A DNA stretch of 64,000 nucleotides, from contig JADGHE010000004.1 of NCBI GenBank assembly GCA_019689555.1, positions 25,974 through 89,973 of the forward strand, in the 5' to 3' direction. The position numbers and the translations under genes are program-made. Positions 1 through 64,000 of this stretch are shown here, piece by piece. Positions within the stretch are counted from its first letter, which is position 1, and each line of letters begins with the position of its first letter. This stretch comes from Variibacter sp. (GTDB taxonomy: Bacteria; Pseudomonadota; Alphaproteobacteria; Rhizobiales; Xanthobacteraceae). The notes beneath the pieces are model-generated. The model saw only the letters and a list, made by a program, of their open reading frames with translations, made no database searches and had not been told where the DNA came from.

Positions 1-887
1 GCCTCGGCGAGCGGCGCGGCGAGCGGCCCGGGCAGCACCGCGGCGTCCGCCCGCGCCTCGGCGAGCAGCGCCGCGAAGGTCTCCACCTCCAAGGGCTGAT
101 GCAGCGCCAGCCGCCCGCCGGTCAGCAGCCACGGCATCAGCGTCGTCGCCAGCACCGCGAACGAGGAGGGGAGCATCGTGCCGACGAGAGAGGCGCGCCG
201 CTTCAGCCCGGCCTCGAGCACGACCGCCGTTCCGCCGACCATCAGCGCCGCATGGCTGCGCGGGCAGGGCACATGCCCCTCGGGCCCCGTCTCGAAGGTG
301 ATGACGGCCGGCGCCGCCGCGTTGTGCGCGCACTCGAGCGCGGCTGGCTCGGCCGGGGCGTTCCCGAACGGATCGCCGAGCGGCACGAGGCCGTCCGCCA
401 CGGTCTCGCCGAACCCGCAGACGTGGCGGATGCTGAAGGTTTTGGCCGCGATGCCGAGCGCCACCCCCTCGGCGTCCGGCACCGCATGCGGGGCCGCCGC
501 GATCAGGGCCCGCGCCTCGACGGCGGCGAGCGCCGCGGCGGCCTCGGCGTGCCGCCAGAGCAGCGGGATCGGCGCGGCGACGAGGCCCGCGCGCAGAATG
601 CCGAGCAGGCCGACGACGCTCTCGATCGTGTTCGCCGCCTGCACCGCCACGACCGCGCCGCGCGCAAGCCCGAGACCCCGCAGGCGCGCCGCGACCCGGC
701 TCACGGCCCGCTCCGCCTTGCGATAGGTGAGCAGCCGAGAGGCGCCGACGGGAAGCCGGACGAGATCGAGCAGCGCGACCGCCTCGGGCGTGCGGCGGGC
801 GTTGCGGCTCAACAGATCGTCGAGCGTCGGCCACTCCTGCACGGCCTCGGGGCCGCGTGAGGCGGACGGGTCGGCCGGTGCGGTCAC
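1..887 (-). CDS. AMP-binding acyl-CoA synthetase/ligase, N-terminal part (runs off window)
   Basis: The visible 295 residues resemble the N-terminal domain of the ANL superfamily (acyl-CoA synthetases and AMP-dependent ligases): an opening like 'TLDDLLSRNARRTPEAVALLD', then a TYRKAERAVSRVAARL-type segment and 'GAVVAVQAANTIESVVGLLGILRAG'. Family members adenylate a carboxylic acid with ATP and pass it to CoA. The start is GTG at 887, preceded by GAGGA about 5 nt upstream and only 7 nt after the stop of the peptide-binding gene, so the two are probably cotranscribed. The usual Ser/Thr/Gly-rich P-loop is not obvious; the region reads 'ITFETGPEGHVPCPRS', which is atypical and may mean an altered or non-catalytic homologue. 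The C-terminus is outside the window, so substrate cannot be judged. Confidence 0.75.
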   Translation of the reverse strand, partial: MTAPADPSASRGPEAVQEWPTLDDLLSRNARRTPEAVALLDLVRLPVGASRLLTYRKAERAVSRVAARLRGLGLARGAVVAVQAANTIESVVGLLGILRAGLVAAPIPLLWRHAEAAAALAAVEARALIAAAPHAVPDAEGVALGIAAKTFSIRHVCGFGETVADGLVPLGDPFGNAPAEPAALECAHNAAAPAVITFETGPEGHVPCPRSHAALMVGGTAVVLEAGLKRRASLVGTMLPSSFAVLATTLMPWLLTGGRLALHQPLEVETFAALLAEARADAAVLPGPLAAPLAE

Positions 888-894
888 GGCGTCC

Positions 895-2733
895 TCATTG
901 CGGCTGCGGCTCCCGCCACCAGGTCTCCGGCAGATAGCCGTGCAGGGAGGTCGCCTGCGGGCGCCGGATGTGCGACCAGCGCGCGACCCACTGCGTCGGC
1001 GCGTAGAAGAGCGGCACGACGTAGAAGCCGGAGAGCAGCACGCGGTCGAGCGCACGCGTCGCCGCAACGAAGCTCGGCCGATCGCGCGCCGCCAGCATGG
1101 CCTCGATCATCGCGTCGACGGCCGCACTTTTCAGGCCCATGTAGTTGCGCGTGCCCGGCGTGTCGGCCGCCGCCGCCCCCCAATAGAAGCTCTGCTCGTT
1201 GCCGGGCGACAGCGAGACGCCCCATTCGTACTGCAGCATGTCGAAATCGTAGGTCTGCCTGCGGCGATCGTACTGCACGGCGTCGACGAGGCGCACGCGG
1301 GCCGTGATGCCGGCGCGCTTCAAGTCGCGCTGAAAGACGAGGGCTAGACGCTCTTGATCTTTCGTCGTCACCAGGATTTCGAAGGCAAACGGACGGCCGG
1401 TGCGGTCGCGCAGCTCCGTGCCCTCGATCTCCCAGCCGGCCTGGGCGAGAAGCGCGAGGGCGCGCCGCAGGCCCTTGCGGTCCCGTCCCGATCCGTCGGA
1501 GGCCGGGGGCGACCAAGCGCCCGCGAGAATGTCGGGGCGCACGGCGCCGGGAAACGGCGCGAGCAGCGCGCGCTCGGTCGCATCCGCCGCGCGGCCGTGC
1601 GACGACAGTTCGGAGCCCGCGAAGTAGCTGTCGATCCGCCGGTAATGGCCGAAGAAGAAGTTGCGGTTGACCCAGTCGAAGTCGAACAGCATCGCGATCG
1701 CCTCGCGCACGCGCACATCCGCGAACAGCGTCCGCCGCGTGTTGAACACGAAGCCCGACATCCCCTGCGGAACGCCGGTCGCGAACGTCTCCTTGACGAT
1801 GCGGCCGTCGCGCACGGCGGGAATGTCATAGCCCGTCTCCCAGCGGGCGGCGTCGCTTTCCGCGCGCACGTCGCACAGGCCCTTCTTGAAGGCTTCGAAC
1901 TGGGCGTTGGCGTCGCGATAGAAGTCGAACCGGATCTCGTCAAAGTTCCACAAGCCGCGATTGACGGCGAGATCGCGGCCCCAGTAGTGCGGGTTGCGCT
2001 TGAGCGTGACCCGCTCGCCGGGCGCGACTTCGGCGACGACGTAGGGGCCGCTCCCCAGCGGCGCGACGAACGAGGTCCTCTCGAAGGCCTCGGGATCGGT
2101 CGCGTGTTTCGCGAGCACCGGCATCAGGCCGAGGATGAGCGGCAGTTCGCGGTCCGCCGCCCCGCCGAAGTCGAACCGCACCGAGCGCGGCCCCACGATC
2201 TCGGCCCGGGCCACCTTGGAATAGTAGGCGCGGTGATTCGGCCGCCCCTTCTCGCGCAGGAGCGCCCAGGAAAAGACGACGTCTTCCGGCGTGACCGGGG
2301 TGCCGTCGGAGAATCGGGCAGCGGGGTCGAGCGTAAAGGTCACGTAGCTGCGCGCCGAATCGGTCTCGACGCTGCGGGCGAGCAGGCCGTAGAGCGTGAA
2401 CGGCTCGTCGTAGCCGCGCACGAGCAGGCTCTCGACCACGTAGCCCCTGACTTCCTGCAGGGGCAGGCCGTTGACGATGAAGGGATTGAGGCTGTCGAAC
2501 GTGCCGAGCATCGCGAGCGTGAGCCGGCCGCCTTTCGGCGCAGCCGGATTGACGTAGGGGAAGTGATCGAACCCCTCGGGCAGCGCCGGCTCGCCGTGCA
2601 TGGCGATGGCGTGGCGCGCCGTGGCGTGCGCGCACGCGGGATACGCGAGCGCGCCGGCGAGTGCCGCGACGATCAGCCTCCTGCGTGCGATCGCGCGGCC
2701 CGTTCCGCCGACGCTCGAGTGCAGCGATCGCAT
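895..2733 (-). CDS. ABC transporter periplasmic binding protein, family 5 (YejA-like peptide binder)
   Basis: A 612-residue extracellular solute-binding protein of family 5. It begins with a basic N-terminus and hydrophobic stretch (residues about 16-37, 'RRRLIVAALAGALAYPACA') consistent with export. 'HAIAMHGEPALPEGFDHFPYVNPAAPKGGRL' is typical of the YejA subgroup, which binds oligopeptides and microcin C-like compounds. The core shows 'DGTPVTPEDVVFSW', 'GSGPYVV' and 'RVREAIAMLFDFDWVNRNFFFG', all usual for the family. No YejB/E/F permease or ATPase genes are adjacent in the window, so its partners must lie elsewhere. The downstream gene is the acyl-CoA synthetase-like gene, 7 nt away. Confidence 0.9.
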   Translation of the reverse strand: MRSLHSSVGGTGRAIARRRLIVAALAGALAYPACAHATARHAIAMHGEPALPEGFDHFPYVNPAAPKGGRLTLAMLGTFDSLNPFIVNGLPLQEVRGYVVESLLVRGYDEPFTLYGLLARSVETDSARSYVTFTLDPAARFSDGTPVTPEDVVFSWALLREKGRPNHRAYYSKVARAEIVGPRSVRFDFGGAADRELPLILGLMPVLAKHATDPEAFERTSFVAPLGSGPYVVAEVAPGERVTLKRNPHYWGRDLAVNRGLWNFDEIRFDFYRDANAQFEAFKKGLCDVRAESDAARWETGYDIPAVRDGRIVKETFATGVPQGMSGFVFNTRRTLFADVRVREAIAMLFDFDWVNRNFFFGHYRRIDSYFAGSELSSHGRAADATERALLAPFPGAVRPDILAGAWSPPASDGSGRDRKGLRRALALLAQAGWEIEGTELRDRTGRPFAFEILVTTKDQERLALVFQRDLKRAGITARVRLVDAVQYDRRRQTYDFDMLQYEWGVSLSPGNEQSFYWGAAAADTPGTRNYMGLKSAAVDAMIEAMLAARDRPSFVAATRALDRVLLSGFYVVPLFYAPTQWVARWSHIRRPQATSLHGYLPETWWREPQPQ

Positions 2734-2960
2734 CGTCGAACCGCATCGATTCGTGGCGCCGCGGCGAATCTAGCACAGGCGCCGAATCGACGCCTGCGAC
2801 GCCGCAATTCCGCGCTTGAAACCGGTGAACGGCGCGCTCCGCGGCAATGAGGGTTTACGGCGTCACGCTGTTGCCGTATTTGACGCGGAGACAGCCCGCG
2901 AACGGGGGGTGCGTTCGCGCGCGCCGTTGCGCGTACGCCGGCTTGAGAGGAATGGAATTC

Positions 2961-3776
2961 ATGCGTTTTGTGACCGTAAGCGTGCCGGCTCGGTCGGCGC
3001 GAAGGGCGCCTGGATTAGCCGCGGTGGCGGGCGCGCTGGCGCTGCTCGCCGTCGAACCCTCTGTGGCGCAGCAGGCGACGCCACCGCAGAAGCAAGCGCA
3101 GGCGCAGTCGCAGCCCCGCCAGAATCAGCAGCGGGCCCAGCCGCAACAGCGGCCCGCGCAACAGTCGCAGCCTTCGCAGGCTCCGGCCGGCGCCCCGGCG
3201 ACCCCTCCCGTGGCCGCGACGCCGCCGCTCATCTACTCGCCGTGGACCAAGGTTTGCGGCAAGGAGGGGCCGCCGAACAGCCCCAACGAGCAGAAGCAGG
3301 TGTGCTTCACCATCAAGGAGGCCCGGCTCGACACGGGGCAGTTCGTCGCCTCGGCCGGCCTCATCGAGCTCGACGGCGAGCCGAAGAAGATCCTGCGCGT
3401 CACGCTTCCGCTCGGCCTGCTGCTGCGGCACGGCACGCGCATGATCGTCGACTCCAACCAGCCGATGATGGGCGTGTACAATTTCTGCCTCCCCAACGGC
3501 TGCTGGGCCGACTTCGAGGTGAACCAGGACTTCGTCGGCACGCTGAAGAAGGGGCAGAACCTCGTTCTGCAGGCCTTCAACCTCAACGGCCAGGTCGCGA
3601 GCTTCACATTCCCGCTCACCGACTTCGCCAAGGCGAACGAAGGTCCGCCGACCGATCCGAAGGTGCTCGAGGAGCAGCAGAAGAAGCTCCAGGAGGAGCT
3701 GCAGAAGCGGGCCGAGGAGGCGCGCAAGAAGCTCGAGCAGCAACAGCAGCAGGGCCAGCCGCCGAAAGCGCAGTGA
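2961..3776 (+). CDS. Secreted IalB-like protein (invasion-associated locus B family)
   Basis: This 271-residue protein has a signal peptide ('MRFVTVSVPARSARRAPGLAAVAGALALLAVEPSVAQQ'; predicted cut near residue 37), a Gln/Pro/Ala-rich linker to about residue 95, an IalB domain ('YSPWTKVCGKE...KQVCFTIKEARLDTGQFVASAGLIELDG...LRVTLPLGLLLRHGTRM') and a charged, Gln-rich C-terminal helix ('EEQQKKLQEELQKRAEEARKKLEQQQQQ'). IalB was first described in Bartonella invasion of erythrocytes; most Hyphomicrobiales have several copies of unknown role. The first of two in-frame ATGs is at 2952; 2961 is preferred because it gives a clean signal peptide with GAGAGG about 10 nt upstream. Cys pairs in the domain suggest periplasmic disulfides. 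Confidence 0.85.
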   Translation: MRFVTVSVPARSARRAPGLAAVAGALALLAVEPSVAQQATPPQKQAQAQSQPRQNQQRAQPQQRPAQQSQPSQAPAGAPATPPVAATPPLIYSPWTKVCGKEGPPNSPNEQKQVCFTIKEARLDTGQFVASAGLIELDGEPKKILRVTLPLGLLLRHGTRMIVDSNQPMMGVYNFCLPNGCWADFEVNQDFVGTLKKGQNLVLQAFNLNGQVASFTFPLTDFAKANEGPPTDPKVLEEQQKKLQEELQKRAEEARKKLEQQQQQGQPPKAQ

Positions 3777-3800
3777 GCGGCCCTGATTTTTGAGAATACG

Positions 3801-3827
3801 AGAGGCGCGTCATCGGCGCGCCTCTTT
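3801..3827 (+). terminator. Hairpin terminator after the IalB-like gene
   Basis: A 9-bp perfect stem, AGAGGCGCG (3801-3809) with CGCGCCTCT (3817-3825), closes a 7-nt loop and is followed by a short T-run. It begins 25 nt after the stop codon and lies between convergent genes, so it could also end hspQ transcription, although the T-tract favours the + strand. Confidence 0.6.
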
Positions 3828-3867
3828 GCGGCTGCGCCGGCTCTGTCGCCGCGCCGGATTCTCCCGA

Positions 3868-4200
3868 TCAGTTCAACGGGCAGCGGCGCAGGCGGTAGCG
3901 GCCCGTGGCGTCGCGCTCGAAGGCCTGCGCCACCTGCGGATGGCGCAACGGCTCGCCCGACGTGTCGGGCAGAAGGTTCTGCTCGGAGACATAGGCCACG
4001 TATTCCGTCTCCGCGTTCTCGGCGAACAGGTGATAGAATGGCTGATCCTTGTGCGGCCTGACCTCGGGCGGGATCGCCAGCCACCATTCCTCGGTGTTCG
4101 AGAATGTCGGATCGACATCGAAGATGATGCCGCGGAACGGAAACACGCGGTGTCGCACCACATCCCCGATATTGTACTTGGCGATCCGTGTCTTGCTCAT
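3868..4200 (-). CDS. hspQ: Heat shock protein HspQ (hemimethylated-DNA-binding YccV family)
   Basis: A 110-residue protein matching HspQ along its length: 'KYNIGDVVRHRVFPFRGIIFDVDP', then 'NTEEWWLAIPPEVRPHKDQPFYHLFAE' and 'YVAYVSEQNLLPD'. In enterobacteria HspQ binds hemimethylated oriC DNA and acts as a specificity factor for the Lon protease. The start is ATG at 4200; an in-frame TTG at 4209 would add only three residues. The SD sequence is weak. It faces the IalB-like gene, with a hairpin between, and is divergent from the AEC transporter. Confidence 0.92.
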   Translation of the reverse strand: MSKTRIAKYNIGDVVRHRVFPFRGIIFDVDPTFSNTEEWWLAIPPEVRPHKDQPFYHLFAENAETEYVAYVSEQNLLPDTSGEPLRHPQVAQAFERDATGRYRLRRCPLN

Positions 4201-4399
4201 GGCTCGCAAGGGTGGCGGCGTTTGAGCCGAAGGGCAGTCCGCTTCTCGGGAGCGCGCAAGGGCCGCCCCGGGGCGACCGGCGCCGAGGCCGCATCGCGAG
4301 CCCGCTCGGCGCCGCGACCGCGTGCGCGATTGTTGACGCTGCCTTCCGCGGCGACTCGCCGGGGCTCGCCCAAGCCGCAGACCCCCTCAGCGTGACCTG

Positions 4400-5362
4400 A
4401 TGCTCGACGTCATCAATCTGGCGCTGCCCTTCTTCGGACTGATATTTCTTGGCTACGTCTGCGGAAAACTCAAGCCGATTCCCGACGCCGGCCTCGCATG
4501 GATGAACTTCTTTCTCATCTATGTGGCGCTGCCGGCGCTGTTCTATCGCATACTGGCGAAGACGCCCTTCGAACAGCTCGCGAATATTCCCTTCATCGTC
4601 GCGACGACGCTCGCGACCTTCTGCGCCTTCACCCTGGCGTTCGCGGCGGCCTTGATCGTTCGCCACGGCAAGGTCCGGCCGTCGGTGATCGCCGCGCTCG
4701 CCGGAAGCTACGGAAACATCGGCTATATGGGGCCGGGGCTCGCGCTCACCACGCTCGGCGCGGAGGCGGCGGTGCCCGTCGCGCTCATCTTCTGCTTCGA
4801 CAACATTCTCCTGTTCTCCCTGGCCCCGCTGCTGCTCGCGCTGTCGGACTCCCGTCGCAAGAGCCTCGGCGCCGCGGCGCTCGACGTTGCGGGAAGCATC
4901 GCGAGCAATCCGCTCATCATCGCCACCGCCGCGGGCGTCGCTGCGGCGGCGCTGCGGTTCGAGCCGCCGGTCGCGCTCGATCGTCTGCTGCTCTTTCTGC
5001 AGAACGCGGCTGCGCCCTGCGCCCTGTTCGCGCTCGGCGTCACCGTCGCCCAGCGCGTTTTCGAGAGGACGACGTGGGACGTGCCGCTCGTCGTCCTTGT
5101 CAAACTGGTCGTTCATCCCGCCGCGGCGCTCCTGCTGCTTTCGGCGCTCGGGCCTCAGCCCCAGGCGTGGCTGGGAACGGCCGTTCTGATGGCGGCGCTG
5201 CCGCCTGCGCTCAACGTGTTCATCATCGCGCGCCAGTACGACGAGGGCGTTGCCCAGGCCTCGAGCGCGGTCCTGCTCGGCACGGTGCTCTCGGTCGTTA
5301 CGCTGACGACCGTCATGTGGCTGGTGAAGAGGCAGCAATTGCCGCATGCTCTGTTCGATTGA
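4400..5362 (+). CDS. AEC family membrane transporter (auxin efflux carrier-like)
   Basis: A 320-residue polytopic membrane protein with the AEC/Mem_trans layout: two halves of about five hydrophobic helices, the conserved start 'LPFFGLIFLGYVCGKLKPIPDAGLAWMNFFLIYVALPALFY', and 'GSYGNIGYMGPGLAL', the glycine-rich crossing helix of the first half. Bacterial members export or import small carboxylates such as malonate or malate. No substrate can be read from the sequence. The next gene, a CoA-transferase-fold enzyme on the same strand 26 nt downstream, makes an acid or acyl-CoA link plausible but unproven. Confidence 0.88.
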   Translation: MLDVINLALPFFGLIFLGYVCGKLKPIPDAGLAWMNFFLIYVALPALFYRILAKTPFEQLANIPFIVATTLATFCAFTLAFAAALIVRHGKVRPSVIAALAGSYGNIGYMGPGLALTTLGAEAAVPVALIFCFDNILLFSLAPLLLALSDSRRKSLGAAALDVAGSIASNPLIIATAAGVAAAALRFEPPVALDRLLLFLQNAAAPCALFALGVTVAQRVFERTTWDVPLVVLVKLVVHPAAALLLLSALGPQPQAWLGTAVLMAALPPALNVFIIARQYDEGVAQASSAVLLGTVLSVVTLTTVMWLVKRQQLPHALFD

Positions 5363-5388
5363 GGGCCTCGAAGGGTAGCGGCCGCGCC

Positions 5389-6537
5389 ATGACCCAACCG
5401 CTCGCCGGCGTCACCGTGCTGGACTTCACGACCCTGCTGCCCGGGCCGCTCGCGACGCTGATGCTGGCGGAAGCGGGCGCCGAGGTGATCAAGATCGAGC
5501 GCCCGGGCGGGGAGGAAATGCGCGCCGCACGCCCGCAGCGGGACGGCGTCTCCGCCGCCTTCGCGATGCTCAACGCCGGCAAGCGCAGCGTGGAGATCGA
5601 CCTCAAGCGCGCGGCGGAGCGCGAGCGCCTCGCGCCGCTGATCGCCCGCGCCGACGTGCTGGTCGAGCAGTTCCGCCCCGGCGTCATGGACCGTCTCGGC
5701 CTCGGCTACGAGGCGGTGCGGGCGAAGAACCCGCGCATCGTGTACTGCTCCATCAGCGGCTACGGGCAGACCGGCCCGCGCGCCGGCGAGGCCGGCCACG
5801 ACCTCAACTATATCGGCGCAACGGGCCTGCTCGCGCTCAATCCGGGGCCTGCGGAGGCGCCGACGGTGCCGCCCGCGCTCGTCGCCGACATCGCCGGGGG
5901 CTCGATGCCGGCGGTGATCAACATCCTGCTCGCGCTGCGCCGGCGCGATGCGACCGGCGTCGGCTGCCGTCTCGACATCGCGATGACGGACGCCATGTTC
6001 ACCTTCGCCTGGCATGCGCTCGCCGCCGCGGGGGCGCACGGGCGCCTGCCGGCCGCCGGGGAGGCCCCTTTGTGCGGCGGCTCGCCCCGCTACCAGCTCT
6101 ATCCGACGGAGGACGGACGACTCGTCGCCTGCGCCGCCCTGGAGCAGAAGTTCTGGCTGACTTTTTGCGCCGCGATCGGCCTTCCCCCGGCGCTCGCGGA
6201 CGACGCCGCCGATCCCGCCGCCACGAAGCGGGAGGTGGCCCGCATCATCCGCGGGCGGCCGGCCGCGCATTGGCGGCCGATCCTCGCGGCCGCGGACTGC
6301 TGCACGACCATCGTCGCCTCGCTGGAAGAGGCCCTGGCGGACCCTCACTTCGTGGCGCGCGGGCTGTTCGCCCACCGGATCGCGCCTGCGGCGGACAAAG
6401 CCGCGTCACCCGCTCTGCCCCTCCCGCTTGCGCCTCTCTTCCGCGAGCCTCCCGGCCCTCCGAAGCGGGTGGCGACGCTCGGCGCCGACAATGATGCCCT
6501 TCTCGCGGGGCCGCCTACAGAGCCATCCCGCGCATGA
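5389..6537 (+). CDS. CaiB/BaiF-fold enzyme, alpha-methylacyl-CoA racemase-like
   Basis: This 382-residue family III CoA-transferase-fold protein starts 'MTQPLAGVTVLDFTTLLPGPLATLMLAEAGAEVIKIERPGG'. Rather than a plain transferase it looks like the racemase branch: 'GHDLNYIG' places His137 and Asp138, 'LVADIAGG' gives Asp167, and 'CAALEQKFW' gives Glu252, matching the His/Asp/Glu catalytic set known in alpha-methylacyl-CoA racemases (AMACR/MCR). Such enzymes epimerise 2-methyl-branched acyl-CoA before beta-oxidation. It lies 26 nt after the AEC transporter. Its 3' end overlaps the convergent monooxygenase gene by 23 bp. Confidence 0.85.
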   Translation: MTQPLAGVTVLDFTTLLPGPLATLMLAEAGAEVIKIERPGGEEMRAARPQRDGVSAAFAMLNAGKRSVEIDLKRAAERERLAPLIARADVLVEQFRPGVMDRLGLGYEAVRAKNPRIVYCSISGYGQTGPRAGEAGHDLNYIGATGLLALNPGPAEAPTVPPALVADIAGGSMPAVINILLALRRRDATGVGCRLDIAMTDAMFTFAWHALAAAGAHGRLPAAGEAPLCGGSPRYQLYPTEDGRLVACAALEQKFWLTFCAAIGLPPALADDAADPAATKREVARIIRGRPAAHWRPILAAADCCTTIVASLEEALADPHFVARGLFAHRIAPAADKAASPALPLPLAPLFREPPGPPKRVATLGADNDALLAGPPTEPSRA

Positions 6538-7750
6538 GCCTCGGGGTTTCGCCCCGGGGCCCGAGCCCCTCGCGCATGAGCGCGCGGCGCAGGGGGCCGA
6601 CGCTGTCGAGCAGCGCGACGCCGAAGCCGCGCAGCGCCTGCACGGGCGCAAGATCGGTGAGCAGGCTGCGGTTCAAGAGGTCGACCGCGAGGGCGCGGCT
6701 TGCCGTATCGGCGCGCCGCGCCGCGTCGAAACGGTCGAGCAGGGCCGGCGCGCCCGGGTCGGCGCCGGCGCGCACTGCCTCGGCCGCAAGCTCCGCGACG
6801 GCGACGGCGTCGCGCAGCCCGAGATTGAACCCCTGCGCGCCGATCGGCGGGATGACGTGGGCCGCTTCCCCGATGAGCGCGATGCGGTTGGCGGCAAAGG
6901 GCTGCGCGGTCATGCCGACGAGCGGAAACAGGCCGCGACCCGGCTCGACCGCGACCTTGCCCAGAATGGAATGGGAGCGCCGCTCGATCGCGAGCGAAAG
7001 CGCCGCGTCGTCGAGCGCCGCCAGACGCTCCGCGTCCTCCGGCTCCGTGACCCAGACGAGGCTCGAGCGTTCGCCGGCGAGGGGAACGAGCGTGAAGGGA
7101 CCCGCCGGCGTATGAAATTCCGTTGAAATATTTTGATGTTGCCGACGATGTTTAAGATTGCAGGTGAGGGCGGATTGCGGATAGCGCCATTCCCGTGTGG
7201 CGATCCCCGCCGCCTGCCGGCACAGCGAGTTGCGCCCGTCCGCCCCGACGACGAGCCGCGCCTCGACGCGCCCGCCGCCGGCGAGCGCGACGCTGGCGCG
7301 CCGTTCCCCGGCGGACACGGCGACGGCGGGCGTCGTGACGATGCGCAGAGCCGGCAGCTCGGCCGCGCGGGCCGCCAGCCCCGCGATGAGATGGCGGTTC
7401 TCGACATTGTAGCCGAAGCATTCGAGCCCGATCTCGTTCGCCTCGAAGACGACTTCGGGGGCGCGCAGCAGGCGGCCGGTGTCGTCGACGAGGCGGATGG
7501 CCCGCAGCGGCGCGGCCTGCGCGCGGCAGCGCTCCCAGACCCCGAGCGTTTCGAGCGCCGCGACCGAGCCGCCCAGCAAGGCCGTCGTCCGGTTGTCCGG
7601 GCGGTAGGGCGGGGCGACGAGGAGGGTGTCGATATGGGCGCTCGCGAGCGCGACCGCGGCGGTGAGGCCGGCGAGCCCTCCGCCGACCACGGCAATGTCG
7701 CAGATCAAGGCGCCGGCGGGTTCCGTGTGCATGTTCTCGAAAATTCCCAT
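6515..7750 (-). CDS. FAD-dependent monooxygenase of the UbiH/UbiF/COQ6 family
   Basis: A 411-residue flavoprotein hydroxylase. It has the N-terminal dinucleotide fold 'DIAVVGGGLAGLTAAVALA', the 'VVGADGRNS' FAD/NADPH motif, and the late FAD motif 'RIALIGEAAHVIPPIGAQGFNLGLRDA' typical of ubiquinone-ring hydroxylases. The likely role is a ring hydroxylation in ubiquinone biosynthesis; which position (C5, C6 or C1) cannot be told from sequence. ATG at 7750 has AAGG about 5 nt upstream; an alternative ATG is at 7732. A strikingly AT-rich patch (about 7119-7160) inside the gene still encodes the expected family sequence. Confidence 0.9.
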   Translation of the reverse strand: MGIFENMHTEPAGALICDIAVVGGGLAGLTAAVALASAHIDTLLVAPPYRPDNRTTALLGGSVAALETLGVWERCRAQAAPLRAIRLVDDTGRLLRAPEVVFEANEIGLECFGYNVENRHLIAGLAARAAELPALRIVTTPAVAVSAGERRASVALAGGGRVEARLVVGADGRNSLCRQAAGIATREWRYPQSALTCNLKHRRQHQNISTEFHTPAGPFTLVPLAGERSSLVWVTEPEDAERLAALDDAALSLAIERRSHSILGKVAVEPGRGLFPLVGMTAQPFAANRIALIGEAAHVIPPIGAQGFNLGLRDAVAVAELAAEAVRAGADPGAPALLDRFDAARRADTASRALAVDLLNRSLLTDLAPVQALRGFGVALLDSVGPLRRALMREGLGPRGETPRLMRGMAL

Positions 7751-7863
7751 AGCCTTGCGGGGCCGGCGGGACGCTGAAGCGGCCGAACTTTGCGGCCTCT
7801 TCGGGGTTTCCGGCGGCCGCCGCGTCCGCTATGCCGGACCGAAGGTGAACGCGCGAGCCGACG

Positions 7864-8787
7864 ATGCGCCAGACCGACGCCCCTGTTTACGGGCGCAGCA
7901 TAGCGCCGAGCGGGCCTGTCGTGCGAGCTTTGGCCCGCCCGCGCGCTCTCGTGATCGCCTGCGTCGGCGCGCTCTCGCTCGCCGCCTGGCTCTATACCGG
8001 CCTCATGGTTGCGTCCGCCGTCGGCGCCGGCGAGGCGGCGGCGCTGGGTCCTGGCATGGGCGTCTTTTCGCGGTTCGTCGACCCGGGAAGCGCCGCCGCG
8101 GCCTGGATCAGCGCGATCTGCGCGACCCCGCTCGGCGAGTCCGCGTCCGCCGCATCGCCGGGGTCGGCGTTCGCGCTCGTTCTCGCCATGTGGGGGGCGA
8201 TGACGCTTGCGATGATGCTGCCGACCGCGGGACCGATGCTCGCAACCTATGCCGAGCTTGCCGAGTCGGCCGCGCGGCGGAACGAGGTGACGCCGTCGCC
8301 GCTGATCCTCGCAGCCGGATACGGTGCCGTCTGGCTCGGCTTCGCGCTCGCCGCCGCGCTCGTCTCCGCCGGCCTGCGGGCAGGCGGGCTCGTCTCGGCG
8401 CATGCGGCGCCCGCGGGCCCGTGGCTTGCGGGGCTCATTTTCCTCAATGCCGGTCTCTACCAGTTCTCGGCGCTCAAGCACGCCTGCCTGCGCGCCTGCC
8501 AGCGGCCGGCCCCGTTCTTCTTCGCCAATTGGACGACGCGCGCGGCCCGCCTCTTCAGGCTCGGCCTTCGCCAGGGGCTGCTGTGCCTCGGCTGCTGCTG
8601 GGCGGCGATGCTGATCATGGTCGCGGTCGGGACCATGAACGTCATCTGGATGGCCGGCCTCGGCATGGTGATGGCGATCGAAAAGGTGCTGAGCACGGGG
8701 CGCTTCAGCCGGGTCGTCGGCGCGGTCTTTCTCGTCATCGGCGCCGGCCTGATGGTCTCGGTCGCCGCGGCCAGGCTCGGCGGGTGA
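7864..8787 (+). CDS. DUF2182 integral membrane protein (predicted metal-related)
   Basis: A 307-residue membrane protein of the DUF2182 family. Recognisable blocks are 'AMWGAMTLAMMLPTAGPM', 'YQFSALKHACLRACQRP' and 'GLLCLGCCWAAMLIMVAVGTMNVIWMAGLGMVMAIEKV'. The paired and clustered Cys and Met residues in these blocks explain why the family is often labelled as predicted metal-binding. About six to seven hydrophobic helices are visible. The biochemical role is not established. It is transcribed divergently from the UbiH-like gene, separated by 113 nt; pcs follows 163 nt downstream. Confidence 0.85.
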   Translation: MRQTDAPVYGRSIAPSGPVVRALARPRALVIACVGALSLAAWLYTGLMVASAVGAGEAAALGPGMGVFSRFVDPGSAAAAWISAICATPLGESASAASPGSAFALVLAMWGAMTLAMMLPTAGPMLATYAELAESAARRNEVTPSPLILAAGYGAVWLGFALAAALVSAGLRAGGLVSAHAAPAGPWLAGLIFLNAGLYQFSALKHACLRACQRPAPFFFANWTTRAARLFRLGLRQGLLCLGCCWAAMLIMVAVGTMNVIWMAGLGMVMAIEKVLSTGRFSRVVGAVFLVIGAGLMVSVAAARLGG

Positions 8788-8950
8788 GGGACGTGCCTCA
8801 CGCGAAGTCCCGCCGGAAGCGGTCGGCGCCGGGGCCTCAAGATTGCACGGCCGTCCGTGGCGTCGCTCGCCACTGGACTTTGCCGGCGTCTCGGCGGAAC
8901 TCTGGTGTTTCGACGGGGGCAACCGATGGTGAGGCAATTGATCGCGGCCG

Positions 8951-9676
8951 ATGAGCTCTGACGACGAGAACGCCGGGTTCGGTCGTCTGCGGCGCGTATC
9001 GGCGTTCGGCGTCCATCTGCTGACGGTGTCCGGCGCGGCCTTTGCGCTGCTCGCCCTGCTCGCGGCGATCGACAAGCGCTGGACGCTGATGTTCGCCTGG
9101 CTCGGCTGCGCGCTGGCCGTCGACGGCGTCGACGGAACCATCGCCCGCCGGCTTGAGGTGCGCCGGGCCCTGCCTCGATGGTCCGGCGACGTTCTCGATC
9201 TCGTCGTGGACGTGCTCACCTACGTGTTCGTTCCCGCCTACGCGATCGCCGCGGGCGGGCTGCTTCCCGATCGGGCGGCGGTGCTCGCCGGCCTGCTCGT
9301 CGTCTGCACGGGCGCGCTCTATTTCGCCGACCTCCGCATGAAGACGGCGGACAACTATTTCGTCGGATTTCCGGCGAGCTGGAACGTCGTTGCGTTCTAT
9401 CTGTTCGTCGTGCGGCCGGACCCGTGGCTGGCGCTCGCGGTGGTGGTGGGCCTCTGCGCGCTCACCTTCCTGCCGATCCCGTTCGTGCATCCGCTGCGCG
9501 TGGCCCGCCTGCGGGCGCTCAACGTCGTGCTGCTCGTGGCATGGTCCGCGCTTGCGGGCGCGACGCTGGCGAGCGGGCTTGGCCCGCCCGTATGGGTGGT
9601 CGTTCTGCTCTGCGTCATCGGCGTCTATTTTCTCTTCGCCGGATTTTTGCGCGGGCGCAACGGAGCCGAGCCATGA
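8951..9676 (+). CDS. pcs: Phosphatidylcholine synthase (CDP-diacylglycerol-choline O-phosphatidyltransferase)
   Basis: A 241-residue CDP-alcohol phosphatidyltransferase with the signature split as in Pcs: D61-G62-x2-A65-R66, a 12-residue spacer, G79, then D83 and D87 ('DGTIARRLEV' followed by 'WSGDVLDLVVDVLTYV'). Pcs condenses choline directly with CDP-diacylglycerol in the inner membrane, a route typical of host-associated and soil alphaproteobacteria. Helices cover most of the rest. The stop overlaps the terC start (ATGA arrangement), so the two genes are translationally coupled. No strong SD precedes the ATG. Confidence 0.93.
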   Translation: MSSDDENAGFGRLRRVSAFGVHLLTVSGAAFALLALLAAIDKRWTLMFAWLGCALAVDGVDGTIARRLEVRRALPRWSGDVLDLVVDVLTYVFVPAYAIAAGGLLPDRAAVLAGLLVVCTGALYFADLRMKTADNYFVGFPASWNVVAFYLFVVRPDPWLALAVVVGLCALTFLPIPFVHPLRVARLRALNVVLLVAWSALAGATLASGLGPPVWVVVLLCVIGVYFLFAGFLRGRNGAEP

Positions 9677-10413
9677 TCGAACTCTTGACGGATCCTCATG
9701 CCTGGGCGGCGCTGGTGACGCTCACGGCGCTCGAAATCGTGCTCGGCATCGACAATGTGATCTTCATTTCGCTGTTGGTGTCGCGGCTCGACGCCGGCAA
9801 GGCGCGGCGCGCCCGGCAGATCGGGCTTCTGCTGGCGTTCGTGTTCCGCATCGCGCTGCTGGCGAGCCTCACATGGCTGATGGGTCTGACGGCGCCGGTG
9901 GTCACGATCTTCGCCAATGCACTGTCCTGGCGCGACATCATTCTCATGGCCGGCGGCCTGTTCCTGATCGCCAAGGCGACGCACGAGATCCACCGGGAGG
10001 TCGAGGTGGCCGGAGCGGAGGAGGAGGCGGCGCCGGGCACGCGCGGAATGACGTTGGTGGTCGCCCAAATCGCGCTCATCGACCTCGTCTTCTCGATCGA
10101 CTCGATCATCACGGCGATCGGCCTTGTCGAGCAGATCGAGATCATGATCGCCGCCGTCGTGATCGCGATGGTCGTCATGTACGTGGCGTCCGATCCGGTG
10201 TCCGCCTTCATCGCGCACTATCCCACTACGAAGATGCTGGCGCTCGCCTTTCTTGTCCTCATCGGCGTCGCGCTCGTGGCGGACGGATTTGATGTTCACA
10301 TCCCGCGCGGATACGTCTATTTCGCCATGGCCTTCGCGGCGTCGGTCGAGTTCTTCAATGTGCTCGCGAGCCGCAATCGCCGCAAACGCCACGCCCTACA
10401 ACGGAAGGAATAA
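9673..10413 (+). CDS. TerC family integral membrane protein
   Basis: A 246-residue TerC-family protein. The two signature transmembrane segments with buried acidic residues are present: 'LTALEIVLGIDNVIFISLLVSRL' near the N-terminus and 'IALIDLVFSIDSIITAIGLVEQIEIM' in the second half, separated by an acidic loop ('VAGAEEEAAPGTRG'). TerC homologues are linked to tellurite resistance and, more recently, to manganese export during co-translocational metalation of secreted proteins. The start overlaps the pcs stop by 4 nt. The last residues are strongly basic. Confidence 0.92.
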   Translation: MIELLTDPHAWAALVTLTALEIVLGIDNVIFISLLVSRLDAGKARRARQIGLLLAFVFRIALLASLTWLMGLTAPVVTIFANALSWRDIILMAGGLFLIAKATHEIHREVEVAGAEEEAAPGTRGMTLVVAQIALIDLVFSIDSIITAIGLVEQIEIMIAAVVIAMVVMYVASDPVSAFIAHYPTTKMLALAFLVLIGVALVADGFDVHIPRGYVYFAMAFAASVEFFNVLASRNRRKRHALQRKE

Positions 10414-10425
10414 GGGGGAATTCGA

Positions 10426-11166
10426 ATGGCCACAGCGCCCGTGCTTCTCATCACCGGCGGCAGCCGCGGCCTCGGAGCCGCAACGGCGCGGCTCGCCGCC
10501 AGGCGCGGCTTCGACGTCGCCGTCAACTACAGAACCGACGCACAGGCCGCCGAGCGGGTCGTCGCCGATGTGCAGGCGGCGGGTCGCCGGGCGGTCGCCA
10601 TCCAGGCCGACGTCGCGCAGGAGCACGAGGTCGAGAAGATGTTCGAGAAGGTGGACGCCACGCTCGGGCGGCTCACCCACTTCGTCTACAGCTCCGGGAT
10701 CACCGGCCCGGTCTCGCGCGTGGAGGACCTGAGCGGCGCCGACATCCGGCAGGTGATGGACATCAACGTCGTGGGCGCCTTCTACTGCGCGCGCGCCGCG
10801 ATCCGCCGCATGTCGACGAAGCATGGCGGGGCAGGCGGGGCCATCGTGCTCTTGTCCTCGATCGCCTCCGTGCTCGGCGGCGGCGGCGAATACGTTCTCT
10901 ATGCGGCGTCGAAGGGGGCGATCGACTCCCTGACGGTCGGGCTGGCGCGGGAGGTCGCTGGCGAGGGCATTCGCGTCAATGCCGTCTCCCCCGGCCTCAT
11001 CGATACCGAGATCCAGCCGCCCGGGCGGGTGGAGCGCGTCGGCCCCACGGTGCCCATCGGCCGCGCCGGCAAGGCCGAGGAGGTGGCGGAGGCGATCGTC
11101 TTTCTCCTGTCGGAGGCGGCTTCCTACGTCGCTGGCGCGAATCTGCGCGTCTCCGGCGCGCGCTGA
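10426..11166 (+). CDS. SDR family oxidoreductase
   Basis: A classical short-chain dehydrogenase/reductase of 246 residues: cofactor motif 'TGGSRGLGAAT' (residues about 10-20), a structural 'YSSG' (normally NNAG), catalytic Ser in 'LLSSIASVLGG', and the 'YAASKGA' Tyr/Lys pair, followed by 'IRVNAVSPGLIDTEI'. It resembles FabG-like and sugar dehydrogenase members and probably uses NADP(H), but the substrate is unknown. A good SD (AAGGGGGA) lies 5-7 nt before the ATG, 12 nt after terC, so it may belong to the pcs-terC transcript. Confidence 0.9.
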   Translation: MATAPVLLITGGSRGLGAATARLAARRGFDVAVNYRTDAQAAERVVADVQAAGRRAVAIQADVAQEHEVEKMFEKVDATLGRLTHFVYSSGITGPVSRVEDLSGADIRQVMDINVVGAFYCARAAIRRMSTKHGGAGGAIVLLSSIASVLGGGGEYVLYAASKGAIDSLTVGLAREVAGEGIRVNAVSPGLIDTEIQPPGRVERVGPTVPIGRAGKAEEVAEAIVFLLSEAASYVAGANLRVSGAR

Positions 11167-11355
11167 ACGGGCCGGACGCGCTTGCGTCCGCTCGAGGGAC
11201 TTCTATCATGCCCCGCCCGCCGTGTTCAGCGGGCGCATTCGCCGCCGGGACCACCGGGCGGGAGGATTCATCCGCTCTATCCCAATTTCGCATGATGCAG
11301 CGGGAAGGGCAGGCGCCGCTTTTCGCGATCATGCGGCAGCACGAGGAGTAGCGTC

Positions 11356-12330
11356 ATGGTCGCAGTGGTGCGCATACACAAGACCGGCGGGCCGGAGGTG
11401 CTCACCTACGAGGACATCGAACTGCCCCCGCCCGGCCCGGGGCAGATCCGCATCAAGCAATATGCCTGCGGCGTGAATTTCATCGACACCTACTTCCGCA
11501 CCGGGCTCTATCCGCCGCCGTCGCTGCCCTTCGTCAACGGCAGCGAGGGCGCGGGCGAGGTGATCGCGGTCGGCGAGGGCGTGACCGAATTCAAGGTCGG
11601 CGATCGCGTCGCCTATACGCATGCCCACAACGGCTACGCCGCGGAACGGCTGCTGCCGGCCGACCGCGCGGTCAAGCTGCCCGACGCGATCTCCTACGAG
11701 CAGGCCGCCGGCATGATGCTCAAGGGCATGACCGTGCAATATCTGCTGCGCCGCACCTTCCGGGTGGAGAAGGGCGCGACCGTGCTCATCCACGCGGCGG
11801 CCGGCGGCGTGGGGCAGATCGCCTGCCAATGGGCCAACCATCTCGGCGCCACCGTCATCGGCACGGTCGGTTCGGACGACAAGGTGAAGATCGCCAAAGA
11901 CGTCGGCTGCCACCATGTCATCCAGTACCGCAGGGAGGACTTCGTCGCCCGCGTGAAGGAGATCACCAAGGGCGCGCTCTGCGACGTGGTGTACGACGGC
12001 GTCGGCAAGGCGACGTTCCCGGCCTCGCTCGACTGCATCCGCCCGCTCGGCATGTGGGTGAGCTTCGGCAACGCCTCGGGCCCGGTGGACAACTTCAATC
12101 TCGGCCTGTTGTCGCAGAAGGGCTCGTTGTTCTGCACGCGCCCCACGCTCGCTCACTACATCGCCAAGCGCGAGGATCTGCTCGCGACCGCCAAGGACCT
12201 CTTCGACGTGGTGATTTCGGGCGCCGTCAAGATTCCGGTGAACCAGAAGTATGCGCTCAAGGACGCCCAGCAGGCGCAGCGCGATCTCGAGAGCCGCAAG
12301 ACGACCGGTGCATCCATTCTGATCCCGTGA
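11356..12330 (+). CDS. NADPH:quinone oxidoreductase (zinc-independent MDR family)
   Basis: A 324-residue medium-chain dehydrogenase/reductase of the quinone oxidoreductase type: 'VNFIDTYFRTGLYPPPSLPFVNGSEGAGEV', nucleotide-binding 'VLIHAAAGGVGQIACQWANHLGATVIGTVGSDDK', and no zinc-ligand cysteines. Family members carry out one- or two-electron reduction of quinones using NADPH, protecting against redox cycling. The end, 'QRDLESRKTTGASILIP', is typical. The cupin gene begins 28 nt downstream and is probably cotranscribed. Confidence 0.93.
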   Translation: MVAVVRIHKTGGPEVLTYEDIELPPPGPGQIRIKQYACGVNFIDTYFRTGLYPPPSLPFVNGSEGAGEVIAVGEGVTEFKVGDRVAYTHAHNGYAAERLLPADRAVKLPDAISYEQAAGMMLKGMTVQYLLRRTFRVEKGATVLIHAAAGGVGQIACQWANHLGATVIGTVGSDDKVKIAKDVGCHHVIQYRREDFVARVKEITKGALCDVVYDGVGKATFPASLDCIRPLGMWVSFGNASGPVDNFNLGLLSQKGSLFCTRPTLAHYIAKREDLLATAKDLFDVVISGAVKIPVNQKYALKDAQQAQRDLESRKTTGASILIP

Positions 12331-12358
12331 GGATCGACGCCGAAGGGGGGCGACGCCG

Positions 12359-12709
12359 ATGCGCATTCACCACCTGTACGCCGACGAGACCGGCGAGTCG
12401 CATTTCCGCGACATCGAGGTCGAATGGGTGGAGGAGCGGCGCGGGAGCAAATTGTCCGCGCGCCTGCCGGCGACGGGAGTCATCTTCCGCCAGTCGAAGG
12501 CCGACCACGACCTCGATTGGCATACGGCCCCGCGCCGGCAGTACATCGTCAATCTCGACGCCGGCGTGCAGATCACCGCGAGCGACGGCGAAAGCCGCTT
12601 CATCGGCGCCGGCGAGGTGCTCCTGGTCGAGGACGTGACGGGAAAAGGCCATCTCTCGAAGCACATCGAGGGCAAAATCCGCCACTCGATCTTCATCCCG
12701 ATCGACTAG
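12359..12709 (+). CDS. Small cupin-domain protein
   Basis: A 116-residue single-domain cupin. Barrel motif 1 appears as 'DLDWHTAPRRQYIVNLDAGVQITASDGES', and motif 2 as 'FIGAGEVLLVEDVTGKGHLSKHIEG'. His residues at 'DWHTAP' and 'GKGHLSK' could be metal ligands, but the canonical motif spacing is imperfect. Its function is unknown; conserved relatives are annotated only as cupins. A GGGGGG-rich SD lies about 8 nt before the ATG. It follows the quinone oxidoreductase by 28 nt and faces rimO across a repeat-rich intergenic region. Confidence 0.8.
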   Translation: MRIHHLYADETGESHFRDIEVEWVEERRGSKLSARLPATGVIFRQSKADHDLDWHTAPRRQYIVNLDAGVQITASDGESRFIGAGEVLLVEDVTGKGHLSKHIEGKIRHSIFIPID

Positions 12710-12754
12710 ACCGCGCCGAAGGTCTCCGGGAATGATGGCGCCCGCGCAAAAAGA

Positions 12755-12820
12755 CCGTCGTCCTGAGGTGCGAGCGAAGCGAGCCTCGAAGGACGACGGA
12801 TCGAAGGACGACGGATCGAG
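12755..12820. repeat. Palindromic intergenic repeat with a tandem duplication
   Basis: Arms CCGTCGTCC (12755-12763) and GGACGACGG (12791-12799) enclose an inner GAGG/CCTC stem around 'GCGAGCGAAGCGAG', the widespread 'CCTGAGGTGCGAGCGAAG' intergenic palindrome seen in many Bradyrhizobium/Xanthobacter relatives. Immediately after, a 15-nt unit GAAGGACGACGGATC occurs twice in tandem (12788-12802 and 12803-12817). It sits between convergent genes, where it could fold as a bidirectional terminator. Confidence 0.8.
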
Positions 12821-12861
12821 ACCTCGAAAAAAATCGTCGCGGGAGGCGTTGCCGGCGCGAG

Positions 12862-12913
12862 GCCGTCGCCCTTCGAAGGGCGCGCGGGCGCTCGCCCGCC
12901 GCAGGGCGACGGC
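12862..12913. repeat. Second large inverted repeat
   Basis: Arms GCCGTCGCCCT (12862-12872) and AGGGCGACGGC (12903-12913) are perfectly complementary over 11 bp. The 30-nt loop contains a further GGGCG/CGCCC stem. It lies 43 nt from the rimO stop and may terminate rimO transcription or be a REP-like element related to the one 40 nt to its left. Confidence 0.75.
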
Positions 12914-12955
12914 GCAGAAAAGCAGAAATCTTTCGCCGCGGGCGCGGGGGGGCCC

Positions 12956-14281
12956 TCAGTACCCCACGACGACGCCGTGGAGATCGTAAGCGTCGGCGCG
13001 CTCGATCTTGACCTTGGCGATTTCGCCGACGCGCAGCGGCCGCCGGCTCGCGATATGGACGACGCCGTCGATCTCGGGCGCGTCGCCCTTGCTGCGCCCC
13101 TTGGCTCCGTTGGGGCCGACCTCGTCGATAATGACGTCGAGGCGCTGGCCGACATGCCGCTTGAGCCGGCGGGCGGAGATCGCCTGCTGGCGCTGCATGA
13201 AGCGATGCCAGCGCTCCTCCTTCACCTCGTCGGGCACGGGATCGGCAAGGTCGTTGGCGGCGGCGCCTTTGACCGGCTCGTAGCGGAAGCACCCGACGCG
13301 GTCGAGCGCGGCCTCCTCGAGCCAGTCGAGGAGCCGCGCGAAGTCCTCCTCCGTCTCCCCGGGGAAACCGACGATGAAGGTCGAACGCAGCGTCAGCGAC
13401 GGGCACATTTCGCGCCAGGCGCGGATGCGTTCGAGCGTCTTCTCCTGCGCCGCGGGGCGGCGCATGCGCTTGAGCACGGCCGGGCTCGCGTGCTGAAACG
13501 GAATGTCGAGATAGGGCAGCACCTTGCCTTCCGCCATCAGCGGGATCACGGCATCGACGTGCGGATAGGGATAGACGTAGTGCAGCCGCACCCAGACGCC
13601 GAGTTCGCCGAGGCTGCGGGCGAGATCGACGAAGCGCGCCGGCACCTCGGCGCCGCGCCAGAGGCTCGGCGCGTATTTCAAGTCCACGCCGTAGGCCGAG
13701 GTATCTTGCGAGATGACCAGAAGCTCCTTGACACCGGCGGCGACGAGCCGCTCCGCCTCGCGCAGCACGTCGGCGGCCGGCCGCGACACGAGCCTGCCGC
13801 GCAGCTTCGGGATGATGCAGAAGGTGCAGGCGTTGTTGCAGCCCTCGGAAATCTTCAGATAGGCGTAGTGGCGCGGCGTGAGCTTGATGCCCTGCGGGGG
13901 CACCAGGTCGACGAAGGGGTCGTGCTGCGGCGGCGCGGCGCGATGCACCGCCTCGATCACGCTCTCGTACTGCTGCGGCCCAGTGATCGCCAGCACCTGC
14001 GGAAAGCGCTCGCTGATCTTTTCCGGCTCCGCGCCCATGCAGCCGGTGACGATGACCTTGCCGTTCTCGTTGAGGGCCTTGGCGATGGCGTCGAGCGACT
14101 CGGCCTGCGCGCTGTCGAGAAAGCCGCAGGTGTTGACGATGACGAGGTCGGCGCCCGCATGACTGCGCGCGAGCTCGTAGCCTTCGGCGCGCAGCCGCGT
14201 GATGATCCGCTCGGAATCGACGAGCGCCTTCGGGCAACCGAGCGAGACGAACGATATTTTGGTGGCCGCCGTGGAGGCCAT
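12956..14281 (-). CDS. rimO: Ribosomal protein S12 methylthiotransferase RimO
   Basis: A 441-residue radical-SAM methylthiotransferase that modifies an Asp of ribosomal protein S12. The UPF0004 domain carries the auxiliary 4Fe-4S ligands Cys16 ('SLGCPK'), Cys52 ('VNTCGF') and Cys81 ('VTGCMG'). The radical-SAM cluster is Cys148, Cys152 and Cys155 ('CNNACTFC'). A C-terminal TRAM domain covers about residues 375-441. '[14 protein letters not shown]' and 'YPYPHVD' are characteristic of RimO rather than MiaB. The gene is solitary and convergent with the cupin gene. Confidence 0.97.
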
Positions 14282-14396
14282 TGTGATCCTTGAGGCTCAG
14301 GATTGCGGGGGGCTTGCGGGCCGCTAGGTAAGGTGCGAAAGCAGCGCCGACAAGCGAATTTTGCGCCCCGAAACCCTGCGCGCCCCGAGAATCGCC

Positions 14397-15251
14397 ATGG
14401 CTGCGAGACCGCCCGCAAGACACGGCCGTTTCTCCATGAGCCAGGCCCGCGCCTGGGCGATTGCGGTCGCCGCTTCGCTCGCGCTCGGCAGCGCCTCGGC
14501 GCGCGAGGCGAGGGCCGAATGCGCGCCGCCGGCTTCCCTTCGGTTCGAGATCGCCGATACGATCCGCCGCGACAAGCTCGGCCTGACCCAGGGCTTGGAG
14601 TTTCGCGACGGCAAGCTCTACGAAAGCACGGGCCGCATCGACGGCACGACGCAGGTCAACGTCATCGACCTGCAGGGCCGCGTGACCACCCTCGTCGAGC
14701 TCGGGACCAAGGTCTTCGGCGAGGGGCTCACGATCCTCGACGACGAGATCGTCCAGCTCACCTGGCAGGAGCATCTGGTCTTCGTCTACGACCTGAGCGG
14801 CCGGCTCAAGCGGACCATGCACAATCCCCGCCTCGGCTGGGGCCTTTCCAACGACGGCCGGCAGCTTCTCTTCAGCGACGGCGCCGGCGCCATCTATTTC
14901 GCCGATCCGAAGACCTTCGCCATCGCGCGGTCGGTTCCCGTGCGATCGGTCGAGCGGGAAGGGGTGCCGGGCCTCAACGAGCTCGAAATGGTCGACGGCC
15001 GGCTCTACGGCAACATCTTCCAGACGCGGCAGATCGTGCGGCTCGACCCTTCGAGCGGCTGCATCGAGGCGACGGCCGACCTCTCGCCGCTGTGGGCGGC
15101 GATGGACGAGCCCGAGCGCCGGCGCATCGACGGCAACCTGCAATACGTGCTCAACGGCATCGCCTACGATCCGCGCACGCAGCTCTTCTATCTGACCGGC
15201 AAGCGCTGGCGCTACATCTTCGCGGGGCGCTTCGTCCCGGCGACGCGCTGA
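14397..15251 (+). CDS. Glutaminyl-peptide cyclotransferase (bacterial/plant-type beta-propeller)
   Basis: A 284-residue secreted protein of the plant/bacterial glutaminyl cyclase family: after a signal peptide (cut near 'ASAREARAE'), the propeller carries 'GLTQGLEFRDGKLYESTGRIDGTTQVNVIDLQG', 'FGEGLTILDDEIVQLTWQE', 'WGLSNDGRQLLFSDG' and 'NELEMVDGRLYGNIFQT'. Such enzymes convert N-terminal Gln into pyroglutamate on exported proteins. ATG at 14397 is chosen; ATG 14436 would also leave a signal-like segment, and upstream TTG 14361 is less likely. It is divergent from rimO. Confidence 0.88.
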   Translation: MAARPPARHGRFSMSQARAWAIAVAASLALGSASAREARAECAPPASLRFEIADTIRRDKLGLTQGLEFRDGKLYESTGRIDGTTQVNVIDLQGRVTTLVELGTKVFGEGLTILDDEIVQLTWQEHLVFVYDLSGRLKRTMHNPRLGWGLSNDGRQLLFSDGAGAIYFADPKTFAIARSVPVRSVEREGVPGLNELEMVDGRLYGNIFQTRQIVRLDPSSGCIEATADLSPLWAAMDEPERRRIDGNLQYVLNGIAYDPRTQLFYLTGKRWRYIFAGRFVPATR

Positions 15252-15430
15252 GCGGCGTTCCGGATGAGCAGCCGGCCGGCGGCACGGCCGCGCTACGGCC
15301 TTCCTTCGCGCTCGCCGGCGGGAAGGCCAACCGCTGTTGGCGGGCGGGGAGGGGACGCCGACCTGCCCGGGATGCGAGGTCGCAACGCGAGCCCGCTCGA
15401 CCGTGCGCGGGAGCCGACGCCCCGGAAAGC

Positions 15431-15520
15431 TGGCGGAAGGGGTGGGATTCGAACCCACGAGGGGCGTGAACCCCTGGCGGTTTTCAAGACCGCTGCCTTA
15501 AACCGCTCGGCCACCCTTCC
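15431..15520 (-). tRNA. tRNA-Ser (anticodon UGA)
   Basis: The cloverleaf is complete on the minus strand: acceptor GGAAGGG/CCCTTCC, anticodon loop CTTGAAA within stem GCGGT/ACCGC giving anticodon TGA, a long class II variable arm (CAGGGGTTCACGCCCCTCG region), and T-arm GTGGG/CCCAC. Discriminator G and CCA are encoded. Length is 90 nt. A weak promoter candidate (TTGCAT about 35-40 nt upstream) lies at higher coordinates. Confidence 0.97.
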
Positions 15521-15756
15521 TCATGCTTCTGAATGAGGAATGCTGCGCGCAAATGCAAGAATTTGCCCCTGTCCCCGCACGAACAGGGGAGGCCGCGACG
15601 AAGCGCCGCGCGCAAACTCAAGCGCGCTGCGCGAAGCGCGTGACAAAGCTGAAACGCCGCGGCCGGCCGGCGGAAGCCCGAGTGAGAGAGTCGCGTCGGC
15701 GTCGGCCCGAAAAGCCGCGCAAGCGCGCATTGGACAAAGCCCATCGCAAGCGCCCA

Positions 15757-15795
15757 TTAACCATGCCTAACGGGTTTCGTTTAAGTGTGACTAAA
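15757..15795 (+). promoter_or_regulatory. Two CtrA-like motifs upstream of rlpA
   Basis: TTAA-N7-TAAC at 15757-15771 begins with the half site TTAACCAT, and TTAA-N7-TAAA lies at 15781-15795. Each differs by one base from the alphaproteobacterial CtrA consensus TTAA-N7-TTAA. They lie 160-200 nt before the rlpA start, a septum-associated gene, so cell-cycle control is an inference. Confidence 0.45.
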
Positions 15796-15894
15796 TTGCC
15801 GCTAGTTTGACCGCCCTACAGTGGACGGAACTGCCGCGGCGCGAGCCGGATGCGGCAGTTGCGCGCGGCGGGGGTTTGCGAGGCCGGCGCATCG

Positions 15895-15911
15895 GAGGTC
15901 TTTAAGACCTC
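15895..15911. promoter_or_regulatory. 17-nt palindrome before rlpA
   Basis: GAGGTCTT and AAGACCTC flank a single central T, a perfect dyad 46 nt upstream of the rlpA ATG. It could be an operator or a hairpin in the 5' untranslated leader; the sequence alone does not decide. Confidence 0.45.
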
Positions 15912-15956
15912 GGATGGCCTGCAGGCGGCCGCCGCGGAGACAGGTCGGGGCGGTTG

Positions 15957-17027
15957 ATGCGGCAGTTCGGTCCTTGCGTATCCCGTTTCACGGGAATGGG
16001 CGTCGTCGTCATCGGTTGCCTGCTCCTCGCCAACTGTACGACCGGCCACAAAAGCGCGAGCCGCATCGACCCGCGCTACGGGGTCGCGGCGAGCCCGCGG
16101 GTCATTCCGCCGGGCCAGCCGATCCCGAAGGGCGGCGGCACCTACCTCGTCGGCAAGCCCTATGTGGTGGCCGGCCGCACCTACTATCCCGCGGAGAACA
16201 AGCGCTATCGGCGCGAAGGCATCGCCTCCTGGTACGGGGAGGACTTCCACGGCCGGCTCACCGCCAACGGCGAAATCTACGACATGAACGCCATCTCGGC
16301 GGCGCATCCGACGCTGCCGATTCCGAGCTATGCGCGCGTCACCAACCTGCACAACGGTCGCTCGCTCATCGTGCGCGTCAACGACCGCGGCCCGTTCCAC
16401 GACGACCGCGAGATCGACCTGTCGAGCAAGGCGGCCGAGCTGCTCGGCGTCCGCAACCGCGGTGTCGCGCGGGTGCGGGTGGAATATGTCGGTCCGGCCG
16501 CGCTCGAAGGGTCCGACGACCGCAAGCTGATGGCGACGCTGCGCGAGGGCGCGCCCGCTCCCGCGCCCTCCAAGGTCATGGTGGCCTCCGCGGAGCCTTA
16601 CGTTTCGCCGGCGGCCGCGCCGGGCGGCCGGCGGCCGGCGGCCGAGGCTCCGCCGGCGCGCCGCGCATCGCCGCCGCCGGAGCGCGCGGCTTCCGAAGAC
16701 GACGAGCCCACACGGGCGACGGCCGAACGCCGCCCCGCAGGCGTGGTCGCCGAGCCTCTGCCGCCCGCGCGCAAGGTCGCGGAGGCGCGAGCCGTCGCGG
16801 CAGCGCCGGCGCCGCCCGCCCAGCGCGCCGCGCCCGTGGCCGCCGAACCGCTGCCCGCCCCGCGCAGGGTCGCGGACGCCGGGCCTTCGGCCGGCGAACG
16901 GGGCACGCCGGACCACCCGCGCCTCGTCTGGCAGGTCGGCCCCGCTCCGGCGCGCATCGCCCCGGCCGGCAGCCATGCGCCGGCGGACGCCGGCCACGGC
17001 ATCGCCACCGGCCGCGGCCTCTACTGA
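15957..17027 (+). CDS. rlpA: RlpA-family septal lytic transglycosylase, lipoprotein
   Basis: A 356-residue lipoprotein: hydrophobic N-terminus ending in lipobox 'LLLANC' (lipidated Cys near residue 28), then the RlpA double-psi barrel 'REGIASWYGEDFHGRLTANGEIYDMNAISAAHPTLPIPSYARVTNLHNGRSLIVRVNDRGPFHDDREIDLS', which includes the catalytic-type Asp in 'VNDRGPF'. RlpA cleaves glycan strands lacking stem peptides at the septum. After residue about 185 a long Ala/Pro/Arg-rich tail replaces the SPOR domain usually found; it contains a repeated 'VAEPLP'/'VAAEPLP' unit. ATG 15957 is preferred over TTG 15954. Confidence 0.92.
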   Translation: MRQFGPCVSRFTGMGVVVIGCLLLANCTTGHKSASRIDPRYGVAASPRVIPPGQPIPKGGGTYLVGKPYVVAGRTYYPAENKRYRREGIASWYGEDFHGRLTANGEIYDMNAISAAHPTLPIPSYARVTNLHNGRSLIVRVNDRGPFHDDREIDLSSKAAELLGVRNRGVARVRVEYVGPAALEGSDDRKLMATLREGAPAPAPSKVMVASAEPYVSPAAAPGGRRPAAEAPPARRASPPPERAASEDDEPTRATAERRPAGVVAEPLPPARKVAEARAVAAAPAPPAQRAAPVAAEPLPAPRRVADAGPSAGERGTPDHPRLVWQVGPAPARIAPAGSHAPADAGHGIATGRGLY

Positions 17028-17160
17028 CCGATCAAAGGCGTCAAGGGCGGGCCGGCGCCCGCGCCGCGCCTGCCGCTCACGCTGCGGTGAGTTCGCGCCG
17101 CCGCGTTATTGATTCACGCCTGTGCGGCGACTAAGCATCGAGCCACAGCGGAGCCGCACG

Positions 17161-18408
17161 ATGAGACGCCTCCTTGCTTCGTTCATCGCCCCTGCGGCGA
17201 CCGGCGCCACATGGGGCCGCCTGCGCGTCCTCGCCGCTTGCGCGCTCGCAGGCATGCTCGCGGGCCTTCCGGCAGGCCCGGCAGGGGCGCAGGGCGCCAA
17301 CAAGGGCGAGTTCCAGACCTCGGCCCCCTTCGCGATCCTGATCGAGGCCGATTCGGGCGCCGTGCTGTTCGAGAAGAACGCCGATCAGCTCATGTACCCG
17401 TCGAGCATGGCGAAGCTGATGACGGCGGAGTACGTCTTCCACGAGATCGCCGAAGGGCGGCTCTCGCTGTCGGACGAGGTCACCATCAGCGAGAACGCCT
17501 GGCGCAGGGGCGGCGCGCCCTCCGGCGGCTCCACCATGTACGCGGCCGTCCACAGCCGGGTGAAGGTCGAAGACCTCATCAAGGGCATGGTGATCCAGTC
17601 GGGCAACGACGCCTGCATCGCGCTCGCCGAGGCGATCGCCGGCAGCGAGCCCGCCTTCGCGACGCTGCTCACCAAGCGCGCGCGCGAGCTCGGGCTCACT
17701 AAGTCCACCTTCGCCAATTCCACCGGCTTGCCCGATCCCGACGGGCAGGTGACCGCGCGCGAGCTCGCGAAGCTCGCCGCGCACATCATCCACACCTATC
17801 CGCAGTTCTATCCGCTCTACCGCGAGCGAGAGTTCACCTGGAACAAGATCCGGCAGTCGAACCGCAACCCGCTGCTCGCCATGGGCATCGGTGCGGACGG
17901 CCTCAAGACCGGCTACACCAAGGAGGCGGGCTACGGCCTCGTCGGCTCCGCGGTGCAGAACGATCTGCGGCTCATCGTGGTGGTGAACGGGCTCAAGACC
18001 GCCAAGGAGCGGGCGGACGAGGCGCGCAAGCTGCTCGAATGGGGCTTCCGGGCCTTCGAATCGCGCCTCCTGTTCGCGGAAGGCGAGACCATCGGCGAGG
18101 CCAAGCTCTACGGCGGCGAGAAGGGCTATGTGCCGCTCGTCGCGAAGGGGCCGGTTCGGCTGCTCCTGCCGCGCGGCAGCAGCGAGAAGATCGTCGCCCG
18201 CATCGTCTATACCGGGCCCGTGATGGCGCCCGTGGAGCAGGGCGCGCAGATCGCCACGCTCAAGGTCTGGCGCGGGGACCACCTCACGCTGGAGGTTCCC
18301 TTGCAGGCCGCCGAGAGCGTCGCCAAAGGAACCATCACCCAGCGCGCTTTTGACGCCGCCACCGAACTCGTGATCGGGTTGTTCCGCGCCGCCGCACAGC
18401 GCATATAA
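17161..18408 (+). CDS. D-alanyl-D-alanine carboxypeptidase (PBP5/6 type)
   Basis: A 415-residue low-molecular-weight penicillin-binding protein of the S11 family. After a signal peptide (cut near 'GPAGAQG'), the motifs are SxxK at Ser82-Lys85 ('SSMAKLM'), SGN at 147-149 and KTG at 249-251 ('DGLKTGYTKEAG'), followed by the C-terminal beta domain and an amphipathic end that anchors PBP5-type enzymes ('DAATELVIGLFRAAAQRI'). It trims pentapeptide side chains in the periplasm. ATG 17161 has GGAGCC upstream; an upstream GTG (17122) would extend it. It follows rlpA and precedes tmk on the same strand. Confidence 0.95.
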   Translation: MRRLLASFIAPAATGATWGRLRVLAACALAGMLAGLPAGPAGAQGANKGEFQTSAPFAILIEADSGAVLFEKNADQLMYPSSMAKLMTAEYVFHEIAEGRLSLSDEVTISENAWRRGGAPSGGSTMYAAVHSRVKVEDLIKGMVIQSGNDACIALAEAIAGSEPAFATLLTKRARELGLTKSTFANSTGLPDPDGQVTARELAKLAAHIIHTYPQFYPLYREREFTWNKIRQSNRNPLLAMGIGADGLKTGYTKEAGYGLVGSAVQNDLRLIVVVNGLKTAKERADEARKLLEWGFRAFESRLLFAEGETIGEAKLYGGEKGYVPLVAKGPVRLLLPRGSSEKIVARIVYTGPVMAPVEQGAQIATLKVWRGDHLTLEVPLQAAESVAKGTITQRAFDAATELVIGLFRAAAQRI

Positions 18409-18435
18409 AAGCGACAAGCGGCGCGAAGGGCGCGG

Positions 18436-19104
18436 ATGCGCGGACGTTTCATCACATTCGAAGGCGGCGAAGGAGCCGGCAAGTCCACTCAGGTGCGCCT
18501 GCTCGCCCAGCGCCTGCGGGCGCGCGGCCTCGAGGTCGTCACGACGCGCGAGCCGGGGGGCTCGCCCGGCGCCGAGGCCATCCGCCACATCCTCCTTTCC
18601 GGGGCGGCGAAGCCGCTCGGGCCCTATGCGGAGGCGATCCTGTTCGCGGCGGCGCGGGACGACCATGTGCGCAGCGTGATCGAGCCGGCGCTGGCGCAGG
18701 GCCAATGGGTGCTGTGCGACCGCTTTGCGGATTCGACGCGGGTCTATCAGGGCGTCCTCGGCGATGTCGACCCGCGGGTGATCAACGCTCTGGAGCGGAT
18801 CGCCGTCGGCCCCGCGCGGCCCGATCTCACCGTGATTCTGGACGTGCCGCCGGAGATTGGCCTCGCGCGCGCCGCGCTCCGCCGCGGCCGGGAGGCGCCT
18901 GACCGCTTCGAGGCGGAGACGCTCGAGGCCCATGCGCGCCTGCGCGCCGCCTACCGGGCGATCGCCGAGCGCGAGCCCGAGCGCTGCGTTCTCGTGGACG
19001 CGGCGGGCGATCCCGAGCACGTCGCCGAGGCGGTCTGGGCTCACGTGGCCGAGCGCTTCGCGCTCACGACGCCGGGCCGGCAGCGGGCGGTTGCCGCGCT
19101 GTGA
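18436..19104 (+). CDS. tmk: Thymidylate kinase
   Basis: A 222-residue dTMP kinase with P-loop '[11 protein letters not shown]' at residues 7-17, the 'REPGG' Arg motif and '[13 protein letters not shown]', the DRY/F motif contacting dTMP. It phosphorylates dTMP to dTDP. It begins 27 nt after the carboxypeptidase stop, and its stop overlaps the holB GTG start by 4 nt (GTGA), giving the tmk-holB pair conserved across proteobacteria. Confidence 0.97.
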
Positions 19105-20135
19105 CACGGGCCGCGGAGGACGAGGCGCCGGACGTCCGCCACCCGCGCGAGACGTTCGATCTGTTCGGCCATGCGGAGGCCGAGCGCACGGTGCTCGACG
19201 CCTATCGCAGCGGGCGCATGCCCCATGCCTGGCTGATCGGCGGTCCCCCCGGCGTCGGCAAGGCGACGCTCGCTTATCGGATCGCGCGTTTCGTCCTTGC
19301 CCACCCGGACCCGCGGGCCGTCGCGGACGCGCAATCGCTCGCCGTCGATCCCGGCCATCCGACGGCGCGGCGCATCGCCGCCCAAGCCCATCCCGATCTG
19401 CTCGTTCTGCGCCGCACGGAGGGGGAGAGCGGGGCGCTGCGCGCGGTCATCACGGTGGGAGATGTGCGACGCACCATCGGCTTCTTCGGCTCGACGGCCG
19501 GAGAGGGGGGCTGGCGCGTCTGCATCGTCGATACCGCCGACGAGCTGCAATACCCGCAGGCCGCCAACGCCCTTCTGAAGATCATCGAGGAGCCGCCGGC
19601 GCATTCGCTGTTTCTGCTGCTGAGCGACGCGCCGGGCCGGCTGCTCGCGACCATCCGCTCGCGCTGCCGCCGCATCAGCCTGCGGCCGCTCGGGCGCGAG
19701 GACGTGATCCGCGCCGCCGCGGCGGCGACCGGCCGGCCCCCCGACGATCCCGACCTCCTCGCCGCGGCGGACGCCGCGGAAGGCAGCGTCGGCCGCGCCG
19801 TGGGCCTGCTCGACGGGCAGAAGCTTGCGCTGCTGCAGCAGATCAATGCGCTGCTCGCGCGCCTGCCCGCGGTCGATCCGCGCGCGCTGCATGCGCTCGG
19901 CGAAAACCTCGCCGCCGGCGATGCGGGCGCGCTCGCGACCTTCGTCGAAGCCGTCCAGGACTGGCTTTCGGCGCGGCTGCGCGCCTCCGACGGCAGCCTG
20001 CATCGCCTTGCGCAGGTGGCCGAGGTGTGGGAAAAGGTCGCGGCCGCCGCGCGGGACGTGGAAATCTACAATCTGGAGCGAAAGCCGCTGGTCTTCAGCG
20101 TGTTCGGATTGTTGGCCGACACGGCGCGCCGCTGA
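19101..20135 (+). CDS. holB: DNA polymerase III subunit delta'
   Basis: A 344-residue clamp-loader subunit with an AAA+ fold: P-loop '[18 protein letters not shown]', sensor-type segment '[39 protein letters not shown]' and a C-terminal helical collar. Delta' helps open the beta sliding clamp for loading at primed sites. It is translationally coupled to tmk through GTG overlapping TGA. metG follows 35 nt downstream, the usual alphaproteobacterial order tmk-holB-metG-tatD. Confidence 0.95.
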
Positions 20136-20170
20136 CGGGTCGGCCGGATTTCCGAGAGTGTGTCACGCCC

Positions 20171-21730
20171 ATGGCGAAGCCGCGCTACTACGTCACCACC
20201 GCGATCGCTTACCCGAATGGCAACCCGCATATGGGGCATGCCTACGAGGCCATTGCGACCGACGCCATCGCGCGCTTCATGCGGCTCGACGGCTACGACG
20301 TGTTCTTCCTCACGGGCACGGACGAGCACGGCCAGAAGATGCAGCAGACGGCGACGCGGCAGGGGATCACCCCGGCCGAGCTGCTCGCGCGCACGGTGCC
20401 GCGCTTCCAGGCCCTGCTCGAGCGCATGAACTGCTCGAACGACGCCTTCATCCGCACGACCGAGGAGCGCCACCACCGCGCCTCGCAGGCGATCTGGGAG
20501 CGCATGGCGGCCTCCGGCGACATCTACCTGTCGAAATACGCCGGCTGGTACTCGGTGCGTGACGAGGCGTTCTACGGCGAGGACGAGATTACGGTCGGGG
20601 AGGGGGGCGCGCGCTTCGGTCCCACGGGATCGCCGGTCGAATGGATGGAGGAGGAGAGCTACTTCTTCCGCCTCTCCAAGTATCAGGACAAGCTTCTCGA
20701 CCTCTATCGCCGGCAGCCGGATTTCGTGCTGCCGCAGGCGCGCATGAACGAGGTGGTGAGCTTCGTCCGCGGCGGGCTGCAGGATCTGTCGATCTCGCGC
20801 ACCACCTTCGACTGGGGCATTCCCGTTCCCGGCGACTCCAAGCACATCATGTATGTGTGGGTGGATGCGCTGACGAACTACATCACCGGCGTCGGCTATC
20901 CGGACACCGAGAGCGAAAGCTTCCGCCGCTACTGGCCGGCCGATCTCCACGTCATCGGCAAGGACATCCTGCGCTTCCACGCGGTCTATTGGCCGGCCTT
21001 CCTGATGTCCGCCGGGCTCGAACTGCCGCGCCGGATCTACAGCCACGGCCACGTGCTGAACCGGGGCGAGAAGATGTCGAAGTCGGTCGGCAATGTGGTC
21101 GACCCCTTCGACCTTGCGGACACCTACGGCGTCGACCAGATCCGCTATTTCCTGCTGCGGGAGGTGCCGTTCGGGCAGGACGGCAACTACAGCCACGAGG
21201 CCATCGTCAACCGCATCAACGCCGACCTCGCCAACGACCTGGGCAACCTCGCGCAGCGCTCGCTGTCGATGATTGCGCGCGGCCGCGGCGGCGTGCTGCC
21301 GCAGCCCGGCGCCCTGACCGAGGCCGACCGGCAGATTCTCGCGGCCGCCGACGGGCTCATCGCGACCGCCCGGGAGGCGATGCGCACGCAGCAGCTCCAC
21401 CAGGTGCTCAACGCCGTGTGGAGCGTCGTGGCGGAAGCCAATCGCTACTTCGCCGCCGCCGCGCCCTGGGCGCTCGCCAAGACCGATCCGGAGCGACAGG
21501 GCACGGTGCTCTACGTCACGGCCGAGGTGCTGCGCCAGGTCGGCATTCTCGCCCAGCCGTTCATTCCCGCGGGAGCCGCGAAGCTGCTCGATCTCCTGGG
21601 CATCCCGCCGGAGGAACGCGATTTCACCCGGCTGGGCGGCGCCCACCGCATCGCCGCCGGGGTGGCGCTGCCGGCGCCCACGCCCGTCTTCCCCCGCTAC
21701 GTCGAAGCCGGCCCCGACACCGCCGGCTGA
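20171..21730 (+). CDS. metG: Methionyl-tRNA synthetase
   Basis: A 519-residue class I synthetase that charges tRNA-Met. The HIGH motif appears as '[13 protein letters not shown]' (His20-His23) and the KMSKS motif is intact in '[12 protein letters not shown]'. The connective peptide has no CxxC zinc knuckle ('[18 protein letters not shown]' at the place where it would sit), and the C-terminal EMAP-like tRNA-binding domain is absent, as in the shorter MetG type of many alphaproteobacteria. It lies between holB and the TatD DNase gene. Confidence 0.97.
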
Positions 21731-21747
21731 CCCCGTCCGCACGCATC

Positions 21748-22542
21748 ATGCTGGTCGACAGCCACTGCCACCTCGACTTTCCGGTTTTCGCGGACGAGCT
21801 GGACGAGGTGGTCGCCCGCGCGCGGGCCCGCGGCGTCGGCCGCATGGTGACGATCTCGACGCGGGTGCGCGCGCATGCGCGCGTGCTGGAAATCGCCGAG
21901 CGCTTCGACGACGTCTTCTGCTCGGTCGGGACGCACCCGCATCATGCCCACGAGGAGCTTGACGTCACGGCCGAAGAGCTCGCGGCGCGCTGCGCGCATG
22001 CCAAGGTCGTGGCGATCGGGGAGGCGGGGCTCGACTACCACTACGATTCGAGCCCCCGCGCGGCGCAGGAGCGGGGCCTGCGGACGCACATCGCCGCCGC
22101 CCGCGCGACCGGGTTGCCCCTCGTCATCCATAGCCGCGACGCCGACGAGGACATGGCGCGTATCCTGCGCGAAGAGATGGCGGCCGGAACCTTTTCCGCC
22201 GTGCTGCACTGCTTCACCGGGAGCGCAAGACTCGCGCAAGAGGCCGTGGAACTCGGGTGCTACATTTCCTTTTCCGGCATCCTCACGTTCAAGAAATCCG
22301 GGGCGCTGCGCGAGATCGCGGCCGGCCTTCCGGCCGACCGCATTCTGGTGGAGACGGACGCGCCCTATCTCGCGCCGGATCCCTTCCGCGGAAGGCGCAA
22401 CGAGCCCGCTTACGTGGCCGAGACCGCCAGGGTCCTGGCCGCGCTGCGCGGGCTTTCGCCGGAGGCGCTCGCGGCGCAGACAAGCGCCAATTTCTTCCGC
22501 CTGTTTAGCAAGGTTCCACAAGAGATTGCCGGCGGATCATGA
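21748..22542 (+). CDS. TatD family metal-dependent deoxyribonuclease
   Basis: A 264-residue TIM-barrel hydrolase. Metal-binding residues are visible at 'VDSHCHLD' (His6, His8), 'IGEAGLDYHY', 'IHSRDA', 'LHCFTG' and 'ETDAPYLAPDP', the full TatD signature set. Members are Mg-dependent 3'-5' exonucleases implicated in DNA repair and D-Tyr-tRNA quality functions; the exact role here is unproven. It starts 17 nt after metG, and its stop overlaps the start of the metallo-hydrolase gene by 4 nt (ATGA). Confidence 0.94.
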   Translation: MLVDSHCHLDFPVFADELDEVVARARARGVGRMVTISTRVRAHARVLEIAERFDDVFCSVGTHPHHAHEELDVTAEELAARCAHAKVVAIGEAGLDYHYDSSPRAAQERGLRTHIAAARATGLPLVIHSRDADEDMARILREEMAAGTFSAVLHCFTGSARLAQEAVELGCYISFSGILTFKKSGALREIAAGLPADRILVETDAPYLAPDPFRGRRNEPAYVAETARVLAALRGLSPEALAAQTSANFFRLFSKVPQEIAGGS

Positions 22543-23372
22543 CACTGCGGTTCACGATTCTGGGCTGCGGCTCCTCGGCCGGCGTGCCGCGCCTCGGGTC
22601 GGGCTGGGGCGCCTGCGACCCGTCCAATCCCAGAAACCGGCGGCGGCGCTGCTCGCTGCTCGTCGAGCGCATCAGCGACTCCGGGATCACGCGGGTGCTG
22701 ATCGACACGGCGCCGGACCTGCGGGAGCAGCTCCTCGATGCCGAGGTGACGCATCTCGACGGCGTGCTTTACACCCATGCGCATGCCGACCACACCCACG
22801 GCATCGACGACCTTCGCGCGCTCGCCCTGCATCAGCGGAAGCGCATCGACGTGTACATGGACGAGCCGACCGCGCGCTCGCTGCGCACGCGCTTCGGCTA
22901 CTGCTTCGAGACGCCGCCCGGAAGCTCGTATCCGCCGATCCTGCGCGAGCATCGGCTGGAGCCCGGGACGCCGGTCGCGATCGAAGGGGCAGGGGGCGCG
23001 GTGATCGCCCGGCCGTTCCTGCAGGCGCACGGGGACATCACCTCGCTCGGCTTTCGCATCGGCAACCTCGCCTATTCCTGCGACGTGAACGGCCTGCCCG
23101 ACGAAAGCGTTGCCGCGCTTGCCGACCTCGACGTCTGGATCGTCGACGCCTTGCGCTATGCGCCGCATCCGAGCCACTGGACCGTCGGCGAGACGCTGAA
23201 CTGGATTGCGCGCCTCAGGCCGCGCCGCGCGATCCTCACCAACCTGCATGTCGACCTGGATTACGAGACGCTGCGGGCCAAGCTGCCGCCGCGGGTCGAG
23301 CCCGCCTTCGACGGCATGCGGGTGACCCTGCCGGCCGTCTCGGCGCTTCAGCCCTCGGCCGCAAGCACTTGA
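22539..23372 (+). CDS. MBL-fold metallo-hydrolase (PhnP-like)
   Basis: A 277-residue metallo-beta-lactamase-fold protein: 'MTLRFTILGCGSSAGVPRLGSGWGACDP', zinc-binding 'THAHADHTHGIDDLR' (HxHxDH), a later His in 'AHGDITSLGFRIGNLAYSCDVNGLPDES', and 'HLVDLDYETL'-like 'NLHVDLDYETL'. It resembles PhnP and related cyclic phosphodiesterases. The conserved place after tatD in alphaproteobacteria hints at nucleic-acid or nucleotide metabolism, but no function is proven. Translationally coupled to the TatD gene, it is the last gene before the dif site. Confidence 0.9.
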   Translation: MTLRFTILGCGSSAGVPRLGSGWGACDPSNPRNRRRRCSLLVERISDSGITRVLIDTAPDLREQLLDAEVTHLDGVLYTHAHADHTHGIDDLRALALHQRKRIDVYMDEPTARSLRTRFGYCFETPPGSSYPPILREHRLEPGTPVAIEGAGGAVIARPFLQAHGDITSLGFRIGNLAYSCDVNGLPDESVAALADLDVWIVDALRYAPHPSHWTVGETLNWIARLRPRRAILTNLHVDLDYETLRAKLPPRVEPAFDGMRVTLPAVSALQPSAAST

Positions 23373-23428
23373 CTTCACGGCAGAAATCCACAGCAGCCGG
23401 CCGCGGCCCCGGACGGTTCGAGGCAAAA

Positions 23429-23456
23429 ATGTTCCATAATATCTCTTATGCGAATC
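23429..23456 (-). other. dif: Candidate dif site (XerC/XerD chromosome-dimer resolution)
   Basis: Read on the minus strand the 28 bp are: left arm GATTCGCATAA, centre GAGATA, right arm TTATGGAACAT. Against the Escherichia coli dif (GGTGCGCATAA, TGTATA, TTATGTTAAAT) 20 of 28 positions agree, including the whole CATAA...TTATG core with the exact 6-bp spacer. It is the only such site I noticed and sits in a 217-nt intergenic gap between the metallo-hydrolase gene and mazG. Gene orientation and FtsK polar octamers (KOPS) both change direction here (see findings). XerC/XerD are not in the window. Confidence 0.88.
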
Positions 23457-23589
23457 GCGAGCCGGGGGACGGAGGCCAGCGGCGGCCCGTCCGCGGGACC
23501 GAGGCCCTTGGACGCGCGGTCCATGGAATCGACGAGCCCCCGCGCCAGCATGAGGCGCGCCCCGCCCACCCGCGCGCGCGAGAAAACCC

Positions 23590-24411
23590 ATGAAGCCGAG
23601 CCGTGACATCTCGGACCTGATCGCGATCATGGCCGCGCTGCGGGATCCGGAGCGCGGCTGCCCGTGGGACCGCGTGCAGACGTTCGCGACCATTGCCCCC
23701 TACACCATCGAGGAAGCCTGCGAGGTCGCGGACGCGGTCGCGCACGGCGATCTGGACGAGCTGCGCGACGAGCTCGGCGACCTGCTGCTTCAGGTCGTCT
23801 TTCACGCGCGCATGGCCGAGGAAGCCGGCGCCTTCGATTTCGGCGGCGTGGTCGAGGCGATCACCGCCAAGCTGCTGCGGCGGCACCCGCACGTCTTCGG
23901 GGATGTCGGCGCGCTGTCGGCCGAGGAGGTCGGCGACCTCTGGCGGCGGATCAAGGCCGAGGAGAAGGCCGAGCGCGCCGCAAGGCGCGGTCCTGGCGCG
24001 AGCGCGGCGGACGGGGCGCTCTCCGGCGTCCCGGCCGGGCTCCCTGCCCTGGCGCGCGCGTTGAAGCTCCAGACCAAGGCGGCCGCCGTGGGCTTCGACT
24101 GGGGCGAGCCCGGGCCCGTGGTGGCGAAGATCGCGGAGGAAGCGGCGGAGATCGCCGCCGCGGCCGCCGCCGGCGACAAAAACGGGATCGCGGACGAGAT
24201 CGGCGATCTTCTGTTTGCCGTGGTCAATCTCGCCCGCCACCACGCGGTCGATCCGGAGATGGCCCTGCGGGCGACCAACGCCAAGTTCGAGCGGCGTTTC
24301 AAGGCAATTGAGGACGCCCTCGCCGCTTCCGGCAAGACGCCGAAGGACGCCACCCTCGCCGAGATGGACGCCCTGTGGGAAGCCGCCAAGCAGGCGGAAC
24401 GCTCAGGCTGA
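23590..24411 (+). CDS. mazG: Nucleoside triphosphate pyrophosphohydrolase MazG
   Basis: A 273-residue protein with two MazG all-alpha domains. Domain 1 has 'CPWDRVQTFATIAPYTIEEACEVADAVAHGDLDELRDELGDLLLQVVFHARMAEE' with the EEx2E/Ex2D Mg-binding residues; domain 2 has 'KIAEEAAEIAAAAAAGDKNGIADEIGDLLFAVVNLARHH'. MazG hydrolyses NTPs, cleaning nucleotide pools and lowering ppGpp-linked stress. It is on the + strand facing hflX, whose end it overlaps by 9 bp. Confidence 0.96.
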   Translation: MKPSRDISDLIAIMAALRDPERGCPWDRVQTFATIAPYTIEEACEVADAVAHGDLDELRDELGDLLLQVVFHARMAEEAGAFDFGGVVEAITAKLLRRHPHVFGDVGALSAEEVGDLWRRIKAEEKAERAARRGPGASAADGALSGVPAGLPALARALKLQTKAAAVGFDWGEPGPVVAKIAEEAAEIAAAAAAGDKNGIADEIGDLLFAVVNLARHHAVDPEMALRATNAKFERRFKAIEDALAASGKTPKDATLAEMDALWEAAKQAERSG

Positions 24412-25803
24412 TTTGCGGCGCGGCACGCCTTCCAGGTGGAAGCGCCGGGCCACCTGGCCGGCCTTGCTGGGATCGACCCGCACCCGCAGCGCGACCGCGC
24501 CGTCGGGCCGGCTCGCGCGCTCCAGAACCTCGGCATGACGATAGAGCCAGCTCAAGCTCGCGCCGTCCTCGGGCGGCACCGTCAGGTCGACGGTCACCCG
24601 GGTGTGGGCGAGCCGGTCCTCGATGACCGTGGTGAGCTTCTCGAGCCCCTCGCCCGTCAAGGCGGAGGCAAGAACGACCGGAGGCGCGTCGGGCCCCCGG
24701 CGCGCGGCCGTGTTTTCGACTCGCGTGCGAGCGTCATCTCTTAAGCTGTCGATTTTATTCCAGATTTCGATGACGCGCCCGGCCGCTGGGTCAATCCCGA
24801 GCTCTTCCAGGACGCGCGCGACATCCTGCGCCTGCGCATCGGTGTCGGGGTGAGAAATGTCGCGCACGTGGAGGATGATATCGGCCTCGATCACCTCCTC
24901 GAGCGTGGCGCGGAAGGCGGCGATGAGCAGCGTCGGCAGATCGGAGATGAAGCCGACCGTGTCCGAGAGAATGACCGTCGCGCCCTGCGGCAGCTTGACC
25001 GCGCGCAGGGTCGGGTCGAGCGTCGCGAACAGCATGTCGGCCTCGAGCACCTGCCCGCCGGTCAGTCGGTTGAACAGCGTCGATTTGCCCGCATTGGTAT
25101 ATCCGACGAGCGCCACGATCGGGTACGGCACCCGCCGCCGGCCGACGCGGTGCAGCGCGCGGGTGCGCTTCACCCCTTCGAGCTCGCGCTCGATGCGGGC
25201 GAGCCGTTCCTCGATCGCGCGCCGGTCGGCCTCGATCTGCGTCTCGCCCGGGCCGCCGAGAAAGCCGAAGCCGCCGCGCTGGCGCTCCAGGTGGGTCCAG
25301 GAGCGCACCAGCCGGCTTTTCTGGTAGGTCAGATGGGCGTGCTCGACCTGCAGCGCGCCCTCGCGCGTGCGCGCGCGCTGCCCAAAGATCTCGAGAATGA
25401 GGCCGGTGCGGTCGAGCACCTTGGCGCCCCACGCCCTCTCGAGGTTGCGCTGCTGCACGGGCGAGAGGGCGCAGTCGAGGATGACGAGGCCCGCCTCGCA
25501 CGCCTTCACCAGTCCGGCGATCTCGCCGACCTTGCCTTTGCCGATATAGGTCGCGGGCGTGATGGCGCCGAGCGTGACCACACCCGCATGGACGACTTCG
25601 AGGTCGATGGCCCGCGCGAGCCCGACCGCCTCCTCCAGCCGCGCCGCCACGCTGCGCGCCGCGACGTGGCCCCGCCCGCCCGGGCGCCCATCAGGCGGCC
25701 GGCGGAGATAGGGGCCGAGGACGATAGCGCGCTTGGTGGCCGCCGGCGTTATGCCTTCCGGCGACGGGTGGTGGAATCGCGGGTTGCGCGCGGGCAGTTC
25801 CAA
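24403..25803 (-). CDS. hflX: Ribosome-associated GTPase HflX
   Basis: A 466-residue GTPase. The N-terminal HflX domain carries '[21 protein letters not shown]' and '[26 protein letters not shown]'; the G domain has G1 'GYTNAGKST', G3 '[10 protein letters not shown]' and G4 'NKID'. HflX splits stalled ribosomes under stress. The best start is TTG at 25803, directly after the hfq TGA, with GGAGAGAAGG 6-8 nt upstream inside hfq; no ATG or GTG fits nearby. So hflX is probably translationally coupled to hfq. Confidence 0.94.
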
Positions 25804-26064
25804 TCAGGCCTTCTCTCCCGTTGCGCCGTCCTCACCCCCCTCGAAGAGCTGAATGGGGTGGCCCGGCATGATGGTTGATATAGCGTGCTTGTAGACGAGC
25901 TGGGAGTGGCCGTCGCGCCGCAAAAGCACGCAGAAATTATCGAACCATGTGACAACGCCCTGGAGCTTCACTCCATTCACGAGGAAAATCGTGAGCGGTG
26001 TCTTGTTCTTCCGAACATGGTTGAGAAAGGTATCTTGAAGGTTTTGTGGACGATCGGACGCCAT
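25804..26064 (-). CDS. hfq: RNA chaperone Hfq
   Basis: An 86-residue Sm-like protein. The Sm1 part '[58 protein letters not shown]' is near-identical to Hfq consensus, including the 'YKHAIST' Sm2 motif that binds U-rich 3' ends; a short acidic tail ('[13 protein letters not shown]') follows. It forms a hexamer that pairs small RNAs with mRNAs and controls nif and nitrogen-related genes in rhizobia. ATG 26064 is chosen; an upstream in-frame extension to 26118 is unlikely. It lies between the transaminase and hflX. Confidence 0.97.
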
Positions 26065-26544
26065 TGCCGCTGTTCCGTTATGCGCCCGCGGGTGTGCCGA
26101 CCTTGAACGGTCGTGCATCCTGATCTGTGGCGACCGGCCTCAGCCCCCGCAAGCTCGTGGCCCGCCATTAGATGGCACGCCAAGCAGCTGCGCAAGCCCA
26201 TCTTGTCCGCATTCACACGTGCAGCGTGCTTGCGCCGCAGGCGCCGCCCGCACGACGCGGCTCTGCCGGTTGCAGCAGGTCCGAACGTCCGTACGTCGTC
26301 GGCAAAACCCGCCGGGCGGGCCACAGACTCAACGCGCGGGAGTGCCAACGCGTGCCACGAGATCATGAAAATCCGGCACCTCTTTGGCGCGGCAGCCTTG
26401 GCGCCTTCATGGGCGGGCCTGCCGGGGGCGAATCAGGGGAGCTGTGACGCGGGTCCGCGGGGGGCGAGGCCCCCTCCCTGACGGCGACCGTTTCGCCCTC
26501 GCCTTTCGGGCACCCCGGCGCCGCCGGAGGGCGGGCCGGCGCGC
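26065..26544. other. 480-nt gap between dat and hfq
   Basis: No convincing gene. It should contain the hfq promoter (reading left). A hairpin GGGGGC (26460-26465) with GCCCCC (26469-26474) and a GAG loop lies about 70 nt beyond the dat stop and may end dat transcription, though it lacks a U-run. A short open frame at 26365-26481 starts like a signal peptide but ends after 38 residues. Many relatives have other genes here, so the gap may be a deletion scar. Confidence 0.6.
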
Positions 26545-27402
26545 CTAGCCGATTTCCGCGAAGCGGTGGAAGTCGCGGCGCAGCACCGTGGCGATCATGC
26601 CGGGCGCGCCGTTGGCGACCGGGCGGCCGTCGATGCTGACGACCGGCATGACGATCTGGCTCGCCGAGGTGATGAAGGCCTCGCGCGCCGCATAGGCCTC
26701 GGCGACGGTGAACGGCCGCTCCTCCAGCTCGAGGCCGTTGGCGGCGAGAACGTCGAGCAGAACGGTGCGGGTGATGCCGCGCAGGATCGCATGATCGGCG
26801 GGGCGGGTCACGACCTTGCCGGAGGCCGTGACGATCCAGGCATTGCTCGACGAGCCCTCGGTCACGGTGCCGTCGGGCGCGACGAACCACGCCTCCTTGG
26901 CGCCCTGTTCGCGCGCCGCCTGCTTCGCGAGCACGTTCGGCAGCAGCGCGATCGACTTGATGTCGACGCGCGGCCAGCGGTTCTCCGGCACCGTGATCAC
27001 GGCGATGCCTTCGGCGGCCGCCTTTTCGAGGCGCTCGCGATCGAGGCTGCGCGCGGTCACCACGACGCTCGGGCGCGTTCCCGCTGGCGGAAAGGCGTGG
27101 TCGCGCGGCGCGACGCCCCGCGTGATCTGCAGATAGACGATGCCGTCGCGCACGCGGTTGCGGCGCACCGTCTCGCGCAAAACCATGCCGAGCGCCTTGA
27201 GGGGCATCGGCGCGGCGATGCGCAGCTCAGCAAGCGAGCGCTGCAGCCGCTCCATGTGGCGCCGCTCGTCGACGAGGCGCCCTCCCCGCACCTCGCAGAC
27301 CTCGTACACGCCGTCGGCGAACTGATAGCCGCGGTCCTCGACGTGCACCGTGGCGCGCCGGTGGGGAACATAGCGGCCGTTGACGTAAGCGACGCGGGAC
27401 AT
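26545..27402 (-). CDS. dat: D-amino-acid transaminase (class IV aminotransferase)
   Basis: A 285-residue fold-type IV PLP enzyme: 'RVAYVNGRYVPHRRATVHVEDRGYQFADGVYEV' at the N-terminus, 'DIKSIALLPNVLAKQAAREQGAKEAWFV' with the PLP-binding Lys in 'DIKS', and 'VTEGSSSNAWIV' contacting the phosphate. It interconverts D-amino acids and 2-oxo acids and can supply D-Glu or D-Ala for the wall. ATG 27402 has an excellent SD, AAGGAGGAG. A D-amino-acid transaminase between ntrX and hfq is a recurrent order in Hyphomicrobiales. Confidence 0.92.
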   Translation of the reverse strand: MSRVAYVNGRYVPHRRATVHVEDRGYQFADGVYEVCEVRGGRLVDERRHMERLQRSLAELRIAAPMPLKALGMVLRETVRRNRVRDGIVYLQITRGVAPRDHAFPPAGTRPSVVVTARSLDRERLEKAAAEGIAVITVPENRWPRVDIKSIALLPNVLAKQAAREQGAKEAWFVAPDGTVTEGSSSNAWIVTASGKVVTRPADHAILRGITRTVLLDVLAANGLELEERPFTVAEAYAAREAFITSASQIVMPVVSIDGRPVANGAPGMIATVLRRDFHRFAEIG

Positions 27403-27451
27403 CGCTCCTCCTTGCAAACCCCGCCGCGCGGTGCGCCGGCGGACAATCCGT

Positions 27452-28816
27452 TCACCCGACGCCGAGCGCCTTCAGCTTGCGGTGCAGCGCCGAGCGCTCC
27501 ATGCCGACGAACTCGGCGGTGCGCGAGATGTTGCCGCCGAAGCGGCTGATCTGCGCCACGAGATATTCGCGCTCGAACACCTCGCGTGCCTCGCGCAGCG
27601 GCAGCCCCATGAGGTGCTCGCCCCCGTTGCCGTTGGGCATGCTCGGCACCATGGAGCCGACATCCTGCGGCAGCATGCTCGCCGTGATGACGGCGTCCGG
27701 GTCGCCGCCGGCCAGAATCATCAGGCGTTCGACGTTGTTGCGGAGCTGGCGAACATTGCCCGGCCAGTTGTGCGACTGCAGAACCGCCATCGCGTCCTCG
27801 CCGATGCGCCGCTTGGGCAGCCCCGTCGACTGCGAAATCTGATCCATGAAGTATTCGACGAGCTCCGGAATGTCCTCGCGGCGCTCCGCGAGCGGCGGCA
27901 CTCGGATCGGCACCACCGAAAGCCGGTGGTACAGGTCCTCGCGGAAGCGGCCGGCGGCGATCTCCGCCTCCAGATTGCGCGCCGTCGAGGAGATGATGCG
28001 CACGTCGACGCTCACCTTCTGGCTTCCGCCGACGCGCTGGAAGGTCTGGTCGACGAGGACGCGGAGGATCTTGTTCTGCGTCTCCCGCGGCATGTCGGCA
28101 ATTTCGTCGATGAACAGGGTGCCGCCGTGCGCCTCCTCCAGCGCGCCGACCTTACGGTTTTCCGAGCCGTTCGGCTGCTCGACCCCGAACAGCTCCACCT
28201 CCATGCGCTCCGGCGTGATCGCGGCCGCGTTGATGACCACGAAGGGGCCGTTCGCCCGCTCGGAGAGGCTGTGAATGGTGCGGGCCGTCAGTTCCTTGCC
28301 GGCGCCCGAGGGCCCGACGATCATGATCCGGCTGTTGGTCGGCGCCACCTTCTCGATCACCTGCCGGAGCTGGTTCATGACCGGCGAGCGGCCGATCATC
28401 GTGGTCGGCGCGAGCTGCTTGAGCGCCTTCACCTCGCGCCGCAGCTGCGAGGTCTCGAGCGCCCGCGCCGCGACGAGCACCAGCCGGTCGGCCTTGAACG
28501 GCTTCTCGATGAAGTCGTAGGCGCCGCGCTTGATGGCGGAGACGGCGGTCTCGATGTTGCCGTGCCCCGAGATCATCACGACGGGGAGCTCCGGATGCCG
28601 CTCCTTGATGGCGTCGAGCACCTGCAGCCCGTCGAGCCGGCTCCCCTGCAGCCAGATGTCGAGGAAGACGAGGTGCGGCCGCCGCGCCGCGACCGCCGCC
28701 AGCGCCTCGTCGCTGTTGGCGGCGACGCGAGGGCTGTAGCCCTCGTCCTCCAGTATTCCCGAGACGAGATCGCGAATATCGGCTTCGTCGTCGACGACAA
28801 GAATATCGGGCCCCAT
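27452..28816 (-). CDS. ntrX: Response regulator NtrX
   Basis: A 454-residue NtrC-like regulator: receiver domain with phosphoacceptor Asp53 ('VFLDIW'), AAA+ domain with Walker A 168-175 ('GPSGAGKE'), Walker B 'GGTLFIDEIADMP', and a Fis-type HTH ending 'NISRTAEFVGMERSALHRKLKALGV'. The sigma54-contacting GAFTGA loop is missing; that stretch reads 'GVEQPNGSENRKVGALEEAH' (211-230), as known for NtrX, so it probably acts with sigma70 promoters or as a repressor. It starts 6 nt after ntrY and is its cognate regulator. The ATG is at 28816. Confidence 0.96.
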   Translation of the reverse strand: MGPDILVVDDEADIRDLVSGILEDEGYSPRVAANSDEALAAVAARRPHLVFLDIWLQGSRLDGLQVLDAIKERHPELPVVMISGHGNIETAVSAIKRGAYDFIEKPFKADRLVLVAARALETSQLRREVKALKQLAPTTMIGRSPVMNQLRQVIEKVAPTNSRIMIVGPSGAGKELTARTIHSLSERANGPFVVINAAAITPERMEVELFGVEQPNGSENRKVGALEEAHGGTLFIDEIADMPRETQNKILRVLVDQTFQRVGGSQKVSVDVRIISSTARNLEAEIAAGRFREDLYHRLSVVPIRVPPLAERREDIPELVEYFMDQISQSTGLPKRRIGEDAMAVLQSHNWPGNVRQLRNNVERLMILAGGDPDAVITASMLPQDVGSMVPSMPNGNGGEHLMGLPLREAREVFEREYLVAQISRFGGNISRTAEFVGMERSALHRKLKALGVG

Positions 28817-28822
28817 AATGCT

Positions 28823-31075
28823 TCAAGTCCCAACGTTTTGTTCGGCGGCGCCCTCCGTGGGCTCGCCGGTTCGCGCGGCGTTGGCGGAAAACCGCAGCCG
28901 CATCCATGCCCCCCGCCCGCCCGACGCCACCGCCGGGGCGTCGTTGAGCTCGATTCGTCCTCCGTGTTCGTCCAAGATCCGTTCGACGATGGCGAGACCG
29001 AGGCCGGTGCCCTTCTCCCGCGTCGTCACATAGGGCTCGAGCAGCCGGCTCCGGTTCTCCTTCGGCAGACCGATGCCGTTGTCGATCACATCGATGACGA
29101 TCTCGTCGTCCACGCGCGCCGCCTTCACCTCGATCCGCCCCTTGCCGAGTTCGGCCGGCGGGACGGCGGCGATCGCCTCCGTGGCGTTCTTGACGATGTT
29201 GGTGAGCGCCTGCGAGATCAGCCGGCGGTCGAAGCGGGCCGCCATCGGGTCCTCCGCGAGATCGACGACGAAGTCGATCTCCGGGTGCGCGACCTGAATG
29301 AGGAACACGACCTGGCGGACGGTGTCGGCCACGTCCTCGCTCTCGATCACCGGTTTCGGCATGCGCGCGAAGCGCGAGAACTCGTCCACCATCCGCTTGA
29401 TGTCGTCCACCTGGCGGATGATCGTGTCCGTGCACTGCTCGAACACGCTGCGATCGTCGGTGAGCACCTTGCCGTATTTGCGCTTCAGCCGCTCGGCCGA
29501 GAGCTGGATCGGCGTCAGCGGGTTCTTGATCTCGTGGGCGATGCGGCGGGCGATGTCGGCCCAGGCGCTGCTGCGCTGGGCGGCGACCAGCTCGGTGATG
29601 TCGTCGAGCGTGATGACGTAGCCGTGCTCGGACTCGGGCGCCTGCTCGGTGGTCACGCGGACCGAGAGATTGCGCTCGCGGCCCGCGCGGTTGATGGTGA
29701 CCTGCCCCTGCACGAGGCGCTGGTTGCCCGCGCGCGCCGTCTCGAGGAGCGGCGCAAGCTCCGGCACGACCTCGGCGACCGGCCGCCCGAGAACGTCGGC
29801 CTCGGCGTGCCCGATCAGCTTCTCGGCGGAGCGGTTGAGGATGCTGACGCGCCCCTCCGCGTCGACGCCGATGACGCCGGCGCTCGCGCCCGCGAGCACG
29901 GCCTCGGTGAAACGGCGGCGCCGGTCGATCAGGTCGCGCGCGCGCAGAAGATCGTCACGCTGGGTGCGCAGCTCCTGCGTCATCTTGTTGAAGGTCTCGC
30001 CGAGGCGCGCGAGATCCCCCTCGCGCCGGCGTACCGGCACCTGGACGTGCAGGTTCCCGGTCGAGACGAGGTTCGCCGCGCCGATGAGCCGGCGAATGGG
30101 TGCGACCAGCGCATTGGCGAAATTCAGCCCGATCCACACCGCAGACAAGAGCACGATGAGTGCGATCACCGTGTACATCAGCGCGAACGCGACCTGCACG
30201 CCCGTGCGGCGCGCTTCGAGGTTCGCATATTCGGCGACGCTCGCCTGCGTCTCGCGCAGCTGCTCCAGCACGCGCGGCACCAGGGGGCGGGAGACGTAGA
30301 GGTAGTAGTCGTCGAAATTGTTGAGCTTGATGACGGCCGCCACCTCGTCCGTGTCCGGCACCAGCGCGATGCGGGGGGCGGCCGGGGTGATCTGCTCCAG
30401 GGTCTCGGGGGGCGGCAGCGAGTACTCCTTGTCGGGCTTGACGCCGAACTGCTCGATCCGATGGCGGTTCTTGTCGATGATCATCGCCGTCGGCAGCCCG
30501 CGGACGGAAGCCTGCGCGGAGAGGAACTGGCGGAACCGCTCGCGGTCCTGGTCGAACAGCGGCTTGGCGCGCGAAACGTCGAAGGCCATGGCGACGATGT
30601 CGCCGCGGATCATCTCGGCGTGCTCGCGCACATAGGCCTCGGCGACGCTCAGCGAGTTCGCGATCACCGCCCGTGTGCGGGTCGAGAACCAGCGGTCGAG
30701 CCCGCGATCGAGCGTGATGCTCGCCACGACGGCGACGAGCACGGCCGGAACCACCGCGATCACCGAGAACAGGCCGACGATGCGCACATGCAGCCGCGCG
30801 CCGGCGCGTCCGGCCCGGCGCGCCTCGACGATCTTCCACAGCTCCCACCCGATGATCGACACGAGCACGATCACGGCGAGCGCGTTCGCGAGCAGCAGCG
30901 TGACGACCACTTCGTGGGTCGGCAGGATGGGCGTGAGCCCGGTGAGGACGAGGAAGGTCACCAGCGCCGAGATCAGCGCGAGCCCGATCGCGACCGGACC
31001 GAGAAGGCGGGTTCCGAGTCGGGGCGGAGCGGCTCCTCCGCGGTCTGCCGTGGCGACGTCTTCCAGCGTGGTCAC
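28823..31075 (-). CDS. ntrY: Membrane sensor histidine kinase NtrY
   Basis: A 750-residue kinase. Helices lie at about 29-50, 57-79, 99-121 and 297-319, with a periplasmic sensor region between the last two (about 122-296). HAMP (about 320-372), PAS ('AVLAGASAGVIGVDAEGRVSILNRSAEKLIG'), HisKA with His514 in '[17 protein letters not shown]', and HATPase ('FDRRLISQALTNIVKNATEA', 'DNGIGLP', 'GTGLGLAIV') follow. It controls NtrX in response to nitrogen, redox or oxygen cues. The start is GTG 31075; the gap to ntrC upstream is 132 nt and contains a palindrome and a hairpin. Confidence 0.95.
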   Translation of the reverse strand: MTTLEDVATADRGGAAPPRLGTRLLGPVAIGLALISALVTFLVLTGLTPILPTHEVVVTLLLANALAVIVLVSIIGWELWKIVEARRAGRAGARLHVRIVGLFSVIAVVPAVLVAVVASITLDRGLDRWFSTRTRAVIANSLSVAEAYVREHAEMIRGDIVAMAFDVSRAKPLFDQDRERFRQFLSAQASVRGLPTAMIIDKNRHRIEQFGVKPDKEYSLPPPETLEQITPAAPRIALVPDTDEVAAVIKLNNFDDYYLYVSRPLVPRVLEQLRETQASVAEYANLEARRTGVQVAFALMYTVIALIVLLSAVWIGLNFANALVAPIRRLIGAANLVSTGNLHVQVPVRRREGDLARLGETFNKMTQELRTQRDDLLRARDLIDRRRRFTEAVLAGASAGVIGVDAEGRVSILNRSAEKLIGHAEADVLGRPVAEVVPELAPLLETARAGNQRLVQGQVTINRAGRERNLSVRVTTEQAPESEHGYVITLDDITELVAAQRSSAWADIARRIAHEIKNPLTPIQLSAERLKRKYGKVLTDDRSVFEQCTDTIIRQVDDIKRMVDEFSRFARMPKPVIESEDVADTVRQVVFLIQVAHPEIDFVVDLAEDPMAARFDRRLISQALTNIVKNATEAIAAVPPAELGKGRIEVKAARVDDEIVIDVIDNGIGLPKENRSRLLEPYVTTREKGTGLGLAIVERILDEHGGRIELNDAPAVASGGRGAWMRLRFSANAARTGEPTEGAAEQNVGT

Positions 31076-31146
31076 AGGCGGCCTGGTGGTTTGAGACTCG
31101 GGGCGATCCGGTCACGCGGCGGAATCACCGCGCTGAGGCATTTCTA

Positions 31147-31157
31147 CAACAATGTTG
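31147..31157. promoter_or_regulatory. CAACA-A-TGTTG dyad upstream of ntrY
   Basis: A perfect 11-nt palindrome, CAACAATGTTG, lies 72 nt before the ntrY start. Its core CAA-N2-TTG resembles the CAA...TTG element I recall for NtrX binding in rhizobia, so autoregulation is possible; I am not certain of that consensus. Confidence 0.4.
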
Positions 31158-31177
31158 CGGAATTGCGACGATTCCGC
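31157..31177 (-). terminator. Hairpin between ntrC and ntrY
   Basis: GCGGAAT (31157-31163) pairs with ATTCCGC (31171-31177) around a 7-nt loop, 30 nt past the ntrC stop. There is no strong U-run, so it may attenuate rather than stop transcription from ntrBC into ntrYX. Confidence 0.4.
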
Positions 31178-31207
31178 GGCGCGCCGTCCCGGGATCGCCC
31201 GCCGTCC

Positions 31208-32647
31208 TCAGCCGCCCCCGCGAAACACCTGGATGTCGAGGTCGCGGATCTTCTTGCGCAGCGTGTTGCGGTTGACGCCGAGCAGATCGGCGGCGCGGAT
31301 CTGGTTGCCGCGGGTCGCCGCCAGGGCGGCGGAGAGCAGCGGCTGCTCCACCTCTCGCAGGATCCGGTGATAGAGGCCGGGCGGGGGCAGCCGGCCCTGG
31401 AAGCCGGCGAAATAGCGGGCGAGGTGCCGCTCGACGGCGGCGGTGAGGCTCTCCTCCGGCTCCGGGCTGGCGGCGGGCGTCGGCACGGGCTGGTTGAGCT
31501 CGGCGTCGATCGCGGCCGCCGTGATGACCTCGTGGGGATAGAGCGCCGCGAGCCGGCGCGCGAGGTTTTCCAGCTCGCGCACATTGCCGGGCCAGCGGTA
31601 GCGCTTGAGGCGTTCGAGGGCCTCGGGATCGATTCGCTTGGGCGGCAGCCCCTCCCGCTCCGCCTGCGCGAGGAAGTGGCGCATGAGGTCCGGCACGTCC
31701 TCGCTGCGCTCACGCAGGGGCGGCAGGCGCAGCGGCACGACGTTGAGGCGGAAGAACAGATCCTCGCGAAAGAGGCCCTGCTGGATCAGCAGCCGGAGGT
31801 CCTTGTTGGTCGCGGCGATGATCCGCACATTGGCCTTGATCGGCGTGCGGCCGCCGACGGTGGTGTATTCGCCCTGCTGCAGGACCCGCAGCAGCCGCGT
31901 CTGCGCCTCCATCGGCATGTCGCCGATCTCGTCGAGGAAGAGCGTGCCCCCTTCCGCCTGCTCGAAGCGGCCGGCGCTGCGCGAGGTGGCCCCCGTGAAC
32001 GCGCCCTTCTCGTGGCCGAACAGCTCGGACTCGATGAGGTCGCGCGGGATCGCCGCCATGTTGATGGCGACGAAGGGGCCGGCGCGGCGCTTGCCGTAGT
32101 CGTGCAGCGCGCGTGCCACGAGCTCCTTGCCGGTGCCGGACTCGCCGGAGATCATCACGGTCAGGTCCGTCTGCATGAGTTTCGCCAGCACGCGGTAGAT
32201 TTCCTGCATGGCGGGCGAACGGCCGACGAGGGGGATGGATTCCATCTCCTCCGGCTTGGGGGCCGGGCGCGGGCGCTCGCGCGGCTCGGAGAGGGCGCGG
32301 CCGACGATGGCGATGAGTTCCTTGAGGTCGAACGGCTTCGGCAGGTACTCGTAGGCGCCGCGCTCGGACGCCCGGATCGCCGTCATGAAGGTGTTCTGCG
32401 CGCTCATGACGACGACGGGAAGCTCCGGTCGAATCTTCTTGATGCGCGGCAGAAGGTCGAAGGCGTTCTCGTCGGGCATCACGACGTCGGTGATGACGAG
32501 ATCGCCCTCGCCCTGGCTGATCCAGCGCCAGAGCGTCGCGGCGTTTCCGGTCGAGCGGACCTCGTAGCCCGCCCGCGACAGCGCCTGATTGAGCACGGTG
32601 CGGATTGCGGTGTCGTCGTCGGCCACCAGTATGCTCGCCGCTGGCAT
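31208..32647 (-). CDS. ntrC: Nitrogen regulation response regulator NtrC
   Basis: A 479-residue sigma54 activator: receiver with Asp54 ('VITDVVMPD'), AAA+ with Walker A 169-176 ('GESGTGKE'), intact GAFTGA at 216-221 ('[19 protein letters not shown]'), Walker B '[13 protein letters not shown]', and a Fis-type HTH at the end ('[28 protein letters not shown]'). Phosphorylated by NtrB, it activates glnA, glnB/K, amtB and other nitrogen-assimilation genes. It begins 12 nt after ntrB. The contrast with NtrX, which lacks the loop, shows the two regulators use different transcription mechanisms. Confidence 0.97.
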
Positions 32648-32659
32648 GACCGTCTTCTC

Positions 32660-33784
32660 CTATGGGCCGGCCGTCTCGCCGTCGCCGGCGTACATCGGCA
32701 TCAGCACGCGGAACGTGGTGCGGCGCGGCTGGGATTCGCACTCGATGATGCCCCCGTGATCGCCGACGATCTTGGCGACCAGCGCAAGGCCGAGGCCGCT
32801 GCCGCTGGGTTTGGTCGTGACGAACGGATCGAACAGGTGCGGCATCAGGTCCTCGGGAACGCCCGGCCCGTTGTCCTTGACGCAGAACTCGAGCGGCAGC
32901 GACACGCGCGCCTTGCTCCCGGGCAGGGAGAGGCGCACGCCGGGCCGGAAAGCGGTCGTCAACTGGATCTCGCCGTCGGGGGCGTCGCCGATCGCCTCGG
33001 CCGCGTTCTTCACCAAGTTCAGGAACACCTGGATGAGCTGATCGCGATTGGCGTAGACCGGCGGCAGCGACGGGTCGTACTCCTCGACGAAGGCGATGTG
33101 CCGCGCAAAGCCGGTCTGAGCGAGCTTCTTCACGTGTTCGAGCACGACATGGATGTTGACCGGCTCCCGCTCGACGGGGCGGTCGTCGCCGAACACCTCC
33201 ATGCGCTCGACGAGCTTCACGATGCGGTCGGCCTCGTCGCAGATGAGCCGCGTGAGGGTACGGTCCTCGTCGGCGACCGACTGCTCCAAAAGCTGCGCGG
33301 CGCCGCGGATGCCCGACAGCGGATTCTTGATCTCGTGCGCCAGCATGGCGGCGAGCGCGATGACGGACCGGGCTGCGCCGCGATGGGTGAGCTGGCGGTC
33401 CATCTTGTCCGCGCGCGTGCGCTCCTGCAGCATCACGACGACCTGGTCGGAATTTTCCGACAGCGGCGCGACATGCAGATCGACGATGCGCTCGCCGGGA
33501 TTGCGCGGCGTGCCGAGATCGACCCGGTATTCGTTCACCGCCGCGCCGCGCGCCCTCACCTGCTCGATGAGGCCGAGCAGCGGGCTGCCGAACGGGACGA
33601 GGTCGCGCACGAAGTGGCGGCGCAGCACGGGCGCCGAGGTCGCGAAGAAGGCCTCGGCCGCCGTGTTGGCCTCCAAAATGCGCCCGTCGCTCGCCACGAT
33701 GAGGATCGGGTGCGGCAGCGCGTTGATCGCGGCATCGGCAGGCGAGCGGTCGATCAGCGTATCCGTCGTCTCGGCGCGGTTCAT
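32660..33784 (-). CDS. ntrB: Nitrogen-control histidine kinase NtrB
   Basis: A 374-residue cytosolic kinase. It has an N-terminal PAS domain ('[26 protein letters not shown]'), then HisKA with His150 ('[23 protein letters not shown]'), then HATPase ('[21 protein letters not shown]', '[12 protein letters not shown]', '[21 protein letters not shown]'). NtrB phosphorylates NtrC unless PII signals nitrogen excess. ATG 33784 overlaps the dusB TGA by 4 nt, so ntrB is translationally coupled to dusB, the classic nifR3-ntrB arrangement. Confidence 0.97.
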
Positions 33785-34836
33785 GCCGCCATCCTCTGTT
33801 GGGCCGCGTCGTAGAGATCGTGGATGTGGCGGACGACGGCCGCAGGATCGTCCGCCGTCAGCAGCGCCATGCGCGTGCGGGCAAGCACGGGCTCGTCCGC
33901 CGCCGCGGCGCGGCGGGCGATGCGGTCGGCCGCGGCCTTGAGGTGCTTGCGCGCGTGGCGCAGCCCGACCGCCCGGCCGTAATGGCGAAGAATGTCGTCG
34001 TGCAGATGCAGAAGATGCACCTTCTGTGCCTCGAGGGGCGGCTCGTCCAGGACGACGCCGTCCGCGAGAAAGCGGGCGATCTGACCGGCAAGCCACGGCT
34101 GCGCCACCGTCGCGCGCCCCACCATCACGGCGTCCGCGCCGGACTGCGCGAGCGCCTCGGCCGCGTCGGCGCAGCTCGCGATATCGCCGTTGACGACGAC
34201 CGGGATGCTGACCGCCCGCTTGACGGCGCCCACCGCCGCCCAGTCGGCGCGGCCCTGGTAGAACTGGCAGCGCGTGCGGCCGTGAACGGTGATCATGCGC
34301 ACGCCCGCAGCCTCGGCCCGGCGGGCGAGCTCGGGCGCATTCACCGACTGCGCGTCCCAGCCGAGCCGCATCTTCAGCGTGACGGGCACGCCGACCGCCT
34401 GCACCGTGGCCTCGATCAGCGACACGGCATGGTCGAGGTCGCGCATCAGCGCCGAGCCGGCATAGCCGTTGGTGACCCGCCGCGCCGGGCAGCCCATGTT
34501 GATGTCGATGATGTCGGCGCCGGCCGCCTCGGCGATTCGGGCCCCTTCCGCCATCCAGCGCGCTTCGCAGCCGGCGAGTTGGACGACGCGCGGCCCGGCG
34601 CCGCCGCTCTCCGCGCGCAGGCGTGCCCACGCCTCCCCGGACGCCAGCGCCTCGCTCGCGGTCATCTCGGAGACCACGAGCCCCGCTCCCAGCCGCCACA
34701 CCAGGCGCCGGAACGGCGCATCGGTCACGCCGGACATGGGCGCGAGAAGCACCGCATTGCGCAGCGGCAGGTCGCCGACCGGCGGAAGCTTTACCCGAGG
34801 GGAGACGGAGCGGTTGTCCGGACCAGCGTTGCACAT
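33781..34836 (-). CDS. dusB: tRNA-dihydrouridine synthase DusB (NifR3)
   Basis: A 351-residue FMN-dependent TIM-barrel enzyme that reduces uridines in the tRNA D-loop. Motifs are '[17 protein letters not shown]', '[22 protein letters not shown]' with the catalytic Cys, 'KMRLGWD', '[12 protein letters not shown]' and 'VNGDI'. The start is uncertain: ATG 34836 is used here; GTG 34863 would add nine residues. The two alternatives encode near-duplicate 'MCNA' segments, 'MCNASV' and 'MCNAGP'. It is first in the dusB-ntrBC operon and divergent from ispDF, with 132-159 nt between starts. Confidence 0.94.
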
Positions 34837-34995
34837 GAAATAGGCGACCGAGGCGTTGCACACACTTTAGCCATGCTGCATTGCGGTGGCAAGAGTGCAG
34901 TGCAACATCCTTGAGGTCCGGAATGAACTCTGGAATTGTCGCGCACGAAAGCCCAAGACGGCTTGAAAACCCGTCCCGAGAGGTCCCCGCGCGCC

Positions 34996-36183
34996 ATGCC
35001 GCCTGCCAAGGTTGCCGCCGTCTTGGTCGCCGCGGGCCGGGGCATGCGCGCAGGCGGCGACGTGCCGAAGCAGTATCGGCAGGTGGCCGGCCGGCCGGTC
35101 CTTCGCATGGCGCTCGAGCGCCTGCTCGGTCACCCGCGGGTCGCGCTGGTGCAGCCGGTGATCCATCCCGACGACCGGCCGCTTTATGCCGACGTGACGG
35201 CGGGTCTCGCTCCGCTGCCGGCGGTTGAAGGGGGCGGAACCCGCCAGGAGTCCGTGCGCGCCGGGCTCGAGGCGCTTGCGGCGCTCAAGCCCGACATCGT
35301 GCTCGTGCACGATGCGGCGCGACCGTTCCTCTCAGGCCGGCTGATCGACCGCGCGATCGAAACCGCGGCCGCCGCCGCGGCCGCGGTGCCGGGCCTGCCA
35401 ATATTCGATGCCGTCAAGACGGTCGACGCCCAGGGGCGCGTCACCGGTTCCGTGGATCGCGCCGCGCTGCGGACGGTGCAGACGCCACAGGCCTTCGCCT
35501 TCGAGAGGCTGCTTCAAGCGCACCGCCTTGCGGAGGCCGCGGACCTCCGCGACTTCCCCGACGACGCGGCGCTCGCAGCCTGGGCCGGCCTGCCCGTCAG
35601 CGTGTTCGAGGGCGAGCCGGAGAACGTGAAGTTGACGACAGAGGAAGATTTCAAGCGCGCCGAGAGGACAGCTCTCCTGCGCCACACGGACACGCGCACC
35701 GGCACCGGATTCGACGTGCACGCCTTCGGCGAAGGCGGCGACCACGTGATGCTCGGCGGCGTGCGGATCCCGCACGACCGCACGCTCAAGGGCCATTCGG
35801 ACGCGGACGTGGTGCTGCACGCGCTCACCGACGCCGTGCTCGGCGCGGTCGCCGAAGGCGACATCGGCGAGCACTTCCCGCCGAGCGATGCGCGCTGGCG
35901 CGGCGCCGCCTCCGATCAGTTCCTGGCCTTCGCGGTGGCGCGCGTGCGGGCGCGGGGCGGCGTCATCGCCCTGCTCGACGTCACCCTCCTGTGCGAGGCG
36001 CCGCGGATCGGTCCGCACCGGGAGGCCATGCGCGCCCGCATCGCCGAGATCGCCCAGATCCCGGTGTCGCGGGTGGCCGTCAAGGCGACGACCACGGAAC
36101 GCCTCGGCTTCCTCGGGCGCGGCGAAGGCATTGCGGCGTTGGCGACAGCGACCATACGCCTCCCGGAGGGTAGCGATGATTGA
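34996..36183 (+). CDS. ispDF: Bifunctional IspDF (MEP cytidylyltransferase / MECDP synthase)
   Basis: A 395-residue fusion of two enzymes of the methylerythritol phosphate isoprenoid pathway. Residues about 4-225 are IspD: '[31 protein letters not shown]' for CTP and '[10 protein letters not shown]'. Residues about 232-395 are IspF: '[61 protein letters not shown]', with the zinc-binding Asp-x-His. Fusion is common in alphaproteobacteria. ATG 34996 is preferred; an upstream in-frame TTG is at 34936. The downstream amidase gene overlaps by 8 bp. Confidence 0.97.
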
Positions 36184-36679
36184 GGATCAACTGCGCGCGC
36201 GAGCGCATGCCGTGCTCGACGCCTGCCGCGCGCGCAAGCTGATGGTGGCGGCGGCCGAATCCTGCACGGGAGGGCTCGTCGCCGCCTGTCTCACCGACAT
36301 CGCCGGCTCGTCCGACGTCTTCGATCGCGGTTTCGTCACCTACTCCAATGCGGCCAAGCGCGAGATGCTGGGCGTGCCCGCCGAGGTGCTCGACCAGCAC
36401 GGCGCGGTGAGCAGCGCCACCGCGCAGGCGATGGCACAGGGCGCGCTCGACCGCTCGCGCGCGCACATCGCCGTCGCGATCACCGGAATCGCCGGGCCGA
36501 GCGGCGGCAGCATGGAGAAGCCGGTGGGGCTCGTTCATTTCGCGGCCGCCTCGCTCAATGGGCGAACGCTGCACCGCGAGCGCCGCTACGGGCCGATCGG
36601 CCGCGCCGGCGTGCGCCAGCATTCGGCGCTCGAGGCGCTGGAGATGATGCTCGAACTCGCCCTCGACTATCCGCGCTGA
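36176..36679 (+). CDS. CinA C-terminal domain protein (nicotinamide-nucleotide amidase-like)
   Basis: A 167-residue single-domain protein matching CinA C-terminal (PncC) enzymes: '[68 protein letters not shown]' and '[11 protein letters not shown]...[12 protein letters not shown]'. PncC deamidates NMN to nicotinic acid mononucleotide in NAD recycling. It overlaps ispDF by 8 bp, so it is translationally coupled. Its last 13 bp overlap the end of the convergent COQ10-like gene. Confidence 0.93.
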
Positions 36680-37137
36680 GCGCGCGGACCGGCATAGAGT
36701 TCGTCCGCCCGCCGCTCGAAGGCCGCCGCAAAGCGGCGGAAGGCCGTGTCGAAGACCGTGCCCATGACGAAGCTGAGCGCGCGGCTTCGGAACTCGTAGG
36801 CGATGAAGAACTCGACCTCGCACTCGTTCGCCGAAAGCGCGTGGAAACGCCAGCGGTTGTCGAGATGGCTGAAGGGGCCGTTGAGGTATTCGACGAAAAT
36901 GAGCAGGCGCGGCCGGTCGAGCGTCACCTGGCTCGTGAACGTCTCCCGCAGCAGCTTGTAGGCCACGGTCATGTCGGCCGTGAGCACCTCGACCCCCTCC
37001 CCGCTGGCGGCGCGCCGGCGCACTTTCAGGGATTCGCACAGGGGCAGGAATTCCGGGTAGCGTTCGACGTCGGCCACGAGGTCGAACATTTCGGACGCGG
37101 CGTGGCGCACCCGGCGGGTCGTTTGGAATAGGGGCAT
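36667..37137 (-). CDS. COQ10/RatA-like START-domain protein (ubiquinone-binding)
   Basis: A 156-residue polyketide cyclase/START-like protein: 'RRVRHAASEMFDLVADVERYPEFLPLCESLKVRRR', 'TADMTVAYKLLRETFTSQVTLDRP', 'LNGPFSHLDNRWRFHALSANECEVEFFIAYEFRSRAL'. This family contains yeast Coq10, a ubiquinone chaperone, and bacterial RatA. In alphaproteobacteria it commonly follows lipA, as here (6 nt downstream). A role in ubiquinone delivery to the respiratory chain is inferred. Confidence 0.9.
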   Translation of the reverse strand: MPLFQTTRRVRHAASEMFDLVADVERYPEFLPLCESLKVRRRAASGEGVEVLTADMTVAYKLLRETFTSQVTLDRPRLLIFVEYLNGPFSHLDNRWRFHALSANECEVEFFIAYEFRSRALSFVMGTVFDTAFRRFAAAFERRADELYAGPRAQRG

Positions 37138-37143
37138 CGATCG

Positions 37144-38094
37144 TCAGCGGCTGCGCTGTGCGTCCCGCGCCGCACGCAGGCGGGCGAAGTCCTCGCCGGC
37201 ATGGTGCGACGAGCGCGTGAGGGGCGAGGACGAAACCATCAGAAACCCCTTCGCATAGGCGATGGTCTCGTAGGCCTTGAATTCCTCCGGCGTCACGAAG
37301 CGCACGACCGGATGGTGCTTGCGTGTCGGCTGCAGATACTGGCCGATGGTGAGAAAGTCGACCCCGGCGCTGCGCAGGTCGTCCATGACCTGAATGACTT
37401 CGTGCCGCTCCTCGCCGAGCCCGACCATGATGCCGGACTTGGTGAACATCGCGGGGTCGATCTCCTTCACCCGCTGCAGGAGCCGCAGAGAGTGGAAGTA
37501 GCGGGCGCCCGGGCGCACCGTGAGATAGCGCGAGGGCACCGTTTCGAGGTTGTGGTTGAACACGTCCGGCCGGGCGGCCACGACGGTCTCGATCGCCCCC
37601 GGCTTGCGCAGGAAATCGGGCGTCAGCACCTCGATGGTGATGCCCTTGCAGCGGGCGCGGATCGCCGCGATCACGGCGGCGAAGTGGCCCGCCCCGCCGT
37701 CGGGCAGATCGTCGCGATCGACGGAGGTGACGACCACGTGCGACAGGCCGAGCTGCTCCGTCGCAGCCGCTACCCTTTCGGGCTCGCCCGGGTCGAGCGG
37801 GCCGGGCAGCCCGGTCTTGACGTTGCAGAAGGCGCAGGCGCGGGTGCACGTGTCGCCCATGATCATGAAGGTCGCGTGCTTCTTCTCCCAGCACTCGCCG
37901 ATATTGGGGCAGCCCGCCTCCTCGCACACCGTGACGAGCCGGTTCTCGCGCAGCGTGCGGTTCGTTTCCGCAAAACCCCGCGACGTCGGCGCGCGCACCC
38001 GGATCCAGGCGGGCTTGCGCAGGATCGGCGTGTCGGGCCGGTTCGCCTTCTCGGGGTGGCGGGGACGGGTTGTGCTGTCGAGTACGACGACCAT
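37144..38094 (-). CDS. lipA: Lipoyl synthase
   Basis: A 316-residue radical-SAM enzyme that inserts two sulfurs into protein-bound octanoate. It has both clusters: auxiliary Cys57, Cys62, Cys68 ('[12 protein letters not shown]') and radical-SAM Cys83, Cys87, Cys90 ('CTRACAFC'), plus '[16 protein letters not shown]' and the C-terminal '[10 protein letters not shown]' carrying the Ser ligand. It lies downstream of lpdA on the same strand, supplying the cofactor for PdhB, PdhC and other lipoyl proteins. The ATG is at 38094. Confidence 0.98.
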
Positions 38095-38261
38095 CGGGGC
38101 GCCTTCTCAAGGCCCCTCTGCCATCGGGCCTTTGTCTCTTCTCAGGTACAGTCGCCGGCGGCGTTTGTGAAGGGTCGCGCCAGGCTCGCCGGCGCCGGAC
38201 GGCGGCGCGCACCGAGCGCCGCGCAACGGATGCGCGCGGCCGCCCCGCCGCGACGGCGAAT

Positions 38262-39695
38262 TCAGATGTTCAGCACGCGCCCGTAGGCGTCGAGCACCGC
38301 CTCCTTCATCGTCTCCGATAGGGTCGGATGCGGGAAGATCGAGTGGATCAGCTCCTCCTCGGTCGTCTCCAGGTTCATGGCGATCACGAAGCCCTGGATC
38401 AGCTCCGTCACCTCGGCGCCCACCATGTGCGCGCCGAGAAGCTGGCCCGTCGCCTTGTCGAAGACGACCTTGACGAGCCCCTGGTCTTCCCCCAGTGCGA
38501 TCGCCTTGCCGTTTCCGATGAAGGGGAAGCGGCCCACGCGTATCTCGCGACCGCTCTCCTTCGCCTCGGCCTCGGTGAGGCCGACGGAGGCGATCTGCGG
38601 ACGGCAATAGGTGCAGCCCGGGATGAGAGTCTTGTTCATCGGATGCGGGTTGAGGCCCTTGATCGCCTCGACGCAGATGATACCTTCGTGCTCGGCCTTG
38701 TGCGCGAGCATCGGCGGGCCGGCGACATCGCCGATCGCATAGATGCCGGGAACGTTCGTCCGGGCGAACGGGTCGGTGACGATCGTCCCCCGCTCGATCT
38801 TCACGCCGAGCGCCTCGAGACCGAGATTCTCGACATTGCCGACGACGCCGACGGCGGAGATGACCCGCTCCGCTTCGATCGTGAGCGCCTTGCCCGCAGC
38901 GTTCTCCACTGTGGCGACGACCGAATCCGCCTTCCTGTCGAGCTTCGTCACCTTGGCGCTGGTGTGGATCGTGATGCCCTGCTTCTCGAACTGCTTGCGG
39001 GCGAAGGCGGCGATCTCCGCATCCTCCGCCGGCAGAATCTGCGGCAGCACTTCGACGATGGTCACCTCCGCGCCGAACGTGCGGTAGAAGCTTGCGAACT
39101 CGACGCCGATCGCGCCCGAGCCGACGACCAAAAGGGATTTCGGTATGATCGGGGCGACCATCGCCTCGAAATAGGTCCAGATCAGCTTGCCGTCCGGCTC
39201 GAGGCCGGGCAGGACGCGCGGCCGCGCGCCGGTCGCCACGATGATGTGCTTTGCCTGATAGTTTCCGGGGCCGAGCGCGCCCTTCGGCACGTCCGTCTTG
39301 AGCCGGTCGTCGTGCGGCTTCACCGCGACCTTTCCGGGCGCTGCGATTCGCGCGTCGCCCCAGATCACCGACACGTTGTTTTTGCGCATCAGAAAGGCGA
39401 TGCCGTCGGAGAGCCGCTTGGCCACGCCGCGCGAGCGCTTCACCACCGCGGCGGGGTCGAATCCCACCTTTTCCGCGACAAGCCCGTAATCTCCGGCGTG
39501 TTCGAGATAGTCGAAGATCTCGGCCGAGCGCAGAAGCGCCTTGGTCGGGATGCAGCCCCAGTTCGTGCAGATGCCGCCGAGATGGGCGCGCTCGACGATC
39601 GCGGTCTTGAAGCCGAGCTGCGCGGCGCGGATCGCCGTTACGTAGCCGCCGGGTCCCGAGCCGATGATGATGACGTCGAAGGTGGTGTCAGCCAT
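38262..39695 (-). CDS. lpdA: Dihydrolipoyl dehydrogenase (E3)
   Basis: A 477-residue FAD disulfide oxidoreductase. FAD motif 'DVIIIGSGPGGYVTAIRAAQLG', redox pair Cys43 and Cys48 ('GGICTNWGCIPTKALL'), NAD motif 'LVVGSGAIGVEFASFYRTFGAEVTIVE', second FAD motif 'GIYAIGDVAGPPMLAHKA' and the dimer-interface 'HPTLSE' His/Glu are all present. It reoxidises dihydrolipoyl groups of the pyruvate dehydrogenase complex. ATG 39695 is chosen; TTG 39701 is an alternative. 285 nt separate it from pdhC. Confidence 0.96.
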   Translation of the reverse strand: MADTTFDVIIIGSGPGGYVTAIRAAQLGFKTAIVERAHLGGICTNWGCIPTKALLRSAEIFDYLEHAGDYGLVAEKVGFDPAAVVKRSRGVAKRLSDGIAFLMRKNNVSVIWGDARIAAPGKVAVKPHDDRLKTDVPKGALGPGNYQAKHIIVATGARPRVLPGLEPDGKLIWTYFEAMVAPIIPKSLLVVGSGAIGVEFASFYRTFGAEVTIVEVLPQILPAEDAEIAAFARKQFEKQGITIHTSAKVTKLDRKADSVVATVENAAGKALTIEAERVISAVGVVGNVENLGLEALGVKIERGTIVTDPFARTNVPGIYAIGDVAGPPMLAHKAEHEGIICVEAIKGLNPHPMNKTLIPGCTYCRPQIASVGLTEAEAKESGREIRVGRFPFIGNGKAIALGEDQGLVKVVFDKATGQLLGAHMVGAEVTELIQGFVIAMNLETTEEELIHSIFPHPTLSETMKEAVLDAYGRVLNI

Positions 39696-39980
39696 GTCCA
39701 AGTCTTTCGCTGGTGCGCCGCGGCGCCGGTGCGGCGCGGCGGATGCCGACGCCGGCTCTCAAGACGGATCTTCCGATCGAAACGGATTGCGCAGCATCTC
39801 GCCGGCGCGCACGTCGCGACCTTCATGCCGCCAAATTCCGACAATCCTGCGATCAATTCAACACAAGCGGGGCCGCACAACCCTCATGGCCGCCCCTGTC
39901 GGGAAACAGACTTTGTCGGCCCTGAAACCGGTCTCGCGCCCGCCCATGGCTTTCGTCCCCGCGCGTCGATGCGCGCTGCG

Positions 39981-41396
39981 TCACACCAGCATCATCACCG
40001 GATTTTCGATCAGCGCCTTGAACGCGCCGAGGAGCTGCGCGCCGAGCGCGCCGTCGACGGCGCGATGATCGGTCGAAAGCGTCGCCGACATCATCGTAGC
40101 GACTTCGATCTTGCCGTTCCTCACGATCGCGCGCTGCTCGCCGGCGCCGACGGCGAGGATCGTGGCGTGCGGCGGATTGATGACCGCGGCGAACTCCCTG
40201 ATCCCGTACATGCCGAGGTTCGACACGGCGGTCGAGCCGCCCTGATACTCCTCGGGCTTGAGCTTGCGGGCGCGGGCGCGCGCGGCATAGTCCTTCATCT
40301 CGGCGGAGATGACCGAGAGCGACTTGGTTTCGGCGCGGCGGACGACCGGCGTGATGAGCCCGTTCGGAATGGAGACGGCCACGCCGACGTCGGAATGCTT
40401 GTGCTTGAGCATGCCGCCCTCGGTCCAGGTGACGTTCGCATCCGGCACCTGCTGCAGCGCGAGCGCCAGCGCCTTGATGACGAAGTCGTTGATCGTGAGC
40501 TTGTAGGCCGGCTTGCCGTCCTTGTCCTTCGGCGCGGCGGCGTTGATCTCCTCGCGCGCGGCGAGCAGCTTGTCGATGTTGCAGTCGACCGTGAGATAGA
40601 AGTGCGGGATCGTCTGCTTCGCCTGCACGAGGCGCTGCGCGATGATTTTGCGCATCGAGTCGTGCGGCACGACGTCGTAGGTGCCCGGCTCGTAGAGCGC
40701 GCGGATCTTCTCGTCCGCGAGCGCGGCGACGGCGGGCGCGCCCGCGGGCGGCGGCGGAGCTGCCGCGGCCGGCGCGGCAACGGGCTTCAACCTCCGGCCT
40801 GCCTTCGCCTGCTCGATGTCGCGGGCGACGATGCGGCCGTGAGGCCCGGAGCCCTGGACGCGGGAGAGATCGATGCCCGCCTCCTTCGCAAGGCGCCGGG
40901 CGAGCGGCGAGGAGAAGATCCGGCCCCGATCGTCCGCCGCCGGGCGTGCCGCCTCGGCCACCGCCGCGGGCGCGGCCTCATGACGATCGACTTGCGGCAG
41001 CTCGGCGCGCGGCGCAGCCGCCCTCTCCGCCTCCGAGGCGGCCGCGGACGGGCGCTCCGGCGACGGGGCGGACGGCGGTTCCGCGGCCTTCGACGCCGGA
41101 GGCGCTTCGCCGCGCGGCTTGGCCGCCTCGGCGCCCGCGGCCGCCACATCTTCCCCCTCCTGCGCCAGCACCGCGATCACTTGGTTGACCGGCACGTCCT
41201 CCGCACCCTCGGGAACGAGGATCTTGGCGAGCACGCCCTCGTCGATCGCCTCGACCTCCATCGTCGCCTTGTCGGTCTCGATCTCCGCGATCACGTCGCC
41301 GGGGGAAACCTTATCGCCTTCCTTCTTGAGCCACCGCGCGAGGTTCCCCTTCTCCATCGTCGGCGACAGGGCGGGCATGAGAATGTTGGTGGGCAT
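39981..41396 (-). CDS. pdhC: Pyruvate dehydrogenase E2: dihydrolipoyl acetyltransferase
   Basis: A 471-residue E2. Residues 1-80 form a lipoyl domain with Lys43 in '[12 protein letters not shown]'; a Pro/Ala/Glu-rich linker follows; a peripheral subunit-binding domain ('IFSSPLARRLAKEAGIDLSRVQGSGPHGRIVARDIE') binds E1/E3; the catalytic domain ends with 'STDHRAVDG' (His444, Asp448). It transfers acetyl from lipoate to CoA. It lies 18 nt after the 77-residue membrane protein gene, in one transcription unit with pdhB and pdhA. Confidence 0.97.
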   Translation of the reverse strand: MPTNILMPALSPTMEKGNLARWLKKEGDKVSPGDVIAEIETDKATMEVEAIDEGVLAKILVPEGAEDVPVNQVIAVLAQEGEDVAAAGAEAAKPRGEAPPASKAAEPPSAPSPERPSAAASEAERAAAPRAELPQVDRHEAAPAAVAEAARPAADDRGRIFSSPLARRLAKEAGIDLSRVQGSGPHGRIVARDIEQAKAGRRLKPVAAPAAAAPPPPAGAPAVAALADEKIRALYEPGTYDVVPHDSMRKIIAQRLVQAKQTIPHFYLTVDCNIDKLLAAREEINAAAPKDKDGKPAYKLTINDFVIKALALALQQVPDANVTWTEGGMLKHKHSDVGVAVSIPNGLITPVVRRAETKSLSVISAEMKDYAARARARKLKPEEYQGGSTAVSNLGMYGIREFAAVINPPHATILAVGAGEQRAIVRNGKIEVATMMSATLSTDHRAVDGALGAQLLGAFKALIENPVMMLV

Positions 41397-41414
41397 GCGA
41401 TGATGTCCTGATCT

Positions 41415-41648
41415 TCACGACTTCGGCCGGCCGGCGCGCCACGCCTGGCGGCGCCTCAGCCTGCGCTCCACCCACGACTCGATCACGTCATAAGCGGCGA
41501 CGAGCGCCAGCAGCGCGCCCCACGCCTTGAAGAAGCCCAGCCACGTCCAGTCCGCGTAGCCCAGTCCCATCATCAGGAGCGCGGCCGGAACCATTCCGGC
41601 GGCCCAGATGACGAGGACAAGCGCGCGCGATCTCATCGTGTCGGGCAT
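41415..41648 (-). CDS. Small membrane protein between pdhB and pdhC
   Basis: A 77-residue protein of unknown function with two hydrophobic segments, 'ALVLVIWAAGMVPAALLMMGLGY' and 'GFFKAWGALLALVAAYDVIE', and a basic tail ('RRLRRRQAWRAGRPKS') likely in the cytoplasm. It starts 6 nt after the DUF5076 gene and ends 18 nt before pdhC, so it is cotranscribed. I do not recognise a family. Its position suggests anchoring or regulation of the complex, but nothing in the sequence proves that. Confidence 0.75.
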   Translation of the reverse strand: MPDTMRSRALVLVIWAAGMVPAALLMMGLGYADWTWLGFFKAWGALLALVAAYDVIESWVERRLRRRQAWRAGRPKS

Positions 41649-41654
41649 GGCGCC

Positions 41655-41948
41655 TCAGCCGATGGCGCTCGTCGAGCCGGGATCGGTGGGCGAGTCCATC
41701 TCGGCGTCGAACAGGTTGCGGATGCGCTCGACCGTGACCTCCTCCGGAATATCGTCCTCCGCCTTGTAGATGCGGGCGACGTGACGCGCGACGTCGGCGA
41801 GAATCATTCCCCAGGCTTCCGGGTCGGCGAAGGCGCGGCGCAGCGCAACGTGCAGCCCGCCGTCGACGATGGCCGCGCGCAGCACTTCCGTGCCGCCCCT
41901 TTCCAGCGCCGTCGGGGGCGCGCCGAGCGCATCGAAGCTGGCCATCAT
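41655..41948 (-). CDS. DUF5076-like small protein
   Basis: A 97-residue soluble acidic protein: 'LERGGTEVLRAAIVDGGLHVALRRAFADPEAWGMILADVARHVARIYKAEDDIPEEVTVERIRNLFDAEMDSPTDPG'. The 'EVLRAAIVDGGL' and 'WGMILADVARHVAR' blocks match what I recall of DUF5076, which in Hyphomicrobiales is encoded between pdhB and pdhC. Two adjacent ATGs (41948, 41945) are possible. It starts 4 nt after the pdhB stop. No function is known. Confidence 0.8.
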   Translation of the reverse strand: MMASFDALGAPPTALERGGTEVLRAAIVDGGLHVALRRAFADPEAWGMILADVARHVARIYKAEDDIPEEVTVERIRNLFDAEMDSPTDPGSTSAIG

Positions 41949-41952
41949 CGCC

Positions 41953-43392
41953 TCACCGGTAGCAGACCGCCTTCACGGCCTCGATCACCTCGGCCACCGA
42001 AGGCAGCGCGAGCTTTTCCAAATTGGCGGCGTAGGGCATCGGCACGTCCTTGCCGGAGACGCGCAGCACCGGCGCGTCGAGCCAGTCGAAAGCGCGCTCC
42101 ATGATGCGGGCGGCGATCTCGGCGCCCACGCCGGACTGCTGCCAGCCCTCTTCGACCGTCACCGCGCGCCCGGTCTTCTTCACCGAGGCGATGATCGTCT
42201 CGGTGTCCATCGGGCGTAGCGTGCGCAGGTCGATGACCTCGGCGTCGATGTCCTCCTTGGCGAGCTCCTCTGCGGCCTTCAGCGCATAGGTCATGCCCAT
42301 CGACCAGGCGACGAGCGTCACGTCCTTGCCGGGCCGGGCGATGCGCGCCTTGCCGATCGGGAGCACGTAGTCGTCGAGCTTCGGCACCGGGAAGGAGTGG
42401 CCGTAGAGGATTTCGTTTTCGAGGAAGACGATGGGGTTCGGATCGCGGATCGCGGCCTTGAGCAGCCCCTTCGCGTCGGCGGCCGTGTAGGGCGCGATCA
42501 CCTTGAGTCCGGGAATGTGCGAGTACCAGGCCGAGTAGTCCTGGCTGTGCTGCGCGGCGACGCGGGCGGCCGGGCCGTTCGGCCCGCGAAACACGATCGG
42601 GCACTGCATCTGTCCGCCCGACATGTACAGCGTCTTCGCCGCGGAATTGATGATGTGGTCGATGGCCTGCATCGCGAAGTTCCAGGTCATGAACTCGACG
42701 ATGGGCCGCAGGCCCGCCATCGCCGCGCCGACGCCGAGACCCGCGAAGCCGTGCTCGGTGATCGGCGTGTCGACCACGCGCTTCGGGCCGAACTCCTGGA
42801 GCAGCCCCTGCGTGACCTTGTAGGCGCCCTGATATTCGCCGACCTCCTCGCCCATGATGAACACGCGATCGTCGCGCCGCATTTCCTCCGCCATGGCGTC
42901 GCGCAGCGCCTCGCGGACCGTCATCGTCACCATCTCGGTGCCTGCGGGCACTTCCGGCTCGGGCTGTACCTGCGGCTCGGGCGGAGCGGCCTCGGCAGGC
43001 TTTGGCGCGGCAGGAACGCGGGCGGTCTTGGCGGCCGACTCCTGCGCCGCGGGCGGCGCGGATTCGGCGGCCTTCTGCTGCTCGGCCGGCTGGCTCTGCG
43101 CCGGGGCATGCGCGCTCTTGCCGTTGCTCTTGAGGGCGGCGGCGTCCTCCCCCTCGGCGAGAATCATGGCGATCGGCGTGTTGACCGCGACGTCCTCGGT
43201 GCCTTCCGGCACCAGAATCTTTCCGAGCGTGCCTTCCTCGACGGCCTCGACTTCCATGGTCGCCTTGTCGGTCTCGATCTCGGCGATCACGTCGCCGGCT
43301 TTGACCCGCTCTCCTTCCTTCTTGATCCACTTGGCGAGGTTTCCCTTCTCCATCGTGGGCGACAAGGCGGGCATCAAGACTTCAATCGGCAT
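41953..43392 (-). CDS. pdhB: Pyruvate dehydrogenase E1 beta with N-terminal lipoyl domain
   Basis: A 479-residue E1 beta. Unlike most bacteria, residues 1-80 form a lipoyl domain (Lys43 in '[16 protein letters not shown]'), followed by an Ala/Pro/Glu-rich linker to about residue 150. The transketolase-like domain starts at '[43 protein letters not shown]' and ends with '[21 protein letters not shown]'. It is thus a second lipoylated subunit beside E2, a hallmark of alphaproteobacterial pdh operons. Its product pairs with PdhA. Confidence 0.97.
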
Positions 43393-43412
43393 TCAACGCT
43401 CCGGCCTTCGGG

Positions 43413-43706
43413 CTACTTCATGATCCGGTTGAGATTGGTCGCGAGCGAGATCGTGATCGCCGCCAGCGTCATGCAGACGAAAAAGGCGACGATCGCCTTG
43501 TTGACGACGGCGGCTTCCCGATCCGCTGCGCCCTGAAGACGGGTCGCGGCGAACGGCCATGCCGCCACCGCGAGCCGACGGCGCAGCGCGCGCTCGGGCC
43601 CCTCGACCGCCGCCAGAATCCGCAGGCCATAGACGGCTGCGACGGCCCAGCTCACCGCCGCGCCGGCGAGGGTGAGCACGAGGAGCCCTGTCGCCAGCGC
43701 GCCCAT
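43413..43706 (-). CDS. Small membrane protein between pdhA and pdhB
   Basis: A 97-residue protein with two transmembrane segments, 'ALATGLLVLTLAGAAVSWAVAAVYGLRIL' and 'VVNKAIVAFFVCMTLAAITISLATN', separated by a charged loop ('VEGPERALRRRLAVAAWPFAATRLQGAADREA'). An in-frame GTG at 43709 would add one residue. It lies 55 nt downstream of pdhA and 20 nt upstream of pdhB. I recognise no family; it is the third uncharacterised small protein inside the pdh cluster. Confidence 0.7.
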   Translation of the reverse strand: MGALATGLLVLTLAGAAVSWAVAAVYGLRILAAVEGPERALRRRLAVAAWPFAATRLQGAADREAAVVNKAIVAFFVCMTLAAITISLATNLNRIMK

Positions 43707-43761
43707 CACGCCGCTCCGACTTTCGCTATGGATACCGACGCCATCGGGTCAGCGCAGCACA

Positions 43762-44808
43762 TCAGCGCAGCACATCGGTGTAGAGCTCGGACGGATCCGG
43801 CTCGGGATCGTGGATCGCGAATTCGGCCGCCTCGTTGACCACGTCCCGCACTTCGCTGTCGATCTGCTTGAGGTCGTCTTCCTTTGCCCAGCCCTTCTCG
43901 AGCAGGCGGCGGCGCACCTGTTCGATCGGGTCCTGCTCGGTGCGGACCCGCTGCACCTCCTCCCGCGTGCGGTACTTCGCGGGGTCGGACATCGAGTGGC
44001 CGCGATAGCGATAGGTCAACATCTCGAGGATGTAGGGACCGTTGCCTTCGCGCGCCCATTTCACGGCCTTATCGCCCGCGGCCTTCACCGCGCGCACGTC
44101 CATGCCGTTGACCTGCTCGCCGGGAATGTTGAAGGAGGCTCCGCGCTTGGACAGATCGGTCTGCGCCGAGGAGCGGGCGACCGAGGTGCCCATCGCGTAG
44201 CGATTGTTCTCGATAATGTAGACCACGGGGAGCTTCCACAGCTCCGCCATGTTGAAGCTTTCGGCGACCTGTCCCTGGTTCGCCGCGCCGTCGCCGAAAT
44301 AGGTGAGGCAGACGTGGTCGTTGCCGCGGTAGCGATTGGCGAAGGCGAGCCCGGTGCCGAGCGACGCCGGCGCGCCGACGATGCCGTGCCCTCCGTAGAA
44401 GTTCTTCTCCACGGAGAACATGTGCATCGAGCCGCCCTTGCCCTTGGAGTAGCCACTGCGCCGGCCGGTCAGCTCCGCCATCACGCCCTTGGGGTCCATC
44501 CCGCAGGCGAGCATGTGCCCGTGGTCGCGGTAGCCGGTGATGACCTGGTCGCCGTCCTTGATGGCCATCTGCATGCCGACGACGACCGCCTCCTGCCCGA
44601 TATAGAGGTGGCAGAAGCCGCCGATCAGGCCCATGCCGTAGAGCTGTCCGGCCTTCTCCTCGAATCGGCGGATGAGCAGCATCGCGCGGTAGGCGTGCAG
44701 CTCCTCCTCGCGCGTGAACTCGGCCGGCGCGATGGCCCATACCCGTTCGTTCTCGGCGGGCGCGGAAGCAGCGGCCGGTACGGTTTGCTTCGGTTTGGCG
44801 GCAGCCAT
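43762..44808 (-). CDS. pdhA: Pyruvate dehydrogenase E1 alpha
   Basis: A 348-residue TPP enzyme: 'YRAMLLIRRFEEKAGQLYGMGLIGGFCHLYIGQEAVVVGM', the TPP-Mg motif 'YFGDGAANQGQVAESFNMAELWKLPVVYIIENNRYAMGT', and the phosphorylation-loop region 'RYRGHSMSDPAKYRTREEV'. With PdhB it decarboxylates pyruvate and acetylates lipoate. ATG 44808 has AGGA 7 nt upstream. It is the first gene of the pdhA-pdhB-pdhC cluster; the FtsB/DivIC-like gene lies 155 nt upstream on the same strand. Confidence 0.97.
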   Translation of the reverse strand: MAAAKPKQTVPAAASAPAENERVWAIAPAEFTREEELHAYRAMLLIRRFEEKAGQLYGMGLIGGFCHLYIGQEAVVVGMQMAIKDGDQVITGYRDHGHMLACGMDPKGVMAELTGRRSGYSKGKGGSMHMFSVEKNFYGGHGIVGAPASLGTGLAFANRYRGNDHVCLTYFGDGAANQGQVAESFNMAELWKLPVVYIIENNRYAMGTSVARSSAQTDLSKRGASFNIPGEQVNGMDVRAVKAAGDKAVKWAREGNGPYILEMLTYRYRGHSMSDPAKYRTREEVQRVRTEQDPIEQVRRRLLEKGWAKEDDLKQIDSEVRDVVNEAAEFAIHDPEPDPSELYTDVLR

Positions 44809-44963
44809 GCGGATCCTCGCGCACGGATGGTCAAGCGTCCTCACCCCCATAACGCAAATCCCAGGCCGGCGGAAGCGCAGGGGCGAACCGCCGCTGTCTC
44901 GCAAGACGCCGATCCAAAACCTTGAAGCGAATCGCGAAATGGCCGGTGGAACGCCGCGGCGGG

Positions 44964-45326
44964 CTATCTTGCGGCCGCCACCGCGCCCTGCCCCGCCGTC
45001 GGCCGCCGCCCGATCAGAATGAGATCGCGCGGATGGACGTAGCCGAGCATGGCGCGGGCCTGCTCGTCGAGCATGTCGGGGTCCAGGCTGTCCGAGCGCA
45101 ACAGGGCGACCCGGCGCTGCCACGCGAGGCGCTCGCTCTTCAGCCGCTGGAGCTCTTCGGAGAGCTCGTGAAGCTCGTTGACGAGGTCCTGCTTGGCCTT
45201 GAGCCCGCGATTGCCCGTATAGGCGTGGACGCCGAAATAGCCGATCAGCAAGGCGGCCATGACGTAGAGGCCGAGCGTCGTGAGCGCGGTTCGCAGGCGG
45301 GTGCGGCTGACCATGGCGGCGAGCAT
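44964..45326 (-). CDS. FtsB/DivIC-like septum formation initiator
   Basis: A 120-residue bitopic protein: a helix at about residues 18-36 ('LGLYVMAALLIGYFGVHAYTG'), then a coiled coil ('LKAKQDLVNELHELSEELQRLKSERLAWQRRVALLRSDSLDPDMLDEQARAMLGYVHPRDLILI') and a disordered end. This is the FtsB/DivIC architecture of the divisome. A second start is ATG 45314. An exact TTAA-N7-TTAA box lies 13 nt upstream of the first ATG, pointing to CtrA control. It precedes pdhA, as in many alphaproteobacteria. Confidence 0.9.
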   Translation of the reverse strand: MLAAMVSRTRLRTALTTLGLYVMAALLIGYFGVHAYTGNRGLKAKQDLVNELHELSEELQRLKSERLAWQRRVALLRSDSLDPDMLDEQARAMLGYVHPRDLILIGRRPTAGQGAVAAAR

Positions 45327-45338
45327 CCGCGAGCCCCC

Positions 45339-45353
45339 TTAAGGTCTCATTAA
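45339..45353. promoter_or_regulatory. Exact CtrA-type box TTAA-N7-TTAA before the ftsB-like gene
   Basis: TTAA (45339-45342), seven bases ggtctca, TTAA (45350-45353). It matches the full CtrA consensus and is 13 nt before the gene start; in this GC-rich DNA I saw no other exact copy in 64 kb. Direct control of a division gene by the cell-cycle master regulator is the inference. Confidence 0.6.
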
Positions 45354-45643
45354 AGTTGCGGCGGGCGCCGCCTTCCGGGGCGCAACGAGCCCCTCCTGCT
45401 CCCCGTCGGCGCGATGCCGGGGCGCGTGCGGGAGCCGGCGGCTTTCGGCGATTTGATACAGGACGCGGGCGGCGGCGACGGAGGCTGCCCATCGTCCTCG
45501 CCCCACGGCGCTGGGAACGACAGAGTTGCGCGTTCTTGTGCGGCAGGCCGCGAATCGGAAGGATTCGCGGCGGCGCGGGACCTCCCCGGCCGACGGGAGC
45601 CGTTTCCGCGGTGGACCGCGGCCCGCACGGCGGCGGCGAAAGA

Positions 45644-45672
45644 TTGCCCGCGCAAGGCGGCTTCGCTATAGG
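45644..45672 (+). promoter_or_regulatory. Promoter of tRNA-Cys
   Basis: TTGCCC (45644-45649), a 17-nt spacer and TATAGG (45667-45672) fit a sigma70-type promoter. The expected start is near 45679, giving a leader of about 55 nt before the tRNA. Confidence 0.6.
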
Positions 45673-45733
45673 GAGCATCTGTTCCGTTGGGGTGCCTTGC
45701 GCTCGCGCGAGGCGTTTCCCATAACGGGCCAGA

Positions 45734-45807
45734 GGCCACGTGGCGGAGTGGTTACGCACCGGTCTGCAAAACCGGGTACGCCGGTTCAATTCCGGCCGTG
45801 GCCTCCA
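45734..45807 (+). tRNA. tRNA-Cys (anticodon GCA)
   Basis: 74 nt with CCA encoded. Acceptor GGCCACG pairs with CGTGGCC; the anticodon stem CCGGT/ACCGG holds loop CTGCAAA with anticodon GCA; the T-arm GCCGG/CCGGC carries TTCAATT. The discriminator is T, as expected for Cys. Confidence 0.97.
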
Positions 45808-45895
45808 CCCCGCTTGCGCCGTGCGCCCGGCCGTGAGGCCCGGGCCGAGCCGATGCGACGCCCTTCCACAAGCACGGCCGGCACACAGAATGGCT

Positions 45896-45923
45896 TTGCG
45901 AGCGGGCAAGGTTTTGCTATACG
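45896..45923 (+). promoter_or_regulatory. Promoter of tRNA-Asn
   Basis: TTGCGA (45896-45901), a 16-nt spacer and TATACG (45918-45923). The tRNA 5' end is 22 nt further, leaving room for a start near 45930. Confidence 0.6.
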
Positions 45924-45944
45924 CGCGGCGCTGACCCGCGATGT

Positions 45945-46019
45945 TCCCCGGTAGCTCAGCGGTAGAGCAACCGGCTGTTAACCGGTTGGTCGCTGGTTCG
46001 AATCCGGCCCGGGGAGCCA
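45945..46019 (+). tRNA. tRNA-Asn (anticodon GUU)
   Basis: 75 nt with CCA encoded. Acceptor TCCCCGG pairs with CCGGGGA; anticodon stem CCGGC/ACCGG region with loop CTGTTAA gives anticodon GTT; T-arm carries TTCGAAT. Discriminator is G. It follows tRNA-Cys by 137 nt and has its own promoter. Confidence 0.97.
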
Positions 46020-46099
46020 CCTTTCTCTCTGTCGTTCTCCCAGAAACCCCGTCTCGTGCGCTGCGCGCCGGAATCGCGCCGGGATCGAACGCGCCGGCC

Positions 46100-46447
46100 T
46101 CACGGCGCCGCGGCGGACTTCCGCTGCTCGGCGTCCACCCGCATCGCAAGCGCGACCGCCAGGACCGCGAGAATCATGGGCAGAATGGAGGCGCCGCGGA
46201 TGTGCACCATCACGTGCTGGGTGGCGAATCCGACGATCATGATGCCGGCGCCAATAGCGGCCTCCTGCACATACGATACGGCAATGGCGCCGCCGATGAT
46301 GACGAGCGGCAGGATGTAGACGAAGATGCCCGCATAGTCCGCCGACCTTCCGGTTTCCGCCACGGCCGTGGCGACCAGGAACAGTTCCACAAGACCGGCG
46401 GCGACCCCGAGGGCCGTCGCGAGTTGCCGCAAGCCGATCGTCCGCAT
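46100..46447 (-). CDS. Small four-helix membrane protein of unknown function
   Basis: A 115-residue protein, almost entirely hydrophobic, with four likely transmembrane segments: 'LATALGVAAGLVELFLVATAVA', 'DYAGIFVYILPLVIIGGAIAVSYV', 'AAIGAGIMIVGFATQHVMV' and 'SILPMILAVLAVALAMRV', and a short charged tail. ATG 46447 has GGAGGG 6 nt upstream. I do not recognise the family. It stands alone between tRNA-Asn and the M24 peptidase gene; its upstream region contains two dyads. Confidence 0.7.
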   Translation of the reverse strand: MRTIGLRQLATALGVAAGLVELFLVATAVAETGRSADYAGIFVYILPLVIIGGAIAVSYVQEAAIGAGIMIVGFATQHVMVHIRGASILPMILAVLAVALAMRVDAEQRKSAAAP

Positions 46448-46849
46448 GAGCGCCCTCCGAAGTCTTGTCGTGTTTCCATGATTGTGGCGGCCCCACAATG
46501 GGGCCGGGCTGCCCGTCTCCGCAACCGGGTCCGCAATGAGCGCCGACCGCCCGGCGCCCCCGCTCGCGGCCAAGGAACCCCTTGCCAGAACGCGACTTTC
46601 GGCCTCGGCCGCCGCCGCTGGCGACCCGCAAGGCCGCGGCGCTTCGGACAAAATTCCTAACACAATTTCGTGTACGGGAGCCATCTCCCGGAGGGCACGG
46701 ACAAGGCCCGTAGGCAGCCGCCGGGAATCCGGCCCGCCGGAAAGGGGCCGGGCGAAGGCGGAGCCGTGGAGAAGGGTCGCGCTCTCGGGGGGCCCGCCGG
46801 AGCCGCCGTCCCCCTCCTCTCCGTCAGTCCATCAGGAGGAGCTTGCGGA
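46448..46849. other. 402-nt intergenic region upstream of the small membrane protein
   Basis: No gene seen. Two dyads stand out: GGCCCCA (46489-46495) with TGGGGCC (46499-46505) around CAA, 42 nt upstream of the membrane protein start, and ACAC (46660-46663) with GTGT (46670-46673) in an AT-rich island. They may be operators or parts of the promoter. The M24 peptidase ends at 46850, so its terminator would also be here. Confidence 0.6.
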
Positions 46850-48055
46850 TCAGCGCGCCGAAAGCGCCGTGCCGCCGCGGTTCCAGCCGCGCGCGCCGGC
46901 GCCGAAGACCTCGTGGCCGGTCTCCGTGACGGCGACCGTGTCCTCGAGCTTGATGAAGCCGCGGCGCGGATGCTGGATCGTGGTCTCGACCGAGATCACC
47001 ATGCCGCTCTCGAGCGGGCGGCGCGCGTCCTCGTCGCTGTAGGGCACCGGGCCCGTCGCGGTGAGGTGCGGAACTTCGTGGCTCACCAGTCCCATCCCGT
47101 GCGCCGTGAAATCGGTGTAGGCGCGGTGGGGCGAGGTGGCGAGCACCTGTTCGGCCGCGGCGTAGATGTCGCCGCCCATCGCGCCGGCGCGGATCGCCTT
47201 GAAGGCCGCCTGCTGCACGCGCTCGACCTCGCCAAGCAGGTCCTCGAGCTCGGCGTCGGGTTCACCCAGGATCGCCATGCGCGCGAGATCGCCGATATAG
47301 CCGTGGTAATTGCCTCCGGAATCGATCGAGAGCACGTCGCCCATCTCCCATGTCTGGTCGGAGGGGGCGCGGTTGTGGCTCGTGCCGGCGGCGATCAGGC
47401 AGTACTCGAAGGTGAGCCCCCGGCTCGTCTCCTCGCGCCGCAGAGCTTCCACCAGCGCACGCTTAGTCGTGCCCGGCCCGTGATTGGCGATCACGGCCTG
47501 CATGGACTCGATCACGAGGTCGGAAGCGGTGCGCAGCATCTTTAGCTCGGCCGGCGTCTTGCGCGCGCGCAGCCGCTCGAGCGAGAACAGCGCGTCGACC
47601 AGTTCGGCGTCCGGAAAGGCGTCGCGCAGCCTCGCGCCGGCGTCCATCGGCAGGAAGCCGAGTTCGACCCCGATCCGCCGCGGCCGGAGGCCGATGCGGC
47701 GCAGATGCGCGATCGCCGTCTCGATCGCGTCCACCGACCCCGCGGAGGAGGTCTGCGCGGTCGGAGTCCAGAAGGGCTTCACCTCCTTTTGATAGCCTTC
47801 GAGGCGATGCCCGATATAGGCGGCCTTCTCGGGCGCGCCCTTCGGGTAGATCATCACGGGCAGGTAGCGGCTGATGCCCATCGCGTCCATGTAGTCGAAG
47901 AAATTGGCGCGATGGCCGCCCAGCAGATACTGCACGTTGTGCTTCGACGTCGCGAGAATGACGTCGATCCCCGCGTCCTCCATCAGCCGGTCGAGACGAT
48001 CGGCATCGAACGGCGCGCGCACCTCGGCACCGGCCTGCTTGGCGGCAGTGAGCAT
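46850..48055 (-). CDS. M24 family metallopeptidase (Xaa-Pro aminopeptidase-like)
   Basis: A 401-residue pita-bread-fold protein: a creatinase-type N-terminal domain ('LDRLMEDAGIDVILATSKHNVQYLLGGHRANFFDYMDAMGISRYLPVMIYP') and a catalytic domain carrying the five metal ligands: 'LSIDSGG', 'GYIGDLAR', 'AHGMGLVSHEVPHL', 'VETTI' and 'KLEDTV'. Members remove N-terminal residues before proline or act as creatinases; the specificity here is unknown. No cotranscribed neighbour is evident. Confidence 0.92.
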   Translation of the reverse strand: MLTAAKQAGAEVRAPFDADRLDRLMEDAGIDVILATSKHNVQYLLGGHRANFFDYMDAMGISRYLPVMIYPKGAPEKAAYIGHRLEGYQKEVKPFWTPTAQTSSAGSVDAIETAIAHLRRIGLRPRRIGVELGFLPMDAGARLRDAFPDAELVDALFSLERLRARKTPAELKMLRTASDLVIESMQAVIANHGPGTTKRALVEALRREETSRGLTFEYCLIAAGTSHNRAPSDQTWEMGDVLSIDSGGNYHGYIGDLARMAILGEPDAELEDLLGEVERVQQAAFKAIRAGAMGGDIYAAAEQVLATSPHRAYTDFTAHGMGLVSHEVPHLTATGPVPYSDEDARRPLESGMVISVETTIQHPRRGFIKLEDTVAVTETGHEVFGAGARGWNRGGTALSAR

Positions 48056-48239
48056 GGGCGAAGCCTCCCTGTGGCCACGGCGCTTCGGCCCTGCGCCGGA
48101 CCGTGGCGTTTGTCGGAGGAAAGCTTAGCGCCTGGAGGGGACCCGGCCAAGCACGGCGCCGGCGCGCCCGCCCGCGCGGCCCTGCGCGGTGCAATCCGGG
48201 GCGCCGAGCCGAGGTGCCTGCGCCGCGCGTCCGCCGCCG

Positions 48240-48833
48240 CTACTTTTGCTTGAACTCACGGGCCAGCATCTCGGCGAGGCGGGTGCGCAGGTGCTCGGGG
48301 AGTTCGACCTCGTAGAGCTTCCACTTCCATTGCGTGAGGTGCAGCCGCAGCCGGAAACGCTGGTCGGGCGCGAAGGCGGGCGGCACCGACACGTAGAAGT
48401 CGTGCAGCTTGTAGTCGGAGCTCGCATAGAGCGTCCATAAGCTGCCGAGGTCGCGCGGCACGAGCTCGGCGATGCTGCGCGGCCGGCCGTGCTCCGCCGG
48501 GCGCGACAGCGCCTCCCGCATCAGGGCCGCGACCTGGTCGAACTGGATGAGGTCAGAGAGCGCGGGGTCCGCGAGCGCGGCGCCGAAGCCCGCGACCGCG
48601 CCGCCCAGAAAGCCCGGCAGGTCGCCGTCCTTTCCGGTCAGCCGCAGATAGGCCGCGAGCACCTGGCGCGAGATGGACGGGCGCAGCGCGCGCATTTCGA
48701 CCCGCGTCGCAAGCTCCGCCGCGTCGCTGCGCTCGATGGCGCGCCCGAGCCGGTACAGGTCCAGGAACGGCCAGAGCGTATAGGCGGCGAGCAGTGCGCC
48801 AAGCAGCGCGGCGATCCGCAATGACCAACGCAT
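48240..48833 (-). CDS. DUF2939-like membrane-anchored protein
   Basis: A 197-residue protein with one N-terminal helix ('RWSLRIAALLGALLAAYTLWPFLDLYRLGRAI') and a periplasmic region beginning 'ERSDAAELATRVEMRALRPSISRQVLAAYLRL', the DUF2939 pattern, with 'LRTRLAEMLAREFKQK' at the end. Function unknown. ATG 48833 is chosen over upstream in-frame starts because the hydrophobic segment then sits at the N-terminus. It is divergent from cysK, 167 nt away. Confidence 0.75.
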   Translation of the reverse strand: MRWSLRIAALLGALLAAYTLWPFLDLYRLGRAIERSDAAELATRVEMRALRPSISRQVLAAYLRLTGKDGDLPGFLGGAVAGFGAALADPALSDLIQFDQVAALMREALSRPAEHGRPRSIAELVPRDLGSLWTLYASSDYKLHDFYVSVPPAFAPDQRFRLRLHLTQWKWKLYEVELPEHLRTRLAEMLAREFKQK

Positions 48834-49000
48834 CGGGGTGAGGTACGCAGCAGCAATACGGCGTCTTTGCGGCCCCCGCACGAGATCGGACGCCGCGTGG
48901 CGGGCTTTGCGGCCGTCCGCGGGCGCGTCCCTTCGGTTGCAGGGGCCCGCGCCGTTCGTTAGCCTGCCGTGACCCCTCTCGCAATCACGCGGCCTCCAAC

Positions 49001-50035
49001 ATGCGCATTTTTGCAGATGTCGTCGAAGCCATCGGCAATACGCCGCTGATCAAGCTCGAGCGCGCGTCCCAGGCGACGGGATGCACCATTCTCGGCAAGG
49101 CCGAGTTCATGAATCCCGGCCAGTCGGTGAAGGACCGCGCCGGGCGGCAGATGATTCTCGAAGCGGAGAAGCGCGGCGAGATCAGGCCCGGCGGGCTGGT
49201 GGTGGAGAGCACGGCGGGCAACACCGGCATCGGCCTTGCGATCGTCGCCAATGCCCGCGGCTACCGCACGATCATCGTGATCCCCGAGACGCAGAGCCAG
49301 GAAAAGAAGGACATGCTGCGCCTCTGCGGCGCGGAGCTCGTCGAGGTGCCTGCGGTGCCCTACAGCAACCCCAACAACTACCAGCATGTCGGCCGCCGCC
49401 TCGCCGAGGAGCTGCGCAAGAGCGAGCCGAACGGGGTGCTCTACGCCGACCAGTGGAACAATCTCGACAACCGGAAGGCCCACTACGTCTCGACGGGACC
49501 GGAAATCTGGGAGCAGACCGGCGGCCGGATCGACGGCTTCATCTGCGCCATCGGCACCGGCGGCACGATCGCGGGGGTCTCCACTTTCCTGCGCGAGAAG
49601 AAGAAGGACATCGTCATCGGCCTGGCCGATCCGCGGGGAGCGGCGATGTACAATCTGTTCGCCCATGGCGAAGCCAAGGCCTCGGAAGGCGGCTCGATCA
49701 CCGAAGGGATCGGCCTCGGCCGCGTCACGCCCATCATCGAGGACATCAAGATCGACCAAGCCTATCTCATCCCCGACGAGGAGGCCGTGCCGATCATCTT
49801 CGATCTGCTCGAATACGAGGGCCTGTGCCTCGGGGGCTCCTCCGGCATCAACGTGGCCGGCGCCATCCGTCTGGCGAAGGAGCTGGGGCCCGGGCACACG
49901 ATCGTGACCATCCTCGCCGACTACGGCACCCGCTACCAGTCCAAGCTGTTCAATCCGGAATTCCTGCGCTCCAAGAACCTGCCGGTGCCGGCGTGGCTGG
50001 AGCGGAAGTCGACCATCAAGCCGCCGCTCGTCTGA
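49001..50035 (+). CDS. cysK: Cysteine synthase A (O-acetylserine sulfhydrylase)
   Basis: A 344-residue fold-type II PLP enzyme. It starts 'MRIFADVVEAIGNTPLIKLERAS', places the PLP Lys44 in 'NPGQSVKDRAG', and has 'ESTAGNTGIGLAIVANARGYR' and 'GTGGTIAGVSTFLREKK' for PLP phosphate and substrate. It makes cysteine from O-acetylserine and sulfide. The length exceeds Escherichia coli CysK by about 20 residues, mainly in loops such as 'KSEPNGVLYADQWNNLDNRKAHY'. sseA follows 177 nt downstream on the same strand. Confidence 0.93.
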   Translation: MRIFADVVEAIGNTPLIKLERASQATGCTILGKAEFMNPGQSVKDRAGRQMILEAEKRGEIRPGGLVVESTAGNTGIGLAIVANARGYRTIIVIPETQSQEKKDMLRLCGAELVEVPAVPYSNPNNYQHVGRRLAEELRKSEPNGVLYADQWNNLDNRKAHYVSTGPEIWEQTGGRIDGFICAIGTGGTIAGVSTFLREKKKDIVIGLADPRGAAMYNLFAHGEAKASEGGSITEGIGLGRVTPIIEDIKIDQAYLIPDEEAVPIIFDLLEYEGLCLGGSSGINVAGAIRLAKELGPGHTIVTILADYGTRYQSKLFNPEFLRSKNLPVPAWLERKSTIKPPLV

Positions 50036-50212
50036 GCCTCGAGGCCCTCGCCGCGGACCGCCGAAGGCACGTCGGCGCGCCGACGGGGCTCGTATCGTCG
50101 GCCTCGTTGCAGGCGACGTCGACGCCCTCCCCCGCCATTGCGGCGGCGCCCCGCCTGTGACTAAGTGAGGCCAAGGCCGTCACCGCGCCCACCCCGCACG
50201 CGAGGAGCCGCC

Positions 50213-51061
50213 ATGCCGCAATCACCGCTCGTTTCGACCGCCTGGCTCGCCGAGCGTCTCGGCGCGCCGGACCTCGTGGTAGTCGACGGCTCCTTCCACC
50301 TGCCGACGGCACAGCGGGACGCCCGGGCGGAATATCTCGCCGAGCACATTCCGGGCGCGGTTTTCTTCGACATCGACGAGATCGCCGACCATTCGACCGA
50401 CCTGCCGCACATGCTGCCGGGGCCGACTCACTTCTCCGAGGCCGTGGGCGCCCTCGGCATCGGGGACGGCGATGCGATCGTCGTCTACGACTCCGGCGCC
50501 CTCTTGGGCGCCGCGCGCGTCTGGTGGACGTTTCGCATCTTCGGCGCGCGCAAGGTCTATGTGCTCGACGGCGGGCTGCCGCAATGGAAGGCGGAGGGAC
50601 GGCCGGTCGAGTCCGGGCCCGTCGACCGGCCGAAGCGCCGGTTCACCGCGCGGATGAACACGCGGGCGGTGGCGAATGTCGACGACGTGCGCCTGGCGCT
50701 GCTCGGCGACACCGCCCAGGTGGTGGACGCCCGCGCGCCGGAGCGCTTCCGCGGCGAGGCGCCGGAGCCGCGCCCCGGCCTGCGGTCCGGGCATATGCCG
50801 GGCGCCCTCAACGTGTACCACGGACAGCTCGTGCGCTCCGGACACATGGCGCCGCCCGAGCAGATCGCGAAGCTGTTCGCCGAGGCCGGCGTCGACCTCG
50901 ACAAGCCGGTCATCACGACCTGCGGCTCGGGTGTCTCGGCCGCGACCCTGTGGCTCGCGCTCGAGACGATCGGCAAGCCGCCCCAGGCGCTCTACGACGG
51001 CTCGTGGACCGAATGGGGCGGCCGGCCTGACCTGCCGATCGCGACCGGCCCGGCCCGGTAG
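50213..51061 (+). CDS. sseA: 3-mercaptopyruvate sulfurtransferase
   Basis: A 282-residue tandem-rhodanese protein. The C-terminal rhodanese domain carries the catalytic loop 'TTCGSGVSA' with Cys237; the CGSGV form is typical of mercaptopyruvate sulfurtransferases, while thiosulfate sulfurtransferases have CRxGx[R/T]. The N-terminal domain is the inactive half. It moves sulfur from 3-mercaptopyruvate to thiol acceptors such as cyanide. ATG 50213 has GAGGAG upstream. It follows cysK and converges on aapP. Confidence 0.93.
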   Translation: MPQSPLVSTAWLAERLGAPDLVVVDGSFHLPTAQRDARAEYLAEHIPGAVFFDIDEIADHSTDLPHMLPGPTHFSEAVGALGIGDGDAIVVYDSGALLGAARVWWTFRIFGARKVYVLDGGLPQWKAEGRPVESGPVDRPKRRFTARMNTRAVANVDDVRLALLGDTAQVVDARAPERFRGEAPEPRPGLRSGHMPGALNVYHGQLVRSGHMAPPEQIAKLFAEAGVDLDKPVITTCGSGVSAATLWLALETIGKPPQALYDGSWTEWGGRPDLPIATGPAR

Positions 51062-51109
51062 CCGCGGCCCGCGCGGGCCGCCGTCTTCCGCGACGGCGCC
51101 GGCGGCGCC

Positions 51110-51892
51110 TCAATGCAGGATCTGGCTCAGGAACAGCCGCGTCCGTTCGTGACGCGGATGGGCGAAGAATTCCTGGGGGGCGTTGACCTCGACGATCTGC
51201 CCCTCGTCCATGAACACGATGCGGTGCGCGACCTGCCGCGCGAAGCCCATCTCGTGGGTGACGACCAGCATGGTCATCCCCTCCTCGGCGAGCTCGACCA
51301 TCGTGTCCAGCACCTCCTTGACCATCTCCGGATCGAGCGCCGAGGTCGGCTCGTCGAAGAGCATGATCTTCGGGTTCATGCACAGCGCCCGCGCGATCGC
51401 GACGCGCTGCTGCTGGCCGCCGGAAAGCTGGCCCGGATATTTATGCGCCTGCTCGGGAATCTTCACGCGCGCGAGATAATGCATGGCGATCTCTTCCGCC
51501 TCCTTCTTGGGCATCTTGCGGACCCAGATCGGCGCCAGCGTGCAGTTCTCGAGCACCGTCAGATGAGGAAACAGGTTGAAGTGCTGGAAGACCATGCCGA
51601 CCTCGCGGCGGATTTCCTCGATCCGCTTGAGGTCGCCGGTGAGCTCGATGCCGTCGACGAAGATGCGCCCCTGCTGATGCTCCTCCAGCCGGTTGATGCA
51701 GCGGATCATCGTCGACTTGCCGGACCCCGACGGGCCGCAGATGACGATGCGCTCGCCCCGCGCGACCCTCAGGTTGATGTCGCGCAGCACGTGGAACTCG
51801 CCGAACCACTTGTGCACGCCGATCATCTCGACGGCGAGCTTCCCGCGCTCCTCCGTCCTCTCCCGCTCCGCGGTCGGCCCGTTCTGCTCCAT
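51110..51892 (-). CDS. aapP: General L-amino acid ABC transporter ATP-binding protein
   Basis: A 260-residue ABC ATPase: Walker A 'GPSGSGKST', Q-loop '[31 protein letters not shown]', signature '[15 protein letters not shown]', Walker B '[13 protein letters not shown]' and '[13 protein letters not shown]'. It is the last gene of aapJQMP and powers import of a broad range of L-amino acids in rhizobia. ATG 51892 lies 17 nt after aapM. Confidence 0.95.
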
Positions 51893-51909
51893 GGCGTTCG
51901 TCCTTGCGT

Positions 51910-53085
51910 TCAACGCCGTTCGCCGTGCGCGAGCCGCGCCTCCATGGCTTTGGCATAGCGCGACATCATATAGCAGCAGGCGAAGTAGAAGAGGGCTGCG
52001 AAGGCATAGCCGGTCGTGCTGGTCACCGGCGTCGCCCAGCTCGGATCGACGCGGGCGGCCTCGATCGTCTTCAGCAGATCGAAGATGCCGACGATGAAGA
52101 CCAGCGTCGTATCCTTGAACAGCCCGATATAGGTGTTGACGATGTTGGGGATGGTGATCTTCAGCGCCTGCGGCAGGATGACGAAGCGCATCATCTGCGA
52201 GTAGCTGAGCCCCAGCGCCATCGCCCCCTCGTACTGGCCCCGTGGGATCGCCTGCAGGCCCGCGCGCACCACCTCGGCCATATAGGCGGAGGCGAACATG
52301 GCGATGCCCACCAGCGCGCGCACGAGCTTGTCGGGCGAATAGGCCTCCGGCACGAACAGCGGCAGCATCACGCTCGCCATGAACAACACGGTGATCAGCG
52401 GCACGCCGCGCACGAACTCGATGTAGATGATCGAGAACAGGCGCACCGCCGGCATCCGCGAACGGCGGCCCAGCGCGAGCATGATGCCTGCGGGAAGCGA
52501 CGCCACGATGCCGACCGTCGCGACGACGATGGTCACGAGAACGCCGCCCCACAGCGCGGTCTCGACCGCCGGCAGGCCGAGCGCCGGCATGCCCCTAAGC
52601 AGGACGTACGAGGCGATCGGCAGCACGACGAAGAAGTAGATCGCACCGATATCGCGCCGCGGTGCGTCGAGCTTGAGCATCCACACGATCCCGACCGCCA
52701 GCATGGCGAAGAAGATGTCGACGCGCCACCTCTCCGCAAGCGGATAGGAGCCGTAGACGAAATAGGCGAAGCGGTTGCGGACGAAGGCCCAGCAGGCGCC
52801 GACTTCGGGATGCTGCGGCGTGGCGAGGCACGCCTCGCGGTCGCTGCCGGACCACACCGCGTCAACGATCAAGAAGTCGATGACCGGCGGGATCGCCCAG
52901 GCGATCAGCAGCAGCATGACGATGGTCAACACCGTGTCGAACGGCGTCGCGAAGAAGTTTGCCCGCAGCCAGCCGAGCGCCCCCCTCGCCGTCACCGGCG
53001 GGGGCGACGCTTCGATGGGAACCTCGCGCACATAGGCGATGGCGTGTTCCGGATCGAGCTTGGTGACGGAATTGGCCGTCGTCAC
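51910..53085 (-). CDS. aapM: General L-amino acid ABC transporter permease AapM
   Basis: A 391-residue HisM/QM-type permease. It has at least seven hydrophobic segments and a cytoplasmic EAA-like motif in '[46 protein letters not shown]'. A 100-residue N-terminal extension with extra helices is typical of AapM. GTG 53085 is the chosen start, with AGGAGC 7 nt upstream; TTG 53106 is possible but would overlap aapQ. It pairs with AapQ to form the channel. Confidence 0.94.
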
Positions 53086-53095
53086 GGGGCCGCTC

Positions 53096-54283
53096 CTATC
53101 GCTCAACCAGCGCTATGCGGGCGTTGTAGATGTTCATGGCCAGCGAGGTGACCAGGCTGATCGTCAGGTAGACTGCCATGGTGATGAGCACGACCTCCAC
53201 GGCCTGGCCGGTCTGGTTGAGCACCGTGCCGGTGAACACCTGAACGAGGTCGGGATAGCCGATCGCCACGGCGAGCGAGGAATTCTTCGTGAGATTGAGA
53301 TACTGGCTGGTCAGCGGCGGAATGATCACGCGCATGGCCTGCGGGATGACGATGAGGCGCAGCGTAAGCCGCGGCCGCAGGCCGAGCGCATAGGCCGCCT
53401 CGGTTTGTCCGCGCGAGACGGCGAGGATGCCCGCGCGCACCACCTCGGCGATGAAGGCGGCCGTGTAGATGACGAGCCCGAACACCAGCGCCGCCAGCTC
53501 CGGCAGAATCTCGACTCCACCGCGGATGTTGAAGCGGCCGAGCTCCGGGAACGTCACTGCGAGGCGGATGCTGCCCGAGAGCACCACGATCAGCGGAAAT
53601 CCGACGAAGAACCCGAGCGTCGCAAGGAAGACGGACGCCTGCTTTCCGGTTCGCTGCTGCCGGCGCCGCGCCCAGATGCGAAAGACGAGGGAGGCGACGA
53701 GCGCGAGCAAAAAGGCGATCTGCAGCGCGGTCCCCCCTTCCTGCAGGCGAAACTCGGGCAGGAAGAGGCCGCGATTGTTGAGATAGATGCCGCCCCAGAG
53801 GACGACGCTGCCGCTCACGCTGGGCAGCGCCTTCAGCACCGCGTTGTACCAGAACAGGAGCTGCAGCAGCAGCGGCAGGTTGCGGATGAACTCGACATAG
53901 CCCGCGGCGATCCGCGCGACGAGGAAATTGCGCGACAGGCGCGCAATGCCGACAAGGAAGCCGAGAACGGTGGCGAAAACGATGCCGATGACCGCGACGA
54001 GCAGCGTGTTGAGCAGGCCGACCCAGAACGCGCGCCCGTAGCTGGAGGTTTGCGGCGAGTAGTCGATCAGCGTCTGGCTGATGTCGAAGCCGGCGGTGAC
54101 GTTCCAGAAGTCGAAGCCGGAGGCGATGCGCGCGCGCGCCAGGTTCTCGGCCGCATTCGTGATCGCGCCATAGGCGAGGAAGGCGATGAACGCGCAGAGC
54201 GCGAACTGATAGGCGATGCTGCGGACCTTTGGGTCGTACAGCGGCGATACTTTCGGCGGCCCGACCTGATGTGTCGCGCTCAT
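53096..54283 (-). CDS. aapQ: General L-amino acid ABC transporter permease AapQ
   Basis: A 395-residue permease with the same architecture as AapM: 'GFLVGIARLSRNFLVARIAAGYVEFIRNLPLLLQLLFWYNAVLKALP' and the EAA-like 'AEVVRAGILAVSRGQTEAAYALGLRPRLTLRLIVIPQAMRVIIPPL'. Hydrophobic segments span most of the length. The ATG is at 54283. It is separated from aapJ by 313 nt containing a very stable hairpin, and is followed at once by aapM. Confidence 0.95.
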   Translation of the reverse strand: MSATHQVGPPKVSPLYDPKVRSIAYQFALCAFIAFLAYGAITNAAENLARARIASGFDFWNVTAGFDISQTLIDYSPQTSSYGRAFWVGLLNTLLVAVIGIVFATVLGFLVGIARLSRNFLVARIAAGYVEFIRNLPLLLQLLFWYNAVLKALPSVSGSVVLWGGIYLNNRGLFLPEFRLQEGGTALQIAFLLALVASLVFRIWARRRQQRTGKQASVFLATLGFFVGFPLIVVLSGSIRLAVTFPELGRFNIRGGVEILPELAALVFGLVIYTAAFIAEVVRAGILAVSRGQTEAAYALGLRPRLTLRLIVIPQAMRVIIPPLTSQYLNLTKNSSLAVAIGYPDLVQVFTGTVLNQTGQAVEVVLITMAVYLTISLVTSLAMNIYNARIALVER

Positions 54284-54596
54284 CCCCTGTTCCCCCGTTC
54301 GGCCGCCTTTCCCTCGGCCGACATCGCCCCATTGTAGCTTGGTTGCCGGCGAAACGCCTTCGTCCCGGCACGATCGTCGGTCCGGGCGCGATCCCGGAAT
54401 GCGGCGACGGCGCCCGATCGGATGGCAGATCACGCCCCGCCTGCGCCGCCCAAAGACCGGCGACGGCCGGCGACGCGCTCGCCTCCGCCTCCCTGCGGAT
54501 CCAAGACCTGGCCCGGACTATCCTTCCCCTTCCGCCCTGCGCCCGTGGACGCCGAGGCGCGGGCCGGCCCTCCCCGGCCGGCCCGCGTCGCAGCGG
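54284..54596. other. Intercistronic region between aapJ and aapQ
   Basis: No gene. It belongs to the aap transcript (minus strand) and carries the hairpin at 54559-54586 described separately. The rest is GC-rich with no clear promoter, so aapQMP is probably expressed mainly by read-through from aapJ. Confidence 0.65.
54559..54586 (-). terminator. Strong intercistronic hairpin after aapJ
   Basis: Perfect 11-bp stem GCGGGCCGGCC (54559-54569) / GGCCGGCCCGC (54576-54586) with a 6-nt loop, 11 nt past the aapJ stop, no U-run. Such hairpins behind periplasmic-binding-protein genes protect the upstream message and lower permease expression. Confidence 0.65.
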
Positions 54597-55613
54597 CTAG
54601 CGGACCGGCGGGCCGTATTGCAGCCCGCCCTTGGTCCACAGCGCGTTGAGGCCTCGCGCGATCTTGAGCGGCGAGCCCTGGCCCACATTGCGCTCGAACA
54701 CCTCGCCGTAATTGCCCACGTGCTTGACGATGCGATAGACCCAGTCCTTGGTCAGGCCGAGCTGCTCGCCGTAATTGCCCTCCGTGCCGAGCAGGCGCTT
54801 GACCTCCGGATTGTCGGATTTGAGCATCTCGTCGACATTGGCCTTGGTGATGCCCAGCTCCTCGGCGTTGAGCATGGCGAAGTGGGTCCACTTCACGATG
54901 TCGAACCACTGGTCGTCGCCGTGGCGCACCGCGGGCCCGAGCGGCTCCTTGGAGATGATCTCCGGCAGGACGATGTGCTCGTCCGGATTCGCGAGCCGCA
55001 GGCGCGAGGAGTAGAGGCCGGAGGCGTCCGTCGTATAGGCGTCGCAGCGGCCGGTGTCATAGGCCTTCACCGCCTCGTCGATGGTCGCGAAGGTGACGGT
55101 CTTGAGCCGCATCCTGTTGGCGCGGAAATAATCGGCGAGGTTGAGCTCCGTCGTGGTGCCCTGCTGCACGCAGACGGCGGCGTCGTTGAGCTCGAGCGCG
55201 GAATTGACCTTGAGCGCCTTGCGCACCATGAAGCCCTGGCCGTCGTAATAGTTCACCCCCGTGAAATTCAGCCCCAGGGAGGTGTCGCGCGAGCTCGTCC
55301 AGGTGGTGTTGCGCACCAAAACGTCGACCTCGCCGGACTGCAGCGCGGTGAAGCGGTCCTTGGCGGTCAGGGGCACGAATTTGACCTTGGTCGGGTCGTT
55401 GAAGACCGCGGCCGCAATGGCGCGGCAGAAATCGACGTCGAGGCCCGTCCAGTTGCCTTGCGCATCGGGCTGGCTGAAGCCGGCGAGGCCCGTATTGGTG
55501 CCGCAATTGAGGGCGCCGCGCGACTTCACGGCATTGAGCGTCTGGGCCGACGCCGCGGCGGCCGCAAGCCCGACCGCCGCTGCGACGGCGAACGTGGTGA
55601 GGACGTGTTTCAT
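54597..55613 (-). CDS. aapJ: General L-amino acid ABC transporter substrate-binding protein
   Basis: A 338-residue family 3 binding protein. Signal peptide 'MKHVLTTFAVAAAVGLAAAAASAQ' (cut after about residue 24), then 'LNAVKSRGALNCGTNTGLAGFSQPDAQGNWTGLDVDFCRAIAAAVF' and 'VDVLVRNTTWTSSRDTSLGLNFTGVNYYDGQGFMV', typical of AapJ. It binds L-amino acids in the periplasm and delivers them to AapQM. It leads the aap operon, with metC divergent 245 nt away. Confidence 0.96.
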   Translation of the reverse strand: MKHVLTTFAVAAAVGLAAAAASAQTLNAVKSRGALNCGTNTGLAGFSQPDAQGNWTGLDVDFCRAIAAAVFNDPTKVKFVPLTAKDRFTALQSGEVDVLVRNTTWTSSRDTSLGLNFTGVNYYDGQGFMVRKALKVNSALELNDAAVCVQQGTTTELNLADYFRANRMRLKTVTFATIDEAVKAYDTGRCDAYTTDASGLYSSRLRLANPDEHIVLPEIISKEPLGPAVRHGDDQWFDIVKWTHFAMLNAEELGITKANVDEMLKSDNPEVKRLLGTEGNYGEQLGLTKDWVYRIVKHVGNYGEVFERNVGQGSPLKIARGLNALWTKGGLQYGPPVR

Positions 55614-55858
55614 GGCAAAAGGTGCTCCGTCATTCCCTGTTCCCGCATACTCGGCGAACTGTGAACGGGATGGCTCGATCCTTAGGCTCCGGCATGACGT
55701 CGATCTGCTCGTCGCCGGCCGCTCGCACGCCATGACCAGCGACCGGAACCTCCGGGTTTCGCGGTTGACGTCATCTGAGAACGATAACCTACCGAGGTCA
55801 AGTGGTTGACCCCGAGCGCCGCTGCGGGGGTAAATGGCGGCGTGGCTGGAGATGGTCC

Positions 55859-57106
55859 ATGAAACCCGATCAGAACGACGGGAGCGGGAGCCGCCGCAGC
55901 CTCGCCCTCGACACCCGCCTGGTGACGGGAGGGCGGGACCCCTTTGCGCACTTCGGTTTCGTCAATCCGCCCGTCTATCACGGCTCGACGGTGCTCTATC
56001 CCACGGCCGCCGACATGGTCGCGCACCGCGCGCGCTACGTCTACGGCCGGCGCGGCACGCCGACCTCGGAGGCGCTGGAGTCGGCGCTGCGCGATCTCGA
56101 AGGGCCGCAATGCGCGGGCGTGGCGCTGATGCCCTCGGGACTGTCGGCCATCGCGACCGCGCTGCTCGCCGTCACGAACAGCGGCGACCATGTGCTCGTC
56201 AGCGACAGCGTGTACCGGCCGACCCGGACCTTCTGCGACTCCGTCCTGAAGCGCTTCGGCGTCGAGACCACCTATTACGATCCGCTCATCGGCGCGGACA
56301 TCGCCACGCTCTTTCGACCGAGCACGCGCGCCGTGTTCGTGGAGTCGCCGGGATCGCAGACCTTCGAGATGCAGGACGTGCCGGCCATCGCCGCCGTCGC
56401 GCACGCGCGGGGCGCGGTCGTGCTCGCGGACAATACCTGGGCCACGCCGATCTACTTCCGGCCGCTGGAGAAGGGGGTCGACCTCGCGATCCAGGCCGGC
56501 ACGAAGTACATCGCGGGCCATTCCGACGTCATGCTCGGGACCGTTTCCGCCAACGCCGCGCTCTGGCCGCGGCTGAAGGAAACCGTGATGCAGATGGGCG
56601 TGTGCGTGGGGCCCGACGATATCTATCTCGCGCTTCGCGGCTTGCGCACGATGGGCGTGCGGCTGCGGCGCCATCAGGAGTCGGGGCTCAAGATCGCGCG
56701 CTGGCTCGCCGAGCGCCCGGAAGTGCTGCGCGTGCTGCACCCCGGGCTGGAGACGGACCCGGGATACGCCATCTGGCGGCGCGATTTCAGCGGCGCGTCG
56801 GGCCTCTTCAGCGTCATTCTCAAGCCGGCGCCGCAAGAGGCAGTGTACGCCTTCCTGGACTCCCTCACATTGTTCGGGATGGGCTTTTCATGGGGCGGCT
56901 ACGAGAGCCTCGTCGTGTGGTTCGACTGCTCGTCCTACCGGACGGCGACGCGCTGGAATCCGGGAGGGCCCGCCCTGCGCTTCCATATCGGGCTCGAGGA
57001 TCCGGACGATCTCGTCGCCGACCTCGAACAGGCCTTCGCGAAGCTGCGCGCGGCCTCCTCAAGCGCCGACGGCGCGCCGCAGAACGCGACCGATGCGCCG
57101 CCATGA
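55859..57106 (+). CDS. metC: Cystathionine beta-lyase
   Basis: A 415-residue Cys/Met-metabolism PLP enzyme. PLP-binding Lys216 sits in 'AGTKYIAGHSDVMLG', Asp191 in 'VLADNTWATP', and 'YGRRGTPTSEALESALRDLEG' and 'SLTLFGMGFSWGGYESL' are typical of MetC. It cleaves cystathionine to homocysteine, pyruvate and ammonia. ATG 55859 is chosen over upstream in-frame starts. It is divergent from aapJ and overlaps the convergent PAP2 gene by 48 bp. Confidence 0.93.
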   Translation: MKPDQNDGSGSRRSLALDTRLVTGGRDPFAHFGFVNPPVYHGSTVLYPTAADMVAHRARYVYGRRGTPTSEALESALRDLEGPQCAGVALMPSGLSAIATALLAVTNSGDHVLVSDSVYRPTRTFCDSVLKRFGVETTYYDPLIGADIATLFRPSTRAVFVESPGSQTFEMQDVPAIAAVAHARGAVVLADNTWATPIYFRPLEKGVDLAIQAGTKYIAGHSDVMLGTVSANAALWPRLKETVMQMGVCVGPDDIYLALRGLRTMGVRLRRHQESGLKIARWLAERPEVLRVLHPGLETDPGYAIWRRDFSGASGLFSVILKPAPQEAVYAFLDSLTLFGMGFSWGGYESLVVWFDCSSYRTATRWNPGGPALRFHIGLEDPDDLVADLEQAFAKLRAASSSADGAPQNATDAPP

Positions 57107-57925
57107 GGGGCCGGGCAGAGCGCGCACTGCGCCCTCCGGAGTCCGGACGAAGGCAAACCGGCGCGACGCGAACCAGTTGCGCACGATGAGCGCCCCCAAG
57201 ACGCCGGCGACCGCCCCCGCGACGACGTCGCTCGGGTAATGGGCCGAGACGGCGACGCGGCTCACCGCGATCACCAGCGCGAACCACCACAGCGGCACGC
57301 GCAGCCGCGGGCACAGCGCGCCGATGGCGAAGGCGGCCGCGAAGGCCGTCGTACCGTGCCCCGAGGGCAGGCTCGCAAAGGTGACGTCCCACTTGAACGG
57401 CTCAAATTCGAACGGACTGTGCGTCTCGAACAGGTGCGGCCGCGCGCGGCCGATCATGCGCTTGAGGATCGTCACCACCAGGCCGGGCAGGCCGACGGCC
57501 ACGAAGACATAGCCAAGGCGCGCCACCAGCGCCGCCAGCACGAGCCGATCGAAACGGCGCAGCGCGGGGGACGAGACGGCCGCAATCGCGCCGATCAGCA
57601 CCGCAAGCGGAATGAGCAACCAGCCCGACTGGCCGAGATCGGTCACCCGGGCGAATCCCGCGATTACCCAGCCCGGCAGATGCCGCTGCTGAACGATCGC
57701 CAGCGCGTCCAGGAACACCATGGCCGCGACGGTCGCCGCGCCCCCTGCCGTGATGCCCACGACCAGCGGCCCCGGGCCCATCCCGATCGGCGAGATCTGC
57801 GCCGGCCGGATCCGTTGCGCGGACCCGAGCGCCTGGATCCATTCGGCGAGGTTCGCGAGCGTCCTGCGTAGGATCAGTCCCCTGGACCACGATGCGGACT
57901 CACCCGTGGGTCCGGCGATCGCCAT
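57059..57925 (-). CDS. PAP2 superfamily membrane phosphatase
   Basis: A 288-residue PAP2 protein with the complete catalytic signature: K155-x6-R162-P163 ('KRMIGRARP'), PSGH at 187-190, and S222-R223-x5-H229-x3-D233. Helices flank these loops, placing the active site on the periplasmic face. Substrates could be phosphatidic acid, undecaprenyl diphosphate or lipid A phosphates. GGAGG 6 nt before ATG 57925. The last 16 codons overlap metC on the other strand. Confidence 0.9.
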   Translation of the reverse strand: MAIAGPTGESASWSRGLILRRTLANLAEWIQALGSAQRIRPAQISPIGMGPGPLVVGITAGGAATVAAMVFLDALAIVQQRHLPGWVIAGFARVTDLGQSGWLLIPLAVLIGAIAAVSSPALRRFDRLVLAALVARLGYVFVAVGLPGLVVTILKRMIGRARPHLFETHSPFEFEPFKWDVTFASLPSGHGTTAFAAAFAIGALCPRLRVPLWWFALVIAVSRVAVSAHYPSDVVAGAVAGVLGALIVRNWFASRRFAFVRTPEGAVRALPGPSWRRIGRVLRRAVGA

Positions 57926-58244
57926 CACGCCTCCACGTCGTCGGGAATCAAGCTGTCGGGAATCAGTCCGCCGGCAGTTTCGATAGATCTGTAGCGCGGG
58001 CAACACTGCAGAAATTCGCGTCGATCGTCAATTTCGCCGGCACCCGCAACCTCGAGAGAGGGATGCCCTGCGGGCCGGGGCCGTGGATGCCGCGGGCGCG
58101 CCGCGCCTCCGCCGCCCGTCAGGCGCACGAAGGGGGGCCGGGCGTTGCGATCGGCGCAGCTCGTCCCGGTCCCGAAGGCGATGCATGCACTTGCGCGCCG
58201 GGCCGCGCAAAACGCGTCGCCCAGGTAAGCAGACACCGCGATCG
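57926..58244. other. 319-nt gap between PAP2 and amidase genes
   Basis: No gene seen. A short direct repeat, GTCGGGAATCA, occurs twice about 16 nt apart near 57940-57965. The region should hold the PAP2 promoter (reading left); the amidase ends at 58245. Nothing else is evident. Confidence 0.6.
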
Positions 58245-59648
58245 CTAGCGGCGCGGCGCCGCAAGCGTCGCAAACGGCCGCAGGCTTTCGAAGGCGCGCG
58301 CCGCGCGCAGCACCAGCGCGTCGGCGTGCGCCGGCCCGACGATCTGGAGCCCGATCGGCAGCCCGTCGGCCGTGAACCCGCAGGGCACCGAGGCCGCCGG
58401 CTGCTGCGTGATGTTGAAGGGATAGGTGTAGGGCGACCACGTCACCCATTGGTCGCCGAAGCTGCCGTCGGTGGGCGCTTCGAGCCCGGCTTCGAGCGCG
58501 GGGATCGCCATTTGCGGCGTCAGCAGCAGGTCGTAGCGCTGGTGGAACCGGTGCATGATGTTGGCGTATTCGGCGCGCCGGTTGGCGGCCGCGAGATAGT
58601 CCGTGAGCGTGTAGCGCTTTCCGCGCTCGGCGACGCGCAGGAAGCCCGGGTCCATCTTGGCGCGGTCGGCGGCCGAAAACGCCTCGACCACGGTCGCAGA
58701 CACCGCCTGCCACAGCGTGAGAATGATCTCGGCCGGGTCGGGAAAGCCCGGGTCCGCCTCCTCCACATGCGCGCCCAGCTCCTCGAAGGCGCGCGCGGCG
58801 GCCGCCGTTGTCGCCTCGACCTCCTTATCGAGCTTTTGGACGTAGCCGAGCCGCGGGCTCCAGGCGATGCGGAGGCCCCTCACCCCCTCCTCCAGCCCGA
58901 TCCTGAAGTCCGGCGGCGTGGTGTTCCAGGCCGCCATGTCGCGTCCGTCCGGCTCCGCGATCACCGTGAGCATCAGCGCCGCATCCGTCACCGTGCGGGT
59001 GATCGGTCCCGTATGCGAGAGGGTTCCGAACGGCGAGGCCGGGTAGGCCGGGACGCGGCCGAAGCTCGGCTTGAAGCCGAAAACGCCCGAGAAGGACGCC
59101 GGAATGCGGATCGAGCCCGCAGCGTCCGTGCCGATGTGAAGCTGGCCGAGATTGAGCGCCGCGGCCGCCGCCGCCCCGCCCGAGGAGCCGCCCGGCGTGC
59201 GGTCGAGCTTCCAGGGATTGCGGGTGACGCCGGTGAGCGGCGAGTGGCAGACGCCGATCCAGCCGAATTCGGGCAGCGTCGTCTTTCCGAGCAGCACCGC
59301 CCCGTGCTCGCGCAGCCGCGCAACGGCGGGCGCGTCTTCCGCGACCGGCCGCTCGTCGCTCGTGAGCGAGCCGCGGCGACAGGGCCAGTCCTTCGCCAGC
59401 ACATTGTCCTTCACGGTTGCGGGCACGCCGTCGACGAGGCCCAGCGGCTCGCCTTTGGCCCAGCGCTGCTCGGAGGCCTTGGCGCTCGCCAGCGCGCGCT
59501 CGGGATCCGTGAGGACGAAGGCGTTGATCTCCGGCTCGAAGCGTTCGATGCGCGCGAAGGCGTCGCGCGCCACCTCGACGGGCGAAAGCGCGCGACGGCG
59601 GTAGAGACGCACGAGCTCGGCGGCAGTGAGGGCGGAAAGGTCGGTCAT
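58245..59648 (-). CDS. Amidase (amidase-signature family)
   Basis: A 467-residue amidase-signature protein. The catalytic Ser-cis-Ser-Lys elements are visible: Lys in 'ATVKDNVL', the Gly/Ser-rich 'GGSSGGAAAA' and the nucleophile in 'TDAAGSIRIPASFSGVFGFKPSFGRVP'. It hydrolyses amide bonds; the substrate could be a nitrile-derived amide, an aryl amide or a peptide amide. The ATG is at 59648. The Ldh2-family gene lies 79 nt upstream on the same strand, so the two may form an operon. Confidence 0.93.
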   Translation of the reverse strand: MTDLSALTAAELVRLYRRRALSPVEVARDAFARIERFEPEINAFVLTDPERALASAKASEQRWAKGEPLGLVDGVPATVKDNVLAKDWPCRRGSLTSDERPVAEDAPAVARLREHGAVLLGKTTLPEFGWIGVCHSPLTGVTRNPWKLDRTPGGSSGGAAAAAALNLGQLHIGTDAAGSIRIPASFSGVFGFKPSFGRVPAYPASPFGTLSHTGPITRTVTDAALMLTVIAEPDGRDMAAWNTTPPDFRIGLEEGVRGLRIAWSPRLGYVQKLDKEVEATTAAAARAFEELGAHVEEADPGFPDPAEIILTLWQAVSATVVEAFSAADRAKMDPGFLRVAERGKRYTLTDYLAAANRRAEYANIMHRFHQRYDLLLTPQMAIPALEAGLEAPTDGSFGDQWVTWSPYTYPFNITQQPAASVPCGFTADGLPIGLQIVGPAHADALVLRAARAFESLRPFATLAAPRR

Positions 59649-59727
59649 GGCGTAACCGGGATGGACGTGGAGGAACGGGCGACCTCGATCCTAGTCGCGT
59701 CCACCGGCGGACGTCGAGCGCTCCGCC

Positions 59728-60831
59728 TCACCGCGCGCGCAGCGGCGCGATGCCCAGTTGCGCCGCGACATCGTCGAGCTGGCGCAGCAGCGCGGCCGTG
59801 AGCGGAACGCCGTCGCGCAGCCGCTCGCGCATGCGCCGGCTGCGCTCGCCGCCGGGCACGCGGATGCGCTCCACGCCCGGCAGCCGCTGCGAGTTGCGCA
59901 GGTCGCGGATGTGGCGGTCGATCTCCGCCTTGAACACCGGGAGCGGCAGAAAGCGCGCGACGTCGAGCGCAATGACGAACTGGCCGGTGTTCGTCTCGCG
60001 GTCGCGGTCGCCGCCGAAGTCCTGCACGTCGCGGCCGAACGCGGCGCGGTTGAGCGGTCCCGCCAAAAGGCCGATGACGAGCGCAAGCCCGCTGCCCTTG
60101 TAGCCGCCGATCGGCAGCAGCGTGCCCTCCGCCGCCCGCTCGGGATCGGTGATCGGCTTGCCCTCGGTGCGGTCGATGACCCACCCTTCGGGAATGGGCC
60201 GCCCCTCCAGCATGTGCTTGCGGATCGCCCCGAACGAGGAGACCGACGTCGCGATGTCGAGCACGACCGGCGGCTCCTCCCCGGCCGGAATGGCGACGGC
60301 GATCGGGTTCGTGCCCAGCATCGGCTCCGCCCCGCCCGAGACCGCCATGTGGTTGGCGCTCGAGGCCGCGCCGTAGATACCGATCATGCCGTGCTCCAGC
60401 GCGAGGGCCGCATAGACCCCGCCCGCACCGGCGTGATTGGACCGGCGCGCGCCGACCCAGCCAACGCCGGCTTCGCGGGCGAGCGCGATCGCGGTTTCTG
60501 CCGCCAAGGTCATGACGAGATGGCCCATGCCGTTGTCGCCGTCGACGACGGCGGTCGCCGGCCCGCGCTCGGCGATGCGGATGGTGGGGCGCGGATTGAT
60601 GGTGCCGCGCCGCAGCCAGGGCACGTATTGCGGCAGCCGGGCGATGCCGTGCGTGTCGATCCCGGCGAGGTCCGCATCGATCATCCGCTGCGCGACCACC
60701 GCCGCATCGGCCGGCGGCAACCCGCACGCGGCGAGGGCGTCGGCGATGAAGGCGCGCACGGCCTCGACCGGAACGGGGGAGTCCGCAGGGCCCGCCTCTT
60801 CGGCGCTTCGTGTCCTGTCTTCGATGATCAT
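59728..60831 (-). CDS. Malate/L-lactate dehydrogenase family oxidoreductase (Ldh2/YlbC type)
   Basis: A 367-residue member of the LDH2/MDH2 family, which is unrelated to classical lactate dehydrogenase: 'DADLAGIDTHGIARLPQYVPWLRRG', 'VDGDNGMGHLVM', 'ARRSNHAGAGGVYAALALEHGMIGIYGAASSANHMAV', 'GTNPIAVAIPAGEEPPVVLDIATS' and 'PIGGYKGSGLALVIGLLAGPL'. Members reduce 2-oxo acids or delta1-piperideine-2-carboxylate with NAD(P)H. The substrate is not clear. ATG 60831. Confidence 0.92.
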   Translation of the reverse strand: MIIEDRTRSAEEAGPADSPVPVEAVRAFIADALAACGLPPADAAVVAQRMIDADLAGIDTHGIARLPQYVPWLRRGTINPRPTIRIAERGPATAVVDGDNGMGHLVMTLAAETAIALAREAGVGWVGARRSNHAGAGGVYAALALEHGMIGIYGAASSANHMAVSGGAEPMLGTNPIAVAIPAGEEPPVVLDIATSVSSFGAIRKHMLEGRPIPEGWVIDRTEGKPITDPERAAEGTLLPIGGYKGSGLALVIGLLAGPLNRAAFGRDVQDFGGDRDRETNTGQFVIALDVARFLPLPVFKAEIDRHIRDLRNSQRLPGVERIRVPGGERSRRMRERLRDGVPLTAALLRQLDDVAAQLGIAPLRAR

Positions 60832-61364
60832 CGCAGTCGACTTCTCCTTGAAGGCCTCCTCGCGCCCTTGGCGGCTGGACGGCGGCGGAACGGCGACCCG
60901 GACGATGATCGCGGTCGCGAGCAGGGCCGCGCTGATCGAACGATAGAAGAAGCGGGCGGGTCGCCGCGCGCAAGCAGCATCGCGCGTTCGCGCGTTTCCT
61001 CCAAGAGCGGACCGAGCAGACGTAGCCGTCCGCCGTGGGCGGCTTCGACCTCCTGCGGAGCGACGAGACCGCTGCCGCCCGGCTTGTTCTCGACCACGCG
61101 GCTTGCCTTGCGATCGTTTTTCGCCCGGTGCGACGCGCGTTGCAGCGTGTGGCAGAGGGCCGTGCCTGCGCCGGCCATGTTTCGTCTCACGAATCCGTGA
61201 GTTTGCGGTGCGGCCCGCGCCGGAGACGCGCCCCGCGCCGGGACGGCGAAGCGATACTTCCGGTTGATCGCCCCGCGGCGCTCGCTCACAATGCCGGCGC
61301 ATCGACCAGTGGCGCAACGACCGCGAAAGACCGGTCGCGCCTGTGAACGGGAGGAAACAAAATC
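60832..61364. other. 533-nt region between Ldh2-type gene and NitT/TauT binding protein
   Basis: No intact gene. On the minus strand it contains a decayed fragment resembling a Bug/TctC binding protein (61011-61100, annotated separately). The end carries the leader of the binding-protein gene. It probably includes divergent promoters, none clear enough to mark. Confidence 0.6.
61011..61100 (-). pseudogene. Possible remnant of a Bug/TctC-type substrate-binding protein
   Basis: About 30 codons read 'RVVENKPGGSGLVAPQEVEA' and then 'AHGGRLRLLG'. The VVENKPGGSGL stretch is characteristic of tripartite tricarboxylate (Bug/TctC) binding proteins. The flanking frame shows no further family motif and no export signal, so a degraded leftover is the best reading, although chance similarity is possible. 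Confidence 0.4.
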
Positions 61365-62378
61365 ATGCGCATGGCGCCCAAATGCGCGGCGTTGCTCGCC
61401 GCGACTGCGCTGCTTGCGGGCGGGATCGCTGGACCTGCGGCGGCGCAGGCACCCAAGGTGAGGTTCGGCGTGATCGCCGGGCCGCCGCCGATCTTCGCCG
61501 CCATCATCGGCTACGTCGCGGCCGAGCAGGGCTTCTTCAAGAAGCACGGTGTCGATGTCGAGCTGAAATATCCGGAGTCGGGAACGGCCGCCGCGCGCGC
61601 GCTGATTGCCGGCGACATCGACGTGGCGCAGGCCCCCTCGGCGCTGACCATCAACCAGATCTCCAACGCGGACGCGGACGTGGTCGCCATCTGGGGCATG
61701 CCGCATTCGAGCCATGTCCTGGTGACGACGGACCACAATGCCGAGTGCAAGGACACCAAGGGCCAGCCGGTCGGCATCGACGTCATCGGCGGGGCGCGGG
61801 CCAATTCGTTGCGCCTCATCCTCGCATCGTGCGGCCTGAAGCTCGAGGACGTGCAGCAGATCGCCCTGCCTTCCACCGCCACCATGCAGGCGATGATCGC
61901 CGACCGGATGAAGTTCGGCATCCTGCACTTCGACGAGATCCCGGTGATCGCGCAGCAGGGAAAGCCGGTGAAGATCGTCAAGCGCCTCGTCGACGTGAAC
62001 CCCGACAGCCACTTCCTCGTGCTCACCGTGCGCAAGAGCGACCTCGCCAAGAACCGCGAGCCCTATGTGCGCTTCATGGCCGGATTCATCGAGACCGCCC
62101 GCTTCATCAACGATCCGAAGAACGCCGACCGCGTGGCCGAGATCGCAACCGTGACGACGCGCACCAAGGAGCAGGCGAAGAACGCCCTCGAGTTCCTGAA
62201 CCCGCTCGGCTACTGGCCGGCGAACGACGACGGGCTCGATCGCGACAAGCTCGAGGCGGTGACGGCGACCATGGTCAAGGTCGGCAACATCCGGCCGGGC
62301 AAGATGCCGGTGAGCTACGACCGGCTGGTCGACCGCAGCATCTGGCGCGACGCGGCCGCCATGCTCGACAAGAAGTAG
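61365..62378 (+). CDS. NitT/TauT-type ABC transporter substrate-binding protein
   Basis: A 337-residue periplasmic binding protein of the SsuA/THI5-like group: signal peptide 'MRMAPKCAALLAATALLAGGIAGPAAAQ', then 'KVRFGVIAGPPPIFAAIIGYVAAEQGFFKKHGVDVELKYPESGTAAARALIAGDIDVAQAPSAL'. Ligands of this group include taurine, nitrate, thiamine precursors and aromatic acids; none can be assigned here. GGAGG lies 10-13 nt before the ATG. No permease or ATPase gene is adjacent. Confidence 0.88.
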   Translation: MRMAPKCAALLAATALLAGGIAGPAAAQAPKVRFGVIAGPPPIFAAIIGYVAAEQGFFKKHGVDVELKYPESGTAAARALIAGDIDVAQAPSALTINQISNADADVVAIWGMPHSSHVLVTTDHNAECKDTKGQPVGIDVIGGARANSLRLILASCGLKLEDVQQIALPSTATMQAMIADRMKFGILHFDEIPVIAQQGKPVKIVKRLVDVNPDSHFLVLTVRKSDLAKNREPYVRFMAGFIETARFINDPKNADRVAEIATVTTRTKEQAKNALEFLNPLGYWPANDDGLDRDKLEAVTATMVKVGNIRPGKMPVSYDRLVDRSIWRDAAAMLDKK

Positions 62379-62533
62379 GCGCCCGCCGCCGGGCCGCCAT
62401 CCGGAAAGGCGTCACGGCCGGCCGGCCCCGCTGCGCGGGGCCCGCGCAAAGTCCCCGCGGGTCTGCGCCCTTGCAGCCCGCGAACGGTTGCGGCAGAAAC
62501 AGGGCTCGCGGCGGGCGGGACGCGAGTCCAAAC

Positions 62534-62614
62534 GAGCATCCGCAGGATCGACGCGGTCGGTTCGAGAAGAAAACGGGCATCCGCGAGATCGACGCGGCTG
62601 GTGAGAAGAAAAGG
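62534..62614. repeat. Two imperfect copies of a 40-nt element before tRNA-Arg
   Basis: Copy 1 (62534-62574) and copy 2 (62575-62614) share GCATCCGC, GATCGACGCGG and GAGAAGAAAA in the same order, with a few indels. The second copy runs into the tRNA-Arg 5' end. It looks like a local duplication of the tRNA leader. Confidence 0.6.
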
Positions 62615-62689
62615 CCCCGTAGCTCAGCTGGATAGAGCATCAGACTTCGAATCTGAGGGTCGGGAGTTCGAATCTCTCCGGGGTCACCA
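62613..62689 (+). tRNA. tRNA-Arg (anticodon UCG)
   Basis: 77 nt with CCA encoded. Acceptor GGCCCCG pairs with CGGGGTC (one G-U); anticodon stem TCAGA/TCTGA holds loop CTTCGAA with anticodon TCG; T-arm GGGAG/CTCTC carries TTCGAAT. Discriminator is A. Confidence 0.96.
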
Positions 62690-62816
62690 ATCCCGAACCG
62701 CGCGGCCAACCTGAACGGACCCGGCGGTCGCACGCACTTCGGCCAATCCCGTCTGTCCGGCGGCGCCGGCCAAGCCACGGGCGCGGCCCTTGTCCGCGTC
62801 CGGACCGGCGACCACA

Positions 62817-64000
62817 ATGGCCGCATCGGACTCGCCCTGGAAAGCGCGCGATTTCGCCGGGTCGAGCCGAGTGGCCAGGGGCCTTGCCTTGAAGGAAAAG
62901 GAGCTCCGCATCGCGCTCGTGTGCTTCGGCGGCGTCTCCCTCGCCGTGTACATGCACGGCATCACCAAGGAGATCCTCAAGCTCGTGCGGGCCTCAAGCG
63001 CGCTTCACGCGATTGCCGACCGCGCGGCCCGCGCGACGGCCGTCTTCAAAGCCCCCGAGGACGCCGCGGACGGCGAGTACGACACGGAAGCCTGCTATTT
63101 CGCGCTGCTGCGCGACATCGGGCGCCATGTCGAGCTGCGCGTGATCGTGGACATCGTGGCCGGCGCATCGGCTGGCGGCATCAACGGCGCGATGCTCGCC
63201 CGCGCGCTCGCCGGCGATCTGCCGATGGGCGCGCTGCGCGACCTGTGGCTCGACAATGCCGACGTGACGGTGCTGCTTGCCCCGGAGGCGCGCGCCGGCC
63301 GCTGGAGCAAGTTGGTCCTGCGGCCGTTCATCTGGGCGCTCGGAGCGACCGGCTATCTCGGCGCCATCAAGGACCCGGAGGTGCGCGCGAAGCTCTCGCT
63401 GTTCGTGCGCTCGCGCTGGTTCAAGCCGCCGCTCAGCGGCCCGCGGATGACGGAATTGATGTACGAGGCCGTCACCGCGATGGGCGCGGGGCGCGGGCCG
63501 CAGGCGTCGCTGCTCCCCTCCGGCCAGAGGCTCGACCTCTTCGTCACTCTCACCGACCATTACGGCTACCAGCAGGTCGTGCAGATCCACGATCCGCCTC
63601 TCATTCACGAGCGCGAGCACCGGCACGTGCTGCGCTTCACCCATCGGCGCAACGCCACGGCCGACAGCGCGAGCGACTTCGCATTGGAAAACGCGCCGGC
63701 GCTCGCCTTCGCGGCGCGCGCGACCTCGTCGTTTCCCGGCATGTTTCCGCCGGCGCGCATCGCGGAGATCGACGCGCTGCTGGCCAAGCGCGGCGCCGCA
63801 TGGCCGCGGCGCGAGGAATTTCTCGCGCGCAACTTCGAACGCTACCGCCAGTGGAACATCGACCCCACCGCCGCCTGCTTCGTCGACGGCCGCGTTCTCA
63901 ACAACCGCCCGTTCCGGGAGGCGATCGCGGCGATCCGCGGCCGCCCCGCCTATCGGGAGGTCGACCGGCGACTCGTCTATATCGACCCCGACCCCGGTCT
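62817..64000 (+). CDS. Patatin-like phospholipase (partial, runs off window)
   Basis: The visible 394 residues start 'MAASDSPWKARDFAGSSRVARGLALKEKELRIALVCFGGVSLAVYMHGITKEILKLVRAS'. The oxyanion hole is 'GGVSLAVYMHG', the nucleophile elbow 'GASAGG' with Ser118, and a candidate dyad Asp lies in 'CFVDGRVLNNRPF', so the patatin triad elements are intact. Members hydrolyse phospholipids or other acyl esters. It resembles the long patatin-like proteins with DUF3376-type C-termini. The start is ATG 62817 (weak SD); GTG 62871 is an alternative. Confidence 0.85.
   Translation, partial: MAASDSPWKARDFAGSSRVARGLALKEKELRIALVCFGGVSLAVYMHGITKEILKLVRASSALHAIADRAARATAVFKAPEDAADGEYDTEACYFALLRDIGRHVELRVIVDIVAGASAGGINGAMLARALAGDLPMGALRDLWLDNADVTVLLAPEARAGRWSKLVLRPFIWALGATGYLGAIKDPEVRAKLSLFVRSRWFKPPLSGPRMTELMYEAVTAMGAGRGPQASLLPSGQRLDLFVTLTDHYGYQQVVQIHDPPLIHEREHRHVLRFTHRRNATADSASDFALENAPALAFAARATSSFPGMFPPARIAEIDALLAKRGAAWPRREEFLARNFERYRQWNIDPTAACFVDGRVLNNRPFREAIAAIRGRPAYREVDRRLVYIDPDPG

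Follow-up and report, generated by a model that had tools for sequence, protein, structure and literature searches.

Within bacterial chromosomes, the terminus is commonly regarded as a fluid region. In Escherichia coli, whose dif site works with XerCD and FtsK/KOPS, the motif GGGNAGGG converges on dif (also in the portion of PMC12153318 consulted). The dif region of E. coli K-12 (ydeQRST-hipA, 1.59 Mb; position taken from the consulted part of PMC2731167, which used a slightly shorter version of the K-12 record) is located 1.3 Mb from mazG (2.91 Mb). The dif site of Bradyrhizobium japonicum USDA 110 is intergenic (PMC2731167, Table 1). In Agrobacterium, placed in the Rhizobiales in PMC2731167, dif lies at the convergence of GGGNAGGG, which is used there as the FtsK-orienting motif (PMC12153318). 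The gene neighbourhood of this last site is not given in the text of PMC12153318 that we examined, from which mazG, hflX and hfq are all absent. As far as the part consulted goes, a proteobacterial survey of 2009 did not associate dif with any specific genetic environment. A search for the term mazG gave no occurrence in the text of PMC2731167, PMC3025954, PMC12153318 and PMC7901474, and our literature search, whose scope did not extend to subscription papers such as the one on Caulobacter dif, found no paper naming mazG, XerD and dif together.

The site analysed here lies in a stretch of 64,000 nucleotides, hereafter the window. It has the same 11-6-11 layout as E. coli dif and shares 20 of its 28 bases, an identity proposed in a preliminary description of this DNA and obtained again when the 28-mer was recounted. 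The outer XerD arm reads TTAAAT in the window and GAACAT in E. coli. The likeness to the B. japonicum site listed in PMC2731167 is closer, with 25 of 28 bases equal, an identical XerC arm and an intergenic position in both; the B. japonicum site differs in two bases of the centre, which reads GGTATA there and GAGATA in the window, and in a single base of the XerD arm. As in E. coli and Agrobacterium, GGGNAGGG converges on the site, but whereas dif and mazG are far apart in E. coli, they adjoin each other in the window. Taken alone, the site is an ordinary dif, and the novelty lies in its fixed neighbourhood.

The 28-bp site and its predicted recombinases

On the minus strand of the window, positions 23456-23429 read GATTCGCATAA-GAGATA-TTATGGAACAT, in agreement with the arms and 6-bp centre that had been proposed for that strand. 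Comparison with the dif sites in the consulted part of PMC2731167 identifies GATTCGCATAA (23446..23456) as the predicted XerC-binding arm and TTATGGAACAT (23429..23439) as the predicted XerD-binding arm, on either side of the centre GAGATA (23440..23445). The 28-mer thus consists of two 11-bp arms, conserved in their inner parts, and a 6-bp centre, as expected for a chromosomal dif of the XerCD type. It lies in an intergenic gap of 217 nt, between the end of an MBL-fold ORF at 23372 and the start of mazG at 23590, coordinates that reproduce the gap given in the preliminary description, and 135 bp separate it from the mazG start. Only 9 of its 28 bases are G or C, as compared to a G+C fraction of 0.693 in the window.

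The copy number of the site was determined in the draft genome (3,310,686 bases in 108 contigs, 99.17% complete), in which the window belongs to contig C55 (89,973 bases). The full 28-mer had a single match at up to three mismatches, as expected for a site present once per chromosome, and the genome-wide scan that had been suggested revealed no better dif match elsewhere. A looser 24-base pattern matched 23429-23456 at one mismatch and gave nine other matches at three mismatches, one of which was 23429-23456 itself on the opposite strand; the same pattern reversed gave six matches as a control. Within the window, CGCATAA-N6-TTATG occurred once without mismatch, and the only additional match at up to two mismatches was again the near-palindromic 23429-23456 on the opposite strand. 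Shuffled versions of the window contained on average 0.70 such matches, with two or more in 16 of 100 shuffles.

The draft genome also encodes candidates for the expected proteins. Among four matches to the Phage_integrase domain, a protein of 316 aa (L047, ORF 1453-2403) was matched better by the XerD model than by the XerC model (328.7 bits, NCBIfam equivalog cut-off 329.6) and exceeded the cut-off of the Xer subfamily model (364.4 against 279), while a protein of 332 aa (L048, ORF 997-1995) was best matched by the XerC model (304.2, NCBIfam equivalog cut-off 335.15). A single FtsK gamma domain was detected (98.5 bits, cut-off 30.6). Genes for XerC-like, XerD-like and FtsK-gamma-like proteins are therefore all present, with both Xer proteins scoring below the XerC/XerD equivalog cut-offs.

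A site of the form ATTCGCATAA-N6-TTATGNNAA, with up to two mismatches, was found in at least 126 of 149 genomes of the same family. This number is a lower bound since, among four relatives without a match that were checked, two carry variant sites near mazG (AATCGCAGAAGAGATATTATGGAAT in G072 and AGTCGCAGAAGAGATATTATGGAAC in G040, about 0.6 kb upstream of the gene); no site was detected within about 4 kb upstream of mazG in the other two (G013 and G001). In 41 oriented sites, the information content was 1.76 bits for the XerC arm, 1.24 for the centre and 1.68 for the XerD arm, and it dropped to 0.15 and 0.08 bits in the two 60-base flanks, so that conservation does not extend beyond the 28-bp site. 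Its sequence, the genome scan, its conservation in the family and its alignment to known dif sites make it very likely that 23429-23456 is dif, the site of chromosome dimer resolution of this alphaproteobacterium.

Motif polarity and GC skew around the site

The preliminary description had placed the replication terminus at this site and had proposed a change of GC skew as a check. Contig C55 (90 kb) showed no such change: its skew is flat (0.0005 left of the site and 0.0023 right of it) and is consequently of no help as a terminus test. By contrast, the strand of GGGNAGGG reverses at the site, and it is on this basis that the terminus reading holds. Left of the site, C55 carries 13 occurrences on the plus strand and none on the minus strand, as against 1 plus and 6 minus on the right (Fisher p 0.00018). 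The occurrences nearest to dif (22987..22994, plus strand, on the left; 24042..24049, minus strand, on the right) are both directed at it, as are those at 20597..20604 (plus) and 27280..27287 (minus); the motif scan found a single one on C55 directed away from dif (32921..32928, plus). The FtsK-orienting motifs thus converge on the site along the 90 kb of this single contig of the draft.

The polarity recurs in relatives: within 10 kb of dif, 40 of them together carry 122 plus and 10 minus occurrences of GGGNAGGG on the left and 7 plus and 117 minus on the right. On C55, GGGNAGGG was compared with gapped permutations of its letters, 42 in all, and proved the most polar among those occurring more than twice. 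However, 39 of the 42 were polar in the same sense (above zero), so that part of the reversal is a general strand bias of G-runs.

Two relatives with single-contig genomes, G037 and G246, were analyzed through ten evenly spaced 20-kb samples each. In G246, GGGNAGGG was distributed +4/-15 on the right of dif and +10/-2 on the left, with two far right samples reversed (1:0 and 3:1), and the skew was negative in four of five samples on the right and positive in all five on the left. In G037, the right side showed +1/-13 and the left side +6/-6; the two nearest left samples had the expected polarity (+2/-0 and +3/-1), and the remaining three of the five on that side had the opposite one (0:2, 1:2 and 0:1). 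The skew of G037 was negative in four of five right samples and positive in three of five left samples. In both genomes, GGGNAGGG therefore converges around dif in the samples nearest to it, and the sampled skew changes sign there.

We considered whether 23429-23456 could be a relic dif, the true terminus being elsewhere. The flat skew of C55 would agree with this, but the 99% complete assembly holds no better match and a relic would not account for the strand reversal of GGGNAGGG, so that we regard this possibility as very remote. The presence of a single copy, the conservation limited to the footprint, the convergence of GGGNAGGG and the Xer and FtsK genes all fit, and support the conclusion that the site is dif at the replication terminus.

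The gene neighbourhood of dif and its probable inheritance

In the window, dif is bordered on the left by a conserved block of plus-strand genes: tmk, encoding dTMP kinase (18436..19104), holB, DNA polymerase III delta prime (19101..20135), metG, methionine--tRNA ligase (20177..21730, residues 441-948 of ORF 18857-21730), a tatD-family DNase gene (21751..22542, residues 371-623 of ORF 20641-22542) and, at the end of the block, the left neighbour of dif, an MBL-fold metallohydrolase gene (22539..23372). These genes were identified by HMM matches, from which the approximate starts of metG and tatD were taken, and for the MBL-fold gene also by comparison with relatives. Further left, on the same strand, are an rlpA-like septal ring lytic transglycosylase gene (15954..17027) and a D-Ala-D-Ala carboxypeptidase-like gene (dacA-like, 17122..18408). 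The right neighbour, mazG (23590..24411, plus strand), is transcribed away from dif. It is followed on the minus strand by hflX (24403..25803), transcribed towards dif, hfq (25804..26118), a D-amino-acid transaminase gene (26545..27417), ntrX (27452..28816) and an adjoining sensor kinase gene, named ntrY by position only (28823..31075). Thus the tmk-holB-metG-tatD-MBL and hflX-hfq-ntr blocks, one on each side, are both directed at dif. As a side observation, mazG is the only one of the named genes to be transcribed away from dif, and it would meet the incoming replication fork head-on.

The same address was looked for in the 149 genomes of the family. In the scan for dif, 22 of 146 matches were marked non-canonical and four more (three in G106, one in G011) were left out; mazG was entered for 140 of 141 matching genomes, the one left out (G125) having a weak fragment. 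A canonical site and mazG were both found in at least 123 genomes, and on one contig in at least 112. Among the matches listed, mazG was on the XerC side and diverged from dif, as in the window, in 107 of 112 genomes, and on the other side and strand in 5. With the side and strand of the window, the distance from dif to mazG was at most 200 bp in 37 of the 112, at most 1 kb in 58, at most 10 kb in 82 and at most 100 kb in 105, and two genomes had larger distances (284 kb and 1.13 Mb), again among the matches listed.

Such proximity raises the question of whether the palindrome instead controls mazG or the MBL gene, as an operator or part of a promoter. Its constant place near mazG would then be explained: it is 135 bp from the mazG start in the window, and within 200 bp in the 37 family genomes just mentioned. 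An element of this kind does not predict that conservation should end at a 28-bp 11-6-11 footprint, that FtsK-orienting motifs should converge on it, or that it should persist in family genomes in which mazG is 5 to 65 kb away. Moreover, in three of 12 genomes of the class without a site near mazG, the site was found 19-67 bp after the MBL gene, mazG being 47 kb away (G428) or on another contig (G317 and G373). We judge the operator explanation very improbable. Regulation of mazG as the mechanism was rejected on the footprint, the convergence of motifs and the persistence of the site far from mazG; the 28-mer could conceivably have an additional regulatory role beside its function as dif.

Outside the family, 145 genomes of the order were searched, retaining only sites with the arm TTATG(G/T)AA, so that some other matches were left out. 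A retained site shared its contig with mazG in 89 genomes, including G275, whose site is spurious. Among these, the arrangement of the window was found within 10 kb in 66, within 1 kb in 44 and within 200 bp in 32, and beyond 100 kb in 2; another 21, the spurious one included, had the site in the other arrangement, with a different side and strand relative to mazG. There were 39 further mazG-bearing genomes of the order without a retained site. In 40 stretches from the family and the order, hand-picked mostly for a dif near mazG, so that these numbers are not frequencies, tmk was found on the left of dif in 35 and mazG on its right in 37, and dif lay between co-directional MBL and mazG genes in 32. 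The tightest gap (L243) left 23 and 14 bp on the two sides, as judged from alignment ends. A rearranged terminus neighbourhood was observed in one stretch (L275, from G183), in which the hflX-hfq-ntrX block and mazG are on opposite sides of dif.

In the class, mazG was matched in 105 of 143 genomes. Three of these belong to the order of the window, and 35 were left out (G306, whose contig ends at mazG, and the 34 genomes with the lowest scores), leaving 67. A dif-like 28-mer with an ATAA-N5-ATTATG core, on the same strand relative to mazG as in the window, was found 5' of mazG in 42 of these 67 genomes, namely in 14 of 27 stretches with 1.5 kb upstream of mazG and in 28 of 40 longer ones that reach as far as 17 kb, the 28 coming from 22 families; a stricter motif gave 26 of 40 instead. 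No site 5' of mazG on the expected strand was found in the other 25, and a short stretch with a site on the opposite strand only (L287) was not counted. Single-base shuffles of the class upstream stretches gave a match in 6 of 800 cases. In three more of the 12 class genomes without a site near mazG (G384, G324 and G371), the MBL gene and mazG are on the same contig, 47, 29 and 145 kb apart, and no site was found at either end. The class motif was also absent from 12 mazG regions from outside the Alphaproteobacteria (eight with 3 kb and four with 1.5 kb upstream); a looser core gave a match in one of them (L388), about 2.8 kb upstream, but its outer arm does not resemble that of dif. At all three levels, family, order and class, many genomes thus have a dif-like site in this gap with the relative strand of the window. 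The address has exceptions, a minority at each level.

Among the 40 longer class stretches, the site was present in 23 of 23 that contained the tatD or the MBL gene upstream of mazG, as compared to 5 of 17 otherwise (Fisher p 1.1e-6), which we read as vertical inheritance of the terminus. The place beside mazG might also have been reached repeatedly by a true dif, the gap being a preferred landing place, and the genomes lacking the address at every level could be taken in this sense; but repeated arrivals would hardly keep the same strand and both flanks together, nor yield 23 of 23 sites beside the left block, and we find this account improbable. Inheritance of the terminus address from early in the class is likely, judging from sequence comparison. 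The explanation that combines both elements, a site that is dif and an inherited address in the gap between the block and mazG, is in our opinion highly probable as a whole.

According to this explanation, the common ancestor would already have had its terminus in the gap between the block and mazG. FtsK, predicted to be steered by the GGGNAGGG motifs converging on the 28-mer, would bring dif to the septum, where XerC and XerD would separate two fused sister chromosomes by cutting and rejoining them, a step presumed to involve binding of the recombinases, activation by FtsK and resolution of the dimer. If an inversion or a translocation separated dif from its flanks, the site would lose its register with the FtsK-orienting motifs and the replichores their balance; such changes would be lost, while insertions adjoining dif would be tolerated. 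The loss of register on moving dif would be the likely reason why the address was kept. We consider the full proposition, a class-wide address held since the common ancestor, with dif pinning unrelated blocks and with motif polarity and replichore balance purging moves, to have slightly better than even chances. If dif has indeed been beside mazG since early in the class, the position of the terminus would be a deeply conserved trait. A search for mazG would then orient many draft alphaproteobacterial genomes, with the exceptions marking moves of the terminus, and the question of whether the polarity of FtsK motifs freezes gene order around dif becomes directly testable.

Possible insertions beside dif and dif-like sites elsewhere

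Among the matches listed, the gap between dif and mazG measured 10-65 kb in 23 of the 112 family genomes. In four genomes (G094, G026, G066 and G088) it has grown to 34-65 kb, which suggests that the XerC side of dif is an insertion hot spot. The gaps of 10-65 kb, which suggest insertions beside dif, together with viral stretches carrying the same arms, could indicate that 23429-23456 is not the chromosomal dif and instead stems from an Xer-using phage or element, as an att site or a dif-like site of the plasmid type. Rather than marking the edge of such an element, the site has core genes on both sides, a single copy in the genome and the same address across the family, and, of the 112 viral sites, no more than 8 share a centre with those listed from chromosomal sites. 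A mobile origin of the 28-mer is therefore hardly credible, and we retain its identification as the chromosomal dif.

Second sites with canonical arms, other centres and a location on other contigs were noticed in several relatives (G049:C4, G082:C3 and C4, G106:C7, G019:C46 and G101:C29); these are perhaps dif sites of secondary replicons, held apart by their centres. The 112 viral stretches, all from IMG/VR, carry TTCGCATAA-N6-TTATGGAA and are candidate Xer-using phages of Alphaproteobacteria; their commonest centres are CATACA (6 stretches), CATGCA (5) and CATCCA (4).
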